This document shows, piece by piece, positions 1-64,000 of a DNA stretch of 64,000 nt. The translations under genes were made by a program, and so were the position numbers. The notes below the pieces were generated by a model that saw only the letters and a program-made list of their open reading frames with translations, was not told where the DNA came from and made no database searches. The DNA is from Candidatus Peribacteria bacterium RIFOXYB1_FULL_54_35 (GTDB taxonomy: Bacteria; Patescibacteriota; Gracilibacteria; Peribacterales; Peribacteraceae), in the NCBI GenBank assembly GCA_001787755.1, contig MFYJ01000012.1, positions 1-64,000 on the forward strand. Direction: 5' to 3'. Positions within the stretch are counted from its first letter, which is position 1. The number at the start of each line of letters is the position of its first letter.

Positions 1-155
1 TGGTGGCAGAGTGTTCCATTCCCTCACACTGCTCCGGCTTTCAGGATGTGTAAGCCAAAAAGACAGATACGTCTGGTGGCAAAGTGTTCCTTTACCCAAT
101 AAAAAAACCGTCAACCCCCAATCTCCGACCCCCAACCCCAACCCCAACCCAAACC

Positions 156-485
156 CTATTCCCGCAGACTCTCCATGTGCTCCACGTACCACTCTTTTTC
201 ACCTTTCTTCAGAATCACGAGCTTCAGACCATCCTTCGTCTCTGCGAGGTAGTCCCGCTGCGTTCCCGTTTCGCGCAGGAGATCCACATCGTGGATTTTT
301 TCCTCCGGGAGGAGGAGGTAAATGGCGATGTCCGGTTTCTCGATGAGGGCTGCGTTGATGTTGAGCGTGGCGCGCGCCAGTCCGGCTGCAACAGCCACGA
401 CGATGCCACTGGCTACAATGGCCCATGTGATAGTATTGAGGAACCGCAGTCTGGAGATTCTCTGAATTTCCATGAATCGAAACAT
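156..485 (-). CDS. Small membrane-anchored hypothetical protein
   Basis: In-frame ATG at 485 inside ORF 156..650 gives MFRFMEIQRISRLRFLNTITWAIVASGIVV..., with one TM helix; stop TAG at 156-158. Confidence 0.65.
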   Translation of the reverse strand: MFRFMEIQRISRLRFLNTITWAIVASGIVVAVAAGLARATLNINAALIEKPDIAIYLLLPEEKIHDVDLLRETGTQRDYLAETKDGLKLVILKKGEKEWYVEHMESLRE

Positions 486-522
486 TATAGCACTCTTTGG
501 CCCTGGATGGTAGTATAGGCCT

Positions 523-2025
523 GTGCAGCGGGTTTGTCTCGTGATCATCGACGGCTTCGGCACAGCGCCGCCGGGTCCGGGCAACGCCCGGACTCTCGCG
601 AAGATGCCGACGGTCACACGTCTTGAGAAAGAAGTACCGAATGTCATCATCCAGGCTTCGGGGAATGCTGCGGGTTTGCCAGAAGGACAGCAGGGTGCCA
701 GTGAGCCGGGTCACCTCACGCTCGGTGCCGGGCGCATCGTCTGGCAGCCGCTCGAAGAAATCAACCGCGCCGTTCGTTCAAAAGAGTTTTTCAAGAACGA
801 AGTATTTGTCCGTGCCTGCGAGCGTGCGGCGAAGAGAGGAGTGCTCCATCTCCTTGGCATCTATTCCTACGGGGGAGTACATGGTCATGCGGACCACATG
901 CATGCGCTCATCGAACTTGCAGAGAAGAAAGGAGTGGAACACATTTACCTGCATCTCATCGGCGACGGGCGCGATGTCCCCGTGCAGCAGTTCTGCGAGG
1001 ACTATTCCAAGCTCAAGGAAATACTGAAGAAGCATCCCAGAGCAAAAGCGGTTTCCCTCGTCGGGCGGTACTACGCTATGGATCGTGACAAGCAGTACAA
1101 GGACCGCACCAAGCTCGCCTATGACCTGTACACGCAGGGAATCGCGGAGGAAGTGAGTGACCTCTGCAGCGGCACGCAGGCCTGGTACAGGAAGGCACCG
1201 GAAGATCAGAAGACCGACTACTACATCACACCCATCAAAACTCCGGACTTCGTATCCATGCAGCCGGATGACACGGTCATTGATGTGAACTTCCGCACCG
1301 ACAGGCAATTCCAGATCGTCTCTGCGCTCGAGAAGGAAGATTTTGCTGAGTTTACGCGGCCTGTGCGCATCAGAGACGTTGTCTGTACCGGCCCGTACAC
1401 GGAGCATCTTCCCATTGCGTTCCCTCCTCCCGCCATCAAGAACTCGCTCGTGGAGGTGGTGACGGGAAAAGGGGAGAAGGTACTCAAAGTTGCGGAAACA
1501 GACAAGTGGGCGCACACCACCTTCTTCTTCAATGGCCAGCGGGAAGAACCGTTCCCCGGGGAAGACCGCATTCTCATCGAGTCACCCAAGGTTCCCAACT
1601 TCGCAAGCACGCCCGAGATGAGTGCAGATAAGCTCACTGATACCCTCATTGAGCAGGCGGAGAAGGAAAAATACGGGCTCATTGTGGTGAACTATGCGAA
1701 TCCTGATCTTGTAGGACATGGTGCAGATATCCCTGCTGCGGTCATCGCCTGCGAGACAGTGGACCGCAACCTCGGCCGTCTTCTGCCTGTGCTTGAGAAG
1801 CACGGGTACGAGTGGATCGTGACGGCGGATCACGGGCATGTGGAAGAGATGCTCCTGCCCAATGGGGAAGTTTCTGCGAGCCATACTGTCAATCCCGTGC
1901 AGACTTTTGTGCGCTCCGGTCAGGTCCGGTCTGCGAAAGATTTGAAGAACTGCAAAGGTCTCAAAGACATTGCACCGCTTATACTGAAGATGATGGGGAT
2001 AGCGGTACCTGCGGAGATGCGGTGA
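523..2025 (+). CDS. gpmI: 2,3-bisphosphoglycerate-independent phosphoglycerate mutase
   Basis: GTG start; VIIDGFG, SEPGHLTLGAGR, GRDVP, GRYYAMDRD, DHGHVE motifs of the alkaline-phosphatase superfamily iPGM. Confidence 0.93.
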   Translation: MQRVCLVIIDGFGTAPPGPGNARTLAKMPTVTRLEKEVPNVIIQASGNAAGLPEGQQGASEPGHLTLGAGRIVWQPLEEINRAVRSKEFFKNEVFVRACERAAKRGVLHLLGIYSYGGVHGHADHMHALIELAEKKGVEHIYLHLIGDGRDVPVQQFCEDYSKLKEILKKHPRAKAVSLVGRYYAMDRDKQYKDRTKLAYDLYTQGIAEEVSDLCSGTQAWYRKAPEDQKTDYYITPIKTPDFVSMQPDDTVIDVNFRTDRQFQIVSALEKEDFAEFTRPVRIRDVVCTGPYTEHLPIAFPPPAIKNSLVEVVTGKGEKVLKVAETDKWAHTTFFFNGQREEPFPGEDRILIESPKVPNFASTPEMSADKLTDTLIEQAEKEKYGLIVVNYANPDLVGHGADIPAAVIACETVDRNLGRLLPVLEKHGYEWIVTADHGHVEEMLLPNGEVSASHTVNPVQTFVRSGQVRSAKDLKNCKGLKDIAPLILKMMGIAVPAEMR

Positions 2026-2359
2026 ATCCCGGCTTGTTCTCACTGAGCATTGTGTGCAGTAGAGGTTCGTCCGGAATGTGCTGTACATGGAAACTGGCGA
2101 TGGTTCCAAGCTCAGGGTGCTCGAGCATGAATGTATGAAATAACTGGAAACGGCCAAGTTCCATGGTCATACTTACTGATCCAACTTGGTCGTGCTGTTC
2201 CACGATGTCTATACTCGGCATGGCGGAGGTAATCTGTGCAATTTTACGGGGGAAGTCCTCTCTGCGGAGAGCTTGGTTTCTTGCGGCTGCCTCGTCATCA
2301 ACTGGACTCCGTATTCCGGGGGCATCAGAGATGAGGATGTAGGCTTCAACGTTTCCCAT
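1979..2359 (-). CDS. Hypothetical protein, possible
   Basis: 126-aa ORF filling the gpmI/wecB intergenic gap; amphipathic composition; overlaps the gpmI 3' end by 47 bp. Confidence 0.4.
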   Translation of the reverse strand: MGNVEAYILISDAPGIRSPVDDEAAARNQALRREDFPRKIAQITSAMPSIDIVEQHDQVGSVSMTMELGRFQLFHTFMLEHPELGTIASFHVQHIPDEPLLHTMLSENKPGFTASPQVPLSPSSSV

Positions 2360-2435
2360 AGAGAGGAGGTGAGGAGAGAATGTAGTTTGACTATATTCCA
2401 GAATGGGTTGAGTTCAACGATTTTCTTTTTTTCTT

Positions 2436-3851
2436 TTGCAGGAGCCACGAAGTGCTCTTCCCCGCTTTTCACTCGCGCACATTTCCCTTCCCCTGTACCC
2501 TTGGCGCGTGCAGGAGATCACCTTTCGGTCACCGTCATTCTTCGATGACATCGCGTCTAAAAAGGATGTGCATGTGCACCTCATTCTCATTGCGACCAAA
2601 CCCGATATCATCAAGCAGGTCCCTCTCTACAGAGAGCTGCAGAAGCGGGGGCATCTCGTCGTGCTCGGCCACACGGGGCAGCACTACGACGAGAACCTGA
2701 GCGGGGGCATGCTGAAGGAGTTTTCTGTGACGCCGGATTTCAACCTCAACGTACGTGGCATCATGCACGAGGTGGTGAGCCAGATCATCGGGCGGCTCGG
2801 GGACATCATCGGGCAGCTCGCGGGGCGCGGAAAAATCGTCATTCCCTACGTGCACGGCGATACCACCACGGCCATGGCAGCGAGCAATGCGGGCTTCTGC
2901 CACCGCTTCGCTTCGGTGCATGTGGAAGCGGGAATACGGACGCTTACGCCAGATCTCGGAAAATGGAGTAAGGAAGCTATTATTGATTGGAAATCAGTTG
3001 ATATAGCCGAATGGCGGGAATTTCTTATGAATCGTGAGAATTGGGTTCGTGGAGGTTTGGAGCCTTACCCGGAGCAGTTCAACACCCGCTGCTCGGAAGC
3101 GGCGACTGGTGTACACCTTGCACCTGTAGAGCTCGACCGGCAGTTCCTGATCGCCGAAGGGTTCCCGGAGGACCGCATCTTCGTCGTCGGGAACTCGGTA
3201 GCCGATGCCACGCGCGAGGCTATGGAGCGCATCGGAGATTCCACGGTGTTCGACCGCCATCCGCAGCTTGCAAAGGGCAACTTCGTGCGCTTCTGCATCC
3301 ACCGCCGCGAGAACTGTCTCTCCGAGGAACGCTTCCTGGCCATTTACGGTGCCATGAAATCACTCATCGAAGAGGGGAGAACAGTGCTTCTCATTAACAT
3401 GCTCCAGACCAAAGCGGCATTCGAGCGCTTCGGCCTCACTGCAGAAGTGCAGAAGCTTGCGAAAACACACAAGAACTTCGTCTTCTCCGATGTCTGGCCG
3501 GAGTACGTGGATGTGATTGCTGCCATGAGTAAGGCTGCCGTCTGCGCCACAGATTCTGGTTCCATGCAGGAGGAGATGAATGTGATGGGAGTACCCTGTG
3601 TCACACTCCGCTATGGCTCGGACCGTTCAGAATCAGCTATCAATGGTGGCAATCTTCTTGCTGGCCCTGAGGATAGTTTCTCCATCAAAAAGATCATTGA
3701 GTTCGCGTGGGATAACAAGGAGATGCGCAACGTGCCCAAACTCTACGGCGAAAATGTGAGTTCCAAATGCATCGATGCGGTGGAAAGGGTGCTCGAACTT
3801 GGTAAGCAAAAGGTGTTCAGGACCGATAAGGAATGGCTTTCCTCCCGCTAA
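2436..3851 (+). CDS. UDP-N-acetylglucosamine 2-epimerase-like protein (start uncertain, probably near 2560)
   Basis: TGQHYDENLS, VHGDTTTAMAAS, HVEAGIRT, HRREN, TDSGSMQEE(M)..GVPCVTLR motifs of the WecB family. Confidence 0.85.
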   Translation: MQEPRSALPRFSLAHISLPLYPWRVQEITFRSPSFFDDIASKKDVHVHLILIATKPDIIKQVPLYRELQKRGHLVVLGHTGQHYDENLSGGMLKEFSVTPDFNLNVRGIMHEVVSQIIGRLGDIIGQLAGRGKIVIPYVHGDTTTAMAASNAGFCHRFASVHVEAGIRTLTPDLGKWSKEAIIDWKSVDIAEWREFLMNRENWVRGGLEPYPEQFNTRCSEAATGVHLAPVELDRQFLIAEGFPEDRIFVVGNSVADATREAMERIGDSTVFDRHPQLAKGNFVRFCIHRRENCLSEERFLAIYGAMKSLIEEGRTVLLINMLQTKAAFERFGLTAEVQKLAKTHKNFVFSDVWPEYVDVIAAMSKAAVCATDSGSMQEEMNVMGVPCVTLRYGSDRSESAINGGNLLAGPEDSFSIKKIIEFAWDNKEMRNVPKLYGENVSSKCIDAVERVLELGKQKVFRTDKEWLSSR

Positions 3852-3855
3852 GTCT

Positions 3856-5196
3856 ATGCTCCAGAGGGTCCGCGAACAGGTGGCGCTCCTCCTCATCGGC
3901 CTGCTCCCTCTGCATGCCTTCCTCGTCACCGTGGGGACGAAGATGCTTGAGGGGCCCGGTCATGCTCCGCTGCCGGTTCTCGCACTCTGGAAGGAAATCC
4001 TATTGCTGGTGATCCTGCTTCTTGCAACAGCGGAGTTTTCTGTGCAGAAGCAGCGGAGAATCCGCTTCGACCGTCTCGACGCCTGCATCCTCGTCCTCCT
4101 CGCACTCTCCCTCCTCGTCACGGCGCTCACGCATGGCAACTGGAAGCTCTACCTTTTCGGATTTAAGTACGACTTCATACCGCTCATTGCTTTCCTTGTT
4201 CTCCGCCGCGTGTCCTGGTCCACATGGTTCCAGCGTGCAGCAGTTGCGGTCATTATGACAGTGGGGGGCATGGTGGCGCTCTACGGTCTTGCGACACTTG
4301 CGCTCCCAATGTCCTTCTTCCGCGCGCTCGGGTACAGCGATCTCCATTCTCTCTACCTCCCAGGCGGTCCGCTCGCCGCATTCCAGCAGGTGGGCGGAGC
4401 GGGAGTGCGCCGGATTCAGAGCACCCTGAGCGGTCCCAATCAGCTTGGCTTGTGGCTGCTCCTTCCCTGGAGTTTCTGCCTGGTTCGCTTGTCCCTGAAG
4501 AAACCTCTGAAACATATCCGCGTTCTTCTGCTTCTCTCCGCCGTCGGCCTGGCACTGCTCTTCACCTTCTCGCGCACGGCGTGGCTCGCAGCGCTTGTCA
4601 TTGCCGTTGTATTTGCCATCAAAGTGATGCCGGGGCAGCGCGCAGGGAAGCATCTCATCCAACTCTTTGGTGCCGGTGTCATTCTGCTTGTCGTTGCCAC
4701 CATCATCTCTCCCACGACAGTGGTGCGGTTCGCTTCCAGCCGTGATCACCTGCTCAAACCTCTCGCTGCGGCGCAGTCCGTCTTCGCCCATCCCTTCGGG
4801 CAGGGGCTTGGCATCGCAGGCCCGGCAAGCAACCGCGTGAGTGATGCATGCGTGTTCCTGGAGGCAGGGGCGGATACAGGTTGGGCGGCAGACCGTCCGG
4901 ATCTCTGCGTGTTTGTCGGAGGAGAGCAAATGCAGCCTGCTGACCGCGCATGCAGCTGCCCGTTCGTCACCGAGAACTGGTATCTGCAGACAGGGGTGGA
5001 GATGGGGCTTCTTGGATTTGTTATTTTCCTCACACTCATCATCTTAGTTCTTCTTCAGCTCACAGCCGTTCCTGCAGTTTTCCTCCCATTCCTCGGCATC
5101 AGCGTTGCCGGTCTCTTCCTGCATGCGTGGGAGGAGAGCGCAGTTGCATACACGCTGTGGATGCTTGTGGCAGCACAGATTCAACAAAAGCGGTGA
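3856..5196 (+). CDS. O-antigen ligase/polymerase-like multi-TM protein
   Basis: ATG at 3856; about 10 hydrophobic helices; RIQSTLSGPNQLG and TENWYLQTGVEMGLLG are Wzy/WaaL-like. Confidence 0.75.
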   Translation: MLQRVREQVALLLIGLLPLHAFLVTVGTKMLEGPGHAPLPVLALWKEILLLVILLLATAEFSVQKQRRIRFDRLDACILVLLALSLLVTALTHGNWKLYLFGFKYDFIPLIAFLVLRRVSWSTWFQRAAVAVIMTVGGMVALYGLATLALPMSFFRALGYSDLHSLYLPGGPLAAFQQVGGAGVRRIQSTLSGPNQLGLWLLLPWSFCLVRLSLKKPLKHIRVLLLLSAVGLALLFTFSRTAWLAALVIAVVFAIKVMPGQRAGKHLIQLFGAGVILLVVATIISPTTVVRFASSRDHLLKPLAAAQSVFAHPFGQGLGIAGPASNRVSDACVFLEAGADTGWAADRPDLCVFVGGEQMQPADRACSCPFVTENWYLQTGVEMGLLGFVIFLTLIILVLLQLTAVPAVFLPFLGISVAGLFLHAWEESAVAYTLWMLVAAQIQQKR

Positions 5197-5208
5197 GTTT
5201 CCCCTTTC

Positions 5209-5715
5209 TCATGCGGCGCGCCGCTTCTTCCCCGGTTCACTGAGTATGGTGGGTTGCATGTCGAGTGTCTCACAGATTCCAGGGGCGCACTCCATGGTCT
5301 CGGGGTTATCCAGTACTTTGAGACGGGAGAGCGTGAGCAGATGGATTTTTACAATTTTGAATGCGATGGCATCTGGTTTCCGGCTAATGTCCTCATCCCA
5401 TGTTGGTACTCTGTCGAGATACGCATTGATCTCTGCATCTGAGGCAGTAAGTTCAAGATCATGGATTGCCGTGACCCACTCTTCATCGTCTACACCGTAC
5501 ATTGTGAGCAGATGTTTCTCCATCGCAAGGATCTGCTCAACATGTGCACGGACCTGATCCATTTCATCCTGGAGAAAAAGTTGGATGATTACGTCCAGTT
5601 GCTCCGGCGCCGTGGCGTCGCGTAATTCCTGCAGCCAACCGCGGAGGTTGTGCATCTCTGGTTGATTGGATTCTGGCATCGGGGACATTGTCTTTTGCAG
5701 GTCCTCTTTGGTCAA
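5209..5715 (-). CDS. Hypothetical protein
   Basis: 168-aa ORF, soluble helical, normal composition. Confidence 0.6.
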   Translation of the reverse strand: MTKEDLQKTMSPMPESNQPEMHNLRGWLQELRDATAPEQLDVIIQLFLQDEMDQVRAHVEQILAMEKHLLTMYGVDDEEWVTAIHDLELTASDAEINAYLDRVPTWDEDISRKPDAIAFKIVKIHLLTLSRLKVLDNPETMECAPGICETLDMQPTILSEPGKKRRAA

Positions 5716-5736
5716 GAAATTGACTTCCTATTGCAT

Positions 5737-6498
5737 CTATTTCTTCTTTCCACCTTTCCCAAAGGGCCACCATCCTCTCCTCTTCGGCTTTGTCGCCGGA
5801 GCGCTTGCTGCAGGAGCTGGTGCTTGAGCTTTTTTCCTGGGAGGGGGATTCGCTGCTACAGGTTTATTTACTTCTATGCCTGTGGCGACGGTGAATTCCG
5901 GCACATCTTCTTTGCCGGCAGAGGAACCTGCCTCTCTCTCGGAGAGCTTTGCATCCCGCTCTGCTTCCGTTCTCTGCACGTCATCTATGGCCAGCATGGC
6001 ATGGTGGCCCTTCTCCATCTCACGCTGGAGTTCTGCGAGCCTGTCGGCTGCGGCATCCAATTTTGCTCTCTCGGGGGCAGCATCTGCTCCTTCGGTTTCC
6101 TCTGCAGACAATCCTGCCCGCACTGCAGCGCGGATTTCTGCCTGGTATGTCTCCAGTGCGCGCAGTGCTTTCCCTGCTTCTGCACTGTGGCGTTTCAGGT
6201 CTGTTCCCGGGAGCTTCTTTGCCAATATCATGACGGTTTGTACCATAGCGACACGCGTTGCCATCACTACGGCTCTGAATTCCCTTCGCCATTCCGTGAG
6301 CCCCATTTTGCCGCGGTTCTTGGCTGTGCGTTCTGCGATTGTTTGGCATTCCTGCGCAGCGAGCTCAAAGAGCTCTGCGAGTGTGTGCGCGTCGGGTGGG
6401 GTATTCACCTCAACCACCACAGGAGTATCACCTTCGTCCGGCGGGAGTCCGGCCGAGGATTCTGCGGAGGTATCTGGTGGTGTGGGGGTTTCTGGCAT
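5737..6498 (-). CDS. Hypothetical protein, helical with Pro/Ala/Lys-rich C-terminus
   Basis: ATG at 6498 chosen because the upstream part of ORF 5737..6888 is antisense to guaA; coiled-coil-like body, KKAQAPAPAASAPATKPKRRGWWPFGKGGKKK tail. Confidence 0.65.
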   Translation of the reverse strand: MPETPTPPDTSAESSAGLPPDEGDTPVVVEVNTPPDAHTLAELFELAAQECQTIAERTAKNRGKMGLTEWRREFRAVVMATRVAMVQTVMILAKKLPGTDLKRHSAEAGKALRALETYQAEIRAAVRAGLSAEETEGADAAPERAKLDAAADRLAELQREMEKGHHAMLAIDDVQRTEAERDAKLSEREAGSSAGKEDVPEFTVATGIEVNKPVAANPPPRKKAQAPAPAASAPATKPKRRGWWPFGKGGKKK

Positions 6499-6564
6499 AG
6501 GAGGGATATCGTACTCTCGCTCGTCTGTTTGTCTAGATTGTCTGGTATCCGTTACACTTGCTCC

Positions 6565-8460
6565 ATGGAAGGCTCTGTACACCCAAAGAGCATTGTCATC
6601 CTCGACTGCGGCGGACAGTACGCCCACCTCATCGGGAGCCGTATCCGGCGGTTGGGTGTTTTTACGGAAGTCCGTGATGCGGAGACTCCGGCAGCAGCGC
6701 TCAAAGGTGCAGCCGGCATCATCCTCTCCGGCGGGCCGCAGAGCGTCTACGACAGGGGGAGTCCGCAGGCGGACCCAAAAATCTTCACACTCGGCATTCC
6801 CGTGCTCGGCATCTGCTACGGTCTGCACTGGATGACGCAGGCGCTTGGAGGGGAGGTGAAGCAGGGCAAAGTGAAGGAATACGGGCAAACGAAATTAAAG
6901 ATTGAAAATAGAAAATTGAAAATTACGAAAGGCCTGCCTGAGGAAATTACAGTGTGGATGTCTCACGGAGATGAGGCAGTGAAGCTCCCTCAGGGATTTG
7001 AGCGGTTTGGCACATCTGATGCATGTGCGAATGCCGCTTTCTCAGATGAAAGACGCAATTTCTTCGCCATCCAGTTCCATCCCGAGGTCACGCACACGGA
7101 ACATGGGGTGGAGATTCTCAAGCGGTTTACTGCGCTCTGCAATGCGGCGCCATGGTCCGTGGAGAGCGCTGGTGCGGAGATCTCGGAGCAGATAAAAAAG
7201 GAGGTGGGGGACCGCAAGGTGTTCATGCTCGTCTCCGGCGGGGTGGATTCCTCAGTGGCTTTCACACTCCTTAACAAGGTACTCGGGACAGAGCGCGTAC
7301 AGGGGCTCCTCATCGATACCGGCCTCATGCGGAAGAACGAAGTGGTTCTCGTGAAGGAAGCATTCGATACGCTCGGCATAAAAAACTTGCGGGTGGAAGA
7401 TGCATCTGAGGAGTTCTTTGCCAAGCTCAAGAATGTGTACGATCCCGAGAAGAAGCGGCAGACCATAGGCCAGACTTTTCTGGATGTGCAGAAGCGCGTG
7501 AGTGAGGAGATGGGTCTCTCTGTGAAGGACGGCTGCCCTTCGGCAGGCTCAGGACAAACGTCGCGAAGCGACGTTTGGATGCTCGGGCAGGGCACCATCT
7601 ATCCCGATACCATCGAGACGGGAGCCACGAAGCACGCGGACAAAATCAAGACGCACCACAACCGTATAGAGGCGGTGCAGAAGATGATTGATGCCGGGCT
7701 CGTCATCGAACCGCTGAAAGATTTGTATAAGGATGAAGTCCGGAAGCTGGGCGAGGAGTTCGGGTTGCCCCATGAGTTCGTGTGGCGGCATCCCTTCCCG
7801 GGGCCGGGTCTCGGTGTGCGCATCCTCTGCGCATCTGCAGCCGATGATTTGCCGAGTCAGACAAAGATAGGATTGGAACGAAGGATTTCTAATTATTGTT
7901 CGTCTTTTAACCAGAACGGTCAGCCCATCATTACAAATCCGCAAGCGAAATTATTGCCAGTAAAGTCTGTTGGTGTGCAAGGTGATGGAAGGTCTTACAG
8001 GCATGCTTGTGCCCTTTTTGTGGAGGGTATTGTTGATTTTTATATTGGTCCCATCATCGCCGGAATCCCTAATATTCATAAAGAAGTGAATCGTGTGCTG
8101 CTCTGTACTTCACATTCCAGTGTTCCTTCGCTCATTTTCACGCCCGGATATCTTGACCGCACGCGTACAGATCTCCTCCGCGAAGCGGATGCCGTCGTGG
8201 ATGCAGAAATAAAGGCAGCCAATTTCTACCAGACAATCTGGCAGTTCCCGGTTGTCCTCCTCCCCTTCGGGACGGAGGAGGGCGGGCAGTCCATCGTTCT
8301 CCGTCCTGTCCGTTCCGTTGATGCTATGTCCGCGAGTGCAGTAGTGCTTCCATTAACAGTGCGTCAACGCATAACGGAGCGCATCATGCAGTTGCACGGA
8401 ATTGATCTCGTGTTTCTCGATCTCACCAATAAGCCGCCTGGCACGATCGAATGGGAGTAA
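6565..8460 (+). CDS. guaA: GMP synthase (glutamine-hydrolysing)
   Basis: GATase motifs GGQYAHLI, GICYGLH, QFHPEV; PPi-loop VSGGVDSSV; C-terminal PPGTIEWE; repeat-derived insert near 7531-7575. Confidence 0.95.
   Translation: MEGSVHPKSIVILDCGGQYAHLIGSRIRRLGVFTEVRDAETPAAALKGAAGIILSGGPQSVYDRGSPQADPKIFTLGIPVLGICYGLHWMTQALGGEVKQGKVKEYGQTKLKIENRKLKITKGLPEEITVWMSHGDEAVKLPQGFERFGTSDACANAAFSDERRNFFAIQFHPEVTHTEHGVEILKRFTALCNAAPWSVESAGAEISEQIKKEVGDRKVFMLVSGGVDSSVAFTLLNKVLGTERVQGLLIDTGLMRKNEVVLVKEAFDTLGIKNLRVEDASEEFFAKLKNVYDPEKKRQTIGQTFLDVQKRVSEEMGLSVKDGCPSAGSGQTSRSDVWMLGQGTIYPDTIETGATKHADKIKTHHNRIEAVQKMIDAGLVIEPLKDLYKDEVRKLGEEFGLPHEFVWRHPFPGPGLGVRILCASAADDLPSQTKIGLERRISNYCSSFNQNGQPIITNPQAKLLPVKSVGVQGDGRSYRHACALFVEGIVDFYIGPIIAGIPNIHKEVNRVLLCTSHSSVPSLIFTPGYLDRTRTDLLREADAVVDAEIKAANFYQTIWQFPVVLLPFGTEEGGQSIVLRPVRSVDAMSASAVVLPLTVRQRITERIMQLHGIDLVFLDLTNKPPGTIEWE
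7536..7575 (+). repeat. CCCTTCG...CTCAGGACA repeat with hairpin core, inside guaA
   Basis: cccttcggcaggctcaggaca followed by aacgtcgc-gaa-gcgacgtt (8-bp perfect stem). Confidence 0.85.
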
Positions 8461-8472
8461 AAAAGCGGGCGT

Positions 8473-8519
8473 TCTGAGCTTGCCACGGCGGTCGCGACCG
8501 CCGTGGCTGGTCGAAGGGC
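8473..8519 (-). repeat. CCCTTCG-[24-bp perfect palindrome]-CTCAG repeat, reverse orientation
   Basis: ccacggcggtcgcgaccgccgtgg (8483-8506) flanked by tctgagcttg and ctggtcgaaggg. Confidence 0.85.
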
Positions 8520-8568
8520 GCCCGGAACCATCGAGTGGGGATGAGAGGGCAGGGCATCCGTATGGCAG

Positions 8569-9210
8569 TCATGGCCGAGTCGTGCGTTTTCGTCTCCTCT
8601 TCCTGGGTGCATAGTCATAGGCGATATACGTATCTGACTTGCCAAGACTGCTCTGCATTTCCTCGCCGACGAATGCATTCTCCGCGACAGAATAGATAAA
8701 TTTCGGCCCTCTGGAATGATCACATTGTACAATGAGCGCCTCATCTGTGAGCGCGTGTGTATGCACATCGAGGAGTTGCTCAATGTCTGCTCGCCAATCG
8801 CAACCCCCGCTCGCAATGAGGAGTATGTCGGCTCGTCCTTCTCCTTGGTATGATATCGCTCCGTCTGCGCAGATTCTCGGGAGTGCCATGCAGTGCTCGT
8901 GCAGTCTGTAACCGATATCGACGAGCTCATCAAAAGCATCGAAATCATCTCTGTCGTGAAGATCGGATAAGCTTATCTGAATCCGACGGTGCTCACCGTT
9001 CCTCAGTAGCCAGATTCGTCCATCCCTCTCCCCGACGATCGTCATCATTCTTCCTCTTGTGAGTTCAGTGAGCTGATGAACGTTCCAGTGTTTTCCCCCT
9101 AAAGATCCCTCACTGAAGAGCACTGCTCCTTCTCCAATGTCTGTGATCAGCTGTTTGGTTGGAGGGAACTCAAGGAAAGTATCTCCCCCAGCAACAATTC
9201 TCATAATCAT
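8569..9210 (-). CDS. Hypothetical protein
   Basis: 213-aa ORF with balanced composition and a basic C-terminal tail. Confidence 0.6.
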   Translation of the reverse strand: MIMRIVAGGDTFLEFPPTKQLITDIGEGAVLFSEGSLGGKHWNVHQLTELTRGRMMTIVGERDGRIWLLRNGEHRRIQISLSDLHDRDDFDAFDELVDIGYRLHEHCMALPRICADGAISYQGEGRADILLIASGGCDWRADIEQLLDVHTHALTDEALIVQCDHSRGPKFIYSVAENAFVGEEMQSSLGKSDTYIAYDYAPRKRRRKRTTRP

Positions 9211-9508
9211 ATTATAATATGAAATATTGCTGAGTCAATACTGGCATTGACTTATTTTCATTCTTTGGCACTATCTCACTCAGTTCCAAAGACCGGCACA
9301 TAGGAGTGATGACTTATGAAGATCTGTGCAGGTCTCTGTTGACGGAAACAGAACCCGAGACAGGAGAGGACGATCTTCCATAACAGTGTATGACTTTTCC
9401 CAAATAGAGATTTCCTGCCCAGGGGAGCAGTTTCCCGGAGCGGAATTTCAGTGACAAAACCCTGTTTTTTCCGTCTGAACAGGTATAATCCGACTCTCTC
9501 AAATTCCT

Positions 9509-10078
9509 ATGTCCAGAAAGACGCTTGAGGAGGCAGATCTCCAGGACCTGGTACGACGATCCCAGGAGGGAGATACAGAGGCGTTCGCCGGGATCTACAA
9601 CCACTACTTTGAGTCCGTGTACCGGTTCACGGCCTTTCGGGTGCCGGAGGAAATGGCAGAGGACATTGTGGCGGATGTCTTCGTAAAGGCATGGGAGAAG
9701 CTCCACACGTACAAGCTGCGGCGCAATGTGCCTTTCGGCGCGTGGCTCTTCCGCATTGCAAGGCACACCCTCGTAGACGCGTACCGCTCGTACCAGAAAA
9801 TGGAGGAGGTACCGGAGGACATGGAGGACACTGACGAGTTTAATCGTGCGGAGACCCGGGTAAAGCGTAAGCATCTGCTCAAGATGGTCCGCGGAGCGAT
9901 GGATGAACTCCCGAAGAGGTACCAGGAAGTGCTGCACTTATCGTATGTTGCGGAATTGCCGAATGATGAGGTGGCAAGAGTCCTCAAGATGCGCAGCGGA
10001 GCGGCCCGTACTCTCAAGTTCCGGGCCCTCAAGAAACTCGAGGAAAATCTCCCCCCTGAAATCTTCGAAACTATGTAA
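9509..10078 (+). CDS. RNA polymerase sigma-70 factor, ECF-type
   Basis: Region 2 (FAGIYNHYFESVYRFTAFRVPEEMAEDIVADVFVKAWEKL) and region 4 (LPKRYQEVLHLSYVAELPNDEVARVLKMRSGAARTLKFRALKKL). Confidence 0.92.
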   Translation: MSRKTLEEADLQDLVRRSQEGDTEAFAGIYNHYFESVYRFTAFRVPEEMAEDIVADVFVKAWEKLHTYKLRRNVPFGAWLFRIARHTLVDAYRSYQKMEEVPEDMEDTDEFNRAETRVKRKHLLKMVRGAMDELPKRYQEVLHLSYVAELPNDEVARVLKMRSGAARTLKFRALKKLEENLPPEIFETM

Positions 10079-10114
10079 CAAAAGCCGTTTTCTCCCGTTT
10101 GCACTACTGCATAG

Positions 10115-12040
10115 ATGTCCTCACCTCTCTTCACCACCCTCCGAAAAGAGACAAAACCGTCCGCAGCGGTGAAAAATCGTATCTACGGGAAGATTCAGCG
10201 GCGCATCAGTCCCGCGGAGTTTTTCTGTGCGGAGGTGCAGGCAGGGCTGGCAACCGGAATCGAGGCCCGGAAGAGAGTATGGCTGCGTGTTGCACGCAGG
10301 ATCCAGACGGAGCATGCCCTCAGTCTCCTCGAGCGCCTGCGGGAAATTGCAACGCCTCCTGCCGCTCTCCGTGCACGGCTCTTTGCGCGGATACTGCCAT
10401 GCTTGCAGCCGGTGATTGCTTCCACCCGGATGTACCGTCCTCTCAAATGGGCTGCTTCTTTTGCGCTTTTTGCTCTCGCAGTCCGTGTTGCGCCGTTCCT
10501 CATTCTTGCGGAACCCACTGTGGCGGATTCTGCCGTCACACTCCTCCCCACACGGGGAGAGGTATCTGTTTCCGTAGGGGGGATGTGGCAGCCCGTGACG
10601 GATGAGTTTGTGCTTGAGCCGGGGACCATCCTGCGTACCGGGGATGGAGAGGCGAGTATTCTCTTCCATGACGATGGTGTTCTCCGCCTGGATGCCAACA
10701 CTACAGTGATGCTCCATGACACAGCGAAGCGTTTCGGTTCCTCCTCTTCCGACGTTACGCCGACATTTGCACTGTATACAGGGCGGCTGTGGGTACAGGG
10801 GCTTGTGCCAACGCATGTGCAGGGGCTCGCCGTTGCCACTTCCTATGGAACAGTGCTCGTGAATGAAGGGAGCCTCTCCGTAGCGGAGGATGAAGCGGTG
10901 GACGTGGAGGTCTTTGATCGTCGTGCAACGGTTCTGCAGGGCGGGGATGAAATTGTGCTCGTTGCCGGTGAGCGCACGCGCATGTGGGAGGAGAACATTC
11001 CTCTCGTGAAGAGGATCGCCAATGAGCGGTACGACGAGAGTTGGACGGAGCAGAACCTCGCACGCGATGCCGTGCACCGCCGCGAGATTGCGCAGCTCCA
11101 GCAGGAACGGCGTGCTGCCATGGCGGGCATTCTTCCCACTTCCAGGCTGTACCCGGTCAAGCGTGCTGCAGAAGCAGTAGATGTACTCCTCACGTTTGGG
11201 GAAGACGCGCGCACACAGAAGCGCCTCACGTATGCGAACACCCGCCTCAACGAGGCTGCGGCGCTTCTCGCTGGGGATCAGGGTGCGCAGGCAGCGGAGC
11301 CGCTTGCGGAGTACCGTGCAGTGCTCCTTGCACTTGCCGATGGCTCAGAAGAAGGCACACTCACACAGTTCCTTCTGGAGCAGTCGCTCTCCGAAGCAAG
11401 TGCCGACATGGCGGCAGCGCTCCCGGATGATGCGTTCTATCTCCTTAAGCAGGCGGTGCTCGAAGCGAGCGTTGAAATCGATGGTGCTGTGACTGCGGAT
11501 GATATCCAGGGACTGCTCATCATGGATGCACTTGCGGCCCTCATCCAGACGGTGGAAGCGGGCGAAGTGGAGGGTGTTCAGAAGGCATGGGTGGATCTCC
11601 AGCCGCATCTTGCACTGACCGAGCAGGAGGACAGCAAGATGCAGGAGGGTGTGCACAAAGAGATTCTCGCTCTACTCACGCGGTTTGCTCTTGCCGTGCA
11701 GGAACATGAGGAGCAGATTGCCGCCATCGATCCCGAGCTGGTGGATCAGCTTGCTGCGTACCTGCCCAGCGGATCGGAATCCGCAGTGCCGGTCATGTCC
11801 GAAGAAGAGCTCCAGATTCTGGTACAGAGTATTTATGACCGCATCTTCCTGTACCACATGACACGCTCGCGCGTGAACCAGTTCTTTGCGGAGGTGAAGG
11901 CACTCGCGGGGCATCCCGAGGAGGGACGCATTCTCCGCCGCCTGTTCGTCATCCTGCCGGATGGCCCCGAGCAGTTCCCGTCCCGCGTTCGTCGCGAGAT
12001 CACCAATCTCCGCTGGGCACGTGAGGGGGGGATCATCTGA
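10115..12040 (+). CDS. TM protein with FecR-like domain and DUF5667-like C-terminal half (putative anti-sigma/sensor)
   Basis: One TM segment; GTILRTGDGEASILFHDDGVLRLDANT is FecR-like; LYPVKRAAEAVDVLLTFGEDARTQKRLTYANTRLNEA is DUF5667-like; directly follows the sigma factor. Confidence 0.75.
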   Translation: MSSPLFTTLRKETKPSAAVKNRIYGKIQRRISPAEFFCAEVQAGLATGIEARKRVWLRVARRIQTEHALSLLERLREIATPPAALRARLFARILPCLQPVIASTRMYRPLKWAASFALFALAVRVAPFLILAEPTVADSAVTLLPTRGEVSVSVGGMWQPVTDEFVLEPGTILRTGDGEASILFHDDGVLRLDANTTVMLHDTAKRFGSSSSDVTPTFALYTGRLWVQGLVPTHVQGLAVATSYGTVLVNEGSLSVAEDEAVDVEVFDRRATVLQGGDEIVLVAGERTRMWEENIPLVKRIANERYDESWTEQNLARDAVHRREIAQLQQERRAAMAGILPTSRLYPVKRAAEAVDVLLTFGEDARTQKRLTYANTRLNEAAALLAGDQGAQAAEPLAEYRAVLLALADGSEEGTLTQFLLEQSLSEASADMAAALPDDAFYLLKQAVLEASVEIDGAVTADDIQGLLIMDALAALIQTVEAGEVEGVQKAWVDLQPHLALTEQEDSKMQEGVHKEILALLTRFALAVQEHEEQIAAIDPELVDQLAAYLPSGSESAVPVMSEEELQILVQSIYDRIFLYHMTRSRVNQFFAEVKALAGHPEEGRILRRLFVILPDGPEQFPSRVRREITNLRWAREGGII

Positions 12041-12120
12041 CGTTTGCTCGTTTGCTCGTTCTCTCGTTGCTCGGCGTGTCTCGTTTTACGTGTCACGAGC
12101 AAACGAGAAACGAGAGAACG
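12041..12120. repeat. Low-complexity hairpin (TCGTTTGCTCGT type)
   Basis: Left arm tcgtttgctcgttctctcgttgctcg, right arm cgagcaaacgagaaacgagagaacga; starts at the base after the stop codon. Confidence 0.85.
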
Positions 12121-12201
12121 ATCTTGCTTTTTAATAGGTTGAATGCTGCCGAAGTTCTTGACGTGCTCAGTGGACTCTTCCAGAATCTGCACGCTTTTTC
12201 T

Positions 12202-12759
12202 ATGTACACACTCGCAGAGCTGAAACCCGGCCGTGCCGTCGTCTTCGAGGGGCAGCCGTACCTCATTACGTGGTCACAATTCAGTAAACAAGGGCGCCAG
12301 GGAGGGGTAGCCGCAACCAAGATGAAGAACCTGAAGACCGGTTCCGTGATACAGCAGACGTTCCAGGGGAGCGACAAACTGGAGGAGGCCGATGTCGGTT
12401 ACCGCAAAGTGCAGTACCTCTACGGTGACGGGAACTCCTTCACATTCATGGATCTCAACTCGTACGATCAGTTTGCGCTCACGAGCGAGATGGTGGGGGA
12501 TGCGGCAGAGTATTTAATGGAAGGTCTGGAGCTCGATGCCATGATTTTTGAGGAGAATCCCATTGGCATCCAGCTGCCGGCAACGGTGGAACTGAAAGTC
12601 GTGGAGACCATCCCCGGCGTGAAAGGCGATACGGCGAGCGGCGGGAACAAGCCTGCAACCCTTTCTTCCGGCCTCAAGGTGAACGTGCCGCTCTTCATCA
12701 ACGAAGGGGACATTGTGAAGGTGAACACCGTCTCCGGGGAATATATGGGGAGGATGTAG
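12202..12759 (+). CDS. efp: Elongation factor P
   Basis: Three-domain EF-P: MYTLAELKPGRAVVFEGQPYLI...VKNMNLKTG-like loop...GDTASGGNKPATLSSGLKVNVPLFINEGD. Confidence 0.94.
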   Translation: MYTLAELKPGRAVVFEGQPYLITWSQFSKQGRQGGVAATKMKNLKTGSVIQQTFQGSDKLEEADVGYRKVQYLYGDGNSFTFMDLNSYDQFALTSEMVGDAAEYLMEGLELDAMIFEENPIGIQLPATVELKVVETIPGVKGDTASGGNKPATLSSGLKVNVPLFINEGDIVKVNTVSGEYMGRM

Positions 12760-12880
12760 AGCTTGTTAGCTTTATTAGCTTGTTAGGTTTATAGCTTCAT
12801 TAGAAAAAAATACCAAGGCACCAGGTTCAAAAATCCAAACCCCTAAAGAAGCTAATGAAGCTAATCGGCTAAGAAGCTAG
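12760..12880. repeat. Low-complexity hairpin (AGCTTCATTAG type) between convergent efp and gatB
   Basis: agcttgttagctttattagcttgttag... versus ctaaagaagctaatgaagctaatcggctaagaagctag. Confidence 0.85.
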
Positions 12881-14328
12881 TTTTCAAGTTGCTTCCTCAG
12901 GATCTCATTCACCTTTGCAGGGTTTGCCTGCCCTTTGCTCTCCTTCATCACCCAACCGACAATGGCGCCGAGGGCGGCCTCCTTTCCCTTTTTGAACGAT
13001 TCGATTGCCTGGGGGTTACTGTCCATCGCCTTCAGCACCAGCGTCTCTATGGCGCTGTCGTCGCTGATCTGCTGCATGCCTTCTTCCTCTATGATCTGCG
13101 AAGCGGTTTTGCCCGTCTGCACCATTTTCTCCAGCACGTCCTTCCCCGCATTCGCCGAGATGGTTCCGCTCCCAATCTTTCCTGCAAGCTCCACCATCGC
13201 TTCGACGCCGGGGGCATCGCTGATTTCCTTCTCCTCCGCCTTCAGGAAACCGAGCAGCTGGGTGAGAACCAATCCGGATGAGCGCTTCGCATCATTCGTC
13301 TTTTTGTAGACGGCATCGAAGATGCGCCGGAGCTCCGGCTGGTCTATGAGCTGCACAGCGAGCGCTTCATCCAGTCCCAGATCCATGTACTGCTTCTTGC
13401 GCTCCTGCGGGAGGGCGGGGAGTTCCTTCCGTATGTTCTCAATATCTTCCTTTGTGAACGTGAGCGGCGGAATATCCGGTTCCGGGAAGTAGCGGTAGTC
13501 GTCTGCCGTTTCCTTCTCCCGCAGCATTTTCGTCTTTTCCTCCTCATCCATCCAGCCGACGGTGATATCGCGTGGGAGGGGCCCCCCGTTCTTCTCCCAT
13601 TCCTTCCGGAGTCGCTTCTCCTCGTACTTCAGGGCTTTCTCCAGCGCCTTGAAGGAGTTGAGGTTCTTGATCTCACTGCGCGGGTTCAGATCTTTCGCTC
13701 CCTTCTCTCTCAGGGAGATGGACGCATCGAACCGCATCATGCCCTTGAACATGTCTGCATCCGAAGCTCCCACTGCTATGAGTATCCGCCTGAGTTCCTG
13801 GGCGAATGCCACTGCTTCCTCCGGGCTGCGCAGATCCGGTTCTGTCACGATTTCCATCAGAGGAGTGCCGGCGCGGTTGTAGTCACACAGCGTCTTCGAT
13901 CCTCTGTGCGTGAGTTTTCCCGCATCATTCTCCATGTGCAGTCTTGTGATGCCGCACCTCTCTTCATTCACTACCTGTCCGCTGTCATCTCTCACCACGA
14001 AGCTCACAGTGCCGCCGCTTGCAAGAGGGAAGTCGTACTGCGAGATCTGAAACCCGCAGGGGAGATCCGGGTAGAAGTAGTGCTTCCTGTCGAAGTGGTT
14101 CTGCGCGTTCACTGTTCCCTTGAGTGCCAGTGCGGCTATGACCGCTTTCTTCACTGCCTCTCCGTTCGGTGCGGGGAGCGTACCGGGATGCCCCATGCAG
14201 ACGGGGCAGACGGTGGTGTTCGGCGCCTTGCCGAACGCGTCGTTATCGCAGCTGCAGAACATCTTCGTCTTTGTGTTCATCTGCGCGTGGACTTCCAGCC
14301 CGATGATTGTTTCTAGTTCAGCAGACAT
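12877..14328 (-). CDS. gatB: Asp-tRNA(Asn)/Glu-tRNA(Gln) amidotransferase subunit B
   Basis: IGLEVHAQ, CPVCMGHPGTLP, RKHYFYPDLPCGFQISQYD, KNLNSF motifs. Confidence 0.95.
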   Translation of the reverse strand: MSAELETIIGLEVHAQMNTKTKMFCSCDNDAFGKAPNTTVCPVCMGHPGTLPAPNGEAVKKAVIAALALKGTVNAQNHFDRKHYFYPDLPCGFQISQYDFPLASGGTVSFVVRDDSGQVVNEERCGITRLHMENDAGKLTHRGSKTLCDYNRAGTPLMEIVTEPDLRSPEEAVAFAQELRRILIAVGASDADMFKGMMRFDASISLREKGAKDLNPRSEIKNLNSFKALEKALKYEEKRLRKEWEKNGGPLPRDITVGWMDEEEKTKMLREKETADDYRYFPEPDIPPLTFTKEDIENIRKELPALPQERKKQYMDLGLDEALAVQLIDQPELRRIFDAVYKKTNDAKRSSGLVLTQLLGFLKAEEKEISDAPGVEAMVELAGKIGSGTISANAGKDVLEKMVQTGKTASQIIEEEGMQQISDDSAIETLVLKAMDSNPQAIESFKKGKEAALGAIVGWVMKESKGQANPAKVNEILRKQLEN

Positions 14329-14360
14329 AAGTGGTGGTGGCTCTCAACATTGCTGAGGAG

Positions 14361-14406
14361 GTCCTGAGCCCTTCGGCTGCGCTCAGGACAGGCCCTGCCG
14401 AAGGGC
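14361..14406. repeat. CCCTTCG/CTCAGGACA repeats, head-to-head
   Basis: gtcctgagc-ccttcggctgc-gctcaggac and cccttcggc...gccgaaggg. Confidence 0.8.
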
Positions 14407-14487
14407 CTATGATGGTCTCGAGCTCCGGCATCAAAGAAAGTGTATCTGTCGCTCGCCAAAAGGCAAAAGAGGAGTTAGCGTATTTTT

Positions 14488-14994
14488 GTGTCTTTTGAAG
14501 GATTCGCAGGATCGGATAAAGCCCCGGCCATAGAGCAGGCTCTGCAGGGTGTGGAGCTGGGCTCCAAGGACCAGCAGTTGCTTGTTCTCTACTTCGCCGG
14601 GGAACGCCGTGCCACCATCGCAGAAGCTCTGGGGCTCCGCAGCGCGGGGAGCCTTTCCGGCATGCTCGCCAAAGCGAAGCAGTTACTCCCCCCAGACCTT
14701 CTTGCCGGGCTTTCCGGCGGACTCATACGTTTCCGTGATCCTGTGAAGACGGGCAATCCCCTCCAGTCTTCCGAACTGGATGCGCTGGATTTTCATGAAC
14801 TTGCCTGCCTTACGCTCCATGCGCATGGGAAAGATCTCATGTTCATAGCCGGGCAGTGCCATCTCTCCGAGCAGGATGCCGCCGCAGCGCTTGCGCGGGC
14901 TCTGGACTCTCTCTCACCGGAGCTTCGTGAGCGCTTCCTTGCCATGCGCGGAGATAGCACCGATAGTCCGGATGTTCTGCGGAGAGCAGCCTGA
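14488..14994 (+). CDS. Hypothetical protein with possible HTH
   Basis: GTG-start 168-aa ORF; DQQLLVLYFAGERRATIAEALGLRSAGSLSGMLAKAKQLL resembles an HTH. Confidence 0.55.
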   Translation: MSFEGFAGSDKAPAIEQALQGVELGSKDQQLLVLYFAGERRATIAEALGLRSAGSLSGMLAKAKQLLPPDLLAGLSGGLIRFRDPVKTGNPLQSSELDALDFHELACLTLHAHGKDLMFIAGQCHLSEQDAAAALARALDSLSPELRERFLAMRGDSTDSPDVLRRAA

Positions 14995-15012
14995 TTAGTT
15001 GTGTTTGTTTTA

Positions 15013-15107
15013 TAGCTTGTTAGCTTCATTAGCTTCGTTAGGAAGGTACGAAGGAATCAAACCAAACATCTCTATCTCTAATGAAGCTAACGCAGCTAAT
15101 GAAGCTA
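15013..15107. repeat. Low-complexity hairpin (AGCTTCATTAG type)
   Basis: tagcttgttagcttcattagcttcgttag versus ctaatgaagctaacgcagctaatgaagcta. Confidence 0.85.
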
Positions 15108-15130
15108 AAAACTTGAGAAGCATGCAAGCT

Positions 15131-15616
15131 TCAAAGTACCGATTCAGCGGTGTGGACAGGGGTCTTTATCTGAACTTGCGGGTAATCCACGATCAGCACG
15201 CCGTCGAGGTGGTCGATTTCGTGCTGCACCACGTGCGACTCAAATCCCTGCACCTTCCGTTCCTGCTGTTTCCCTTTCTCATCGAGGTAGGTGAATGTGA
15301 CGGATGCCGGGCGTGCGATCGGCAGCCAGACACCGGGGAGGCTGAGGCAGCCTTCTTCCATAGTATCCATCTCTTTGCTGCGCCAGGTGATCTCCGGGTT
15401 GATGAGCGGGGTGTGCTTCCCGTTGATCATGACGATGCAGAGCCGGAGTGATTTGCCAACCTGTGGCGCGGCGAGGCCCACTCCCTCAGCATCCTGCAAG
15501 GTTTGTTGCATGTCTTTAATAAGCTTTGTGGTCTCCCTTGATATTTTTGGAATTTTCGCTGCTTTCCTCCGCAGGACAGGGTTCTTTTCGCCGGTGACGA
15601 TGGGCAGCACTGCCAT
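15131..15616 (-). CDS. def: Peptide deformylase
   Basis: GVGLAAPQVG, EGCLSLPG, QHEIDHLDG motifs. Confidence 0.95.
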   Translation of the reverse strand: MAVLPIVTGEKNPVLRRKAAKIPKISRETTKLIKDMQQTLQDAEGVGLAAPQVGKSLRLCIVMINGKHTPLINPEITWRSKEMDTMEEGCLSLPGVWLPIARPASVTFTYLDEKGKQQERKVQGFESHVVQHEIDHLDGVLIVDYPQVQIKTPVHTAESVL

Positions 15617-15779
15617 CCCCTACATCGTGGCTTCCGGTGGGGATTTTTGCAAGGGATATGTCTTTTGCTGAAGATCCAAGAGGCAAATAACAAGATGCAA
15701 ACAAGTTCCAAATCATGCTGCTCAACGTGAATATTTTTGTGATTTGCATCTTAAGACATTCTCCATGTGTATGTCGACA

Positions 15780-16361
15780 TTAGGCAGCAACGCTCTGTAA
15801 ACCCGCGCGTTTCCGCAACTCATCCACATTCTCTATCTGTGCCATCTTCGCCATTTTCAGGAGCGCTTGCGAGGTGAGGAGAACATCCGGGAGAGCGCGG
15901 TGGCGGGCTCGATCCATTGTGAGCCCGAGCCGTGCCGCGAGCACGTCTAAATTGTGCCGGAACTCGTGTGGGAACAGTGACTGGCTCAGGCGCATGGTAC
16001 AGAGACACTCCGGGAGATCTATGTAGCCCCAACAGTGCTCCTTTTCCACTTCCAGGAACCCCATGTCGAACTGAGCGTTATGTGCGACGAGCAGGGAATC
16101 TTTCGCAAACTCCAGGAAGCGGGGGAGCACCTGGTCTATGGTCGGGGCACCCGCCACATCCACATCATCGATCTTATTGATCCGTTTGGCTTCCCACGGG
16201 ATGGCGCGTTCAGGGTTTACGAGTTCCACAAATGCTCGTTCTTCCTGTATGACGCCGTTCTCTATGCGTACGCCGGCAATTTCGATGATCTTGTCTCCTC
16301 TGTACGGGTCGAGGCCGGTGGTCTCGACGTCGAAGACGGTGAAGACGGGGAGCGCTGGCAT
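15780..16361 (-). CDS. 3'-5' exonuclease, DNA polymerase III epsilon-like
   Basis: DVETTGLDP, VAHNAQFDMGFL, HRALPDVLLT exonuclease motifs; ATG at 16361 or 16421. Confidence 0.9.
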   Translation of the reverse strand: MPALPVFTVFDVETTGLDPYRGDKIIEIAGVRIENGVIQEERAFVELVNPERAIPWEAKRINKIDDVDVAGAPTIDQVLPRFLEFAKDSLLVAHNAQFDMGFLEVEKEHCWGYIDLPECLCTMRLSQSLFPHEFRHNLDVLAARLGLTMDRARHRALPDVLLTSQALLKMAKMAQIENVDELRKRAGLQSVAA

Positions 16362-16472
16362 GGGGGTCCGACTATAGCGGATCTCCTCTTCCGTGCAAAC
16401 GTCTCCTGCATACGGGATCATTCTCCGCGTGATTTTCTTCACGAACGCCGGGACAGTGCGCATACTGCCACC

Positions 16473-17126
16473 ATGTCCGCAGAGAAACTCACTGTCGAGA
16501 AGGTGATCCGCGCACTCAGGAAGGAGTATCCCAGGGTGAACTGCACGCTCCATTGGCGGTCTTCTCTGGGACTCCTCGTTGCTACCATTCTCGCTGCGCA
16601 ATGCACGGATGAGAGAGTGAATATGGTGACAAAAGATCTCTTCCGGAAGTACAGAAAACCCGGAGACTATCTGGCCGTCTCCCAGAGGCAACTCGAGAAG
16701 GATATCCATTCCTGCGGTACCTACCGCATGAAGGCGAAGGCGATCCGGCAGTCCTGCAGGACCATCATCCGCATGTACGGCGGCAAGGTGCCACGTACTA
16801 TGGAAGAAATGCTCACGCTGCGGGGAGTCGGCCGCAAGACGGCAGCCATCGTCCTCGGCACGGCGTACGGTATCATCGAAGGCATCCCCATAGATACCCA
16901 CAACATCCGTCTCCTGCGCAGGCTCGGGCTCACAAGGAAGAAAGAGCAGGGGAAGATAGAGCTGGACATGATGAAGAAGACGCCGAGGAAGGACTGGCTC
17001 ACGCTCTCGCACCTCATGGTGGCCCACGGCCGCGCCATCTGCCATGCGCGCAATCCTCAGTGCAGTCAGTGTGTTTTCGCCCAAAGCTGCCCGAAGTCTT
17101 TGGTACGGAAGAAGACGGGAAGGTAG
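16473..17126 (+). CDS. nth: Endonuclease III
   Basis: LRGVGRKTAAIVLG HhH, PIDTHN, C-X6-C-X2-C-X5-C cluster (CHARNPQCSQCVFAQSC). Confidence 0.93.
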   Translation: MSAEKLTVEKVIRALRKEYPRVNCTLHWRSSLGLLVATILAAQCTDERVNMVTKDLFRKYRKPGDYLAVSQRQLEKDIHSCGTYRMKAKAIRQSCRTIIRMYGGKVPRTMEEMLTLRGVGRKTAAIVLGTAYGIIEGIPIDTHNIRLLRRLGLTRKKEQGKIELDMMKKTPRKDWLTLSHLMVAHGRAICHARNPQCSQCVFAQSCPKSLVRKKTGR

Positions 17127-17158
17127 AATAGTGCAGTCCATTCATTCCTTCTTTCCCT

Positions 17159-17326
17159 ATGAGAAAGTACGCCGTTTTCATTTTCATTCTCTCTGGTTTG
17201 CTTTTTGCTGCCTGTGCGCCAAAGGATCAGTCCGCTCAGGGAAATGAGGCGGGAGAGCAGGAAGGAGATACGATCGTGGTGGATCTGACAGGGGTGATAG
17301 GAGTGCCTAAGCAGAGCCAAAATTGA
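17159..17326 (+). CDS. 55-aa putative lipoprotein (below ORF-track cutoff)
   Basis: MRKYAVFIFILSGLLFAACAPKDQSAQGNEAGEQEGDTIVVDLTGVIGVPKQSQN*; lipobox LFAAC. Confidence 0.6.
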   Translation: MRKYAVFIFILSGLLFAACAPKDQSAQGNEAGEQEGDTIVVDLTGVIGVPKQSQN

Positions 17327-17374
17327 CCTGTATGAGGTATAGCCAAAAGTATCAAATTATGTTATACTATTCAT

Positions 17375-17518
17375 AGTGATTTTGGTACTCTGTGTGTGCG
17401 GGAGAGTTCAGTGAGTATCATCAATACAACTGTTGCATATCAAATAAGCCTCATCCTATAAAAGTACCAAATCACGAGGGGCGATCACACTTCATTGCGT
17501 GATCGCCCCTCATTTTTC
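17375..17518 (+). ncRNA. Candidate structured small RNA
   Basis: Extended -10 TGtTATACT at 17360-17368; closing stem GTGATTTTGGTACT/AGTACCAAATCAC; internal hairpins; terminator; no ORF. Confidence 0.55.
17476..17518 (+). terminator. Intrinsic terminator
   Basis: gaggggcgatcac-acttcattgc-gtgatcgcccctc followed by atttttct; 13-bp perfect stem. Confidence 0.88.
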
Positions 17519-17534
17519 TATCCTGAATTTATGC

Positions 17535-19046
17535 TTACATGTCGTAGTACCGGTAGAACTCCCAGGGAGTGGGGCATTTGTTTCCCTCTGCGATTTCCGC
17601 GCGTTTCGCTCCGACGTAGGCCTGAAGGAATGCGCGGGAAAAGACGTTGTCCACCGTGAGGAAGTCGCAGTCTCTCTCCAGCGCGGAGAGTGATTCTTCA
17701 AGGGATTTGGGTGCGTGGGGGATTTTTGCCAGTTGCTCCTCGGGGAGCGCATAGAGGTTTTGGTCCGTCGCCTCGCCAGGATCCATCCTGCGGCGGATGC
17801 CGTCTATTCCCGCAAGCATCATGGCAGCGAAGGACAAGTAGGGGTTGCATGTGGGGTCGGGGAAGCGCACTTCGATGCGCTTGGCTTTCGGGCTGCTGTG
17901 GTACATGGGGATGCGGATGGCCGCGGAGCGGTTCCGTGCGGAGTAGATGAAGTTTACCGGGGCTTCAAAACCGGGGATCAGGCGCTTGTAGCTGTTCGTC
18001 GTCGGGTTGCAGAGTGCGCAGAGCGCGGGGGCATGCGCAATAATGCCGCCGATATAGTGCAATGCCATCTTACTGAGGCCGCTGTATGCGTCACCTGCGA
18101 AAAGCGTTTTTCCTTCCTTCCAGAGGCTCTGGTGCATGTGCATGCCGGAACCGTTGTCGTTGTAGATGGGCTTTGGCATGAAAGTGACGGATTTCCCGTG
18201 GCGGTGGGCAACATTCCGGAGGATGTATTTGTACCGCATGAGAGAATCAGCCATAGTGAGGAGATCCCTGAATGCCATGTCTATTTCTGCCTGTCCTGCC
18301 GTAGCCACCTCATGGTGTGCGCTCTCAATGGCGATACCTGCGCGTTCCAGTTCGCGAACCATTGCAGACCGTACGCTCTGGTGCTTGTCCATGGGCGGAC
18401 CGGGAAAGTAGCCTTCCTTATTGCGGATCTTGTAGCCCAGGTTGCCTCCTTCCTCCTCCTTTCCGGTATTCCATACTGCTTCTTCGGAATCCAGGCTGTA
18501 ATGGGCTCCCGCGGCGGTCTGATCGTAGCGCACGGAGTCGAAAATGAAGAATTCCGCTTCCGGTCCGAAGTTGGCGGTATCGGCAATGCCACTCTTTCTT
18601 AGCGCTTCCACCGACCGCCGGGCGATGGTGCGCGGGCTGTTGCCGTACAGTTTCCCCGTCACGGGGTCCTTCACATCGCAGATGACAGAAATAGTCGGTT
18701 CAGCAGAGAAGACATCCAGAAATGCTGATGTAATGTCAGGAATGAGAAGCATGTCACTCTCCTGTATTTCCTGAAATCCGCGAATAGATGACCCATCGAA
18801 TCCAAACCCGTGCCCGATATTCTCGTCGGTAAGCTCGTGGAGGGGGCAGGAAGTGTGCTGCAGTGTTCCGGGCACGTCCGTGAAGGTGAGATCGAGCATG
18901 GTGGCACCATGCTTCTCGGCGAAATCCAGCACATCTGCAACGCTCGAGAACTTTGGGAGGAAGTCTAAATCAGGGGAGGAGAAATCATGCTGCAGTTCCA
19001 GCTCCACGGCTTTTTTTCTGGTTTCTTCTACGAGCAGGCTTGTCAT
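17535..19046 (-). CDS. glnA: Glutamine synthetase
   Basis: FDGSSIRGF, GPEAEFFIFD, FMPKPIYNDNGSGMHMHQS, NPTTNSYKRLIPGFEAPVN, RSAAIRIP motifs. Confidence 0.95.
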   Translation of the reverse strand: MTSLLVEETRKKAVELELQHDFSSPDLDFLPKFSSVADVLDFAEKHGATMLDLTFTDVPGTLQHTSCPLHELTDENIGHGFGFDGSSIRGFQEIQESDMLLIPDITSAFLDVFSAEPTISVICDVKDPVTGKLYGNSPRTIARRSVEALRKSGIADTANFGPEAEFFIFDSVRYDQTAAGAHYSLDSEEAVWNTGKEEEGGNLGYKIRNKEGYFPGPPMDKHQSVRSAMVRELERAGIAIESAHHEVATAGQAEIDMAFRDLLTMADSLMRYKYILRNVAHRHGKSVTFMPKPIYNDNGSGMHMHQSLWKEGKTLFAGDAYSGLSKMALHYIGGIIAHAPALCALCNPTTNSYKRLIPGFEAPVNFIYSARNRSAAIRIPMYHSSPKAKRIEVRFPDPTCNPYLSFAAMMLAGIDGIRRRMDPGEATDQNLYALPEEQLAKIPHAPKSLEESLSALERDCDFLTVDNVFSRAFLQAYVGAKRAEIAEGNKCPTPWEFYRYYDM

Positions 19047-19272
19047 ACTCTGTGAGCGGGGAAGAATGAAAACACACAGCTTCTACTCGCATGTTGTGGA
19101 GGGAAGCAAGAGCATGGTTTCCAAGTGTTCCATTGTGTTATTATTTATTACAACATCCTTATGTGTTCAATTGGCTCTCCTGCTGCAGTTTTCTGCTGTA
19201 CATTTCATTCCAATGTCAAAAACAGTTTTTGTTTAGTTGAAAATTGTAACACATTGCTATACTTACATTTCT

Positions 19273-20025
19273 ATGGCAAAACAGATTCAGCATGTGCTGG
19301 AGGCGGCGGGACTACATTCCAGAGAGGCTCGGTTGTACCTCGCGGGACTTCAGGTGGGCAGCGCACCTGCATCCGAGTATGCAAAATTAGCGAAACTCAA
19401 TCGCGTGACTGCTTATAACACTCTGGAGGATCTCGTGAAGAGGGGGTATTTCACTGTTGAGAGGAAGGTGCGTGCCAAGTGGTACGCGCCGGTTGCACCG
19501 GAGTACCTGGCTGTTGAAGCAAGGAAGAATGCAGAAGCCTTGGACCAGTCATTGCCGGAACTGCGCTCGCTCCGGGGCGCGGAGCACCGCCGTCCGCATG
19601 TGCGCTTCTTTGAGGGGTGGGAGGGGGTCCGCCGTGTCTATGAGGATACGTTCACGGCGAAGGGGGAGCTCCTGAATTTTGCGAACTCTGCCGTGCTGCG
19701 CAAGTACTGGCCTGCGTACGATGCGGAGTACGTCGCTGAGCGTGTGAAGCGCGGCATCCACCTGCGGGGCATCGCACCCGATGATTCGACAGGGCGCAGA
19801 GTGCAGGGGATGGACAAAGACAGCCTGCGCGAAATCCGCCTGGTGTCTGCCAAGGACTTCGATTTCCGGAACGAGATCAACATCTACGGGAATAAAGTAT
19901 CCATCGTCACTCTGGGCGAGGATGAGGAAAATCTCTTCGGTGTCATCATCGAGAGCAAAGAAGTCGCCGAGACCCAGCGCCAGATTTTCGAGATGGCGTG
20001 GAGGTATGCGGGTGGAAAAGTGTGA
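19273..20025 (+). CDS. TrmB-family transcriptional regulator
   Basis: N-terminal wHTH (GLHSREARLYLAGLQVGSAPASEYAKLAKLNRVTAYNTLEDLVKRGYF) plus C-terminal sensor-like domain. Confidence 0.8.
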   Translation: MAKQIQHVLEAAGLHSREARLYLAGLQVGSAPASEYAKLAKLNRVTAYNTLEDLVKRGYFTVERKVRAKWYAPVAPEYLAVEARKNAEALDQSLPELRSLRGAEHRRPHVRFFEGWEGVRRVYEDTFTAKGELLNFANSAVLRKYWPAYDAEYVAERVKRGIHLRGIAPDDSTGRRVQGMDKDSLREIRLVSAKDFDFRNEINIYGNKVSIVTLGEDEENLFGVIIESKEVAETQRQIFEMAWRYAGGKV

Positions 20026-20095
20026 TTGGTGACTGTCACAAACCCGGCATTCTATTGGGTTTCATTGCTCATGGTCTTTTTCCACCTTTTTCCGG

Positions 20096-20299
20096 CCCTT
20101 CGACAGAGCTCAGGGCAGGCACAGGTGGAGCCAAAACCCTTCGACAAGCTCAGGACAGGCGCCGGCGCACCAAAGCCCCTCCTCCCGGCTCTGTGCCTCC
20201 TCATCGGCTCCTACAAGGATTCGGAGCCGACTCGTCGGCACGCTGCTCCGCAGCAGGGCCTTCCCCTTCACCCCCTCCTTCGTCAGGCTCAGGACAAGC
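20096..20299. repeat. Cluster of three CCCTTCG..CTCAGG(A/G)CA repeats with palindromes
   Basis: cccttcgacagagctcagggcaggc (20096), cccttcgacaagctcaggacaggc (20137), tccttcgtcaggctcaggacaagc (20276). Confidence 0.85.
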
Positions 20300-20428
20300 A
20301 GTGGCGCGCCATTCCTCCCATAAAGTTGAAGGTGGTTTGGAGTGGTTAGCAGATACTGTGATTGTTCTTGTAGGTTGCTTAGCTCTCTTGTTCTATGATA
20401 GGCATCCTCTTTCCTCTTTTCCCGCCCG

Positions 20429-21262
20429 ATGAAACAATACCTCGATCTTCTCAGGGATGTGTACGAGAACGGCAAGAGCAAGGCAGACCGCACAGGCACT
20501 GGCACATTCAGCGTGTTTGGGCGGCAGTTGCGAGTGGATCTGAGCGAGGGCTTTCCGCTGCTTACCACGAAAAAGCTCCACACGCGTTCCATCATCCACG
20601 AACTCCTGTGGTTTCTGCGCGGCGAGACAAACATCCAGTACCTCAAGGAGAACGGCGTGCGCATCTGGGACGAGTGGGCGACGGAGGAAGGGGATTTGGG
20701 GCCGGTCTACGGCAGGCAGTGGAGGAGCTGGGCGTGCCCGGATGGTTCCACGGTCGACCAGATCAGCGATGTGATAGAGAAGATTAAAACCACGCCGCAC
20801 TCAAGGAGGCTCATCGTTTCCGCGTGGAATCCCGCGTTCCTTCCCGACGAGAGCATTAGTCCGCAGGACAATGTGCGGAGAGGGCGCATGGCCCTGCCTC
20901 CGTGCCATACACTCTTCCAGTTCTATGTGCGTGACGGAAAACTCAGCTGCCAGCTGTACCAGCGCAGTGCAGATATTTTCCTTGGTGTGCCCTTTAACAT
21001 TGCCTCCTACTCGCTTCTCACCCACATGATTGCGCAGGTGTGCGATCTCCAGGTCGGGGATTTTGTCCATACCTTCGGCGATGTGCACTTGTACTCCAAC
21101 CACTTAGAACAAGCGAAAGAGCAGCTCAGCCGTGAGCCGCGTACTCTTCCGCAACTCAAGGTGAACCCGGAGGTGAAGAACATTTTTACATTCACCTTCG
21201 GTGATTTCGAGATGCTGAACTACGATCCGCATCCAAGCATTAAGGCGCCGATTGCCGTTTAG
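20429..21262 (+). CDS. thyA: Thymidylate synthase
   Basis: [50 protein letters not shown] motifs. Confidence 0.96.
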
Positions 21263-21266
21263 GGAT

Positions 21267-21326
21267 GAGAATAAGAGAGTAAGAGGAAAAAGGTATGTCC
21301 TCACTTCCTCTTACTCTCTTATTCTC
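21267..21326. repeat. 22-bp perfect inverted repeat hairpin between thyA and folA
   Basis: gagaataagagagtaagaggaa / ttcctcttactctcttattctc with 16-nt loop. Confidence 0.92.
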
Positions 21327-21339
21327 TTATTCTTAAGCT

Positions 21340-21834
21340 ATGAGAGTATCTCTCATCGTTGCCGTCTCGGAGAACAATGTCATCGGACGTGACAATGCGT
21401 TGCCGTGGGATCTCCCCGACGATCTCAAATTCTTTCGCAGGAAGACGGAGGGGCACCCCGTCATCATGGGGCGGAAGAACTACGAGTCCATTGGCAGGGC
21501 GCTCCCGAAACGCCGGAACATCATTGTCTCGCGGCAGGCTGGTTTGCACATCGTTGGTTGTGAAGTTGTTTCTTCCGTTGAGGAGGCGATTGAACGTGCG
21601 AAGGAAATAGAGGAAAGAGAGGCCTTCGTCATTGGCGGTGGCGAGATCTATCGTCTCACACTTCCCTTTGCAGACCGTGTGTACCTCACCAGAGTGCATG
21701 CGAAAGTGAAGGGTGATGTGACATTCCCGGAGCTTCCGGAGGAGGAATGGGAAGAAGTCGAACGGGCGGAGCACGGTGCAGATGCGCTCCACGCGCATGC
21801 GTTCACATTCCTCACCTACGATCGTAAAAAATAG
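21340..21834 (+). CDS. folA: Dihydrofolate reductase
   Basis: IGRDNALPWDLPDDLKFFRRKTEGHPVIMGRKNYESIGRALPKRRNIIVS, FVIGGGEIY. Confidence 0.95.
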   Translation: MRVSLIVAVSENNVIGRDNALPWDLPDDLKFFRRKTEGHPVIMGRKNYESIGRALPKRRNIIVSRQAGLHIVGCEVVSSVEEAIERAKEIEEREAFVIGGGEIYRLTLPFADRVYLTRVHAKVKGDVTFPELPEEEWEEVERAEHGADALHAHAFTFLTYDRKK

Positions 21835-21955
21835 GGTGTACGGCAGGTTCGGTAGGTTTCATTTTTTGGCTTCTATATGCCAGAAAGTGTCCTCTCTCAC
21901 ATTTTCCTGACTTGTGAGATTCCCGGACGGGAGATGTATGAAATAATTGGTGCAC

Positions 21956-22801
21956 ATGGTCCCCGTAGAAGCCAGCACCGGCCCCGATCGGTCACTCGAT
22001 TTCGAAGCTGCAGCCCTGAATATTCAGAGGGAAGCCGCAGGGCGCGCAGCGACAATCTCGCAGTTCCAGACCAACTTCCACACATTTGCGCAGGATGCAC
22101 TGGAAGGCCGTGTGACTGTGAGTTTTATCCCGCAGTCTGATGAAGCGACAACGACTGTGACGGGTACAGAATATACTGCGGATGTCTCTGCTTCAGGGAT
22201 GGAGGGTACGAAGGCAGCCGTGACGGTGACTGATCTTGCAGAGGAACAGCAAGCGGAGTTCCGGGCTGTGCTTGATGCGCACGAAGGTCGTGTGATTACT
22301 CCGGCGACGGATGCCATTGGCAATCTGGGAGTGGAGGAGATGCCGGAAGGGCAGCTGGGTGAGGCGGAGATCGGAGGACGCGGCAGAGTGAGCAAAGGGA
22401 TGCTGGCGGGCATGAGTGGCTCTGTGGATGCCAAGCAGGCGAACCACGCGGGCAAGCATGAACAGGGGCATATGGACTCTGTGCATCTGAGCGGGAATCT
22501 GGTGGTGGATGGACAGGTAGAGGTCACCCGCACCCTCTACGAGTCCTACGCAGAGCTTACGGGGAACCGTGGCGTGGGAGAGGGGGTGCACTACAACCGG
22601 CCGGGACAGCCTGAAGATTATGCACATGCGCAGAAGGTCGGGGTCATCCTCGAAGAAGCGGTTGGCCGTGCGGTCTACGAGCAGACGCTCACGAAAGACG
22701 GAGATGTCGGCCGTCTGCAGGCGGCACTGGATGCAAGAGGCCGCGGAAGAACAGCGCAGCAGGTGAGGGAGGGGGTGGGAGAGGCTGCGCTTACAGCTTA
22801 A
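21956..22801 (+). CDS. Hypothetical protein with HEQGH (HExxH) motif
   Basis: 281-aa ORF; NHAGKHEQGHMDSVH motif. Confidence 0.6.
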   Translation: MVPVEASTGPDRSLDFEAAALNIQREAAGRAATISQFQTNFHTFAQDALEGRVTVSFIPQSDEATTTVTGTEYTADVSASGMEGTKAAVTVTDLAEEQQAEFRAVLDAHEGRVITPATDAIGNLGVEEMPEGQLGEAEIGGRGRVSKGMLAGMSGSVDAKQANHAGKHEQGHMDSVHLSGNLVVDGQVEVTRTLYESYAELTGNRGVGEGVHYNRPGQPEDYAHAQKVGVILEEAVGRAVYEQTLTKDGDVGRLQAALDARGRGRTAQQVREGVGEAALTA

Positions 22802-22857
22802 GAGGTTTTTTGTGTTGTTTTGAGACTGTGTTGGATGATGTTTCTATATTTCCTTTT

Positions 22858-22880
22858 GGCACTTTTTTAGAAAAAGTGCC
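22858..22880. repeat. 10-bp perfect hairpin
   Basis: ggcacttttt-tag-aaaaagtgcc. Confidence 0.75.
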
Positions 22881-23107
22881 CAAAAAGCGGCCAAAAATGA
22901 ACTCGCTCACGGCATGCAGGGTGGGCGCATCGTTTCTACGGGAATGAGACACGTGCTAGCGCATCACAAGTTTCTACCGATGTGAGCCGCACGGTCTCAT
23001 TCCCTCGTCACACTGCTGGCACCGTAATGCCGTCACGCTCAAACAGCATTTTTGGCCAGGAAGGAAAAAGGACATACAAAACAAATAGGCAACATCTCCT
23101 TAGAAGT

Positions 23108-23650
23108 TTAGTGCCCTATGAGCTGGAGGAATTCCTCCCGCGTGCGTGCATCTTTTTTAAAGATTCCCTTCATCTGGCTGGTGACCGCTTTGCTGTGCTG
23201 TTTCTCCACTCCGCGCATCATCATGCAGAGGTGGTCTGCTTCTATGACCACGCCGATACCTTTGGGCTTGAGGACCTCATCCAGTGCATCGCAGATTTGC
23301 TGTCCCAGGCACTCCTGTACCTGCAGCCTCCGGGCGAACATATCGACAATGCGCGGAATTTTGCTCAGCCCGATGATGTGCTTATCGGGGATGTATCCCA
23401 CATGCACTTTCCCCACGAAGGGCAGCAGGTGGTGCTCGCAGAGGGAGTAGCACTCAATATCTTTCACGATAATCATCCCATCCGTACTTGCGGGGAAGAG
23501 CGCACCGTTCACCACCTTCTCCAGCGAGAGGTTGTACCCTGACGTGAGAAACTGAAATGCCTCCGCTGCCCGCTTGGGAGTCTTGCTGAGACCGGGGCGG
23601 TTGGGATCATCGCCACACTTCTCTATGAGAGTACGAAAGCTTTCATCCAT
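23108..23650 (-). CDS. folE: GTP cyclohydrolase I
   Basis: [40 protein letters not shown] motifs. Confidence 0.95.
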
Positions 23651-23756
23651 AGCAGGGGGGCACTGTACCTGCCTTCCTGCGTTCCTTCCAGAATTTCATA
23701 CAGTTTCGCGATATGAACGATGGTAATGTTTTTCTTTACCATTCGGAATAACGGCG

Positions 23757-23885
23757 CCCGTCGCGGCTTGGCCGCGCCGAGACGGATAGCGATCCGACTT
23801 CGTCCCGCGTAATGCGGGACTACGCCGGACACGTATCGCTCCACCGCTATCAATGCAAAATTTCGAAAGCGTATCCGGCGGTTTA
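23757..23885. repeat. Cluster of GC-rich palindromes upstream of folE
   Basis: gcggc-ttg-gccgc, gtcccgc-gtaat-gcgggac, cgccggacacgtatcgc...gcgtatccggcg. Confidence 0.7.
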
Positions 23886-23899
23886 ATCGCAAAGCCGTA

Positions 23900-24427
23900 T
23901 CAGCGTGTTTCCTGCACTCGCATGCATTCCTGATCTTTGGTGCTCTCCAGGAGCTTTGCCCACGATTGCCGCAGGGTGGGGTGTACTGCCTGTGGGTTCA
24001 ATAATTCGCAGAGCGGCTCCAGAACAAATCGTCGTTCATGCATGCGGGGGTGGGGGACTATTAGCTTGTAGCTTGTAGCGGGTAGCGTGTAGCTTCGAAG
24101 CCATTCTCCTTTGCTTGGTATCACTTTGTTTCCATAGAGCAGGAGATCAAGATCGATTGTTCTGGGACCGAATTTGAAGGGGGGGCTCTTCTTGAGTTTG
24201 GTTTCAATTCCTCTGAGTATCTGCACCACTTCCTCGGGGGATTCTTCCGTCTCGAGTGCAGCGACAGCATTGCAGAACTGGCCCTGGTCCTCGTACTCAC
24301 GTGGGGCGGAGCGATAGAGTGAGGAGAATCTGATTGCCGGCCAGTGCTTCAGGAGCAGCGTTTTGCATGCCGCGACGTTTGCTTCCGGTTGGATATTTGA
24401 CCCTATACCGATGAACGCTGTTGCTAT
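23900..24427 (-). CDS. folK: 2-amino-4-hydroxy-6-hydroxymethyldihydropteridine pyrophosphokinase
   Basis: IGIGSNI, SLYRSAPREYEDQGQFCNAV, FGPRTIDLDLLLYG, PHPRMHERRFVL; apparent ATA start overlapping the folB stop. Confidence 0.88.
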   Translation of the reverse strand: MATAFIGIGSNIQPEANVAACKTLLLKHWPAIRFSSLYRSAPREYEDQGQFCNAVAALETEESPEEVVQILRGIETKLKKSPPFKFGPRTIDLDLLLYGNKVIPSKGEWLRSYTLPATSYKLIVPHPRMHERRFVLEPLCELLNPQAVHPTLRQSWAKLLESTKDQECMRVQETR

Positions 24428-24777
24428 GGTCTTGTGATAGTAACGGAAACCCCCTTGGTTTCTGGGAGCACAAACTTCTGTGCGGTAACGGTGACTTTGT
24501 TTGGTTTGAATTCCTTCAGAATCGTCTGCGCGGTATCTTCTGCGAACCGTTCGAGCGTCCTGCGCTCCGTTGCTGCGATTCTGTGGATGCACTCGGCGAC
24601 TTCGTTGTAGTCAATGGCGCCTATGAGGTCGTCTCTTTTCGCCGTGAGGGCGGTATCTGTGAAAAGTTCCACTGTGACTTGCAACTGTTGTTCTTCCACG
24701 CGCTCCGTTTCCGGAATGCCAATGCGTGTCCAAACGCTCAGTTCGTGGATGCGGAGAATGTCTCTCATGGAGGACAA
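24424..24777 (-). CDS. folB: Dihydroneopterin aldolase
   Basis: IHELSVWTRIGIPETERVEEQQLQVTVELFTD, DYNEVAECI motifs. Confidence 0.88.
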   Translation of the reverse strand: MSSMRDILRIHELSVWTRIGIPETERVEEQQLQVTVELFTDTALTAKRDDLIGAIDYNEVAECIHRIAATERRTLERFAEDTAQTILKEFKPNKVTVTAQKFVLPETKGVSVTITRP

Positions 24778-24782
24778 GCATA

Positions 24783-27203
24783 CTACTGCTTCAATCCAAT
24801 CCCAAAGAGCTCACGGCGTTCTGCCAGCGGAGTTGTGCAGATCCTCCGCACAAACCAGCGTGTGACAGTGATTGCGGTGAACATGGAGAGCAGGACACCT
24901 ATCCCCAGGGTAATGGCAAATCCACGGACGATGGAAGTGCCAATAGTGAAGAGGATGGCGCAGGTGATGATCGTAGAGACGTTGCTATCCCGTATGCTCG
25001 GCCATGCGCGCTTGAACCCTACTTCAGTGGCGGTACTGAGCATTTTCCCCTTCCTCAGTTCTTCTTTCATTCGTTCGAAAATGAGCACGTTCGCGTCCAC
25101 TGCCATGCCTATGCTCAGGATAATACCGGCCATGCCGGCGAGTGTGAGCACAATGTATTGGCCGGAGAAAAGGAAGAGAGGCAATTTCAGCATTGCGAAG
25201 AAGATGCCTGCGTAGATGATGAGTGCCAGGTCTGCCATGAGGCCGAGCAGGCGGTAGATGAGAATCATATAGAGCATCAGAATGATGATGCCGACGAGCG
25301 CAGCCTGGAGGGAAGTCCGGAGCGCATCGGCACCCAGAGTCGCCTCGATCGTCCTCTGACCGGAGAGGTAAATAGGAGCGGGGATAGCACCAGTATTTAA
25401 ATCCTGTGCAAGCATCTTGGCGTCTTCAAAGTTCTGCATGCCTGTGATAATGGCGTTTCCCCCGGTGATTTCCGTCTGCACTGTGGGGGCGGAAACCAGC
25501 TGTCCTCCCACAAAAATGGCGATGCGCTTATCAATGTTGCGTGCAGTGAGTTCCTGGAAGAGCCTCCCCCCTTCGTCATCGAAGGAGATCTGCACGACGG
25601 GGATGTTCGTGACAGGATCAAGAGTGACGGTGGCAGTCCGAAAATGCTTGCCGTCGAGCGGCGTGTCTTTCCATCCTGTCGGGCGGAGGGAGAAGAAGAG
25701 GCTGCGGATGAACACCATCTCTTCTGTGCTCCTCACATCTCCCTGCTGCAGGCGGGTCAGCAGCTCCTCTGTGCGTGCGGGGGCTTCTGCACCGCTTACA
25801 GCCAATTCTTCAAAAGAGGCGTGGTCAGGACTTTTGGTCGGTGCACTGTCTGCACGGATGATATGGAAGCCGAAAGCGGTTTCCACCGGTTCGCTCAATT
25901 CACCTTTCGCAAGCTTGAACGCCGCTTCTGAGAAGGCGGGTACCATTTTGTTGCGGTCAAATTTTCCGAGTGTTCCGCCCTGTGCCGCCGAAGGACCGTC
26001 GGAGAATTCGTGTGCGAGAGTTTCGAAGCTCTCCCCGTTCTCTATTCTCCTCCGGATATCCAGAGCAAGGGAGAGCGCCTCCTCACGGGAACGGGTGACA
26101 GAGGGATCAGCGGATGTCGCACCCTGGTATGCAACGAGGATATGGCTTGCTTCCATTTCTTCCAGGCCGGAGGTGATGTTCCCCAGGAAGAGAATGCGTG
26201 CGCTTCCGTCCTCCAGCGCAATGGTGCGGAGTTCACCCGTCTGCATGCTGCCGAGCACTGCGGCCACGGCAGCAGGTACTTTGTTCAGAGCCTGATCTTC
26301 ATAGCTTGTGTGGCTGACGTTCTCTTCCTGTGCTTCGAGGAGTGCGAAGGCGGTGTCTGCTTCCTGCACCACGCGTCCGGTTTGTGTCCGTTCGCGTGTC
26401 ACTTGTGAGAGGAAGATGCCCGGTACGTCATCCTCAGCAATATTGCCCTCAGGATCGCTCTGACGAACAGTGAGCATGCCGTCATTCTCGTAGATTCTCT
26501 CGTCGGCAGATTTTCCCCAGAGGTTTTCCATTCCCTTGGGAAGCGTGTCTTTGAAGTATGTCCCTTCCGGGATGTACGCCATACCCAGGTCATCGCTGAG
26601 GTCCTCAGACACAACATGGAGCGTTTCGCCACTCTCTGTCATTCTGCGGAGTGCGTAGCTCACTTTGTTCCGGACGGTTGCCTCGTACTCTGCAGTTGCT
26701 TCCGTGAATTCCTCTTTGAATTCGAGCTTGATGGTTTTTCCGACAATTTCGATGCATGCCTGCGTGTCGACGACTCCAGGGCATTCCACAAGAAGGTGCT
26801 TCTCGTTCCCGATGAAGGAGGGGGTGATCACTGCTTCGCTCACGCCGAGTGCGTTGATTCTCCTCTCAAGGACGGTGCGGATGGCTTCGACGACAGTGCG
26901 CTGCTGCTCTTCAATGTTCTGCTTCTGCACCTGGAGAATGGAGATGGCATCGAGGGATGCGTTGCGCTGTTCCATCTCCGCGATTTCTTTCTCAAGATCA
27001 GCCATTTGCTGGTTCATTTCCTGCTCGGAAATGCGGAAATCAAGCTGCGTGCCGCCTGCGAGGTCCAGCCCGAAGTGCAGGCTCGCGTCCCGCAGGAATC
27101 GCGGCGCCCACTGTTTCGCACTCTGCGGGAGTGCCACGATGATGATGAGCGCTGCAACAATGCAGGTAAGGACCGGCCACGTGTACGGCTTTTTTGTTGC
27201 CAT
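24783..27203 (-). CDS. secD: Protein translocase subunit SecD with embedded parvulin PPIase domain
   Basis: FGLDLAGGTQLDF, LERRINALGVSEAV, GMAVDANVLIFERMKEE SecD motifs; ASHILV...GGTLGKFDRNKMVPAFSEAAFKLAKGELSEPVETAFGFHIIR parvulin. Confidence 0.93.
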   Translation of the reverse strand: MATKKPYTWPVLTCIVAALIIIVALPQSAKQWAPRFLRDASLHFGLDLAGGTQLDFRISEQEMNQQMADLEKEIAEMEQRNASLDAISILQVQKQNIEEQQRTVVEAIRTVLERRINALGVSEAVITPSFIGNEKHLLVECPGVVDTQACIEIVGKTIKLEFKEEFTEATAEYEATVRNKVSYALRRMTESGETLHVVSEDLSDDLGMAYIPEGTYFKDTLPKGMENLWGKSADERIYENDGMLTVRQSDPEGNIAEDDVPGIFLSQVTRERTQTGRVVQEADTAFALLEAQEENVSHTSYEDQALNKVPAAVAAVLGSMQTGELRTIALEDGSARILFLGNITSGLEEMEASHILVAYQGATSADPSVTRSREEALSLALDIRRRIENGESFETLAHEFSDGPSAAQGGTLGKFDRNKMVPAFSEAAFKLAKGELSEPVETAFGFHIIRADSAPTKSPDHASFEELAVSGAEAPARTEELLTRLQQGDVRSTEEMVFIRSLFFSLRPTGWKDTPLDGKHFRTATVTLDPVTNIPVVQISFDDEGGRLFQELTARNIDKRIAIFVGGQLVSAPTVQTEITGGNAIITGMQNFEDAKMLAQDLNTGAIPAPIYLSGQRTIEATLGADALRTSLQAALVGIIILMLYMILIYRLLGLMADLALIIYAGIFFAMLKLPLFLFSGQYIVLTLAGMAGIILSIGMAVDANVLIFERMKEELRKGKMLSTATEVGFKRAWPSIRDSNVSTIITCAILFTIGTSIVRGFAITLGIGVLLSMFTAITVTRWFVRRICTTPLAERRELFGIGLKQ

Positions 27204-27209
27204 GAGGAG

Positions 27210-27872
27210 TTACGGAACGGGTGTGAATGTCACATGGATGCCGACATTCACGTCATCCGCAAACACGTTTGCTAGCTGAACGCTCGGGATGTCGGTAATC
27301 ACAATATCGTCTTTCAGCTCATCCGTATCGACAAGCAGCTTCGAAACGAGCTGGTTGCGCACGAAAATACCGATGGACTTTCCCTTATTCTCTCTGAAGA
27401 GCTGGGCCATTTTCTCCCTTCCTTCCTCGGAGAATGTGATTGTTACCCGGCCCCTGCCTCCCGGTTCTTCACTTGCTTTCAGCCATTGGATGTGTGTGTG
27501 GCTGATACCGGTTTTCTTAAAACCGCCGTGTCCCTCTACAACCTGGTCTGCCTCTTCCACGGGCGCCTCCTTCATGATCTGCAAGTCGAAGGGAGTGGTA
27601 ATCAAATCTGTGAGTACATCCAAGGCGGGTTTCTCTGCTGCTTCCACATATATTCTGTTTTCTTCACCCGATGGCTGGATGTCGAGATCGATCACCTCTT
27701 CTCCCAGGTCGGCCATGCGCCTCTCTATCATGCGCATGCTCGCGGAAAGCAGGGCACTGCTTTGCTCTTCATCTTCGGTGTCCAGTTGTATGTCATACTT
27801 CATCGATGCATTACCGCAGGCGGTGAGCAGCGGCAGGAGCGCCAGGGAGAGGAAGAGGCATCGCACACGCAT
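27210..27872 (-). CDS. Lipoprotein resembling the SecD periplasmic head domain
   Basis: Lipobox LLTAC; IGIFVRNQLVSKLLVDTDELKDDIVITDI...DDVNVG aligns with SecD IAIFVGGQLVSAPTVQTEITGGNAIITGM...QDLNTG. Confidence 0.75.
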   Translation of the reverse strand: MRVRCLFLSLALLPLLTACGNASMKYDIQLDTEDEEQSSALLSASMRMIERRMADLGEEVIDLDIQPSGEENRIYVEAAEKPALDVLTDLITTPFDLQIMKEAPVEEADQVVEGHGGFKKTGISHTHIQWLKASEEPGGRGRVTITFSEEGREKMAQLFRENKGKSIGIFVRNQLVSKLLVDTDELKDDIVITDIPSVQLANVFADDVNVGIHVTFTPVP

Positions 27873-27988
27873 ATGTCCGCAGGAAGAGGCAACAACAGGG
27901 GTTTCTGTGCCTTTACTTGGCTGAAGAGGTGAGATCATTCTGACCGAGTGTAGGGAAGCTGTGCCCCCTGTGCAATCAGGAGATGCTG

Positions 27989-28945
27989 TTAGTTTTGTGT
28001 CAATGATGTGCCTGCACGGAGCATCTTTCCAGTGAGGTCCACACCCTTCAGCGTACAGTGATTGTCGATAATGCAATCCTGCAGGACGCAGTCTTCTATG
28101 GTGCAGTTCTCAAAGAGAACAACATTGTGCAGGTCGCAGTCTTTCACATGCGTATTTTTCCCTATGACAACTGCACCGTGGCATTGTGTTCTCTCAAGAC
28201 TCGCTGTCCCCTCTATGAGTACTCTCTCTCCTACGAGGGCTTTGGTGGCTTCCAGGTAGGCTTCGAACGAACCGATGTCGAACCAGGGTTCTTCAAACGT
28301 GAAGCAGTCCACTGGTTTTCCCTGTCTGAGGAATTCCTCAAATATGCTGCCAACATTATCCGGGTGGTGTCTGGCATGGTCCACGAGCAGAGGAATGGTG
28401 GAAGCAGGCAGGAGGGAGCAGCCGGTACTGACAAGTGATGTTCTGGGTTCGGGTGGCTTTTCCTCGAATGCCTGGATGGTTCTGCCGTCCTTGCCGAGGA
28501 TGACTGTCCCGAACGCTTTTGCCGCCTCTCTGTTGCCGAGGTCATGGGCGGCCAGCATGGCAGTTCCAGGCCTTGCCGCCCTGAGGAATTCCTGCATATT
28601 GAAACCGCAGTAGTTGTCTCCTGTGAGGAGGAGAATGTCCTCATCGATGTTCCGCTGTGCAACCCACTGCGCCACTGCGCCGAGTGCCCCAAGCTTCTGG
28701 TCATCGTGTGCGGTGTCTTCTACCACTATGGCGATATCACTGCGTTGCTGTTCCTTTTTCCATTGAGTAAATCCTTCTGCGAGAGCGGCGTTCGTACTCA
28801 CAGTTATCGGGGAATCTGCCGGTGTGTTGAGGACGAGGTGTGAGAGAATGGGTTTACCGGCAAGCGGGAGCAGAGGTTTTGCCCTCTTCTCCGTGAGTGG
28901 CCAGAGGCGGGTGGCAAATCCGCCGGCGAGGATGAAAGTTTGCAT
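27989..28945 (-). CDS. NDP-sugar pyrophosphorylase (glucose/mannose-1-phosphate nucleotidyltransferase-like)
   Basis: FILAGGFATRLWPLTEKRAKPLLPLAGKP signature; C-terminal left-handed beta-helix-like repeats. Confidence 0.9.
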   Translation of the reverse strand: MQTFILAGGFATRLWPLTEKRAKPLLPLAGKPILSHLVLNTPADSPITVSTNAALAEGFTQWKKEQQRSDIAIVVEDTAHDDQKLGALGAVAQWVAQRNIDEDILLLTGDNYCGFNMQEFLRAARPGTAMLAAHDLGNREAAKAFGTVILGKDGRTIQAFEEKPPEPRTSLVSTGCSLLPASTIPLLVDHARHHPDNVGSIFEEFLRQGKPVDCFTFEEPWFDIGSFEAYLEATKALVGERVLIEGTASLERTQCHGAVVIGKNTHVKDCDLHNVVLFENCTIEDCVLQDCIIDNHCTLKGVDLTGKMLRAGTSLTQN

Positions 28946-28974
28946 GCTTTGACCCTTGGGATTTGGAGATTGTG

Positions 28975-29090
28975 ACGTTACTCTAGCAAAAGAAACAGAA
29001 GAATCGGAGGAAACAGAGGAGTTAGAGGGATTTCTTTCCTTTGAAGACTTTCCTCTGACTCTTCTGCTTCTTTTATTTCCTCTGCTTCCC
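28975..29090. repeat. Low-complexity purine/pyrimidine hairpin
   Basis: aaaagaaacagaagaatcggagga versus reverse complement aaaagaagcagaagagtcagagga; right arm ends at the base before a stop codon (29091). Confidence 0.85.
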
Positions 29091-29894
29091 TCAGCGGAAG
29101 AACCATGTCCACCAGTGCTCCTTCGGGCTCACAATGGTCACAGGCTGTCCCTCGAGGGTGTCTACCCGTTCATCCCGTTCCACGATTCCGAGAACAGAGG
29201 GGAGCAGGAGGTAGGTGCAGCCGCGCTTCCGGCATGCACTCAGGAGATTCAGTGACTGTTCAAGATCGCTGCACTGTATGAGGTGGGTAATGTGCTCCTG
29301 CTCGAGTACATCTTCCAGCTTGTTCAGTTTGCCGCGGACCGGAACACCATGGACTTCCCCGTCTTTCACGCCGCGCCCGTCGAGAATGGCGACGGGCTTT
29401 AAGGGGTGATTGCTTCTGTTGAGGCGCTCAATGAGTCTTCCGGATTCCCGTGTTACTCCCACAATGAGCGTCGGGAAAACAGCCGGATTCTTCCGCAGAA
29501 TCCTGCGCATGATTGCGGAGTATCCGCAGTGCCATCCCCACACAACTGCAGCACTGAAGACAAATGCCATCATGAGGAGCATGCGACTGAAGAACTGTGC
29601 ATACTGAAAGTAGTAGGTGAGTGTGAAGAGCGCGACTCCCACCAGAGCGGAGTACGTGATGTACGCTGCGTTCCGAGGCGTAGCCTGGGAACGCGTGAGC
29701 GCGAAGGTTCGTGTGGTCGCGAGAACCAGGAGCCACACGGGAGCCACTATCACTGTGATGTTGATGAATTTGTCGAACGGAAAATCAGAGGAAAAAATCC
29801 ATCCGACACGCAGAAAGTATGCGAGTGCGTACGTTCCGACGAACAGGAGGAGATCACTCAGGAGCCAGAGAATCATCAGGATGCGGTAGCGCAT
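29091..29894 (-). CDS. Polyprenyl glycosylphosphotransferase-like N-terminal half (TM + CoA-binding-like domain, no catalytic domain)
   Basis: Four TM helices then LIVGVTRESGRLIERLNRSNHPLKPVAILDGRGVKDGEVHGVPVRGKL. Confidence 0.7.
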   Translation of the reverse strand: MRYRILMILWLLSDLLLFVGTYALAYFLRVGWIFSSDFPFDKFINITVIVAPVWLLVLATTRTFALTRSQATPRNAAYITYSALVGVALFTLTYYFQYAQFFSRMLLMMAFVFSAAVVWGWHCGYSAIMRRILRKNPAVFPTLIVGVTRESGRLIERLNRSNHPLKPVAILDGRGVKDGEVHGVPVRGKLNKLEDVLEQEHITHLIQCSDLEQSLNLLSACRKRGCTYLLLPSVLGIVERDERVDTLEGQPVTIVSPKEHWWTWFFR

Positions 29895-29944
29895 ATCTCT
29901 TATTATTCAGTATCTGCCCTTCATTTTCCATCCACTGCCGGCTC

Positions 29945-30901
29945 CTATCTCCGTGCAACGAGCTCTGTAGGCGGTTTCCAATCGTAGGAGAGTTTTGTGA
30001 TGTCCCAGGGAATAGCGCCATCCCATCGCGTGTTGCTCTTCGCTACTTTCGGCAGATCGGGCAGATGCTCCTGAAACCACTGGTACTTTGCGGCAAGCGC
30101 ATCGTTCTCCGCTGCCCGGCGGGCAAACACTTCGCGATGGAGTACATAGTACACAAAACTCTCGGCGAAATCCTCGAACATGTCCCAGGAGGCGTAGCCG
30201 GAAACAAAGTCCTCTTCTGTTGTTCCCCGGTTGTGTGCCTGTGAGTTCATCCATGAGATCTGGTAGAAACTTACACTTGGATCGTCTTTCCAAATCTGCT
30301 CATCTTTGTCCATGTATGGTGTGGAACCTGCAACGGCTGTTCCCTGGAAGCACCCAAGGTCTGTCAGGTGTCCAAGCTCATGAAAGAAGAGGGCGCGGAA
30401 CTCCTCATCAGGTACCGATCCTGTGAGAATGATTGTTGATTTTCCTCCCAGTCCCCTGTGCTGGGGATTGTCGTAGCGCACGTAGAAATTTTTCAGGAAT
30501 GCCTGGCAGTGGCCGGGAATAATGCGGAATGCCTGGTCAGCAATGACGCGATGCTCAGGTTCGATGTCCTGCTTATCGAAAATGGGGTTCAGCGTCGCTA
30601 CACGGGGAGAGGGGGTGGCAGTCGGTGTGCTGCGCGCCTGCGCTTTCGTGCGCCGGTATGCTGCTATCTCGTACTGTCTCTTCATCTCCCGTGTCATGCT
30701 GCCATGCACGCGTTCTCCTTCGACTGTGGAGGTAGTTTGTGCCTTGGTTTCTGTGTGTGTGCTCTCCAGGGAGGCAATCCAGGCCTGCTCAGTACTTGCA
30801 CTCTGCGGGGAGTATGGTACGCTCTGGTGCAGAAGCACATCGAGATTTGTGCTACTGCTGAGCAGTACGAAACCGGAGAGGAGAAGCAGGGTTTCTCGCA
30901 T
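29945..30901 (-). CDS. Secreted putative zinc metallopeptidase
   Basis: Signal-like N-terminus; FFHELGHLTDLG (HExxH) and downstream EDFAESFVYYVLH. Confidence 0.7.
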   Translation of the reverse strand: MRETLLLLSGFVLLSSSTNLDVLLHQSVPYSPQSASTEQAWIASLESTHTETKAQTTSTVEGERVHGSMTREMKRQYEIAAYRRTKAQARSTPTATPSPRVATLNPIFDKQDIEPEHRVIADQAFRIIPGHCQAFLKNFYVRYDNPQHRGLGGKSTIILTGSVPDEEFRALFFHELGHLTDLGCFQGTAVAGSTPYMDKDEQIWKDDPSVSFYQISWMNSQAHNRGTTEEDFVSGYASWDMFEDFAESFVYYVLHREVFARRAAENDALAAKYQWFQEHLPDLPKVAKSNTRWDGAIPWDITKLSYDWKPPTELVARR

Positions 30902-30942
30902 GTGGGTGCAAAAGGTGCAATTTATACTATAATTTCCTATTA

Positions 30943-32394
30943 ATGTCAACAGCAGAAAGCCAGTCTGTCCATACAGGGCAGCAGCATACGGTGACTATTG
31001 AGAAGCTCACGCACGGAGGGGCTGGGTTAGCCCATATAGACGGTTTGGCGGTATTTGTGCCTGGAACCATCCCCGGTCAGAAGGTGGAGATTACGCTCAC
31101 GAAGAGGAAGGAGCAGTACTGCGAAGCAAAGCTGCTCCGCGTGCTCAAGAAGTCCAAAGACGAGGTACAGCCCCGCTGCAGCCACTGCCATGACTGTGGG
31201 GGCTGCACCTGGCAGAACCTTCCGTATGACAAGCAGATCAATTACAAGGAGGAGATCGTCCGGGAGACTCTGGAGCATCTCACTCCTGTGGAAGAGAGTG
31301 TGCGCACCAAACTTCCGGGGCGCGTGCTCAAGATTATCCCGAGCCCGCAGGTGTTCCACTACAGAAACAAGCTGGAGCTGAGCTTTGGGTTTGAGCATAT
31401 GCGTACAGAGCAGAAGGAAGGCAGACGCATCTACTTCGATGAGAATCCATCCATCGGTTTCCATCAGCCCGGGCAGTGGTCCACTGTGTTACCGATTACC
31501 GAGTGTCATCTGTACGATGAGCAGATTTCCTCTCTCCTCTCCGATGTCCGCCGCTTCATGGCGGATGTAAAGTTGCCAGTCTATAACCCCAAGACGCACA
31601 AGGGCATGCTCCGTACTCTGCTACTGCGCAGGGGAGTGCAGACCGGCGAGCAGATGATTGCTTTCGTTGTGAAAGCCCGGAAGAAAGAGCTGGAGCCGCT
31701 CTTCCAGCACTTCATGCGCTTCGGAGGCCGCTCGGGGCTCCAGTCGCTTCTCGTCATAGAGAACCTTGGCCAGAATGAGAAACCGGAGAATCCCAAGATG
31801 TACCCGCTCGTCGGTGGTACCAGTATTAAAGAGCGTCTCTTCGATCTTATCTTTGAAATCTCCCCATTCTCTTTTTTCCAGACGAATACCCTTGCCGCAG
31901 AGAAGCTCTACCAGGCCATTGCCGAGGGAGCAGATCTCTCCCGCAGGGACATAGTGCTCGATGTGTACTGCGGGATGGGTGCCATTGGCCAGTATCTCTC
32001 CCGTTTCTGCGAGAAGGTTGTCGGCGTGGAGAGCCATCCTGCTGCAGTGGAAGATGCCCTGCGCAGTGCTGGGAAGAACCGCATAGGCAATATCAGCTTC
32101 TACAAGGGGCGCGCGGAGCAGGTGCTCAACCAGCAACTGAAACCCGGAGGAAAGTATGCTTTTTCAACAATTATTCTCGATCCTCCGCGTGCGGGATTGC
32201 ATCCTCAGGCGCGTGAAGCAGTGGTGGCGCATGCGCCGGAGAAAATTGTCTATGTTTCCTGCAATACTGCGACGTTCGTGCGCGACCTCGCGGAATTCCT
32301 CAAAGAAGGATATGAACTGCGTACCGTGCAGCCGGTGGACATGTTCCCGCACACGGCGCACATAGAAACGGTCTCCGTTCTGCAGAAGAAATAA
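30943..32394 (+). CDS. 23S rRNA (uracil-5-)-methyltransferase, RlmD/RumA family
   Basis: TRAM domain; CSHCHDCGGCTWQ Fe-S cysteines; DVYCGMGAIGQYLS; DPPRAGL; VSCNTATFVRDL. Confidence 0.93.
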   Translation: MSTAESQSVHTGQQHTVTIEKLTHGGAGLAHIDGLAVFVPGTIPGQKVEITLTKRKEQYCEAKLLRVLKKSKDEVQPRCSHCHDCGGCTWQNLPYDKQINYKEEIVRETLEHLTPVEESVRTKLPGRVLKIIPSPQVFHYRNKLELSFGFEHMRTEQKEGRRIYFDENPSIGFHQPGQWSTVLPITECHLYDEQISSLLSDVRRFMADVKLPVYNPKTHKGMLRTLLLRRGVQTGEQMIAFVVKARKKELEPLFQHFMRFGGRSGLQSLLVIENLGQNEKPENPKMYPLVGGTSIKERLFDLIFEISPFSFFQTNTLAAEKLYQAIAEGADLSRRDIVLDVYCGMGAIGQYLSRFCEKVVGVESHPAAVEDALRSAGKNRIGNISFYKGRAEQVLNQQLKPGGKYAFSTIILDPPRAGLHPQAREAVVAHAPEKIVYVSCNTATFVRDLAEFLKEGYELRTVQPVDMFPHTAHIETVSVLQKK

Positions 32395-32858
32395 TGTTCA
32401 AGGTCACACTTCTCTGTGTTGGTCCCCTCAAATCCTCCTGGGCTGCAGGGGGGTGCAACCAGTACATGGATCGTGTACGCGGTGATCTTGCTTTGGAGGT
32501 GCTGGAACTCCCGGCGAGCAGGGAGAAAGATCCTGCACGTCAGTTACAGGAGGAGTCGTCGCGCATTCTGGAGGCGGTTGAAAAACGGTCAGGTGTGCTC
32601 TGGGTTCTTGATGAGCGGGGAAAGGGGATGACCTCAGAGGAATTTTCCTCCGTTCTCCAGAGGCATCGCGACGCAGGAGATGCAATCATCTTCATTCTTG
32701 GCGGAGCTTTCGGTTTGAGCGATGCAGTCCGGCGGCGGGCGGGGAAAATCCTCCGGCTGAGTGAGATGACACTGCCGCATGAGCTTTGCCGTGTGTTCTT
32801 CCTTGAGCAGCTCTACCGCGCGGTGCAGATACGGAAGAAGAGCAGGTATCATCACTAA
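32394..32858 (+). CDS. rlmH: 23S rRNA (pseudouridine1915-N3)-methyltransferase
   Basis: FILGGAFGLSDAVRRRA...LSEMTLPHELCRVFFLEQLYRA. Confidence 0.93.
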   Translation: MFKVTLLCVGPLKSSWAAGGCNQYMDRVRGDLALEVLELPASREKDPARQLQEESSRILEAVEKRSGVLWVLDERGKGMTSEEFSSVLQRHRDAGDAIIFILGGAFGLSDAVRRRAGKILRLSEMTLPHELCRVFFLEQLYRAVQIRKKSRYHH

Positions 32859-32882
32859 TACTCGCGAAAGAGGTTTTCGTAC

Positions 32883-34325
32883 CTATATGCTTCCCGGGGG
32901 AGTGGGAATAATCCGCAGCGTGTCGTAGGCGAGTTCCACGGAAGGTTCGGCATCGATGGCATCCATAATTTTCGTTGCCAGATCCGAGATAACTGTCCTC
33001 TGCAGACCGATGGGCACACTGAATCGCAAGGTGAACTCAAAGCCGCTCCCGATGATATTTTTGTACACTTTCATTCCTATCGGCTGGAGAGAAAGGTAGT
33101 ACATTCTCGTGCGTTTCGCCTGCTGCCGGACTTCTGCCTGGTAAAACTCTTCGGTCTCCTCCTTCAGAATATTGGTGATGATTTCCTCCGCCTTTTTCCT
33201 GTCACTTTCGAATGTGATGACGATGCGCATTTCTGCTTTCACGAAGTCGGAGGTTGAGTTGTGATTCACGACGGGAGAGGAGAGGACGAGCGCATTGGGG
33301 AGCGACACGCTCTTTCCCGTGTGTTCAAGGACAATGACATTCGGGTCGCCGGTCCCCACTTCAAGCAGCTTGAAGCGGAGCATGCCGATATCAATGACTT
33401 CTCCGGTGTGATTTTCAATAGTAATGCGATTCCCCACAATGAAAATGTTGCGCTGGACGATCATGATCCACCCCATGAAATCTTTCACAATGTCCTGGAG
33501 GGCGACAGCGATACCTGCACCGATGATAGCGAGCGAAGTAACTACGTTCGGGTGTTCTGTGAGAATGGAACTTAAGATGATCATTCCGGTGCAGATGTAC
33601 ACGAATGCCGTGAATGACTTCGTTACGACATATCTTTTGTTCGCATCGCTGATGCGGGAGAGCAGTTTCTTACGGGTGGTTCTCTCCGCAAGTACGACGA
33701 GGAAAATTGCCAGTCCGTAGGCGACGATCGAAAATATCCCCTGGAACTGGATCTGCCATTCTCTGGTACTGAGTTTTCTCAGCTTGTCTTTCTGGATAGG
33801 CAGAAGAGACTGCAGTACTGCGATGCGCTCCTCAATGACGGCGCGTTTCGCAAGGAGTTCACCGTGACTCTCTGTTGTCGCGAACGGGACTTTGGTGGCT
33901 CCGCTCTTGGTCTTTGGATCCAGGTATACCTTCTCTTCTTCTGTCTGCAGTAGATCCAGATCCACATCCCATTCGCTCAGTTGCTCTTCAATGGAGGAAA
34001 CAATTTTCTGCTGTCGTTCCTGGGAGCGGAGTATGTCTTCTGTCTGGCTGATGGGTTCTGCTTCTGCAGTAATGCCCAGAGTCGTACGAATATCTGCTTC
34101 GAGGAGTTTCCGGATGTCAGCACGTTCATCTTCGATACGCTTGTTGATCCACTCGTTCGACTGGTCCTGCAGCCATGCTTCATACAGGTGTGTGAGGGTG
34201 TTAATATCTACTGTGCTGTTTGCAGTCTGTGCAGCAGCCGGAGCTGCGTTCCCCAGGAGGAGCGTGCAGAGGAGGCATCCGAGAACAGCGAATCTTCTGT
34301 GCAAAGTCCGCATAGTATACTCCAA
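32883..34325 (-). CDS. MscS-family mechanosensitive channel
   Basis: Signal peptide, TM helices, AIIGAGIAVALQDIVKDFMGWIMIVQRNIFIVGNRITIENHTGEVIDI. Confidence 0.88.
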   Translation of the reverse strand: MEYTMRTLHRRFAVLGCLLCTLLLGNAAPAAAQTANSTVDINTLTHLYEAWLQDQSNEWINKRIEDERADIRKLLEADIRTTLGITAEAEPISQTEDILRSQERQQKIVSSIEEQLSEWDVDLDLLQTEEEKVYLDPKTKSGATKVPFATTESHGELLAKRAVIEERIAVLQSLLPIQKDKLRKLSTREWQIQFQGIFSIVAYGLAIFLVVLAERTTRKKLLSRISDANKRYVVTKSFTAFVYICTGMIILSSILTEHPNVVTSLAIIGAGIAVALQDIVKDFMGWIMIVQRNIFIVGNRITIENHTGEVIDIGMLRFKLLEVGTGDPNVIVLEHTGKSVSLPNALVLSSPVVNHNSTSDFVKAEMRIVITFESDRKKAEEIITNILKEETEEFYQAEVRQQAKRTRMYYLSLQPIGMKVYKNIIGSGFEFTLRFSVPIGLQRTVISDLATKIMDAIDAEPSVELAYDTLRIIPTPPGSI

Positions 34326-34426
34326 CTCTCTTTAGCGACGAATCTCTTCATGAAAAAATCCGTGGAAATTTTTCTCTTCCCCCGGTCAATGAGCTGTGTA
34401 GTGCGCTGTTGCGGCAGGGTATTCTT

Positions 34427-35302
34427 CTATGCGCGCAATGGTTTGCCGCCCAAATGCAGTCGGATCCATTCAACAGATCGTATCATCCACGCTGCTGCGG
34501 TAAGCCCAGTGAAGGACGGCCGCAGGCAGCCGTGCTTCTTCCCGAAGTGCAGGTTCCTCACCTGCAGTTGCATGTTGGAGGAACGGTACGGTGCATGGAT
34601 TCCAAGGGCTGGGTATTTCTTCCAGAGTTGATACATGCCCCCGGCGGTCCGACGGTTCTTCCGGATGAACGCCCGCACGGACGACCGGGCGGGGTGGAGA
34701 ACAATCACATCAGATGCGTAGTGTTGCGTGTGTCCGGCAGCAAACACCCTTCTTCCCCATTCCCTATCTCCTCCTGAGAGCAGATCGCCGTCAAAAGAGC
34801 CGACTGTTCGGATGATGCTGGCGCTTGTAAAGAGATTCGCTGTCACGGCGAAATGGCAGGAACGGACATAGAATTCCTGCAGCAGGCCGAATTCTCTGTC
34901 GTACCGTTCCAGGAGTGTTGGTTGCCCGGGGATGCGTGTGGTCATGACGATCCTGCCGCCGACCATGCCGCATTCCTGCATTGTTGCCAGGTGTGCAGCA
35001 CCTCGTTCCAGCCAGTCGGATGCCGGTACACAGTCGGCGTCTGTAAAAGCAATCACATCCCCCTGCGCTTCCTGTATTCCTCTATTCCGTGCCCGGTATG
35101 ATCCCGGTTCGGGTTCCTGCACTATGCGCGCGTGCGGGTGGCGTCGCATGTTTGGCAACGGCGGTACAGGTGAGCCGTTGTCTACCACGATCACCTCAAA
35201 GCGACTGGGAGAGTACGACTGATGTTCCAGTGCCGCCAGGCAGCAGCCGAGTTCTGTCGGGTTGCCGTAGAAGGGGATGATGACGGACACAAACGGCTGC
35301 AT
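34427..35302 (-). CDS. Family 2 glycosyltransferase
   Basis: VSVIIPFYGNPTELGCCLAAL, VVDNGS, ARNRGI, FTDADCVP. Confidence 0.9.
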   Translation of the reverse strand: MQPFVSVIIPFYGNPTELGCCLAALEHQSYSPSRFEVIVVDNGSPVPPLPNMRRHPHARIVQEPEPGSYRARNRGIQEAQGDVIAFTDADCVPASDWLERGAAHLATMQECGMVGGRIVMTTRIPGQPTLLERYDREFGLLQEFYVRSCHFAVTANLFTSASIIRTVGSFDGDLLSGGDREWGRRVFAAGHTQHYASDVIVLHPARSSVRAFIRKNRRTAGGMYQLWKKYPALGIHAPYRSSNMQLQVRNLHFGKKHGCLRPSFTGLTAAAWMIRSVEWIRLHLGGKPLRA

Positions 35303-35415
35303 ATGCAATGCGGGGACACATGTGCTGGTGGGCAGGATTCTGCTCCTGCAGGCTCTTTTCTGGGAGTATAGCAAAACATCATATGCTCAGTTTCTTGAAA
35401 GAAACTCACTGTCTC

Positions 35416-35922
35416 ATGCGTATGAAAGTACATACCATTCCCATTATTTCCATGATGTTCCGTTTCCACCTCCGCTCGTATATTGTTGGTGTTATCACCG
35501 GTGTGGTACTTTTGCTGCTTTTCTCGGGGGTGCAATCACTGCGCCGCTCCCCAGATCAGCGCTCTTCCGGAGCACCCATGCAGGAGGGGGGGATGATGTT
35601 GCGTTCAGGAGAAGAGCGCAATGTGCCTGCCCCGGAGGGGATGGATCCTGCAGGCCGGATGGAGAGGATGGCGGAACGCCTTGGGATGTCGATGGAAGAG
35701 CTTCAGCAGGAGCTCGATACGGGGAAAACATTCAGTGAAATTGCCGAGGAGCGAGGTGTCGATCTCTCTGGTGGCATGGGTCCTGGCAGAGAAGGTGGCT
35801 TCCGCGGGCCTGACATGCTGTCTGGCAGTGGTGCTGTAGGGAGCGGCAGGTCCATGGGACCACGCGGAGCAGGTGTACCTCCCGATTCTGAAGAGAGCGA
35901 TGATACGCAACCCCGCCCGTAA
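35416..35922 (+). CDS. TM protein with DUF2680-like helical repeat
   Basis: One TM helix; MAERLGMSMEELQQELDTGKTFSEIAEERGVDL. Confidence 0.65.
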   Translation: MRMKVHTIPIISMMFRFHLRSYIVGVITGVVLLLLFSGVQSLRRSPDQRSSGAPMQEGGMMLRSGEERNVPAPEGMDPAGRMERMAERLGMSMEELQQELDTGKTFSEIAEERGVDLSGGMGPGREGGFRGPDMLSGSGAVGSGRSMGPRGAGVPPDSEESDDTQPRP

Positions 35923-35937
35923 CAATATGTATATATA

Positions 35938-36393
35938 ATGGAAGCAATCCATCTCCCCTCACTCCTCATTGGCATTGCAACGGTGCTCTGCGTTGTTCTC
36001 GCAACAGGGTATTTTGGATGGCCGCGTTCCGGTGCGAGGCATGCAGCGCCCGGGAGACCGCCGGCGGAAGAAATGAGGCACAGCCAGACAATAGAGGAGC
36101 AGCTTGGCCTGTCACAGCAGGAACTCCGGCAGGAACTCTCCCGGGGGAAATCCATCATGGATATTGCCCGGGAACATGGCAGAGAACTCAGGCTTCCTCC
36201 CCGGTGGATGAACGACAAGGACCATCAATTGTTTCTTGAGCGGTCTGCAGAGCGAATCGGTATTTCTGTGGAGGAGCTCAAGGCAGAGCTCTCCTCCGGC
36301 AGGCGTCTTCTCGATATCGCAGAGGAACATGGGGTGACACTTTCCTTCCCTGGTCGTTCCCCGGGTGATACCCTTTTTCGCCCTCCCAGATAG
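35938..36393 (+). CDS. TM protein with two DUF2680-like helical repeats
   Basis: EQLGLSQQELRQELSRGKSIMDIAREHG and ERIGISVEELKAELSSGRRLLDIAEEHGVTL. Confidence 0.7.
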   Translation: MEAIHLPSLLIGIATVLCVVLATGYFGWPRSGARHAAPGRPPAEEMRHSQTIEEQLGLSQQELRQELSRGKSIMDIAREHGRELRLPPRWMNDKDHQLFLERSAERIGISVEELKAELSSGRRLLDIAEEHGVTLSFPGRSPGDTLFRPPR

Positions 36394-36395
36394 TA

Positions 36396-38309
36396 ATGCG
36401 TTTTGTCCCATCTATAGCCGGCAGGCTCCATTCGGCATTCCGGCAGTTTCGCTGGAAGAGCGCCCTTGTTGGTGTTGTAACGCCTCTTCTTCTTGCGGGA
36501 GGGTATGGTGTTGTCTTCGGGGGGGATGGCGTGCAGGGAATTGCGGGGGAAATAGTGACCATTGGACGCCGGGATATTGTCCTCTCTATCAAAGCGCTGG
36601 GGACGGTTACACTCGCCAATGAGCAGCAGCTTCGTTTCAATGTTCTTGGGAAGGTCGAGAAGGTGCATGTGGAAGAAGGCCAAGAAGTACAGCGTGACGA
36701 TCTTATTGCGGAAATGGAGAAGACGGATCCGCTTGCGGACATACGGCAGGCGGAACTTTCTGTGAATGATGCATACCTTAGCCTGCAGAAGTTACTTGCG
36801 AGCCGGGATCAGGAGCTGCTCACCGCGCAGAATGCGGTCCGTGACCTCGAGAGACAGCTCACAGAGGCGTACGGAGAGGTTCCGTCCCAGCGGCAGCAGG
36901 TGAAAGACACCATAGAACAGGCAAAGCGTACAGTGCTGGAGAAAGAAGCTGCCTATGAGAAAGCGCAGCGCGATATGGCTGTGAGCATCCAAGATGCCAT
37001 CACAGACATCGATGATTTGCTGGATGATATTGTGGCCGTGCTCAGTGGTGAGGAATATGTCCGCGGCGGCTCGCGTTTCGATACGTTCGACATTGATTTC
37101 CTCTTCAATGACTACAGCCTGAAGAATCAGGTGGAATTTTCATACTACGATGCTACCAATGCCTACGATGCTCTCCGGGAGAAATACGGGACAGTCATCA
37201 ACGTGGAGGACACGCGGAAACTCCAGACCATTCTCACGGATGCCATTGCGCTGGCGGGGCAGATCGTGGATCTCACAGGCCTTTCCTATGAGTTTGTACA
37301 GACAGCGGTTCCTTCTGCTTCCTACACGGACTCAGACATCAATGACATGAAGAGTACGATGAATACTGCCCGTTCCACAGCCATCACACTCCTCGATACG
37401 CTGCGTGACCAGCAGGCGACTCTCACACTCCCGGGAAAAAATACAACACTGCAGGATCTTGAGGATGCAGAGGAGAGTCTGGCTCTCCTTGAATCCCAGC
37501 AGGAAAATAAAACAACGGCAGCGGACGACCAGGAACGGTCTGTTACTAATCTGAATGACAAACTGCGTGCAGAGCAGGCGCAACTGACACAGACGCAGAC
37601 CAGTGTAGATGTGCAGATCAATCAGCAGCGAAACACAGTGGCGCAGAAGCAGGTTGCGCTGCAGAAAGCCAAGCGCGCCCTCGAGAAGTACGAATTGCGC
37701 GCGCCGTTCGACGGCATCGTCCGCAGGATCGATTTCCAGGTGGGCGATAACCTCCTCGCGGATGCCAACGAAACGAAGTACGTTGTTCTGGAGAATCCGG
37801 ATTACTTCATTGTCACCGTACAGCTTGACCAGGTGGATGTGGTTCATGTGAAGGAAGGACAGAAGGCTTCCATTGTCTTCGATGCTCTTCCTGAAGAAAC
37901 ATTTGAAGGTGTAATCGACTTCATCGATACCACTCCCATTCAGAGTTCGGGAGTTGTTTCGTATGAGGTGGAGATTGCTCTGCAGCCGACAGGTCATACC
38001 ATTCTTTCCGGCATGACAGCCAAGGTGGAGATAGAAATAGATGCAAGGGAGAATGTTGTTGCTGTCCCCAATCTGGCGCTCCGTGCCATCGGGAACAGTT
38101 CGTTCGTTGTCGGAGAGAATGGAGAGCGTTTTCCGGTGGAAACCGGGCTCTCAGACGGAACGTACACAGAGGTACTTTCAGGTTTGCAGGAGGGTGCAAA
38201 AATCCAGTCAGTGAATGTATCCATTTCTTCCAACCAAGATGGAGAGCGCAGCGAACGCTCATCGAACAATGCCCAGATGATCATGCGCATGGGTGGTCCT
38301 CCCCGCTAG
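36396..38309 (+). CDS. MacA/HlyD-type efflux periplasmic adaptor
   Basis: TM anchor, lipoyl/barrel-sandwich halves (LRAPFDGIVRRIDFQVGDNL), coiled coil between. Confidence 0.88.
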   Translation: MRFVPSIAGRLHSAFRQFRWKSALVGVVTPLLLAGGYGVVFGGDGVQGIAGEIVTIGRRDIVLSIKALGTVTLANEQQLRFNVLGKVEKVHVEEGQEVQRDDLIAEMEKTDPLADIRQAELSVNDAYLSLQKLLASRDQELLTAQNAVRDLERQLTEAYGEVPSQRQQVKDTIEQAKRTVLEKEAAYEKAQRDMAVSIQDAITDIDDLLDDIVAVLSGEEYVRGGSRFDTFDIDFLFNDYSLKNQVEFSYYDATNAYDALREKYGTVINVEDTRKLQTILTDAIALAGQIVDLTGLSYEFVQTAVPSASYTDSDINDMKSTMNTARSTAITLLDTLRDQQATLTLPGKNTTLQDLEDAEESLALLESQQENKTTAADDQERSVTNLNDKLRAEQAQLTQTQTSVDVQINQQRNTVAQKQVALQKAKRALEKYELRAPFDGIVRRIDFQVGDNLLADANETKYVVLENPDYFIVTVQLDQVDVVHVKEGQKASIVFDALPEETFEGVIDFIDTTPIQSSGVVSYEVEIALQPTGHTILSGMTAKVEIEIDARENVVAVPNLALRAIGNSSFVVGENGERFPVETGLSDGTYTEVLSGLQEGAKIQSVNVSISSNQDGERSERSSNNAQMIMRMGGPPR

Positions 38310-38315
38310 CATCGT

Positions 38316-38981
38316 ATGATTGAACTCCATAACATCACGAAAACGTACGTTCTGGGTGCAGAGACACTGGAGGTGCTCAGGGGCATTTCCCTCACAATCA
38401 AGAAGGGGGAATTTGTGGCGGTCATGGGGCCTTCGGGATCCGGGAAGTCCACACTCATGAATATCATCGGCCTTCTGGATACCCCAACGAATGGTTCTTA
38501 TTCCCTGGAGGGTCACAGGGTGAGCAGCCTGACTGACAACGAGCAGGCGGATGTGCGCAGCAGGAGAATCGGGTTCGTGTTCCAGATGTTCAATCTGCTG
38601 CCCCGCATGGATGCTCTCCGGCAGGTCATGCAGCCGCTTCTCTACCAGGGGCTGCACCGGGATGAGGCCCATGAACGGGCGCTCAGGGCACTGGACACTG
38701 TGGGACTTTCAGACCGTTCTCACCACAAGCCGAACGAACTCTCCGGAGGACAGAAGCAGCGTGTGGCCATTGCCCGCGCTCTCGTGACCAATCCTGCCAT
38801 CCTCCTCGCAGACGAGCCGACGGGGGCACTCGATTCCCACACAGGTGCCGAGCTGATGACTCTGCTCCAGAAGCTCAACAAGCAGGGTGTGACTATTGTG
38901 ATGGTGACGCACGAGCATGATATCGCGGAGTATGCCGAACGCACGATCCATATTCTTGACGGCTTGGTTCATACGTTATAG
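38316..38981 (+). CDS. MacB/LolD-type ABC transporter ATPase
   Basis: Walker A GPSGSGKST, signature LSGGQKQRVAIARAL, Walker B ILLADEPTGALD. Confidence 0.95.
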   Translation: MIELHNITKTYVLGAETLEVLRGISLTIKKGEFVAVMGPSGSGKSTLMNIIGLLDTPTNGSYSLEGHRVSSLTDNEQADVRSRRIGFVFQMFNLLPRMDALRQVMQPLLYQGLHRDEAHERALRALDTVGLSDRSHHKPNELSGGQKQRVAIARALVTNPAILLADEPTGALDSHTGAELMTLLQKLNKQGVTIVMVTHEHDIAEYAERTIHILDGLVHTL

Positions 38982-38988
38982 CTCTCTC

Positions 38989-40212
38989 ATGTTCTTCCTC
39001 GAAAATATCCGCAGCGCACTCGATGCCATCTGGAGCAACAAGCTCCGGTCCGGGCTCACGATGCTTGGCATCATGATTGGTGTTGCATCTGTTGTGCTGA
39101 TGGTCGCTATCGGCAGGGGGGCGCAGAAGCAGGTTACGGAGCGCATAGAGAGCATGGGGACCAATCTGCTCATCATCCAGTCCGGCAGCCCCAATCAGAC
39201 GGATGTTCGTTCGCTCTTCCGGCGGTCCGGGGGCTCCGACAGTACCATCACGTCGGATGATATTGATGCTATTTCCGCGCATGTGTCGGGCTTACTGGCT
39301 GTGTCGCCGGAGCTGCGCAGCAATATGCAGGTGATTGTTGGGAATCAGAACATGCAGACGAGTATTGTGGGTGTAACGCCTGCGTACCCGGAAGTGAATA
39401 ACTTCCCCGTGCAATACGGCAGCTTCATTACGGAAGGGCATCTCGCTGGAAAGGAGAAAGTAGTCGTTCTCGGGCAGGAAATTGTCCGCACGCTGTATCC
39501 GAACCAGAATCCCATCGGGCAGGATATCCGCCTGCAGAATCACATTTTCACCATTGTGGGCATCATGAGCGAGAAGGGGCAGCAGGGGTTAACGAATTAC
39601 GATGATATCGCGTTCGTTCCTCTCACAACCATGCAGGGCCGGGTGCAGGGGGTGGATACTGTGAGTTCCATCAATGTCTCCGTGGAGGATCAGGCGCAAA
39701 TGGAACGGATAAAGGAGGTCATCACTGCCGTGCTCCTCAATGAGCATCGCGTTCAGGAAGAGGATCAGGATTTCAATATCCTGAATCAGGCGGAGGCGGT
39801 GGAGACTCTCAATGAAGTGACACAGATCTTCACACTGCTCCTTGGAGGAATCGCAGCTATTTCCCTCCTTGTCGGAGGCATAGGTGTCATGAACATCATG
39901 CTGGTATCTGTCACAGAACGGACAAGGGAGATCGGCGTGCGCAAGGCAATAGGCGCAAAGAGGAAGAGTATCCTGCAGCAGTTCCTTGTGGAGTCCACGG
40001 TCCTCTGTATTCTCGGCGGTTTGCTCGGGGTGCTCCTGAGCGCTGTCGGCGTCTTCATTGTCTCCACGTTCTTCGATCTTCAGGCTGTTATTTCCTCGGG
40101 CTCCATCATTCTGGCTTTCTCGTTCTCCATTGGGACAGGAGTCTTCTTCGGCATGCTCCCGGCGTACAAGGCGGCGAATCTCAAGCCGATTGATGCGCTG
40201 CGGTATGAGTGA
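38989..40212 (+). CDS. MacB-type ABC transporter permease
   Basis: KLRSGLTMLGIMIGVASVVLMVAIGRGA; MacB PCD; C-terminal FtsX TM helices with TREIGVRKAIGA. Confidence 0.93.
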   Translation: MFFLENIRSALDAIWSNKLRSGLTMLGIMIGVASVVLMVAIGRGAQKQVTERIESMGTNLLIIQSGSPNQTDVRSLFRRSGGSDSTITSDDIDAISAHVSGLLAVSPELRSNMQVIVGNQNMQTSIVGVTPAYPEVNNFPVQYGSFITEGHLAGKEKVVVLGQEIVRTLYPNQNPIGQDIRLQNHIFTIVGIMSEKGQQGLTNYDDIAFVPLTTMQGRVQGVDTVSSINVSVEDQAQMERIKEVITAVLLNEHRVQEEDQDFNILNQAEAVETLNEVTQIFTLLLGGIAAISLLVGGIGVMNIMLVSVTERTREIGVRKAIGAKRKSILQQFLVESTVLCILGGLLGVLLSAVGVFIVSTFFDLQAVISSGSIILAFSFSIGTGVFFGMLPAYKAANLKPIDALRYE

Positions 40213-40302
40213 GCAGGAACGGCAGGAACACGGTCGTGGGCTTCTGCATGGATGAGTCAGATGCAGCTGATCTGATAGTCAACGGTGGGTTCGCACGCAT
40301 GG

Positions 40303-41898
40303 TTATTCGTTTGGCTTGAGCCCATACACCATGAGCATGCACGCCTTTTCCCCAGTCGGCAGATTTTCTTCCCAGACCAGCCTGCCACTGCCTGATGCCA
40401 GGTCTTTTATGCCTTGCTGAACTGTGCCCTCACGATTGTGGTGGATGTACGCATACACTGGTTCCAGATGGGCGCCTTTGTTAAAGCGGTACGATGCGAA
40501 GCGTGTATCGCGGAAAACCAGGCTGTTTTGCAGCCGGCTCAGCTGGATTTCCCCGATCGGTTCCGGCCAGGTGTCGAAGGAGGTGCCGGGGGGTACGCCG
40601 TCCGGCAGGTGCAGGACAGCTCTATTAATGCAAAGTCCCCAGTACTCGTGCATGAACTGGCCGGAGTCACGGTTCAGGATGAGCGGGGATTTATAAATGT
40701 AGGAATAAATGCCCCAGTTGGAGTAGGCAATCAGGCTGGTGACAGTGACGGCGCAGGCCAGCATCAGTTTCCATTGTTCCTTCAAGTAATCACAGCCCAG
40801 ACTCAGACCGGCAAACAGTACGGTATAGGCGAAGAGCATGTGGCGTTCTTCATCGTAGAGCGTGCTGCCAGCTGTGATGACATACGCAAGCGCCAGTGCA
40901 GAGTGAGCCAACAGCCAGTAAGGAAGCTGAACCGGCAGGGTGAATCTGCCAAAACGGGCAACGAAGGCAGAAGGTGTTTTGGGGTAGTGCAGGGAAAGGT
41001 TGACCAGACCGATGAAACATACAGTCAGAGCAAGCGGCTGAATGATGACGGGAATGAAAGCGAGGCTGTACCACCAGGCAACGTCTTGCGCCCGCATCGT
41101 GATGCCGAAGATACGGGTGTACCAGCGGTATGGCTGATAATTACTGAAAACTTCGATCGGCTTCAGCCATTGTGTGATGTCCATTGTCCAGAGCTGCGGG
41201 AAGAGCAAGAACAGAAATAGCGAGGCGCTAAAAAGAGGAATGATGATCATTGCCAGCCTGGAGCGGAGTTTGAGCTTTTTGTCCGGTCTTATAGCCATCA
41301 CAAGCAGTGCCGGCATGGTGAGCGCAAAAATTCCCAGCAGTGGTGTTCTGATAGCGTAGGGCAGAATGCTGACGATACCGATGGCAATCAGCTTTCTGAC
41401 AGATACGGTTTCAGAGAGGCTCCGGAGAAGCAGCCAGCTCCCGAGAGCGCAGAGCAGGAAAGCAGTCGCTGCAGGTGCATCTTTGACGTTCACGAGATGA
41501 TGTCCTCCCAGCCGGATGAAACCAATGAGGACGCTGGTGCTTAACAGAGCCGTTCCGAGGCTGTAACCGGCTCTGCGCAGCAAATGGGTCATCGCGTAGA
41601 GGCCGGCTGGGAAGAGTGCGAATGTGATGGCATGGCGCAGGTAAAAAGGGTCCCTAAGAAAAGGCAGGAGAATTTCCGTTACTACGGCCAAGATAAGCTC
41701 CCACAAAGTCCCGTAGGGAACGGAGGCCGCAGTTATGCCTGGCGACAGGCCATACTGTGCGAGCAGCCAAAGGCTGTACCGGTAGCGGTAAGGATCATCG
41801 TAAGACGCAGTGCCAGGGTAGGCAGCGATGAGGCCAAGCAATACGCTTCCTGCGACAACCAGGGCAAAATTACCGTATCTGAATTTAATGTCTTTCAT
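40303..41898 (-). CDS. Multi-TM glycosyltransferase-like (GT39-type) membrane protein
   Basis: About 11 hydrophobic segments, partner of the adjacent GT2. Confidence 0.7.
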   Translation of the reverse strand: MKDIKFRYGNFALVVAGSVLLGLIAAYPGTASYDDPYRYRYSLWLLAQYGLSPGITAASVPYGTLWELILAVVTEILLPFLRDPFYLRHAITFALFPAGLYAMTHLLRRAGYSLGTALLSTSVLIGFIRLGGHHLVNVKDAPAATAFLLCALGSWLLLRSLSETVSVRKLIAIGIVSILPYAIRTPLLGIFALTMPALLVMAIRPDKKLKLRSRLAMIIIPLFSASLFLFLLFPQLWTMDITQWLKPIEVFSNYQPYRWYTRIFGITMRAQDVAWWYSLAFIPVIIQPLALTVCFIGLVNLSLHYPKTPSAFVARFGRFTLPVQLPYWLLAHSALALAYVITAGSTLYDEERHMLFAYTVLFAGLSLGCDYLKEQWKLMLACAVTVTSLIAYSNWGIYSYIYKSPLILNRDSGQFMHEYWGLCINRAVLHLPDGVPPGTSFDTWPEPIGEIQLSRLQNSLVFRDTRFASYRFNKGAHLEPVYAYIHHNREGTVQQGIKDLASGSGRLVWEENLPTGEKACMLMVYGLKPNE

Positions 41899-42635
41899 CT
41901 GTTTCCCCCGGTGAGCTCATCGAAAAGCGCAGTTTCTTGCGTTCCGTTGGAAGGTGTGGCAAATAACACCATGATCAGATCAACAAAATATCGCAGGCGG
42001 TGTCCCAGGCGGAACTTGGTTTCACCGTGCAACCGGGGGCGATGGTTCACCGGTATTTCCACCACCGTATATCCCTGGCGGAACAGCAGGTGGGGAATGA
42101 ACCGATACAGGCTGCCGGGTATGTACAGTTTCTTGAGAACTCCAGCCCGGTAGGCTTTGTAGCCACTATTCATGTCATGCAGGCGCTGGCCAAAAAGGAA
42201 ACTGGTCAAGCGGTTAGCGGCCAGGGAACTCATCCGTTTTTGCCACGAGTCCATTCGTTTCACTCTCCAACCATTGACCACATCGGCACCGTTCTCAAGT
42301 GCGGCGATCAGATGTGGAATTTCCTTCGGATCATCCTGCAGGTCGGTGTCCATGGTGATGACGAAATCGCCCTTAGCTAGTCGGTATCCGCAGAGCAGGG
42401 CACCAGCTTTTTTGGTATTTTTGCGCAGGTGTATTCCTCTGACTTCCGGAAAACTCTTGGCAATAGCGATCACCACATTGGCGGTTTGGTCGGTACTGGC
42501 ATCATCAACGATGAGTATTTCCCGGTGTACCACCTGCATACTTTTGAGCACTGCAACGATTTCGGTCACGAGCGGCTCTAGATTTTCTGCTTCGTTGTAG
42601 GCGGGCAGGACGATGGACAAGCTGTAATCCGGCAC
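41895..42635 (-). CDS. Family 2 glycosyltransferase, DPM1/polyprenyl-phosphate sugar transferase-like
   Basis: LSIVLPAYNEAENL, VDDASTD, MDTDLQDDP; overlaps the next gene by 4 nt. Confidence 0.9.
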   Translation of the reverse strand: MPDYSLSIVLPAYNEAENLEPLVTEIVAVLKSMQVVHREILIVDDASTDQTANVVIAIAKSFPEVRGIHLRKNTKKAGALLCGYRLAKGDFVITMDTDLQDDPKEIPHLIAALENGADVVNGWRVKRMDSWQKRMSSLAANRLTSFLFGQRLHDMNSGYKAYRAGVLKKLYIPGSLYRFIPHLLFRQGYTVVEIPVNHRPRLHGETKFRLGHRLRYFVDLIMVLFATPSNGTQETALFDELTGGNR

Positions 42636-42747
42636 GGATAAAGCCTACTACAGCATGATTGTAAAAGAAAAAACACCGATGACGAGTCCCGTGTGCGGAG
42701 CCAACTCTCTTTTGCACTTTGGGCGAAATTTTGACAATGGTTAGTGT

Positions 42748-42823
42748 TGGCAGCCCGTAGGGGAATCTGAATCTCCGTTACGGGGACGAGAACTTCATGT
42801 CCTAATCACTCGGTGCTGGCGGC
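42748..42823 (-). pseudogene. Degenerate tRNA-Glu copy
   Basis: GCCGCCAGCACCGAGTGATTAGGACATGAAGTTCTCGTCCCCGTAACGGAGATTCAGATTCCCCTACGGGCTGCCA aligns with intact tRNA-Glu but acceptor, anticodon and T stems are broken; 5' flank also conserved. Confidence 0.75.
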
Positions 42824-42871
42824 ACACGCGTATGCGGTGGCTGGAACATATGTGAGAGTGCTCTTCTCTTC

Positions 42872-43123
42872 CTACTGTCGAATGTGTTTTCGTATGAGCA
42901 TTTCCTTCTGTGCTTTTGTCCAGCGTTTGACCTGCGCTTCACGTCTCATTGCTTCGGAAAGCGTCGGGAATTCTTCCGAGTATACGATGCGTATTGGCCT
43001 GCGCGAGCGCGTGTACTTCGCGCCCTTTCCCGTGTTGTGTATGTTTTCTCTGGATTGCAGATCCTTGCACGATCCGCAGTAGAGTGAATTGTCTGCGCAG
43101 CGGGCGATGTAGAAGTGGAGCAT
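42872..43123 (-). CDS. GIY-YIG nuclease family protein (UPF0213/YhbQ-like)
   Basis: FYIARCADNSLYCGSCKDLQSR...HNTGKGAKYTRSRRPIRIVYSEEF. Confidence 0.85.
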   Translation of the reverse strand: MLHFYIARCADNSLYCGSCKDLQSRENIHNTGKGAKYTRSRRPIRIVYSEEFPTLSEAMRREAQVKRWTKAQKEMLIRKHIRQ

Positions 43124-43190
43124 GCGTCTCTCACTTATAGTTGGAGCTCTGGCAGGCAGTCAATCACATTCTCTTCGTGCGGTCTTTAGG

Positions 43191-44336
43191 CTACCTGGCT
43201 TGTTGCGCTTGAGCTTCTTGCCTGGCAATAGCATGCATGAGCCTGCGTGGGAATTCAGGCAGGCGAGGATCTTGCGGGTTTGTGTACCACTGTCTGAGCT
43301 GGGTTTCTATGAGCCGATATTCCTGCGGGCAATGAGCCCGGATGAACTGGACGGAGTCGAATAGGGTTTGATAGTCGATATTGTCACTGAAAGTTGAATC
43401 TAAAAGCAGCCGCATGTATGCCGCATCGGAAAGCCCCACCTGACAGCAGGCGGTTTCGGTGCTATCGGAGTAGCAACAGTAGGCGAGCAGCTTTATCACC
43501 AGGCCTTGGACCTGCGGAGAGACGCAGGTGATAGGAAGCAGGTTCTCCAGTCTTGCTGCGGGAAGGGACTCATTTGGTTGTGGTTCACCGGGGACCGTCT
43601 GGCCGGCCGACGGTGACGTTTCGGCTGCGGCAGGTGCGGCTGGTTCTGAGGGCTCCGGTTTCTTCGGCCGGCGGCCGCGTCGGCGGGGGGCGAGAGGCTC
43701 AGATGCTGGTTGCAGTGCAGGTTTTGCCCCCAATCCCTTTGGCCGGCCCCTTCTCTTTTTTGCGGGAGCGCCGGCCGGAGGCGGAGTTGCCAGTTCGGTC
43801 GCGGTTTGCGGCTCGTTGGTCGAAAAATCTGGATCAGGCGGAAGCGGAGCTGGTTCTGGCGGTTTCACTGCAGGTTGCTTGTCCGTTACGGATTCTGTGG
43901 ATGGATCCGGCAATGGCACTTCAGCCTCAGGAGCGGGCGATGGAGAGGGTGTAGACGTCGGTGGAAGCGTATGCTTACTTGCGACTTGGGCCTCATCCGG
44001 CCGGGCCTGAACTGCCGGTGCCGGACGCTTCGCCGGCGTGTTCCCGAGCTCGATTGGCAGGGTGAAGTGGCTGCCTCTCCAGACGGGGTAGTTGGTTTTC
44101 ACGGCAAGCTCAAGACGCTGGCGGAAATCCGTATGTGTCATGTGTGCATACTGTCCCTCGCTCATCCCGGCTTGTGTCAGGGCACGTTCGCGGCCCTCAT
44201 CGCCGGCGGCATCGAGAGTAGAAAGCAGATGCGCGACGTCTTCCGCGGTCCTGTATCTTTGGGCCAATTCAATCGTCAGCGGCTCGGCTCGTGGCCGTTT
44301 CTTCTTAGCGGGCTGGGTAGGATTTTCGGTGACCAT
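43191..44336 (-). CDS. Hypothetical protein with Pro-rich linker and AT-hook-like motifs
   Basis: KKRRGRPKGLGAKP and RRRGRRPKKPEP inside a long P/A/E linker between two helical ends. Confidence 0.65.
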   Translation of the reverse strand: MVTENPTQPAKKKRPRAEPLTIELAQRYRTAEDVAHLLSTLDAAGDEGRERALTQAGMSEGQYAHMTHTDFRQRLELAVKTNYPVWRGSHFTLPIELGNTPAKRPAPAVQARPDEAQVASKHTLPPTSTPSPSPAPEAEVPLPDPSTESVTDKQPAVKPPEPAPLPPDPDFSTNEPQTATELATPPPAGAPAKKRRGRPKGLGAKPALQPASEPLAPRRRGRRPKKPEPSEPAAPAAAETSPSAGQTVPGEPQPNESLPAARLENLLPITCVSPQVQGLVIKLLAYCCYSDSTETACCQVGLSDAAYMRLLLDSTFSDNIDYQTLFDSVQFIRAHCPQEYRLIETQLRQWYTNPQDPRLPEFPRRLMHAIARQEAQAQQAR

Positions 44337-44525
44337 TGAACGAGGGGACGATAGTGCGATGCAAAAGGAAACGATTGTACGCCTGAGATTGGCCGAGTCC
44401 AGGTGTAAACTGTCCCGTGATTTGAGTCATACTTACAGAGTGGGAAAATGTTCTTCATATTCGTGACAGCGAAGCATAGTAGAAGCAAAAGAAAGGTCTC
44501 TTGTTCGTGTTTTTCTATGGGGGCA

Positions 44526-44733
44526 GAGTGGCAGCCCCACGGGGAACCCTTCGGCTCGTTCTCCGCCTGCGGCGGATTACTCGCTCAGGGCAAGAGGCAG
44601 ACAGGATAGTGATATGTTTAAAAAGAGTCTGGTACCGCCAGGGGGAACCCTTCGACTCGTCACGTCGTTCGCGGACGACGTGACTCGCTCAGGACAAGGG
44701 GCATACAGGATAGTGATGCGTTAACATCTGTTA
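44526..44733. repeat. Two tandem ~104-bp units: tRNA 3'-end-like block + CCCTTCG-core-CTCAGG + acaggatagtgat
   Basis: Unit 2 begins tggtaccgccaggggga, as in the tRNA-Glu 3' end; cores tccgcc-tgc-ggcgga and tcacgtcgt-tcgcgg-acgacgtga. Confidence 0.8.
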
Positions 44734-44735
44734 TT

Positions 44736-44810
44736 TGGTACCGCCAGGGGGAATCGAACCCCCGTTACGAGGATGAGAACCTCGTGTCCTAACCACTAGA
44801 CGATGGCGGC
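44736..44810 (-). tRNA. tRNA-Glu (anticodon CTC), CCA encoded
   Basis: GCCGCCATCGTCTAGTGGTTAGGACACGAGGTTCTCATCCTCGTAACGGGGGTTCGATTCCCCCTGGCGGTACCA folds as a full cloverleaf. Confidence 0.95.
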
Positions 44811-44895
44811 AGAGCGGTTGGCTGGAGTATATGCGAGAGCGCTTCTCCCGCAAAAGCAGATGTGTACATTTTAGATTTTGTGTAGACTGTTTCTT

Positions 44896-45435
44896 ATGCG
44901 ATTCCTTGCACTTGAGACAGATATTAACAAGATTAAGCAGGCGTACTGCCATGACGGCGAATGCGAGATACTTTTCACCCGTTACCACGGGCTCTCGTTC
45001 TTCTTCGCCATCCTCCGCGAAATTATTCTCACCATCGTTCTCTTCGGGCTCGGGATTGTGGGGTGGTTCTTTGAATGGCCGATGGGATGGCTTGCGTGGA
45101 TGCTTTTTCTCTTCTGGCTTTTTTTCGTTGTTTTCAATGTTGTGAAGGCATACATCGACTGGATGTTTGATTTCATATTTGTGACCACAGACAAAATCAT
45201 CCTGGTGGACCAGACGTCTTTTTTCCGCAGGCAAATTAATCCCATTCACATAGAGAATATAGGTGGCGTGAGCATCGAGACGCAGCTCTGGGGTCTTTTC
45301 CCTTTCGGGAAGCTCCACATCCGTCTCAAAGAAGGGTTGGGTGGAGAAACCATCATTCTCAAGTTCGTCCCGTATGCAGGAAAGGTAGCCAGTCAAATTT
45401 CCGACGTAGTCACCCGCTTCCAGCGGGAACATTAA
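44896..45435 (+). CDS. Membrane protein with bacterial-PH-like domain
   Basis: Two TM helices; DKIILVDQTSFFRRQINPIHIENIGGVSIETQ. Confidence 0.7.
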   Translation: MRFLALETDINKIKQAYCHDGECEILFTRYHGLSFFFAILREIILTIVLFGLGIVGWFFEWPMGWLAWMLFLFWLFFVVFNVVKAYIDWMFDFIFVTTDKIILVDQTSFFRRQINPIHIENIGGVSIETQLWGLFPFGKLHIRLKEGLGGETIILKFVPYAGKVASQISDVVTRFQREH

Positions 45436-45520
45436 TTTCTGCCATGTAGCGTTTTCTGCCGCTCGTTGACCTGTTTGGATGAGAGAATGAGTTATCGAAA
45501 AACAGCGCTGACAGTATGTA

Positions 45521-47887
45521 CTATTTCTGTAGATGTGTTCGTAGCGCTTTTAGTTGTGTATCACTGATGATGTTCCTCAATTCTTCATCTGAGGCTTCCT
45601 GAATGTTTCTCACTGCCCCGAACCTTGTGAGGAGAGCCTGTTTCATCTTCGCTCCTATTCCCGGCACGTCGTCCAACGCGGAACTTATTGTATGCTTTGC
45701 AATGCGCTTTTTACGGTGCTCGTTGGCGAATCTGTGCGCCTCGTTCCGGATGCGTTGCAATAAGAACTGTGCCTGAGAATCTTTGGGGAGGGGTATGGGG
45801 TGTGGGGTGTCCGGGAGGAATAGTTCCTCCTCTTGTTTTGCCAGACCTATCACGGGGATGTCGAGGTTGTACTCTTTGAGCACCTTCACAGCGCTCCCAA
45901 GTTGCCCTTTGCCGCCGTCGATGAGGAGGAGATCAGGTTTCTCTGAGAGAGAGATATCTTTTTTGTGATCAGCATAGATGTACACCATCACGATGCCCGG
46001 GGGCACACCCTTCTCTTTCTCTGCTATCCGGAGTTTCTTTTCCACAATGGGTGGGTGGGTGTTCGTATGCCGGAAGCCGAGGTTACTGTAGTACTCTTCA
46101 AGGGAGGTTCTGACTGTGACGTACACCTTCTTCGTATTTTTCTGCATGCTGAGCATTTTTCTCACAAGAAACTGGCCGAGGTGCTTCCCGCGCACGTCGT
46201 TGCGGACCCAGAGGCTCTTGAGTTCCCTGTGTCCTCCCTCATGCTCCACCATGCGGCAGAAACCGATAATTACATCCTCCTTCCGTGCGACGAGGTATTT
46301 CCTGTAGTCGATTTCTTTATTGTTAATCTCCTTGTAATTTTCCTCATGGATCCGGTCAACGGCTTTCTGTTCGGCCTTCCGCACTTTGCCGAACGTGATG
46401 TCCTCTCTCTTCCACTGCTCCTCCTCCAGCTTAAGATCTTGCGTGAGGTACTTGAGTCTCCGTCTCAGTACTTCTTCCAGTGCCCTGTAGTCATCGATGT
46501 CTCCTTCCTTCAGCGTCTGGATGGTGAAGGAACGGTAGTCCTTCGGGGCCGGTTTCCCGTTGATGGTTACTGCCATGCTTCCCACTGTTTCTGTGCCGCC
46601 AAGGTGGGAAATGTCATAGCCTTCTATTCTTCTGGGTTTCTCCGGGAGATGCAGAGCTTCTGTAAGTTCCACGAGAGCTTCTTCGATGTTCCGCACGGCA
46701 GATTCCCATTTCGCTTCCAGCTGCTTCACTTTCTCCGTGGCATTCCTCTCGGCAAGCTGCAGTACCTTTGATTTCTTCCCCCGCTCAGGCATGCGCACTT
46801 CCACAGTTCTTCCTTTTTGTTCAGTCAGCCATGCTGAGAGGAGACCGGCATCTTCGATCTCTTCTCCGATCACAACGAGATCGGGAAGGTCCGGCACCGA
46901 GGAGTAGTACTGCGGCAGAAACTGCTCCAGTGCTTCTGCGGGGGAGTCCGGTTCTCCCCTGAGCGGGAAACTCTGCTCCCCGATGAGCTTGCCGCCCCGT
47001 TCACGGAGCGCCACAATCAGCGCTTTGGATCCGCTCATTGCAACTGCGAATGTGTCGGTGTCTTCTCCCGAGGTGCCGGACACGATTTGTTCCTTCCGCA
47101 TCTCTTCCATGAAGCGGACAGCGTCGCGCAGCTTCGCAGCTTTCTCGAATTTTCTGTTCCGTGCTGCTTCCTGCATCATCACTGTCGCCTGCTTGAACAC
47201 GGTGCTGTGGTTTCCCTTAAAGAATGCGACAACTGCGTCTATGCGGTTCCTGTATTCCTCCTGCGAAATTTTCCCCATGGCGACGCCGCACGATTGGCCG
47301 ATCTGGAAATCCAGCGATGCGTGAGCATGACCATGGTCTTCTCCTTTCTGCGCCGCACGGTTGAGTTTTTCCAGTGCTTTCCTGTCCTCACGGTAGTTGA
47401 GTATTTCCTGCAGGACATCGAGTGTCCTTTTCGTATCGTATGCGCTGAGGAACGGGCCGAAGTATTTCGCTCCGTCATGCTCCGTCCGCCGCACGACGCC
47501 CACATCCGGGTAGGGGTTCTGCAGGCCGATACGGACATACACGTAGTTCTTGTCGTCCTTCATCAGCACGTTGTACTTCGGCTTGAGTTCTTTGATGAGG
47601 TTCGTTTCCAGGATGAGCGCTTCCAGTTCGGAGTTTGTGACGGTTGTATCAAAGTCTGCGATGTGCCTGATGAGCGAGAGTTTCCAGGGGCCGATGTTGA
47701 GGTCCGGTTTCTCCTGTACGTAACTCTTCAGGCGATTTTTCAGATTCTTGGCTTTTCCCACGTACAGCACTTCTCCTTCTTTCCCGAGCCATTTATAGAT
47801 GCCGGGGTCTGTCGATGCTTTGGCAGTGCGCCTCCGGAGCTCTGCGAGGTGGGAGTTTGGCGCTTCTGGTGGCTTCTTCGCGTTCAC
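45521..47887 (-). CDS. uvrC: Excinuclease ABC subunit C with internal GNAT-like insertion
   Basis: GIY-YIG (GIYKWLGKEGEVLYVGKAKNLKNRL), UvrB-binding, YDISHLGGTETVGSM, LLLIDGGKGQL, tandem HhH; insertion at residues ~482-648. Confidence 0.95.
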   Translation of the reverse strand: MNAKKPPEAPNSHLAELRRRTAKASTDPGIYKWLGKEGEVLYVGKAKNLKNRLKSYVQEKPDLNIGPWKLSLIRHIADFDTTVTNSELEALILETNLIKELKPKYNVLMKDDKNYVYVRIGLQNPYPDVGVVRRTEHDGAKYFGPFLSAYDTKRTLDVLQEILNYREDRKALEKLNRAAQKGEDHGHAHASLDFQIGQSCGVAMGKISQEEYRNRIDAVVAFFKGNHSTVFKQATVMMQEAARNRKFEKAAKLRDAVRFMEEMRKEQIVSGTSGEDTDTFAVAMSGSKALIVALRERGGKLIGEQSFPLRGEPDSPAEALEQFLPQYYSSVPDLPDLVVIGEEIEDAGLLSAWLTEQKGRTVEVRMPERGKKSKVLQLAERNATEKVKQLEAKWESAVRNIEEALVELTEALHLPEKPRRIEGYDISHLGGTETVGSMAVTINGKPAPKDYRSFTIQTLKEGDIDDYRALEEVLRRRLKYLTQDLKLEEEQWKREDITFGKVRKAEQKAVDRIHEENYKEINNKEIDYRKYLVARKEDVIIGFCRMVEHEGGHRELKSLWVRNDVRGKHLGQFLVRKMLSMQKNTKKVYVTVRTSLEEYYSNLGFRHTNTHPPIVEKKLRIAEKEKGVPPGIVMVYIYADHKKDISLSEKPDLLLIDGGKGQLGSAVKVLKEYNLDIPVIGLAKQEEELFLPDTPHPIPLPKDSQAQFLLQRIRNEAHRFANEHRKKRIAKHTISSALDDVPGIGAKMKQALLTRFGAVRNIQEASDEELRNIISDTQLKALRTHLQK

Positions 47888-47914
47888 AGGGGGTATAGTA
47901 CCACCCTCAGCGGC

Positions 47915-48718
47915 ATGGAAAATCCCCTCGTCTCAGCAATCGTACTCAATTTTCGCAGCCCGCAGCCTACAGTGGAGTGCGTGCTCGCACTTCTGAAGCA
48001 ATCCCTCGCGGATCGGATGGAGGTGATTGTCGTGGATAACCACTCGGAAGATGATTCCATCGGTGTGCTGCGGAATCGTCTGAAAGGATATGGGCGGGTG
48101 CGCATTATTGAATCTCCTCGTAATGGGGGTTTTGGTTCGGGGTACAACTACGGAGTGCGCTTCGCCCGCGGAAAGTTCCTCCTCATTAACAACCCCGACA
48201 AGCTGCTGCAGGAAGACGGTGTGGAGAAACTGGTCCAGAAGATGGAGAGGGAACCTGCTATCGGGATTCTTGGGCCGAAGCTTGTACATGGAGACGGCAC
48301 CTACCGCTTCTCTGCCCGCGCATATCCCCGTGTGCCTGACATCGTAGTGAAGCGCACGTTCCTTCGTCATTTGTTCCCTCACGTCCTTGAACGCTACTTA
48401 CAACTCCGCGAGGATCCTGAGCGGGAGAGGGATGCAGACTGGATTGCCGGCGGGTGCTTCCTGATCCGGCGGGAATTTTTTTCCGCGCTGGGAGGGTTCG
48501 ACGACCGTTTCTTCCTTTTCTTTGAAGATGCCGATTTCTGCCGCCGGTGCCGTGAAGCGGGGAAACGCGTTGTCTATTTTCCGCAGATGGAAGCGCGCGA
48601 TCGGAAGAAGCGTTTGAGCGAAGGGGGTGTTTTCACCCTCCTCTTCACGCGCGTGGGTCGTGCCCATATTGCGAGCGGATTCAAGTATTTCTGGAAGTGG
48701 GGCCTAAAAAACGATTAG
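47915..48718 (+). CDS. Family 2 glycosyltransferase (rhamnosyltransferase-like)
   Basis: VSAIVLNFRSPQPTVECVLALLKQ, VVDNHSEDDS, NPDKLL, FFEDADFCRR. Confidence 0.9.
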   Translation: MENPLVSAIVLNFRSPQPTVECVLALLKQSLADRMEVIVVDNHSEDDSIGVLRNRLKGYGRVRIIESPRNGGFGSGYNYGVRFARGKFLLINNPDKLLQEDGVEKLVQKMEREPAIGILGPKLVHGDGTYRFSARAYPRVPDIVVKRTFLRHLFPHVLERYLQLREDPERERDADWIAGGCFLIRREFFSALGGFDDRFFLFFEDADFCRRCREAGKRVVYFPQMEARDRKKRLSEGGVFTLLFTRVGRAHIASGFKYFWKWGLKND

Positions 48719-48775
48719 CGATGAGCGGCTTGCTATCCACTGCTCATCGCTACACGCTAACCGCTAACCGCGAAT
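48717..48775. repeat. Low-complexity hairpin (GCGATGAGC type)
   Basis: agcgatgagc / gctcatcgct 10-bp perfect arms plus cgctaaccgctaacc; left arm overlaps a TAG stop. Confidence 0.75.
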
Positions 48776-48846
48776 CTCCCTTACATTGCGAAAATACCAT
48801 ACTTTCAGTTGACCCCTCTCCCTTCATCGCTTAGCCTTTCGGGGCT

Positions 48847-49521
48847 ATGGATATGATTCCGCTGAAAGTATCGGCTCGCGACAACGCCTTCAAGGCAAAA
48901 GTACTGCGCAAGTCGAATCAGGTGCCGTGTGTGGTGTATGGCAACGAAGTGAAGAACATGTCATTACAGTGCGGATACAACGATCTTTTCCGTGTGTACC
49001 TGAAGGCGGGGGAGAGCACTCTTGTGGATCTCGATTTCGGGGGGAAGAACGTTCCTGTTCTGTTCCATGCGGTGCAGTTCGATCCCATTTCAGATCGTAT
49101 TACACATGTGGATTTCTATGCGGTGGACATGAAGAAAGAAATCGAAGCGAGCGTACCGGTGCACTTCGAGGGAGAAGCTTTTGCGGTGAAGGACCTCGGG
49201 GCGATACTTGTCACGCCACAGGACCATGTCACTGTGAAATGTCTGCCTGCTCATTTGCCGCATTTCCTCTCTGTCTCCCTGGAACCACTGAAAGCGTTCC
49301 ACGATTCTCTCACTGTTGCTGACATTATCGTTCCTGAGAACGTCGTGATCCTGCTGGACACGGGAGTAGTCATTGCCACCGTACAGGAACCTCGGAAAGA
49401 GGAAGTGGTCGAGGTGGCGCCGGTTGAAGGCGCAGTGGAGGCTGTGGAGGGTGAAGGTGGGGAAGCAAAGGAAGGCGAGGAAGGGGGAGAGGAGGGCGAG
49501 GAGAAGAAAAGCGCTTCGTAA
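48847..49521 (+). CDS. rplY: 50S ribosomal protein L25/CTC family
   Basis: RKSNQVPCVVYGNEVKNMSLQ, HVDFYAVDMKKEIEASVPVHFEGEA; acidic C-terminal extension. Confidence 0.93.
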   Translation: MDMIPLKVSARDNAFKAKVLRKSNQVPCVVYGNEVKNMSLQCGYNDLFRVYLKAGESTLVDLDFGGKNVPVLFHAVQFDPISDRITHVDFYAVDMKKEIEASVPVHFEGEAFAVKDLGAILVTPQDHVTVKCLPAHLPHFLSVSLEPLKAFHDSLTVADIIVPENVVILLDTGVVIATVQEPRKEEVVEVAPVEGAVEAVEGEGGEAKEGEEGGEEGEEKKSAS

Positions 49522-49544
49522 CTTTTTCGGTCATCCAAGGTTCC

Positions 49545-50582
49545 ATGAAACATGTCAGCCGATTTCTCTCTGCGCTTGTCTTTGTTCTGGCGGTTTTCTG
49601 CGGGTTTGTTCTCATCTGGAGCGTGGAAAAATTGCCTCCTGCAGAGGTACGCTTCGCAAAGACTGCTATTACAGATCCGCTCGAATCCAATGTGCCAAAG
49701 ACAGGGGAGTCCACTGTGCTTTCCAGACTGAGTATGTTTCCTCTGTGGGGGAAGAAGAAAGGGATTGTGTCTGTGATGGTAGAGAATCACCAGGCAGCCC
49801 GTCCGTTCCATCGAGGCCTCTCAGATGCGCTTCTCATAGAGGAGTTCTTTGTCGAGGGGTACATCACGCGCTTCAACGTGCTCTTTGATGTCAAAGATTT
49901 TCCTGAGCGCGTCGGGCCGGTGCGCTCTCTCCGTCCGTATTTCATTGATGGTGTTCTTCCCTGGGTTTCTGTGTTTTTCCACTTTGGCGGAAGCCCGGAG
50001 GCACTGGAACGAGTGGGACAGCTGAAGGGTGTCACCGCTTTCAACGGTATCTTCTATGATACGTATTTTACGCGTGCCAAAGACATTCCCGCGCCGCATG
50101 ATGCATTCCTCACGCGGGAATCTATGCGGGAGCTCCTGCAGGAGGCCGAAGGCGGGGTCACTCCTGTTCCCTGGCCTCCATACAAAACAGGGCGTGCGCG
50201 GAGCGGCTCAGGTGCTACCACTATGACGATCAATTTCTTCAGTCCGTTGCACAATGTTGAGTATGTCTATGATTCCTGGAAGAGAGGATACATACGTACG
50301 AACGGAGAGGAGGTGAGTCTGGCGGTGCCTCATAACGTCCTCATTCTCGAAACGGATGTGGAGGACACGGGGGAGTTCGGGCGTCTGGCCATTAGGGTTC
50401 AGGGAAAGGGAGAAGCTCTCCTCTTCCGCTCCGGCCGGATGTACCGCGGCAGGTGGTCGAAGAAATCTCCAACAGATTCCTATGTTTTTACAGATACTGA
50501 GGGGGATCCTCTCGTCTTCGCCTCGGGGCAGACATGGGTGACCGTCATGGATTCGCTGAGTCGTGTGAAGTGGGAGGAATAG
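49545..50582 (+). CDS. DUF3048 (YerB-like) secreted/membrane protein
   Basis: VMVENHQAARPFHRGLSDALLIEEFFVEGYITRFNVLF, GPVRSLRPYFIDGV. Confidence 0.8.
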   Translation: MKHVSRFLSALVFVLAVFCGFVLIWSVEKLPPAEVRFAKTAITDPLESNVPKTGESTVLSRLSMFPLWGKKKGIVSVMVENHQAARPFHRGLSDALLIEEFFVEGYITRFNVLFDVKDFPERVGPVRSLRPYFIDGVLPWVSVFFHFGGSPEALERVGQLKGVTAFNGIFYDTYFTRAKDIPAPHDAFLTRESMRELLQEAEGGVTPVPWPPYKTGRARSGSGATTMTINFFSPLHNVEYVYDSWKRGYIRTNGEEVSLAVPHNVLILETDVEDTGEFGRLAIRVQGKGEALLFRSGRMYRGRWSKKSPTDSYVFTDTEGDPLVFASGQTWVTVMDSLSRVKWEE

Positions 50583-50635
50583 CTATAGTACGGAGTAAAT
50601 CTGATCAGTATTCCTGCGTCTTTCTTCCAGCACAG

Positions 50636-50758
50636 ATTTGTCATTGGTCACTAGTCATTTGTTGCTTGTCACTCGTCAATGACAAATACCAAGGAACAAA
50701 TGAACGAAGGATTGGGGACAAGAGATCAGAGACAAGCGACGAGTGACCAGAGACAAAA
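50636..50758. repeat. Low-complexity hairpin (GTCACTCGTC type)
   Basis: tttgtcattggtcactagtcatttgttgcttgtcactcgtc versus gacaagagatcagagacaagcgacgagtgaccagagacaaa. Confidence 0.85.
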
Positions 50759-50801
50759 ATGTGGAACCGAAGGAATAAGAGTCAGAGGTATTTCGTATAA
50801 G

Positions 50802-53258
50802 CTATTCCTGCTTTGTTTCCGCCTCCCCTTCTACAGCTTTCTTTTTTCTGCGGTTCTTCTTTCTCTTCGGTTCGTTTCGTTCTCCTGCGCCTTTTCTGAG
50901 GAAGGCAGGGAGGAGCAGGGGGTCCTGTAATTCCTCGATCTGTTCAATAAGTCTCAGATCTTCCAGTGCTATCTTCCCAAGGTAGAGCCGGGTGAGATCG
51001 CCGCCATCCTCCACGAATCTCTCGATGGCACGCACACCGCGGAAGTAGACGACACCTTTTGTGAATCCGCCTGGTTCCGATGTATCGCAGAGCCCCCGCT
51101 TGATGGCGATGGTTTGGGTGAGCGCTCTTGCGGAGGAGAATCCCAGCTCTTCCCGAAGGTATTTCCGGGTTTCCGCGAAGGAATGATCGAGGCCGAAGGC
51201 AACGCCGAGGACGTTTCTTGGAGGGTTGTACCTCTTCTCATGAAAGGGACTGAGTACGCGGTTCTGGTTGAAGATGGAGAGGCCTTCCTGTGTGTCGAGG
51301 TAATTTGCGCAACCGTTTCTGAACAGTGCATATGGCTGGAGGGCTCCGTTCTCTGCGGTGAGGATGTGTGTTTCAATTTCATGTGCGATGAGGGCATCCA
51401 CATGCATCCGCTCAAAAAGCGCGCTTTCTCTGATATAGACCTTGTTTCCGCCGACTGTGCAGTCGGAGACGAGCCTCGGTCGTACCACCACTTCCCAATC
51501 GTGGAGACTGTAGCGTTCCAGTGCTTTTGTGAGAATATTCCGCGTTTCTTCCGATGTGAGGAGATCTTTTTTCTGTGGTGGCAGATCACAGGCAATGCGG
51601 TTGTGGAGTTCCGCCTTTGCTGCTCTGAGCAGTGCGGACGTGGGTGCGCCGAAGAGTTTCATGGAATATTCCGTGAAGCGTGCGGCGTGACCGCGCGACC
51701 GCAGGAGGGCGATGCGCGTGAGCAATTCCTGGCGCTTCTTCTCCAGCAAAATTCCCAGAGGTGAAGAGTCCTGCACAGGGTTCTCGAGTTTGCGTTCGGC
51801 TTCATCCAGATCCATTGCCACTTCTCTGTAATGGAAGATCGGGTTGTACTTACTGTCCTGTTCCAATCTCCCGCGCTCTTCCTCGAGGTTGGCAGGTTTG
51901 ATGTGTCTGAGGAGGAGCAGGTCGCGGTCCATTTGAGCGAACAGCTTGTCCACTACGCGGAGATCTGCTTTTACAGAAGCCTTCTGCGCCTGGATAGGTG
52001 TTTCTTTCGAGGGGTCGAGGAGGAATCCTGCGAGATCGCGGCGTCCGATCATTGCTCTCTCTTCTCCTGATACTTTACCTGTTCCCACGAGTGTCTGGAT
52101 TTTCTTGCCGGCGAGTGTGAACTTCACGCGGAAGGTTCGCTCCTTCTCGTCTTCCACTTCCAATGCGCCCGTTCTTTGCAGGCTTTCGATAAGTTCCGGG
52201 GAAAACACTGTTCTCTCGTGCTCCGGGGTAATGAGGCAGGGCACTTCTATATTCACACCGTCACCACTAATCACAATATTCTCGTTTGTTCCGAGAATTG
52301 TTTTTTTGTTCTCAGGTTCTTTCTCTGTTCTCTTTGCTTTTCCTTCTCCAAAGAGATCCTGTCCCATACGTACGCCTTTCTCCGGGCTGTTCACCTTCAC
52401 GCCTATGACTCGCTCGAGTCTCGCACGGAGCGGTGCGAGGTTGGCAACCTGCACCATCAGTCCGGCGCGCGCATTCACTTCCAACAATGCCGGGCCCATG
52501 TGCTGATCGATGGTGATATCCACAGCGAGGTAGCCGATATTCGTGATCTGCTGAATGCGTGAGCTCACTTCGAGGATTTCATTCCAGTGTGGAATCTGGA
52601 TCCCGCTCGGAGAACCCCCGTGGGGCAGTTCCGTGATGATGCTGTGGTACTGGGCTGCATGCGTTGTCACCCCCTTTGCAAGGTCAATGCCAATGCCTAT
52701 GCCCCCAAGGTGAATGTTTGCTTTCCCCTCGCTCTGAGCAGTGGGGATACGGAGCATGGCCATGACGGGGACCAGGTTGAAGACAATGACACGGATGTCC
52801 GGGAGGCCGGCTGGCCGGAAGCGCGCGAAGCACTCATGGGGGATGAGGATCTGCTCAAAAAATGCGGTATCTTTTCTCCCGTTTACAGAGAACATGCCGT
52901 CGAGAATGTCTTCGATGTGCTCAGTAATTTCCTGGTTGGTCATTGGTTCTTTTCCCCGGAGGAATACTCCCTTCCTCCGTCCGTTGAAAACGAGGATTCC
53001 CTCGCCGCCAAAGCCAAAGTTCGGCTTGAGTACGCATTCATCCGGGAGTTGGGAAAAATCAAAATCTCTCAGCTGTTCCCGCGTTTCTATGCGTGCGTAG
53101 ATTTTCGCCGTCGGGACGCCGCGTGCGGCGAGGAATGCTTTCGTTTTGAGTTTGTCATCTGCGAAGGCAACTGCTTTTCGCGGGTTGAAAGGTTTCACGT
53201 AGAGGAGATTCCTTGCGTTGAGTCCCAGGATGCCGTGGTTAGAGAGGAAGGAGAACAT
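50802..53258 (-). CDS. ATP-grasp ligase (RimK-related/ATPgrasp_ST-like) fused to aspartyl-protease-like and DUF1704 (MATCAP-like) metallopeptidase domains
   Basis: LGLNARNLLYVKPFNPRKAV, VLKPNFGFGGEGILV, LLEVNARAGLMVQVAN; middle IEVPCLITPEHERTVF...VGTGKVSGEERAMIGRRDLAGFLLDP; C-terminal HEIETHILTAENG...TQEGLSIF. Confidence 0.82.
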   Translation of the reverse strand: MFSFLSNHGILGLNARNLLYVKPFNPRKAVAFADDKLKTKAFLAARGVPTAKIYARIETREQLRDFDFSQLPDECVLKPNFGFGGEGILVFNGRRKGVFLRGKEPMTNQEITEHIEDILDGMFSVNGRKDTAFFEQILIPHECFARFRPAGLPDIRVIVFNLVPVMAMLRIPTAQSEGKANIHLGGIGIGIDLAKGVTTHAAQYHSIITELPHGGSPSGIQIPHWNEILEVSSRIQQITNIGYLAVDITIDQHMGPALLEVNARAGLMVQVANLAPLRARLERVIGVKVNSPEKGVRMGQDLFGEGKAKRTEKEPENKKTILGTNENIVISGDGVNIEVPCLITPEHERTVFSPELIESLQRTGALEVEDEKERTFRVKFTLAGKKIQTLVGTGKVSGEERAMIGRRDLAGFLLDPSKETPIQAQKASVKADLRVVDKLFAQMDRDLLLLRHIKPANLEEERGRLEQDSKYNPIFHYREVAMDLDEAERKLENPVQDSSPLGILLEKKRQELLTRIALLRSRGHAARFTEYSMKLFGAPTSALLRAAKAELHNRIACDLPPQKKDLLTSEETRNILTKALERYSLHDWEVVVRPRLVSDCTVGGNKVYIRESALFERMHVDALIAHEIETHILTAENGALQPYALFRNGCANYLDTQEGLSIFNQNRVLSPFHEKRYNPPRNVLGVAFGLDHSFAETRKYLREELGFSSARALTQTIAIKRGLCDTSEPGGFTKGVVYFRGVRAIERFVEDGGDLTRLYLGKIALEDLRLIEQIEELQDPLLLPAFLRKGAGERNEPKRKKNRRKKKAVEGEAETKQE

Positions 53259-53259
53259 G

Positions 53260-53697
53260 AAGGGTTAGGGTTTGGGTTAGGGTTAGGAATGTGCAAATTT
53301 CTGAATCAATCCGCTCAGGAGTCTCCCCGTTTCATCCGATAAATTTTTTGCACGGGATGTTTCCTTCTGCTGGAGCAGTCCAAGTTCTTCGCACACGAGG
53401 AGCAAGGCTTTTACTTCGGAGCATTCCCCCCTTGAGGTTGTATACTTGTGTGCTTTGTCCGCAGCTGTCGCCCGGCTGAACCCTTCTGCCAAGTTTGCGA
53501 GAATACTCACGACGGCACGCCGGATTTGTGCGGTGAGGCCGTACTGTTCTTCGGGAGGGAGTTTCCTTGTGAGGACATACGCCTCTTTCACGAGTTGCAT
53601 TCCCTTCTGCCACACATCGAGGTCAGTGAACGATTCCATAGGTCATTTTGGGTACTTAATTCTCAATTCCTAACCCTAACCCTATCCCCAACCCTAT
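53260..53697. mobile_element. Candidate element: telomere-like inverted repeats flanking a four-helix-bundle gene
   Basis: gggttagggttaggaat (53274-53290) is an exact inverted match to attcctaaccctaaccc (53666-53682). Confidence 0.6.
53283..53639 (-). CDS. Four-helix-bundle protein (S23/IVP, Avd-like family)
   Basis: FTDLDVWQKGMQLVKEAYVLTRKLPPEEQYGLTAQIRRAVVSILANLAEGFSRATAADKAHKYTTSRGECSEVKALL. Confidence 0.92.
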   Translation of the reverse strand: MESFTDLDVWQKGMQLVKEAYVLTRKLPPEEQYGLTAQIRRAVVSILANLAEGFSRATAADKAHKYTTSRGECSEVKALLLVCEELGLLQQKETSRAKNLSDETGRLLSGLIQKFAHS

Positions 53698-55214
53698 TCC
53701 TCCTGAAGGTGCTTAAAGACTTCGCGGAAGCGAAAGTACTCTACGAGGCGCAAACCGGTCCATCTCCCGAGTATGGCATCGGCGGCGATGGTGAACAGGA
53801 TAAGTTCAGGGTAGGCGAGGGCGAACGACTGGAGCCAGGGCCACTGCACAATGAACACGCAGAGGAGAGCCGCAAGGATAGTTTCGCCAGTTCCGAGGAT
53901 GGCGCTGTAGAGGCCCTCTTCTGTTTTCACGTTCAGGAAGCTCTCGGAGAGCGTGGACATAATGAGGAGCACGAAGATCGTGTCTCTGGCGAGGATGATA
54001 TGGAAGAGCGTTCCCAGCCCAAGGAGCAGAAGAAGGGTGATACTCACGACTGTGATGACAATGGCAACTTTTGGGATGTAGAGCAGCCGCCAGCGGCGCA
54101 TGAATGCCCGCGTTGCATACCCGGTTATGATGATGAAGAGAAGGAAGGCAAGCCCAATGGGCCATCCCAGCGCGAGGAAGCTCAGGGCAACTACGGATGG
54201 AGTGTAGAGTCCGAATGTTGTAATGCCGATCACCTGTTTTAAGAACGCCAGGATCATGGCTATGACGGGGAGCATGAGAAGCAGGATCACCGTTTGGCTG
54301 GAAACGCCGTGCGTGAGCATGTAATTCACGAGAGACGAGAGCAGATTCCATGGGCGTATACCTGTCGTTGACTTGTCCACAATCAGGTAGTCGGTGTCCC
54401 GCTTATCGAGTTCCTCCACGAACTGCTCCACGGTAGCCGATGAGATGAGGGGGTTCATGGCCACTCGCCGTGTGATGAGAATCTGTCTTGGCCCGAGGAC
54501 TGAGAATGGCCCGCGCGCAGTGCGTCCCAGTACTTTCAGGTTGCGGTCGGAGATGAGCACAATGCTCTGATTTTTCATACTCTGCATGCGCTCCGTGTCC
54601 TGCTCGATGGCACGCATGAATGCCTGCAGGCCTGTGATCCCCTCCGTCCAGAGCACGATGGCCGAAGCGCCGTTCAGAGCAGAGGACTGTTCTTGGATGA
54701 GTTTCACCAGCGCTTCTTCGGTGCCGAGCGGCGCGCCGGTAATTACCGGCTGAAGGACACGGAGAAATACGCCTTCCTCTGCAGCAGTTTGCTGGTGAAT
54801 CTGCAGCTTCTCCGTTGGGATGCTGCTGTCTGCTATCAGTACGATCTTCCGTTCGTACACGGTGATTTGCTTCTCTACTTCAGCTTCCACTTCCTCGCCG
54901 TCGATTGTGGTGCTGACAACGAGACGGATGGAAGTGACGCCCGGTTCTTCCGGAGTGTACACCGCCTCTACCGTGCGGCTGATGGGTTGCGGGAGACTGT
55001 CTCTGTACCAGCGGTAACTTACGTCTTCTCCCACACCCACGGATGCCGAGGCATCGAGAACGAGGGTTCGCCCTACTGCTATGTCGTCGGGTCCTCTGAT
55101 AATAGGAGTGAGTGGCACTCCCACTCCCAGCACTTCTCCTGTTGCAGCCACCGCAGGGAGTGCGATGCTACAGGTGACTGAGAGAAAGCCGAAGAGAGCG
55201 ATGAGGCGTTTCAT
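53694..55214 (-). CDS. 7TM membrane protein of the '7TM_transglut' type with N-terminal extracytoplasmic domain
   Basis: Signal peptide, Ig/PKD-like segment, then 7 TM helices with VIGITTFGLYTPSVVALSFLALGWPIGLAFLL. Confidence 0.8.
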   Translation of the reverse strand: MKRLIALFGFLSVTCSIALPAVAATGEVLGVGVPLTPIIRGPDDIAVGRTLVLDASASVGVGEDVSYRWYRDSLPQPISRTVEAVYTPEEPGVTSIRLVVSTTIDGEEVEAEVEKQITVYERKIVLIADSSIPTEKLQIHQQTAAEEGVFLRVLQPVITGAPLGTEEALVKLIQEQSSALNGASAIVLWTEGITGLQAFMRAIEQDTERMQSMKNQSIVLISDRNLKVLGRTARGPFSVLGPRQILITRRVAMNPLISSATVEQFVEELDKRDTDYLIVDKSTTGIRPWNLLSSLVNYMLTHGVSSQTVILLLMLPVIAMILAFLKQVIGITTFGLYTPSVVALSFLALGWPIGLAFLLFIIITGYATRAFMRRWRLLYIPKVAIVITVVSITLLLLLGLGTLFHIILARDTIFVLLIMSTLSESFLNVKTEEGLYSAILGTGETILAALLCVFIVQWPWLQSFALAYPELILFTIAADAILGRWTGLRLVEYFRFREVFKHLQEE

Positions 55215-55219
55215 TCCTT

Positions 55220-55579
55220 CTATTGGGGACGGCGCTGCCGGGGCGCTCGTGCGGACCGCGAGGGCTTACGTGATGTGCGGAGTTCTTTGTACCTTTTGAG
55301 TTGCGGCTCGAGCTTTTCCACGCATCTGTCCACTGCTTCGCGCACGGTTGACTTCCGGGATTCCGCACGGAGAGTTTCCTCTGGCAAGTCCACCGTAATG
55401 GTTGTTTTCACCGTGTCCTTTTGCTTCTTCGTACGGCGCAGCTCCGTGTCTATGCGAATGCTTGAGCTCTCGTCCTTCACACGTTTGCAGTACGTTGCGA
55501 TCTTGCCAAGCTTACGGGCCATCCAGAGCAAGTCACGGTTGGTGTACTCAAATCCTTTCTCGAAGTGCTGAATGTTCAT
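55220..55579 (-). CDS. Hypothetical basic protein
   Basis: 119-aa ORF immediately upstream of the 7TM gene, same strand. Confidence 0.6.
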   Translation of the reverse strand: MNIQHFEKGFEYTNRDLLWMARKLGKIATYCKRVKDESSSIRIDTELRRTKKQKDTVKTTITVDLPEETLRAESRKSTVREAVDRCVEKLEPQLKRYKELRTSRKPSRSARAPRQRRPQ

Positions 55580-55681
55580 AGAGGGGAAGGAAGGGGAAAG
55601 ATCAAGAACGGAAAGTAGACTACCCTACTTCATGTGCAGCCTCCAGGTTGTGTTCTTTGGATTTCGTGATTTGTGTTCATT

Positions 55682-55782
55682 CTGAGGAAATAAATGCAAT
55701 GAACGCAATAAAGGAAATAAAGGATGCCCATCGTTTATTGCGTTTATTTCTTCTATTTCTTTTGTTTCCTTACCGGTGCCTG
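55682..55782. repeat. Low-complexity hairpin (AATAAACGCAATAAA type)
   Basis: aggaaataaatgcaatgaacgcaataaaggaaataaaggatg versus catcgtttattgcgtttatttcttctatttcttttgtttcct. Confidence 0.85.
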
Positions 55783-55806
55783 TTTTCCTGCAGGGTGGAA
55801 AGGAAT

Positions 55807-55835
55807 TTGTTCAAGGACGTCTTTTCTGCTATAAT
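55807..55835 (+). promoter_or_regulatory. Sigma-70-like promoter for the 55862 gene
   Basis: TTGTTC - 17 nt - TATAAT with extended -10 TGCTATAAT. Confidence 0.65.
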
Positions 55836-55861
55836 AAGGAGAATTATTACACACACCACAC

Positions 55862-56086
55862 ATGGATACCGCGAAACTTACGCAGCTGATTGCTGAAAGC
55901 AACATCCTCACGGATGCCGAACGCGAGTACTGGAGTCAGAGTCTCCCGAAAATGAACGAGGCACAGCTCGCAAAACTAGAGCAGATTCTTGTGAAAGCGA
56001 GACAGATTCCGTGGACAGAGCAGATTCAGAAGTACTTCTCGATGATTACCAAGTCCGCCAAGTCCGCCGTTTCGGGCGCTGCATAA
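55862..56086 (+). CDS. Small hypothetical helical protein
   Basis: 74-aa ORF with promoter. Confidence 0.65.
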   Translation: MDTAKLTQLIAESNILTDAEREYWSQSLPKMNEAQLAKLEQILVKARQIPWTEQIQKYFSMITKSAKSAVSGAA

Positions 56087-56111
56087 TTGCGATTCTTTCC
56101 ACTTCTTTGCC

Positions 56112-57359
56112 ATGCCAACTTCTCCACAGAGACCATCAGAGGGGCCACAGGAAAGCCCTAAACAAAAAGAGCGCATGGGTGCCCTCGAAAGTATCAAGGC
56201 GCAGCTCGCGAGTCTCCGTGCCGCAGTAGAACGGGGGCCTGCAGCACCGGAGAGCAGGGAGACAGGCGGTCAGCAATCCGCAGCAGAGGCGATGAATACG
56301 CTTGCCGAGGCGTTCCAGAAAGCTCGCGGTTTCCACGAGGGACTGGGGGCTACCGATCCGGCACGCCAGGCGTGGTTGAACGTGGAGCAGGCATTCCTTG
56401 GGAATACGGCAGGTGGTCCTGCAGGTGTCGAAGATCTCCAGCGCGGCATAGAAGATGCGGTGGAGCAGACGGATGCAGCACAGCAGGATCTTGCGAAGCT
56501 CGCAGGAGACGTTGCCGATGAGGAGGGTGCGGTACAGGAGTATTTGGACCGCTTCCGTCTCTCGCCGGTGCAGCGCGTGGATTCGGTCATTGACAATGTG
56601 CTCCAAAAGGCACGGCAGAACGAGAATCTGGCCCCCATAGTTTCGAAGGCGGAGAATCTGTTCCGTTCGCTCGGTATCAGTTTCGATGATGTGAAGAACT
56701 TCTTTAAACAGCTCATTTTCGAGAAGCTCGAGTCGCTCCCGATTCGTGTGGGTCTCGTGGAGGATGCCCGTCTCCGGGAACAGGTAGCAAGGCTCACTGA
56801 TGCGCAGAAGCGGATGGTGACACCCGAGATCGAGCAGCAGTGGCGCCAGGCGTACTACCGCTGGTCTTCCAATCCAGACAAGGTTGTTGTGCAACGCCCC
56901 CTCCTCGAAATGCGCAACGGGAAACTCGTTGTTGTCGAACCTGCTCTCGAGCAGCAGACGGCTGCCGTAGCGCAGGAGAACATTGATGCGTTTGGTGTGA
57001 GTGGTATGCGTCTGAATCAACCTCTCCCCTTGGAAGGACGCCCGAAGTTCTACGTGCAGGTTTCCGGCGCAGGAGCTGGTCTCACTCTCGGTGAAGTGGA
57101 GCGCGGAGGGAAGAATTTCAAGTTTGCAGACAAGAACACTCCCGCTACGCGCATTACTATCAGTACAATCACTGCGAAGAATGCAGCTGATCCCGGGCAG
57201 ATGGAGGTGAAATTCAACACCGGCGAAGCTCTCACACTTGTGCAGCTCATCGGGCATCTCGATAAAGCCATTGCGGACCAAAGGGGGGGGGAAGCCCAGG
57301 TAGAGATTCCTGTTGGTACGCGCACACTCCGTGCGAGCAGCGGGCAAACCACTGCGTAA
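56112..57359 (+). CDS. Hypothetical protein, coiled-coil plus C-terminal domain
   Basis: 415-aa ORF, Ala/Gln/Glu-rich, same strand cluster. Confidence 0.75.
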   Translation: MPTSPQRPSEGPQESPKQKERMGALESIKAQLASLRAAVERGPAAPESRETGGQQSAAEAMNTLAEAFQKARGFHEGLGATDPARQAWLNVEQAFLGNTAGGPAGVEDLQRGIEDAVEQTDAAQQDLAKLAGDVADEEGAVQEYLDRFRLSPVQRVDSVIDNVLQKARQNENLAPIVSKAENLFRSLGISFDDVKNFFKQLIFEKLESLPIRVGLVEDARLREQVARLTDAQKRMVTPEIEQQWRQAYYRWSSNPDKVVVQRPLLEMRNGKLVVVEPALEQQTAAVAQENIDAFGVSGMRLNQPLPLEGRPKFYVQVSGAGAGLTLGEVERGGKNFKFADKNTPATRITISTITAKNAADPGQMEVKFNTGEALTLVQLIGHLDKAIADQRGGEAQVEIPVGTRTLRASSGQTTA

Positions 57360-57369
57360 ACTTCCGCTC

Positions 57370-58899
57370 ATGGCCACAAACCAACCGTCCAGCGGCCCCG
57401 ACCGGGATGCACCCTCATCTGACCAGGCTCAGTGGCTGACAGATTCCCGCACAAAAATCGAGCAGAACCGTCCTCTCGCCCCTGCACAGCGTGTGGAGCA
57501 GTTTCGCGAAATAGTGAAAGGTCGCACCCTGAGTGATCTCGAGGAGCTTGCGAAGCTCATTGTTGCTGCACCGTTCAGTCTCTCACAGATCGAGGAGCGG
57601 GAACTTGCCGTGCGTGTGCGTGAACTTCTTTCCCCTAAAGAACTGAATGAGCTTGTGGAGAGTCGGGACCGTGACCGGCGTCTACAGATCCTCGAACAGC
57701 GCGCGGCGCTTCTGCTCCTTGTTTCCAATCACCTGCAGCCAGGTGCCTGGAACAAGATCGCCGGCGGGTTTGAGCAGGCATACCAGCGAGTCATCAATAC
57801 GCCGAATGCCGTGGGAGATTTCTTCCGCCGCCAGGGTGATGAGCTCGCGAAGAGGGCACCAGACAGGCGTACCGGTTTCACCAATCAGGTGAAGAAGGGG
57901 ATCTTCCTCGCACTGGAGTTTCCCTCTGCCGTAGGGAAAGTGATCCCTCTGCCGGAATGGCTCTCGAAATTCGCGCACAAGTTCCGTGAGCGGCGTACGC
58001 GCATAGAGACAGAAGAGCGTATCTACATCGTCATCAACCATCTCAAGACACAGGGGAATCCCAAACTCCCGTTCATTGAGTTTGCAGGGTTCGATCAGGG
58101 CGCGTTCGATGCCCTCAAAGAGAAGCATCTGCCGAAAGATGCACAGGGCAATGTCACTTCCGAAGAGTTCACGGAGAATGTCCGCACGGCGGTCCTCCGC
58201 GATGTCGCGAAAGGGGCAGAGGAAGTCATCAAGAACAAGCGTGACCCGGCAAAGAGGGGCGATGCCTCATCGGGTACTGCAGCTGATAAGGTGCTTACCC
58301 TCACCATGAAGGAGCTCCTCAATCCGAATGAGTCCATAGAGAAGCATAAGGAAGATAAAAAGAATCAGCTCGTGGATCGCATGAAGAAAGGGGTGTGGCG
58401 CGGTGCTGTATTGGATGTGGCGTTTGGAGACACCTACAGCTTCACCCGTGAGGGCGGTAAGCTCACCATTCCGCAGGATAAAGTGGACGAGAATGGTGCT
58501 CCTACAACGGACGAAGGGCGTTTGCTTCTGGCCGTCCTTACACTTCCGCCATCAGTGAAAAAGATCACAGTGGTTGCTGCAGGGCAGAAACTGATTCTGG
58601 GGGACGAAGTGCAGCTGCCGCTCAACCGACCGGAGACACCCGCACAACTCGCTTCGCTCATGAATTCCATCAGGGCAAATCCCCGGCTGAGCATGCTGCG
58701 AAGCGCGCAGGATCAGACCATGCGCGGTGCCTTCCGGTACGTCGGCGAGGGTGGGCGCGGGATTCTGGAGTGGAATGACAATCTGGCGCAAGTGGCAGAC
58801 GTGCAGAGTTTTTTGGCAACGAACGGCATTCTGGACAATGCCCGCCCCACCGATGAGTGGCGGCCGAAAGCAGGCGGAGGGTGGGAGAAAGTGGCATAG
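57370..58899 (+). CDS. Hypothetical protein
   Basis: In-frame ATG at 57370 (MATNQPSSGPDRDAPSS...) within ORF 57313..58899. Confidence 0.75.
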   Translation: MATNQPSSGPDRDAPSSDQAQWLTDSRTKIEQNRPLAPAQRVEQFREIVKGRTLSDLEELAKLIVAAPFSLSQIEERELAVRVRELLSPKELNELVESRDRDRRLQILEQRAALLLLVSNHLQPGAWNKIAGGFEQAYQRVINTPNAVGDFFRRQGDELAKRAPDRRTGFTNQVKKGIFLALEFPSAVGKVIPLPEWLSKFAHKFRERRTRIETEERIYIVINHLKTQGNPKLPFIEFAGFDQGAFDALKEKHLPKDAQGNVTSEEFTENVRTAVLRDVAKGAEEVIKNKRDPAKRGDASSGTAADKVLTLTMKELLNPNESIEKHKEDKKNQLVDRMKKGVWRGAVLDVAFGDTYSFTREGGKLTIPQDKVDENGAPTTDEGRLLLAVLTLPPSVKKITVVAAGQKLILGDEVQLPLNRPETPAQLASLMNSIRANPRLSMLRSAQDQTMRGAFRYVGEGGRGILEWNDNLAQVADVQSFLATNGILDNARPTDEWRPKAGGGWEKVA

Positions 58900-58924
58900 C
58901 AGAGAGCTCCCATACTCAGAGCCA

Positions 58925-58954
58925 TTGGCATTAGATGCCTTTTTGTGCTATAAT
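58925..58954 (+). promoter_or_regulatory. Sigma-70-like promoter for the 58981 gene
   Basis: TTGGCA - 18 nt - TATAAT with extended -10 TGCTATAAT. Confidence 0.7.
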
Positions 58955-58980
58955 TTTAGGATTTCTTTCCAAAAATCACT

Positions 58981-60102
58981 ATGGCAATAGGTCCAGAAAC
59001 TGCTCCTACCGCCCCTGCCTCTGCACCATCAGACCTCGAAGGGCGGATCCAGGAGGTGCTCGGCACCAATAATGTGACCGCTGAGCGGCTGCGCCAGCTG
59101 CGCGACATGCTCCTGCGTGTTGACCGGGGGAAACTCGACCGGCGGGATGAGCTCCTGAAGAGGATTCAAGAACGCATGGATGCGTTGAAGCAGTCTGTGG
59201 GTGCCGGTTCAGAAACCGCGGAGCAGCAGGGCCTACGCTTGGAGTTGCAGGGATTGCAAGACCGGCTCACCGCGTTGGAAGCTCCCGGTATTGCGGAGCG
59301 GGCGGGTGAGTTAGCAAAAGGACAAGCGAAGAAAGGAAAAGAGTTCCTCGGTGCGACAGTTGCCGGAGCTCCCAGTGTTATCACGAATTACTTCGAGCGC
59401 GGTGGAGAGGCATTTCAGAGGAATAAGTTTGAGGGTATCATGTCCTTCGCGGTTCCCCTCCTCAGTATTTTGGGCATTGGTGTGCTTGCGAGGAACGCGT
59501 TGAAGAAACCGAAGGGTAAGCTGGCGAAGGTTCTTGTGGCGCTTCTCGGAATGGGAGGTGTGGTTGCCCTTGCGAACTACGCGGGCCGCAAAGCACAGGC
59601 AGAGCAGATAGACCGCCAGGCCAGTCGCCCCGTTGAGGGCCGTGTGAAGGAACTGATTGATGCCATTACCGGCGGTGCCAATGTGAATGTGAATGATCCG
59701 CGCCTTGTCGATGTGGATCTTCTGCAGCTCAACGGAGCTGCGATTACTGTGGGTGGTCACCCTGTGCGTCTGGAGAGGAAAAATAATGGTGGTGTCCCTG
59801 CCCTGCGCGTTGCCGTCGGCGGCAATACTTTTGAGCTTAGTGTAATTGCGGCGACAACGGTGCAATCCATTACGCGCAAGCGTGGAATGGCAGACATTGC
59901 AGTGCTTCTTGGCGTACCCACAGGGCATGCGTATGTGACTGATGAAGAGTTCAGCAAAATCGTTTCCACGCTCGCAGGTTCCACAGTCAGTACGCCGGTG
60001 GAAGTGGAATACTTCACCGATTCTTCGAAGCCTGGAGATAAGAAGAAGCAGAAGGTGAATTTCACCTACGTGCCGCCTACTGCGCCGGTCCCAGCTGCGT
60101 AA
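58981..60102 (+). CDS. Hypothetical protein with coiled coil and two TM helices
   Basis: 373-aa ORF; IMSFAVPLLSILGIGVLA and VLVALLGMGGVVALANYA hydrophobic segments. Confidence 0.75.
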   Translation: MAIGPETAPTAPASAPSDLEGRIQEVLGTNNVTAERLRQLRDMLLRVDRGKLDRRDELLKRIQERMDALKQSVGAGSETAEQQGLRLELQGLQDRLTALEAPGIAERAGELAKGQAKKGKEFLGATVAGAPSVITNYFERGGEAFQRNKFEGIMSFAVPLLSILGIGVLARNALKKPKGKLAKVLVALLGMGGVVALANYAGRKAQAEQIDRQASRPVEGRVKELIDAITGGANVNVNDPRLVDVDLLQLNGAAITVGGHPVRLERKNNGGVPALRVAVGGNTFELSVIAATTVQSITRKRGMADIAVLLGVPTGHAYVTDEEFSKIVSTLAGSTVSTPVEVEYFTDSSKPGDKKKQKVNFTYVPPTAPVPAA

Positions 60103-60135
60103 GATAGAGATTCATTCCTCTCATACTTGTCTCCT

Positions 60136-60444
60136 ATGGCTACTGCGGAAGTTTCCAAAGACGGCTCTCCGGAAGCTCTGAGCAGTGAGCAGGTTGTTGA
60201 AGATAAAATTCTGCGGAACCGTTCACGTCTCGATGCAGCTACCCAGTTCGTGGAGCAGGCGGGTGATGGTACCAGCCGGTTTGTGAGATTAGTTGGTGCA
60301 GTGGGGAGGTTCCCGCTGAATGTTGTCGGAACCGCAGCGGGGGAAGTTGCTCGTGCTGCCCGTGAAACTGTGGAATCCTATCGGAATTCCGCAAATGCGG
60401 GGAAGTCTCCTTCGGGGGCGAAACAAGATTCACTCGCAGCGTAA
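60136..60444 (+). CDS. Small hypothetical protein
   Basis: In-frame ATG MATAEVSKDGSPEALSSEQ... Confidence 0.65.
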   Translation: MATAEVSKDGSPEALSSEQVVEDKILRNRSRLDAATQFVEQAGDGTSRFVRLVGAVGRFPLNVVGTAAGEVARAARETVESYRNSANAGKSPSGAKQDSLAA

Positions 60445-60450
60445 ACATGC

Positions 60451-63400
60451 ATGCCAGATCCTATAGAACTCACTCCTGATTCCTTAAAGACAGCGGCCCA
60501 GAAGGGTACGCAGGAACTCAGGAATCTTCTGGAGAATGTGCAGGGAGAGGACGTGCGGAAGGCGAAAGTGGATCGTGCACGTGCCGCACTCAAGTTTCTG
60601 CAACAGGAACAGCAGCAGAAGTTCTCCGATCCGGAACGCCGCGCCATCGTAGAGGTAAGCCGGCTGGTGATTCAGGATGCGCTCGAAAACGTAACGCAGG
60701 AGTTGCAGAAAGCTGCGGGGGCGAAAATCAAGGAACTGGAAAAGCAGCAGCAGGAGTTTCACGAGGCAAAAGTGGAGGCTCTGCAGTTAGAAGCAAACCT
60801 TGCCTCGCTCGCCGGGCGTGCAGGCATCGAATGGCGGGAACTCAAGCTCGATCTCAGGCACGCGAGTACAGAGGAGAAAGCATACCTCGCCGGGGTTGGT
60901 GCTATTTCTGCGGGTGTTGTGCTCTGGTTGTGGAACAAAATCTGGGGGAGCAAGGAGAAACCGGGGGCAGTGCGTCGTCTTGGCGGGCTCATTGCGGCGG
61001 CTGCCGCAGGCATTGCCGGCGTGCTGATGCTTCGCAACAGAGGACCGAAAGGGAAGGGCGGGGATTCCTGGTTTAAGAAAGCTGTCGAGAAGGCTCCTGC
61101 GCCTGTGCAGGTTGCTGTGGGTGTGCCGGTCGGAATCGGCGCGCAGGCCGCTGAACGCGGCGGTGCAGTGGCAGAAGCTGTGTCGCATATTCCTGCTGCA
61201 CTCTATGAGCTCCTTGCGAAAGGGGATATCGAAGGTGCAGCGAATCAGGGGTGGATGTTTGTGAAGGAAGGAACGGGGTGGGTGGTGACTAACCTGAAAG
61301 AAACGTATGAAGTTCCTGCAAAGTTTGTGGGCTCCTTATCCGATGAGAAACTCTCAACATATGATTGTGCTGTAATTTATGGAGAAGCAGGAGTTGCCTA
61401 TCTCCTTGGACGTGCGACACTCAAGTCGCTTCTGACAGGGAAGGTTTCTCTCCCGCTCTCTGCACGTTCGCTCGGCATGGCTGGCTTGCGTGCGGCTGCC
61501 TGGCCGCTTGCTGTGGCACGCGATGGGGCGAACCTGGGCATTATGACTTTCACGCACGACGGCAAAATTATTGCACACACAACATACGAGCGCTGGTGTT
61601 TACGCGGGGTGAGACAGGATTGGTACTACAGGGGTTTGGCAAAGTCTGGTACGGAGAAGGGACTCCGGGAAGCTATGCAGTACTTTCAAAAGCAGAACAG
61701 GGTTGTTGGAGCTTTCGAGCGCCAGCTGGAAGGGCCGCTTCGTGGTTCTGTGAGTACCGAAGGTCTTGCTTCTGTGCGGAACGCAAATCAGCGTCTTGCG
61801 CAAGAACTTGCCAGAGGCGGTGCCAAGCTGAAGGCAGAGTTGCAGGCTGCTGGTAGGCCTATCCCACCGTGGGTGGATGAATTGGGTGGAGCCGTTCATT
61901 TATCTGATGATAAAGTGATCGTAGAAACGGTCGATCGGGCAGGCGCGAAGCTCTTTGGTGCGGCAGATGATGCTGCAGATAGTGTTGCAAGAGATGTTGA
62001 ACGTGTGCTCGCGCGGGAGGGTGCAAGCGTGGACGACGTTCTCCGTGCCGGTGGTTCCGTTGGTGATGCACTGGGTGCCGGTAGTCTCGATGACGTGTGC
62101 AGAGCGCTGAACGGGATGGACGACGCTGCGGCCACGAAGCACGTCGCGGATCTTCTGAGGGCAGACTACAACGCGCAGCGTCTGGTGGATGCCGGAGTCG
62201 ATCTCCGGCGGGTGGTACGTGCACTCGGGGAATTTGGCGATGATCTGCGCGGTTTTCACATCAAGTCTCTCCTCGATGGCAAAAAGTGCACACTCAAGCA
62301 ACTCGTGGAGGCTGGTGCTCAGGTTGCCGATATCATCAGAGTGCCGGGGGCGTCTCTCGATGAACTCATGGAGGCGGTGATGCACATCGATGATGTTGCA
62401 GTGAGGCAAGCCCGCATAGCCGAACTCCTCGCTTCCGGAGGGGATACTATTCCTTCGCGTTTGCTGAGTGCTGGGGTACAGGCAGATGATCTGCTCCGGG
62501 CAGGTGCACGTCCGGCACTGGTGGTGGATGCAGTGCTCGGTATGGAAGACGATGCAATGCGCATGGCTGCCATGCGTGAAGTACTTGCCACCGAGCATGC
62601 AGATGAGCTTGTAGGAGCTATCTCGCGTTCGGGGAAACCGCAGCTCGTTCGTGATGTACAGGCGGTTGTGGAAGGGGCTACAGATCTGAGTGACGATGTT
62701 GCGCGTTCTGTGCGCTCACTCTCTGTTGAAACAGGGGAGACTGCAGGGCGTGCTGCGGCGAGGACAGGCAGCGTGCTGCCGGAAGGTGCGCGTGTGGCTG
62801 CCGGCGCGGAGGGTCTTACGCATGCGGCTCCTGCGGTTGTGGCATCGGATGCTGCGGAATCTTCGGTGCGGCTCTACCGTCCGTCGGTTGCCGAGGAGGC
62901 GCAGAGAGCGCTCCGTGAATCTATGGGTGCGACGGATTTCGAGGCGCTCATGCGGCACAAACCGTGCCGGGTTCTCCTGGAAGGAGAGCACGCGGATGAA
63001 GCCGCACGTTTCATCGCAGTGGGAATGGAGGAGGGGAGAGGTCTGGCCGGAGCCAAGAATGTTGCGCGCTACCTCCTGGCAATCGGCGATGATGTTCCGG
63101 CTGCACTGCGTGCGCCGGAAGTTGTTCGCATGGTTTCTTCCGGGAGCCATGGAAATGCTGCGGCCATAGGCCGATTCCTCGCCAACGGTGCACGTGCGGG
63201 AGGCGAAGTAACCGGTGGAGGATGTGTGAAAGCCATTGAACAGATGACCCGCTGGCAGAAGGCGGGCACGGGCATGCGCTCACTCTACTTCGTTGGTGCG
63301 GCGGCAGAGGTAGGTTTTCTTGGCTACGAAATTTACAACGCAACACAGGAGTATGCGAGTGAGACGAAGCAACTCGATGCATTGAAGGGGGAGCTCACTC

Positions 63401-64000
63401 GCATTGGCCTGAAGCCTTCCTCCGGTAATCCAAATGTGTACGAAGGATTTGGGGTGGAGGTATCCCTCGAGACACTCGACCCGACGAATTTTGAGGCAAG
63501 TCTCACTCGTGCAGGCATTGCAGCAGGGTCGCTTGCAACCACTATTCTTGCACCCAGCTTTGTACTGGGACCTGGTGGTCTTCTGGTTGCAGGAGTCGTG
63601 ATCACTGCTGTAATCGCAGTCGATACCATATGGAGTGCTGTAGAACAGCGTCGTCATCTGGAGTTTCTCTCCAGTGCGCCTGCCTGGTTACTTGCGATGC
63701 TTGGTACAGAGAGCACCATTGGCCAGACAGCCTACGATACCGTGCGCGAGTACAACGGAGTGATCATGTCTGATATTGTTCCAACCACATTCACGGAGGG
63801 TGCTCTCGCCATCAATCCTCTTACTGCAGGGTTGAGTCCTTTCCTACGCGAGAATCGGGAGGGGAGGAAAGAGCAGGCCCGCGAGAACGTCATGCTTGGC
63901 CACATGTACCGGCGATTTGCCCAGTACTACGATACATACCTTCCAGAGCTGCCGAATACACAGGATGGGCCGCGATCTCTCTTTGATCCTCAGAGTGAGT
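60451..64000 (+). CDS. Very large hypothetical protein, >1183 codons, truncated by window end
   Basis: Manual translation from ATG 60451 (MPDPIELTPDSLKTAAQKGTQELRNLLENVQ...) stays open to 64000; absent from the ORF track because no stop lies in the window. Confidence 0.85.
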   Translation, partial: MPDPIELTPDSLKTAAQKGTQELRNLLENVQGEDVRKAKVDRARAALKFLQQEQQQKFSDPERRAIVEVSRLVIQDALENVTQELQKAAGAKIKELEKQQQEFHEAKVEALQLEANLASLAGRAGIEWRELKLDLRHASTEEKAYLAGVGAISAGVVLWLWNKIWGSKEKPGAVRRLGGLIAAAAAGIAGVLMLRNRGPKGKGGDSWFKKAVEKAPAPVQVAVGVPVGIGAQAAERGGAVAEAVSHIPAALYELLAKGDIEGAANQGWMFVKEGTGWVVTNLKETYEVPAKFVGSLSDEKLSTYDCAVIYGEAGVAYLLGRATLKSLLTGKVSLPLSARSLGMAGLRAAAWPLAVARDGANLGIMTFTHDGKIIAHTTYERWCLRGVRQDWYYRGLAKSGTEKGLREAMQYFQKQNRVVGAFERQLEGPLRGSVSTEGLASVRNANQRLAQELARGGAKLKAELQAAGRPIPPWVDELGGAVHLSDDKVIVETVDRAGAKLFGAADDAADSVARDVERVLAREGASVDDVLRAGGSVGDALGAGSLDDVCRALNGMDDAAATKHVADLLRADYNAQRLVDAGVDLRRVVRALGEFGDDLRGFHIKSLLDGKKCTLKQLVEAGAQVADIIRVPGASLDELMEAVMHIDDVAVRQARIAELLASGGDTIPSRLLSAGVQADDLLRAGARPALVVDAVLGMEDDAMRMAAMREVLATEHADELVGAISRSGKPQLVRDVQAVVEGATDLSDDVARSVRSLSVETGETAGRAAARTGSVLPEGARVAAGAEGLTHAAPAVVASDAAESSVRLYRPSVAEEAQRALRESMGATDFEALMRHKPCRVLLEGEHADEAARFIAVGMEEGRGLAGAKNVARYLLAIGDDVPAALRAPEVVRMVSSGSHGNAAAIGRFLANGARAGGEVTGGGCVKAIEQMTRWQKAGTGMRSLYFVGAAAEVGFLGYEIYNATQEYASETKQLDALKGELTRIGLKPSSGNPNVYEGFGVEVSLETLDPTNFEASLTRAGIAAGSLATTILAPSFVLGPGGLLVAGVVITAVIAVDTIWSAVEQRRHLEFLSSAPAWLLAMLGTESTIGQTAYDTVREYNGVIMSDIVPTTFTEGALAINPLTAGLSPFLRENREGRKEQARENVMLGHMYRRFAQYYDTYLPELPNTQDGPRSLFDPQSE

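Follow-up and report, generated by a model that had tools for sequence, protein, structure and literature searches.

The window, which is the whole analysed stretch of 64,000 nucleotides from genome G000, carries the guaA gene (Table 1). The assignment of this reading frame to GuaA is secure, with a score of 516.9 bits for NF000848.1 in the profile search against a cut-off of 400. Between the residues VKDG on the left and WMLGQGTIYPD on the right, the gene contains an insert of 42 nt, TGCCCTTCGGCAGGCTCAGGACA followed by AACGTCGCGAAGCGACGTT, through which the reading frame is kept. The insert is composed of a single copy of a 21-nt repeat, CCTTCG-NCNN-GCTCAGG, and a hairpin with a GAA loop. In G001, a genome of the same genus, the site is empty, ...MQDG being joined directly to WMLGQ in the GuaA alignment, and the 42 nt are likewise missing from most of Peribacteraceae. 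The relatives of G000 with names are Candidatus Peribacter, Peribacteraceae and Peregrinibacteria assemblies, which places G000 in the Peribacteria branch of Patescibacteria, and the GuaA of G001 corresponds to the one in CG11_big_fil_rev_8_21_14_0_20_49_14.

An earlier note on this DNA had proposed that a repeat lies in frame inside guaA and adds about 14 residues without a frameshift. Alignment with the GuaA of relatives confirmed both points, together with the coordinates and sequence of the repeat. The perfect hairpin of 8 bp described in the same note was corrected, as folding gave a stem of 10 bp. Judged from the alignment and from knowledge of GMP synthase, the insert would occupy a surface loop, and it is presumably translated within active GuaA.

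Table 1. The guaA gene, its insert and further copies of the repeat in the window.
Feature	Position	Strand	Basis
guaA, GMP synthase (glutamine-hydrolysing), 631 aa	6565..8460	+	NCBIfam NF000848.1; Pfam GATase and GMP_synt_C
42-nt in-frame insert, reading CPSAGSGQTSRSDV	7534..7575	+	alignment with relatives; gap against solved GMP synthases
dispersed repeat core CCTTCGGCAGGCTCAGGACA(A), here reading PSAGSGQ; CCTTCGGCAGGCTCAGGACA itself at 7537-7556	7537..7557	+	same 21-nt unit as the MetK insert
second hairpin, 10-bp stem with GAA loop, CAAACGTCGC-GAA-GCGACGTTTG	7555..7577	+	DNA fold; inner 19 nt in guaA only among 74 family genomes
degenerate repeat copy directly past the guaA stop, CCTTCGAC...CTCAGA, with a long GC hairpin (CCACGGCGGTCGCGACCGCCGTGG) in the loop	8467..8522	-	sequence
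three more core copies (20097, 20138, 20277)	20097..20297	+	no recognised gene shown over them

The dispersed repeat and the second hairpin

In genome G000 (1.56 Mb), 32 matches to the core were found with up to two mismatches, compared with 3 for a reversed-pattern control. Across 74 genomes of the family, 143 copies without any mismatch were counted against 0 for the controls, a copy number that is not due to chance. The consensus derived from 102 copies was YCCTTCGNCNNGCTCAGGRCA, and the repeat unit of approximately 21-24 nt consists of a stem YCCT/AGGR around TCGNCNNGCTC.

When the base preceding CCTTCG was compared with the one following CTCAGG in these 102 copies, they formed the pair C:G in 49 cases, T:A in 38 and G:C in 1, and the other 14 cases were the combinations C/A (9) and T/G (5); the association at the closing pair gave a Fisher p of 8e-14. 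This covariation supports a hairpin unit, and two sub-families could contribute to it. The core's own predicted stem is short, and weak when folded alone. The guaA copy of G000 is one of the nine C/A mismatches, and the guaA copy of another genome, G084, is closed by C and G.

Elsewhere in G000, the core has further in-frame readings, in ribosomal protein L4, where it belongs to the C-terminal tail, and beside a DUF218 domain. Most of the remaining copies have no recognised gene over them. At C13:69721, 73288 and 75034 and at C7:170300, the core is located at or just upstream of the starts of related cysteine-rich (zinc-ribbon-like) proteins. Positions 44529-44722 of the window hold a pair of diverged direct duplicates, separated by about 100 nt, that include CCCTTCG and CTCAGG-like segments.

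The second hairpin folded as DNA with z = -4.25, all shuffled sequences being worse. Its inner 19 nt, AACGTCGCNAAGCGACGTT, occurred with one mismatch allowed at two places in the 74 family genomes, namely in guaA of G000 and in guaA of G084, and no further genomic copies were found in this set. The second hairpin is no part of the general repeat. The idea that such a hairpin regularly accompanies the core was not upheld, with 10.5% of cases versus 6.5% in controls and no clear enrichment; an outer stem around the core was modestly enriched (7/95 vs. 13/950). The idea that a hairpin arm is a copy of the flank was dropped, because with the W codon as the right border both arms, apart from their outermost bases, fall within the 42-nt insert.

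No viral contig contained the composite of core and hairpin, and only 45 stretches had a 23-nt extension of the core; carriage by phage was rejected on these grounds. The literature search returned no relevant paper on the core or its peptides, which subscription papers or preprints might contain.

Occurrence of the repeat in other proteins

Host genes were determined in a sample of exact core matches, not a census, made up of 60 loci from other genomes of the family and 29 phylum-wide loci. In 13 family loci and 10 phylum loci, the core was covered by an enzyme recognised by NCBIfam. The former comprised a GT4 glycosyltransferase, malic enzyme, PheS, two beta-CASP nucleases, RF2, MetK, AlaS, TrpB (N-terminal), 6-phosphogluconolactonase, SerS, Mfd (C-terminal part) and RNase HII; at a fourteenth family locus (L233), the core was found at the edge of a weak GT4 match. 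The latter comprised UvrB (twice), a type-4 uracil-DNA glycosylase, PolX, IleS, a class I aldolase (twice), a Xer recombinase, IF-2 and trigger factor. The NCBIfam match supports the host gene in each case, the insert lying near an end in TrpB, Mfd and trigger factor. In IF-2 (L272:1303-2865, genome G216), four tandem 24-nt copies of the core, reading PSTSSGQA four times, stand right before ITFIDTPGHEA of the GTPase domain.

When compared with solved structures, the insert appeared as a clear gap in MetK, SerS, PheS, malic enzyme, a beta-CASP nuclease and RNase HII; in RF2, AlaS and 6-phosphogluconolactonase the gap was less sharp. For MetK, the filled site of G004 reads GATGAT-CCTTCGTCAGGCTCAGGACAG-GGGAAGCCC and the empty site of its congener G042 reads GATGAT-GGAAAACCC, so that the inserted unit is a clean 21 nt with neither duplication nor deletion. 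The MetK site was empty in 28 of 29 sequences.

The core is open in five of its six reading frames. The PSxxSGQ frame was nevertheless used in 12 of the 13 family cases and in 8 of the 10 phylum cases (20/23), and under five equal open frames the value of 12/13 corresponds to p = 4e-8.

The GuaA linker and its inserts

Linker length was measured as the number of residues that separate the conserved IG from the GQGTIYPD motif. Outside Peribacteraceae, it amounted to 21-23 residues in 56/56 sequences (one read by eye). Within Peribacteraceae, linkers normally had 23-24 residues, and 15 of 60 distinct GuaAs ranged from 26 to 68, with inserts of 2-44 aa, all in frame. By class, leaving out L056, L057 and L078, the repeat core accounted for 4 inserts, heptanucleotide tandem arrays for at least 7, and a second palindromic repeat for 2.

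The core was carried, in identical orientation and frame, by the GuaAs of G000, G084, G006 and G031, which fell on four separate branches of a tree built without the linker. Period-7 arrays were present in guaA of L048, L053, L064, L067 (14 = 2 x 7), L080 and L086 and in part of L097, with a weak one in L049; the heptanucleotide arrays are in frame and differ in sequence. Heptanucleotide short tandem repeats (STRR) are known from cyanobacteria and resemble these arrays at the GuaA site in other genera, not the core repeat. The second dispersed palindromic repeat, CTTCGCCNANGCTACNG, was found in guaA of L075 and L097, and at up to one mismatch each of these two genomes contained 17 copies, compared with 7 and 0 for controls.

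With in-frame inserts in a quarter of the family GuaAs, several repeat kinds among them, the linker is therefore a hotspot for repeat-derived insertions within Peribacteraceae. At the comparison sites, an insert was present in 1 of 29 MetK sequences, and longer linkers in 5 of 22 readable SerS sequences. The SerS linker, which bears the core in G030, holds other inserts in G004, G005 and G042 (L340, L326, L344), some of them PST...SGQ-like, and is a possible second hotspot.

For the earlier note, unrelated inserts at the same site in distant relatives would be a sign of a normal loop. Half of this applies: other genera do carry such inserts, and the many lengths observed within Peribacteraceae mark the loop as permissive, which would agree with ordinary length variation of a linker free to vary and only incidentally resembling the repeat. 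This explanation is nonetheless very improbable: linker length is constant outside the family, most of the inserts are themselves dispersed palindromes or heptanucleotide arrays at the DNA level, and the 21-nt unit is intact in many unrelated proteins.

The inserts of G000 (L038) and G084 (L069) agree at 40 of 42 nt, the second hairpin included. In the tree, the GuaA of G084 clusters with its own genus and that of G000 with other genera. On the simplest reading, the two inserts probably share a recent source through lateral transfer or local recombination. L069 was nearest to L038 only in the windows around the insert, and the bases immediately left of it differ. A recombination tract around the insert was considered and set aside; all relatives have conserved flanks there, and these therefore prove neither transfer nor recombination.

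Empty sites in relatives and the occurrence of the repeat in more than 20 other recognised proteins indicate that the repeat family does appear to move, as the earlier note held, and the integrity of guaA suggests that a copy can be tolerated in an essential enzyme. For the guaA insert itself, the near-identical copy on the distant branch of G084 points to lateral transfer and not to an insertion private to this genome.

G000 is a metagenome-assembled genome represented by one assembly only, and an assembly error or chimaera could in principle have created the insert. Such an artefact is hardly credible in view of the near-identical insert in the separate genome G084 and the matching core-insert GuaAs of G031 and G088, of which the latter matches the former across its last 380 residues; neither open frames nor a covarying pair would be expected from mis-assembly.

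Short hairpin elements in essential genes are bypassed in other organisms. By analogy, the insert could be removed by RNA excision or skipped by the ribosome, as in mitochondrial byp elements, leaving a protein without it. Bypassed elements are under no constraint to a length divisible by three, whereas all GuaA inserts are multiples of three, open and without stops, and the core has one dominant frame; removal needs neither property. Because length and openness are conserved, splicing or bypass is extremely unlikely.

An adaptive role was also considered, in which the PSxxSGQ loop or the hairpin would be selected for regulation, binding or mRNA structure beyond mere tolerance. The strong frame bias, the recurrent hits at the hotspot, the near identity of the insert between two genera, the stable hairpin and the covarying closing base pair are all compatible with it. 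However, the distribution is patchy with the nearest relatives empty at the site, unrelated repeats occupy the same GuaA position, and the frame bias is equally explained by selection against the four other open frames, which makes an adaptive insert improbable.

Taken as a whole, the insert is quite likely a copy of a small dispersed palindromic repeat together with a second hairpin, surviving in frame as such repeats do in permissive loops, of which GuaA provides a hotspot, and sharing a recent origin with the insert of another genus.

Known systems and mode of spread

Rickettsia palindromic elements (RPE; Ogata et al. 2000, 2002) measure about 150 bp according to a review (PMC10969869), and the size first reported for them was of the order of 100-150 bp. 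Like RPEs, the repeat described here is dispersed and palindromic and stands in frame in unrelated, often essential genes with a conserved peptide reading (PMC10969869), PSxxSGQ in 20 of 23 cases. It differs in its size, with 21 nt in MetK, 42 nt in guaA and a unit of 21-24 nt, and its sequence, host phylum and peptide are all unrelated. Some R. conorii repeats bear a CGTC end mark (PMC3733652), which the core lacks.

Intragenic REP elements, tagged by GTAG or CGTC, are palindromes of 20-40 bp that are mostly intergenic, with some in genes (PMC3733652). As with intragenic REPs, the in-gene copies include tRNA synthetases and repair genes (PMC3733652), and the core falls within the size of a hairpin-forming palindrome of 20-40 nt, as supported by the covarying closing pair (p = 8e-14). 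In contrast to REPs, the consensus of 102 copies has no GTAG or CGTC tetranucleotide at either end, no associated Y1/RAYT transposase was detected (PF01797 in G000; correlation over 74 genomes), and the core shows one dominant coding frame and a hotspot common to unrelated repeats.

MITEs in coding sequence have been described, for example, in Coxiella (PMC5896051; reviewed in PMC10969869). The core resembles them in being non-autonomous, and such elements can make in-frame fusions. Unlike insertion-sequence-derived MITEs, it is too short for terminal inverted repeats of an insertion sequence, and the clean 21-nt insertion in MetK (G004 vs. G042) shows no target site duplication. For twelve proteins, the Peribacteria genome paper mentions indels that are tens of bp long, and a word search of it returned no such repeat element (PMC4736985). 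The nearest known systems are RPEs and intragenic REPs, whose mode is the same; the repeat lacks their size, end-tag and transposase features.

The repeat would enter Patescibacteria genomes as a non-autonomous element, without target duplication and regardless of frame, after which purifying selection would act. Copies in genes would survive only where the insert is a multiple of three, open and placed in a permissive surface loop, and the retained frame, PSxxSGQ, would be the least harmful one, a short, flexible and hydrophilic linker. The GuaA loop before the WMLGQGTIYPD strand would be such a permissive site, struck repeatedly by the core and by other repeats, and the 42-nt insert probably arrived there by a lateral route.

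The absence of target duplication would suit single-strand (HUH-type) transposition, and a single-strand mechanism of insertion is conceivable for the repeat. No Y1 transposase (PF01797) was found in G000 or in the repeat-rich genomes G014 and G045, and across the 74 family genomes Y1 counts did not correlate with repeat counts (rho 0.17, p = 0.14). The Y1 transposase was accordingly rejected as the driver, and no mobility enzyme linked to the repeat was found in these three genomes or by correlation over the family.

A wider reading is put forward tentatively, with somewhat less than an even chance of being right. The repeat would represent a phylum-wide minimal selfish DNA, a hairpin of 21-24 nt whose favoured frame encodes the benign flexible linker PSxxSGQ, spread through the coding sequences of core enzymes of translation, repair and metabolism by a single-strand route that either needs no transposase or acts in trans, with copies crossing genera.

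Selfish DNA within protein-coding genes is best known from Rickettsia. Here, a smaller and sequence-unrelated version occurs across Patescibacteria, which are among the largest bacterial groups and have reduced genomes. Empty and filled sites in sister species provide natural experiments on insertion-tolerant loops of essential enzymes and raise the testable question of how a 21-nt element moves. They also serve as a warning that annotated core proteins of Patescibacteria genomes hold repeat-derived peptides.

Other repeats were observed in the window. Telomere-like TTAGGG/TTTGGG repeats form an inverted pair 375 nt apart (53261-53290 and 53666-53695), and a related stretch lies near the window start (137-174). 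At 21267-21326 there is an inverted repeat (GAGAATAAGAGAGTAAGAGGAA) with perfect arms of 22 bp and a loop of 16 nt, and clusters of AGCTAATGAAGCTAA-type repeats, direct and inverted, are located about 2.2 kb apart at 12766-12879 and 14995-15121.

Follow-up and report, generated by a model that had tools for sequence, protein, structure and literature searches.

The protein encoded at positions 50802..53258 on the minus strand of the window, the 64,000-nucleotide stretch of DNA that was analysed, is a triple fusion of an ATP-grasp ligase, a retropepsin-fold domain that is catalytically dead as judged from its residues, and a MATCAP metallocarboxypeptidase (818 aa). It is read here as the cytosolic writer and eraser of an rlo-type system with the C-terminal tail of a neighbouring 7TM membrane protein as putative acceptor, and this reading is given a probability of roughly 50%. 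The fuller account, put forward tentatively and with slightly less confidence, is that a bacterial membrane protein undergoes reversible C-terminal (poly)glutamylation by one polypeptide, in which a metallocarboxypeptidase took the place of an aspartic endopeptidase as eraser, and that the tail of the membrane protein evolved to -Glu-Glu to suit the new eraser.

Domain architecture of the fusion protein

The 818 codons form one unbroken frame in the ORF reading of the window, and the plus strand is interrupted by stops across the same positions. No signal sequence was found on the protein, and its K/R-rich C-terminal tail was not conserved among the aligned homologues. An AlphaFold2 model built from 35 natural sequences had a mean pLDDT of 87.9 and a pTM of 0.51; the predicted domains are good in this model and their mutual orientation is uncertain.

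The N-terminal ATP-grasp ligase domain (residues 4-305, 52344..53249, minus strand) is RloC/RimK-like according to Pfam, NCBIfam, alignments and the model, in line with the original prediction of a RimK-related ATP-grasp. ATPgrasp_ST (Pfam) matched residues 16-284 with an E-value of 9e-59, and TIGR02291 (NCBIfam, alpha-L-glutamate ligase-like) matched over the whole model with 3.6e-76 and 256 bits compared to an equivalog cut-off of 314. The domain was checked for missing active-site residues, and K36, K78, D247, E260 and N262 were all present. They are invariant in 18 fusions, are shared with E. coli RimK in the alignment and can be assigned by homology as the probable ATP/Mg-binding residues.

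The C-terminus had been predicted to be a DUF1704/MATCAP domain on the basis of HEIETH...TQEGLS, which was confirmed. The metallocarboxypeptidase domain (residues 446-790, 50889..51923, minus strand) was placed by PF08014 and by the model. PF08014 (Pfam MATCAP/DUF1704) matched residues 467-786 with an E-value of 7e-49 and 167 bits at a cut-off of 27, and TIGR02421 (NCBIfam, QEGLA) gave 1.6e-56, which lies under its equivalog cut-off. Compared with human MATCAP (7z5g), the C-terminal part of the model reached a Z-score of 25.3 across 284 residues. HEIETH is an HExxxH metal motif (residues 626-631, 51366..51383, minus strand), and TQEGLS (residues 656-661, 51276..51293, minus strand) contains E658, the predicted third metal ligand and counterpart of TMCP1 E316 in the literature. 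Both motifs are invariant, the former in 18/18 fusions, and H626, E627, H631 and E658 were all present in the window protein and unchanged in the 18 fusions. The arrangement of HExxxH and a distal Glu also occurs in TMCP1/2, and mutation of either TMCP1 glutamate strongly reduces activity (PMC10499314). From tubulin tails, TMCPs remove glutamates at the C-terminus as well as polyglutamate (PMC10499314).

The relationship to tubulin-tail enzymes allows for an added residue other than glutamate. The ligase might attach such a residue, comparable to Tyr in the case of tubulin tyrosine ligase, and MATCAP might remove it, with -EE as an acceptor like -EEY of alpha-tubulin. This would agree with MATCAP/TMCP1 being mainly a detyrosinase that requires a penultimate Glu, with weak TTL profile matches in some relatives, and with a ligase model that resembles ArgX/LysX about as closely as RimK (Z 18.3 for its N-terminal part with ArgX 3vpb and 17.4 with RimK 5zct). 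However, glutamate chains are what RimK, RimB and RloA all act on, the family is annotated as alpha-L-glutamate ligase-like, and a residue other than glutamate is considered improbable.

The retropepsin-fold middle domain

Between the two enzymes lies an RloA/RimB-like domain with retropepsin fold (residues 318-418, 52005..52307, minus strand), which was recognised by model and profile. No Pfam match was obtained for this region of the window protein (about 318-418), and it aligns with the PF05618-positive domains of two-domain relatives, several of which exceed the PF05618 cut-off. Modelled alone, it reached a pLDDT of 93.2. The model resembled the Legionella DUF785 protein 2pma (Z 11.9) and the Pseudomonas crystal structures of RloA2 (9g59, Z 11.6) and RloA (9g58, Z 11.2), followed by Ddi1 and retroviral proteases, and the profile gave E-values of 3.6e-8 and 5.3e-7 with the RloA2 and RloA chains, respectively.

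The typical site of the two-domain relatives reads A-K-[IV]-D-T-G-A, followed by a flap and then by an ...IIGR..L..FLID motif. In the alignment, the catalytic ...IDTGA of these proteins is replaced in the window protein by LITPEH (residues 342-347, 52218..52235, minus strand), so that ITP stands in place of DTG, and the flap segment before IGRRDL is missing. The same applies to the other fusions, in which DTG is absent or mutated and the flap missing; none has both. DTG(A) and flap were kept in 43/45 two-domain ligase-retropepsin proteins without a fused MATCAP, and the two exceptions are a split triple fusion (L014) and a protein with a neighbouring MATCAP gene (L063). The site was scored as DTG and not as DTGA in the tabulation of 145 systems described below. 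Three fused systems (L019, L022 and L139) were flagged there as D[TS]G followed by Lys; L019 and L022 are without a flap, and the match of L139 does not fall within the aligned site.

From these residues, the middle retropepsin of the fusions is predicted to be catalytically dead. With DTG and flap lost, it cannot count as a second working peptidase; this rules out two active peptidases in one chain, and the fusion therefore has a single working (predicted) peptidase. The original description of this region as RimK-associated and aspartyl-protease-like thus held for the fold, but not for a working second peptidase.

Distribution and evolution of the fusion

Homologues were found by an alignment-based scan of genome contigs. 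Candidatus Peribacteria/Peregrinibacteria came out as the closest relatives of the host with a name. A match was present in 147 of the 192 genomes sampled from the window's class, mostly as full-length single chains, and the triple fusion is the normal form in this class. The fusion, which had looked new in the original prediction, is not a one-off. Misassembly, which had been raised as a concern, could be excluded because full-length single-ORF homologues are encoded in most genomes of the same family and across the class; the presence of the unbroken ORF in dozens of independent genomes likewise ruled out chance. Apparent gene splits in L058 and L059 turned out to be due to TGA=Gly recoding. 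The fusion is readable with TGA=Gly in these two and in L212-L229 (Gracilibacteria-type), for which the standard code gives seemingly split genes. The searched literature on ATP-grasp proteins, to which the review of Iyer et al. 2009 did not belong, did not mention DUF1704 or MATCAP alongside them.

The dead retropepsin domain could be a sign of a decayed or moonlighting fusion with one or both of the remaining enzymes inactive too. Yet, homologues of as little as about 27% identity still have the same ligase and metal-binding residues, and the fusion is matched in the large share of the class given above, which makes decay extremely unlikely.

In a tree of the ligase domain, 67 of 69 fusions were found in one supported clade. 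The fusions L026 and L029 were placed elsewhere, among two-domain DTG-intact proteins, and the fusion therefore arose at least twice. A live retropepsin and a closely coupled MATCAP nearly exclude each other, with three exceptions. In the order of G047, MATCAP is the next gene and the retropepsin was without DTG in 29/29 scored systems, mostly with NTG and otherwise broken in the others. MATCAP was not found anywhere in ten genomes with DTG-intact systems by the same search that detected it in the window genome. L028, L115 and L116 are intermediates with intact DTG, MATCAP as next gene and no -EE tail.

The 7TM partner and neighbouring genes

Directly upstream of the fusion gene are an HPF-like gene, the 7TM gene and a small gene for a four-helix protein. 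The 7TM gene (53694..55214, minus strand) encodes an RloB-like membrane protein with a 7TM_transglut domain (PF14402, E 3e-27) and a basic C-tail ending RFREVFKHLQEE. It is the only PF14402 protein in the window genome (1.56 Mb), and no transglutaminase Pfam match was found on it. Its hydropathy profile displays a signal-peptide-like start, an extracytoplasmic N-terminal region, a run of hydrophobic segments and the basic C-tail, and is consistent with a C-terminus in the cytosol. The codons GAG GAA (53697..53702, minus strand) encode the C-terminal Glu-Glu, which is proposed to serve as acceptor and as the site of trimming. Nearly all homologues have a 7TM gene beside them, as far as the proteobacterial RloB-RloC (7TM and ATP-grasp) pairs.

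The HPF/S30AE-like ribosome-hibernation protein is encoded by the first gene of the apparent operon (55220..55579, minus strand). Such a gene is also the first of the 7TM-fusion operon in several relatives from the same family (L033, L034, L035, L037, L046, L057 and L124), which hints at a tie to ribosome hibernation or stress. The four-helix protein encoded between the genes for 7TM protein and fusion (53283..53639, minus strand) is 23S_rRNA_IVP/bAvd-like and has counterparts in a few relatives only (L008, L057 and L046, in the latter after the fusion), as if recently inserted, and GGGTTA-like repeats adjoin its ORF in the window. Elsewhere in the window, the UvrC domains of a UvrC-like ORF (45521-47887, minus strand) flank a GNAT acetyltransferase domain at about residues 513-609. 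The window genome also contains a second, stand-alone MATCAP gene on contig C11 (L120:6463-8816), which overlaps an ATP-grasp ligase ORF and forms another ligase and MATCAP pair with it. This ATP-grasp ORF gave weak BacD/dapdiamide-synthase-like matches and is located next to dihydroorotase and aspartate carbamoyltransferase genes.

The 7TM tail and the type of eraser

The tails of the 7TM proteins were compared in a non-redundant set of 145 systems. An -EE end was present in 86 of 91 systems with coupled MATCAP and without DTG (59/62 with the fusion, 27/29 with an adjacent gene) and in 3/3 of the fused systems flagged D[TS]G, compared to 2/51 DTG-intact systems and a background of 7/659 unrelated long ORFs. 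Fisher's exact test of -EE versus system type gave a p of 9e-30, a figure that ignores shared ancestry. About 5 changes of the retropepsin state and 8 of the tail state were counted on the tree, and in independent pairs, which were too few for significance, the two states were never opposed. The -EE tail co-varies with the eraser type, with about five independent events. As the idea had been formed on the first loci, 40 fused loci were subsequently retrieved to test it. All of these were fused (40/40), none had DTG (0/40), and -EE was found in 21 of 24 new loci with a recognisable 7TM gene; L251 was one of the 40 but already part of the first set and was left out of the 24. A strict -EE end was missing in L024, L026, L049, L154, L155, L231, L241 and L245. 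Proteobacterial RloB tails do not end in -EE. The 7TM proteins of L100 and L179 end in -EEE although these are DTG-intact two-domain systems, and MATCAP was not found in the L100 genome.

A Shine-Dalgarno origin of the tail was checked because GAG GAA resembles such a string. The -EE codons would then be a by-product of the ribosome-binding site of the next gene, and the tail would have no enzymatic meaning. GAGGAA/AGGAGG does resemble a Shine-Dalgarno site, the next start lies <=15 nt from the 7TM end in many systems, and the window's -EE codons read AGGAGGA, Shine-Dalgarno-like though too distant from the next start. However, with the next start >15 nt away, -EE was present in 30/31 coupled versus 1/16 DTG-intact systems. 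The values were 7/7 versus 0/13 when the next start was upstream of the -EE codons (overlap) and 49/53 versus 1/22 at a spacing usable as Shine-Dalgarno. In six recoded loci (L220, L221, L223, L224, L228 and L229) the 7TM gene comes after the fusion and still ends in -EE, and many -EE ends are encoded by GAA GAA. A Shine-Dalgarno origin is therefore largely rejected as a general account of -EE and must be regarded as very unlikely.

The co-varying tail points to the last residues of the 7TM partner as a concrete candidate acceptor. A different acceptor might be tagged and trimmed instead, namely, a ribosomal protein or free poly-alpha-glutamate as osmolyte, with the 7TM protein as membrane sensor or anchor and -EE as docking signal for MATCAP. 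Besides modifying RpsF, RimK synthesises free poly-Glu, which is also among the possibilities raised by the Rlo authors (PMC12239564), and the HPF-like gene leads the operon in the window's family. This HPF adjacency is limited to the window's family, though, whereas the 7TM gene adjoins nearly everywhere. RpsF/S6 is regarded as an unlikely acceptor because none of the S6 C-termini in 17 relatives ended in -EE (a further row, L208, was a poor ORF assignment). Another acceptor alone would also leave unexplained that the tail switch follows the eraser switch. It is thus judged unlikely, albeit with some arguments in its favour.

Proposed mechanism

In the preferred reading, with the 7TM tail as acceptor, the ATP-grasp domain (RloC/RimK class) would attach glutamates, or a comparable acidic residue, to the RloB-like partner at the expense of ATP, with alpha-peptide bonds formed at its cytosolic C-terminus, where the encoded tail is -Glu-Glu, and the MATCAP domain would trim the added residues from the C-terminal end. 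Glutamate is the probable added residue by homology. RimK attaches glutamates at the RpsF C-terminus, from which RimB takes them off again (PMC7343187), and E. coli RpsF ends with -SEE. The presence of ligase and peptidase in a single chain argues strongly for a common substrate of the two in the cytosol; that this substrate is the 7TM tail, and that tail length serves as a signal for membrane or osmotic stress, is suggested with more caution. The idea of a tag-and-trim system, already part of the original prediction, appears correct as a predicted function.

The middle domain presumably descends from a retropepsin of the RloA/RimB type, the former eraser. When the carboxypeptidase took over, the domain would have lost DTG and flap and may have stayed as spacer or docking domain. 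A carboxypeptidase depends on a C-terminal end that suits it, and this would account for the appearance of -EE upon replacement of the endopeptidase. The findings beyond the original prediction are the class-wide conservation, the replacement of the eraser, the co-variation of the tail, the dead middle protease and the RloB-like 7TM partner.

Comparison with known systems

The rlo operon of Pseudomonas encodes the retropepsin RloA, the inactive-transglutaminase-7TM protein RloB and the ATP-grasp protein RloC, and is linked to osmotic stress, biofilm and antibiotic tolerance (PMC12239564). RloA cleaves poly-glutamate in vitro, and mutations in rloB or rloC rescue the loss of the RloA proteases (PMC12239564). 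The window locus is a variant of this operon in which the eraser was swapped from an endopeptidase to a carboxypeptidase, and it documents the replacement of one eraser class by another within a fused enzyme. Both share a homologous ligase (38-42% identity to proteobacterial members), a homologous 7TM partner, a domain with RloA fold and the adjacency of the genes. They differ in the fusion of RloC and RloA, in the RloA-like domain, which is predicted to be dead and is without signal peptide, in the added MATCAP, in the -EE tail of the 7TM protein and in its missing transglutaminase Pfam match. Pseudomonas RloA is exported while the RloA-like domain of the fusion is predicted to be cytosolic; thus, the compartments differ, which counts against the main reading. 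The Rlo paper names no bacterial proteins other than RpsF and SdeA as polyglutamylated (PMC12239564). If the main reading is true, the 7TM protein is a candidate substrate for the rlo operon, whose substrate is unnamed there (PMC12239564).

The locus belongs to the Rim/Rlo group of writers and erasers. Like the window system, RimK-RimB combines an ATP-grasp ligase with a retropepsin partner, and its acceptor tail (E. coli RpsF) ends in -EE, as does the putative one here. It differs in that it has no 7TM partner, is unfused and has an active RimB, and the N-terminal region of RimK is absent in the window ligase. In other Patescibacteria, parts of the same system exist as two-domain RloC-RloA proteins and as stand-alone DUF1704 genes, with the same 7TM neighbour. 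In these two-domain systems, however, the retropepsin is of the active type unless MATCAP is coupled, and -EE is not the usual end of the 7TM tails. With MATCAP/TMCP1 and TMCP2 (KIAA0895L, KIAA0895), the window domain shares the fold (Z 25.3), the HExxxH...E metal site and, as it seems by analogy, the action on acidic C-terminal tails from which Glu is removed. In contrast to them, it is bacterial, fused to a ligase and without tubulin as substrate, at about 20-23% identity. The bacterial MATCAP family, kin of these tubulin-tail enzymes, thereby gains a proposed role.

Follow-up and report, generated by a model that had tools for sequence, protein, structure and literature searches.

S23/IVP genes between inverted arrays of short words point to a small mobile repeat system in Patescibacteria

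In the genome of Candidatus Peribacteria bacterium RIFOXYB1_FULL_54_35, a short gene of the S23/IVP type lies between two protein genes, enclosed by arrays of a short word that are inverted copies of each other. The question raised by this locus is how such a unit came to stand there, and whether gene and arrays belong together. An earlier, sequence-only reading had proposed a small mobile or repeat-synthesis unit, whose protein recognises or helps to make the repeats. The locus was followed up in the whole 64,000-nt stretch analysed (the window; contig MFYJ01000012.1, positions 1 to 64,000), in the rest of the genome and in other genomes.

The locus and its empty sites

The enclosed gene (53283..53639, minus strand) encodes 118 aa, and its suggested S23/IVP identity was confirmed, since both curated profile cut-offs are far exceeded (PF05635, 113 bits against 33.8; TIGR02436, 105 bits against 24) and a four-helix bundle is predicted. 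AF2 reached a pLDDT of only 58 on the single sequence; an alignment of five sequences was used instead, giving four helices at pLDDT 93. The best Foldseek matches of this model, 2gsc (TM 0.85) and 2rld, are S23 proteins with five chains each. Upstream of the insertion lies a 7TM_transglut/RloB-like gene (53694..55214, minus strand) and downstream an ATP-grasp plus MATCAP/QEGLA gene (50802..53258, minus strand). The latter is a fusion of ATPgrasp_ST and MATCAP/QEGLA peptidase domains adjoining the 7TM_transglut gene.

The left arm (53261..53290) is an AGGGTT-type array of ~4.5 units and the right arm (53666..53697) an inverted array of ~4.7 units, both with a 6-nt unit according to TRF. Counted as 30 nt each and 375 nt apart, with the right arm ending at 53695 or 53697, the arms are 90% complementary, and their score of 22.5 compares with a maximum of 16 in 2000 dinucleotide-preserving shuffles of both flanks. 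The inverted arrays described earlier are therefore real, and they do carry the stop codons assigned to them, the S23 TAA (53283-53285) on the left and the TAG of the 7TM gene (53694-53696) on the right. The 17 identical bases reported for the arm termini also exist, but at the inner and not the outer arm ends. The label "telomere-like", on the other hand, had to be dropped as incidental, the unit changing from element to element.

The two host genes are separated by 436 nt in the window. At the same junction the distance is 0 nt in a genome of the same genus (G001), where TAA is directly followed by ATG, and about ten further members of the family have 0-15 nt there. The gene and its arrays are therefore an insertion between an ancestral pair, as the sequence-only reading had supposed when it proposed this very comparison. 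Different gene-less array pairs (hereafter solos) occupy this junction in at least five genera. The junction of a comM-like and a pyrF-like gene, names assigned by inspecting the encoded sequences, measures 5-29 nt in three genomes (G010, G187, G040), with an AGGGTT-type S23 element in two others (G000, G014) and a decayed one in G019. Likewise, the window solo at 21259..21338 (GAGAATAAG type) is missing at the orthologous junction of G001, where its two flanking genes abut. Insertion with an empty site in relatives, the criterion for MITEs and autonomous transposons, is met at three junctions. No clear target-site duplication was found at the junctions examined, and a recent jump was not observed for any copy with a gene, since the S23 genes within one genome have all diverged.

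Two further observations concern these sites. The start of several insertions coincides exactly with a TAG stop codon that runs on into a TAGGG-type array (window position 53697; loci L006 and L300), hinting at a choice of target by the array word. At the comM/pyrF junction of two genomes (L298 in G005, L294 in G013), a RAYT/Y1-like ORF, identified by eye from its translated start, stands in place of the S23 element and has no visible arrays on either side.

Arrays at other S23 genes and without a gene

The genome of the window (1.56 Mb, 16 contigs) has seven PF05635 genes, all with inverted degenerate tandem arrays, which fall into six unit families: GTATGTCG, TTAGCTTCA, GTAGNTT, AATAGGGATTAG, AGGGTT (twice) and CAGARGAAA. 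For the arm test, the 400-nt left flank of each gene was aligned to the reverse complement of the right flank, and a score of at least 14, the 99% quantile of random 315-nt intervals of the genome, was taken as positive. This score was reached by 84.6% of 91 S23 genes in ~29 related genomes, against 2.1% (between genomes) and 3.6% (within genome) of mispaired-flank controls and 1 of 29 genes of PF02482, a control family of similar gene size from the same relatives. Enrichment of arrays at PF05635 genes, the other check proposed, thus held (85% against 2-4%), and together with the empty sites it supports the reading as a mobile unit.

S23 is present in 163 of the 291 sampled genomes of the phylum, and arms were found at 22 of 26 S23 loci elsewhere in it. 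They also flank 7 of 11 S23 genes on cyanobacterial plasmids, those of one Gemmatimonadota plasmid and one Acidobacteriota contig, and both S23 genes found on viral contigs; the one alphaproteobacterial locus examined is without arms. Locus L056, one of only three relatives found in a scan of genome contigs, apparently from an already sampled genome and with arms identical to those of L097, was left out of the counts. Among the plasmid loci L214 (Picosynechococcus), L216 (Pseudanabaena) and L218 (Nostoc edaphicum), S23 genes with arrays were seen within CRISPR operons, separating cas10 from cmr3 and cas6 from cas4, and also between ribonucleotide reductase genes. A 23S rRNA IVP domain has been listed near Cas loci (PMC10910872), and S23 elements within CRISPR operons may be the explanation of such reports.

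About 30 solos, with loops of mostly 10-90 nt, came out of an unbiased scan covering ~390 kb of the window's genome. In the window, two are of the TTAGCTTCA type, one at 15013..15111, which shares its unit with S23 locus L002, and one at 12760..12879, whose loop is homologous to those of the solos at 15013, 120721, 152112 and 206512 on the same contig. The solos of this family have a common loop sequence and were therefore copied, not made afresh; beyond such subfamilies, no loop motif common to all solos was found. A solo of CAGARGAAA type (28988..29074) shares its unit with S23 locus L007. For an array-like hairpin of GAAATAAA type (55685..55768) no cognate S23 was found in its own genome. 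The array pair at 12041..12121 (CGTTNCT type) resembles arrays flanking the S23 genes L093 and L103 of other genera, with none in its own genome; it represents one of two orphan solo families with a cognate S23 elsewhere, the other being TAGCGNN, whose partner is in same-genus G001 (L017).

In five genomes taken together, 60% of 53 solos have a match at p<0.05 among the S23 arrays of the genome they lie in, where 5% would be expected, and a repeat family common to S23 flanks and dispersed solos, the criterion for a REPtron, is in this way met. Solos numbered 58 in 1,174 kb from 20 S23-bearing genomes against 1 in 678 kb from 19 S23-free ones. When the comparison is kept within the same family, the figures are 51 in 850 kb (six S23-bearing genomes) against 1 in 215 kb (three S23-free). 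A Fisher test on such counts overstates the evidence, because the independent units are genomes and not hairpins. Taken together, S23 arrays and matching solos point to a small mobile repeat system so far unrecognised.

It could be argued instead that S23 is a mere passenger, inserting into hairpins of arrays that slippage had already made and that serve the host as terminators or stabilise its mRNA. The solos of the window's genome do carry the S23-array word and are intergenic, only 2 of 31 lying inside long ORFs (which make up 80% of the sequence), as this explanation would have it. However, S23-free genomes are nearly without solos, the empty junctions have no array and, as detailed below, array words track the protein clade across genomes. 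T-runs, moreover, follow only 3 of 56 hairpins, for which reason a terminator role of solos was rejected. The passenger explanation is accordingly given little credence.

Inverted repeats of other kinds were met as well. A REP-like family (GTCATGGTTCGACC / TGTCATGGTGAGC), unrelated to the S23 arrays, was seen at L045 13626-14113 (C12:193626-194113), and a perfect 50-bp inverted repeat at L047 106-1678 (C13), whose two copies, about 1.5 kb apart, may mark an insertion sequence at either end.

Array words, protein and mechanism

Across genomes, array k-mer similarity rises with S23 protein similarity (Mantel r -0.31). In 2000 permutations the value never fell as far, the lowest being -0.09, or -0.18 with arrays permuted within genomes only. 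This co-variation is partly expected from physical linkage alone, and the specificity of the protein for its array is not strict, because some close proteins carry different arrays (L103 and L107, 74% identical). As far as sequence comparison can tell, the arrays are inherited as part of the S23 element, linkage explaining part of the pattern and exceptions existing.

The number of words per arm is the more constant quantity. S23 arms have a median of 4.6-4.8 copies for 6-, 7-, 8- and 9-nt units alike, longer units giving longer arrays (rho 0.41, p 4e-7) without a change in copy number (p 0.56), and solo arms have 4.4 copies (interquartile 4.1-4.9). Tandem arrays in S23-free genomes, collected at a score threshold of 30 vs 24 for S23 arms, behave in the opposite way, their length staying constant and their copies dropping from 3.8 to 2.6. 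Longer-than-usual arrays were found at Pseudanabaena L216 and Acidobacteriota L057; in the latter (4400-5300) the arms are about 146 nt long, with a 20-nt unit instead of the usual 6-9-nt word.

From the co-variation of unit and protein and the constant ~5 units per arm, it is a good inference, albeit one without binding data, that the S23 protein recognises its repeats. A word-per-subunit reading has a precedent in TRAP, a ring protein that reads repeated triplets. One word per S23 subunit is inferred here, ~5 words per arm being in line with a homopentamer, the state of the Xanthomonas S23 protein (PMC4990558).

The arms might also act in RNA. In that case the unit would be kin to the intervening sequences (IVSs) of 23S rRNA, though standing on its own, with arms that pair in the transcript and a stem that RNase III cuts out. 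The layout is similar, as IVSs encode S23 and have complementary ends (a 28-bp stem in Coxiella; PMC4990558). Nevertheless, mismatches on the gene strand of S23 arms show no bias (G-U 75 vs A-C 71), and in four of five unit families, some of only 2-3 members, pairing is as good between elements as within them, the exception being GTAGNTT (17.7 within vs 13.0 between). Furthermore, 20 S23 loci contain no rRNA or other Rfam family, except one tRNA. Judged by the RNA-stem criterion for IVSs, complementary ends are present without any RNA-pairing signature, cleavage data being unavailable. An RNA stem as a maintained feature was rejected on the mismatch and pairing results, and kinship of this kind with IVSs is considered unlikely. 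The units consist of an invariant core and free positions, and the 5' arm is poor in C (9% C, 31% G; G exceeds C at 73 of 77 loci). The absence of G-U bias, pairing between elements that equals pairing within them in four of five families, and the core with free positions are the reasons for reading the arms as putative inverted arrays of DNA words bound by a protein, forming the ends of a small dispersing element.

A different role is suggested by Avd, the protein of diversity-generating retroelements (DGRs) with which S23 had been called homologous. The S23 model finds Avd directly after the S23 proteins themselves (4dwl, 8ub7; TM about 0.8), and S23 matches the PHROG Avd family; the likeness stands at the level of fold only. 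S23 could then assist, in the manner of Avd, a reverse transcriptase (RT) that is encoded elsewhere and has escaped notice, delivering array RNA to it for copying via cDNA. Neither the genome, without a match to RVT_1 (PF00078), nor the arms, without an RNA-level signal, favour this improbable explanation, although a divergent RT is not excluded. No match to the Y1 transposase (PF01797) was obtained in the genome either, and both enzymes were rejected as the catalyst. Since S23 has no known catalytic domain and the genome neither RVT_1 nor Y1 match, the breaking and joining of strands remains unexplained; nor does the element contain a known transposase domain. A defence system was likewise rejected, for want of a PADLOC match.

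The preferred reading, which is given a probability of roughly 0.6 with its whole mechanism, is that the feature in the window belongs, as one copy, to a family of small DNA elements that disperse, the S23 elements. The autonomous form would be the unit observed, a single S23 gene between two inverted arrays of ~5 degenerate, element-specific words of 6-9 nt each. The solo pairs, whose families match, would be non-autonomous copies, their derivation being inferred. In all likelihood the S23 protein, pentameric in its solved homologues, contacts a single word with each subunit in either arm and so draws both ends together, a step for which binding data are lacking. With unidentified host DNA enzymes, it would then let element and solos alike enter new positions between genes, insertion being observed and its mechanism inferred. 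In the window, one such element inserted between the stop codon of the 7TM gene and the start codon of the ATP-grasp gene.

S23 elements among known systems

Both the S23/IVP proteins and the degenerate repeats of heptamer type are widespread and unexplained, and linking them provides each with a testable role. The link explains an intergenic repeat class in Patescibacteria, and probably in cyanobacteria, and it connects DNA dispersal with a protein in which no nuclease domain is known. The ~5 words per arm beside a pentameric protein are a concrete and cheaply testable prediction.

With the Avd of DGRs, S23 shares its fold and a distant sequence similarity; S23 elements differ from DGRs in that the genome has no RT match and S23 stays under the Avd equivalog cut-off (30 vs 80 bits). 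Like the REP/RAYT system (REPtron; PMC3733652), S23 elements combine dispersed intergenic inverted repeats with a partner gene flanked by them. Their partner, however, is a four-helix bundle without HUH/tyrosine transposase domain, and their arms are tandem arrays of variable words, with several word families per genome.

Heptamer repeats, often in convergent pairs, have been described in Xanthomonas and Nostoc (PMC4692102), in Beggiatoaceae, cyanobacteria and Bacteroidetes (PMC4679880) and in Geobacter (PMC2700814), and STRR hairpins in Nostoc (PMC2670836), these sources having been available in part only. As far as those parts go, they resemble S23 arrays in being 7-8-nt tandem, intergenic repeats, often in convergent inverted pairs, and differ in that no partner gene is given; S23 is not mentioned in the accessible portions of PMC4692102, PMC4679880 and PMC2700814. 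On the Nostoc plasmid pNe_5, AGGGAGT arrays are found at the S23 gene and again as a solo. That STRR/heptamer repeats beyond the sequences analysed would be S23 elements is inferred by analogy. No report linking S23 to arrays, or heptamer (STRR) repeats to S23, was found, but subscription journals lay outside the search and priority is not certain.

The IVSs of 23S rRNA (Leptospira, Coxiella) likewise have an S23 gene between complementary sequences and, according to the part of the source available, are suspected to be mobile (Ralph and McClelland 1993, cited in PMC4990558). S23 elements, unlike them, were outside rRNA at 20 of 20 loci tested, the window copy lying between protein genes; their arms are degenerate ~5-unit arrays of an element-specific word, and solos are dispersed in the same genome. 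A wider proposal, which can only be tentative, would make S23 a separate class of bacterial mobile DNA, with a catalytically unclassified pentameric ring reading one word per subunit and ends of five-word inverted arrays. The STRR/heptamer repeats, known since 1990, would then have their missing source in S23 elements, and the IVSs of rRNA would be copies that had landed in rRNA loops.
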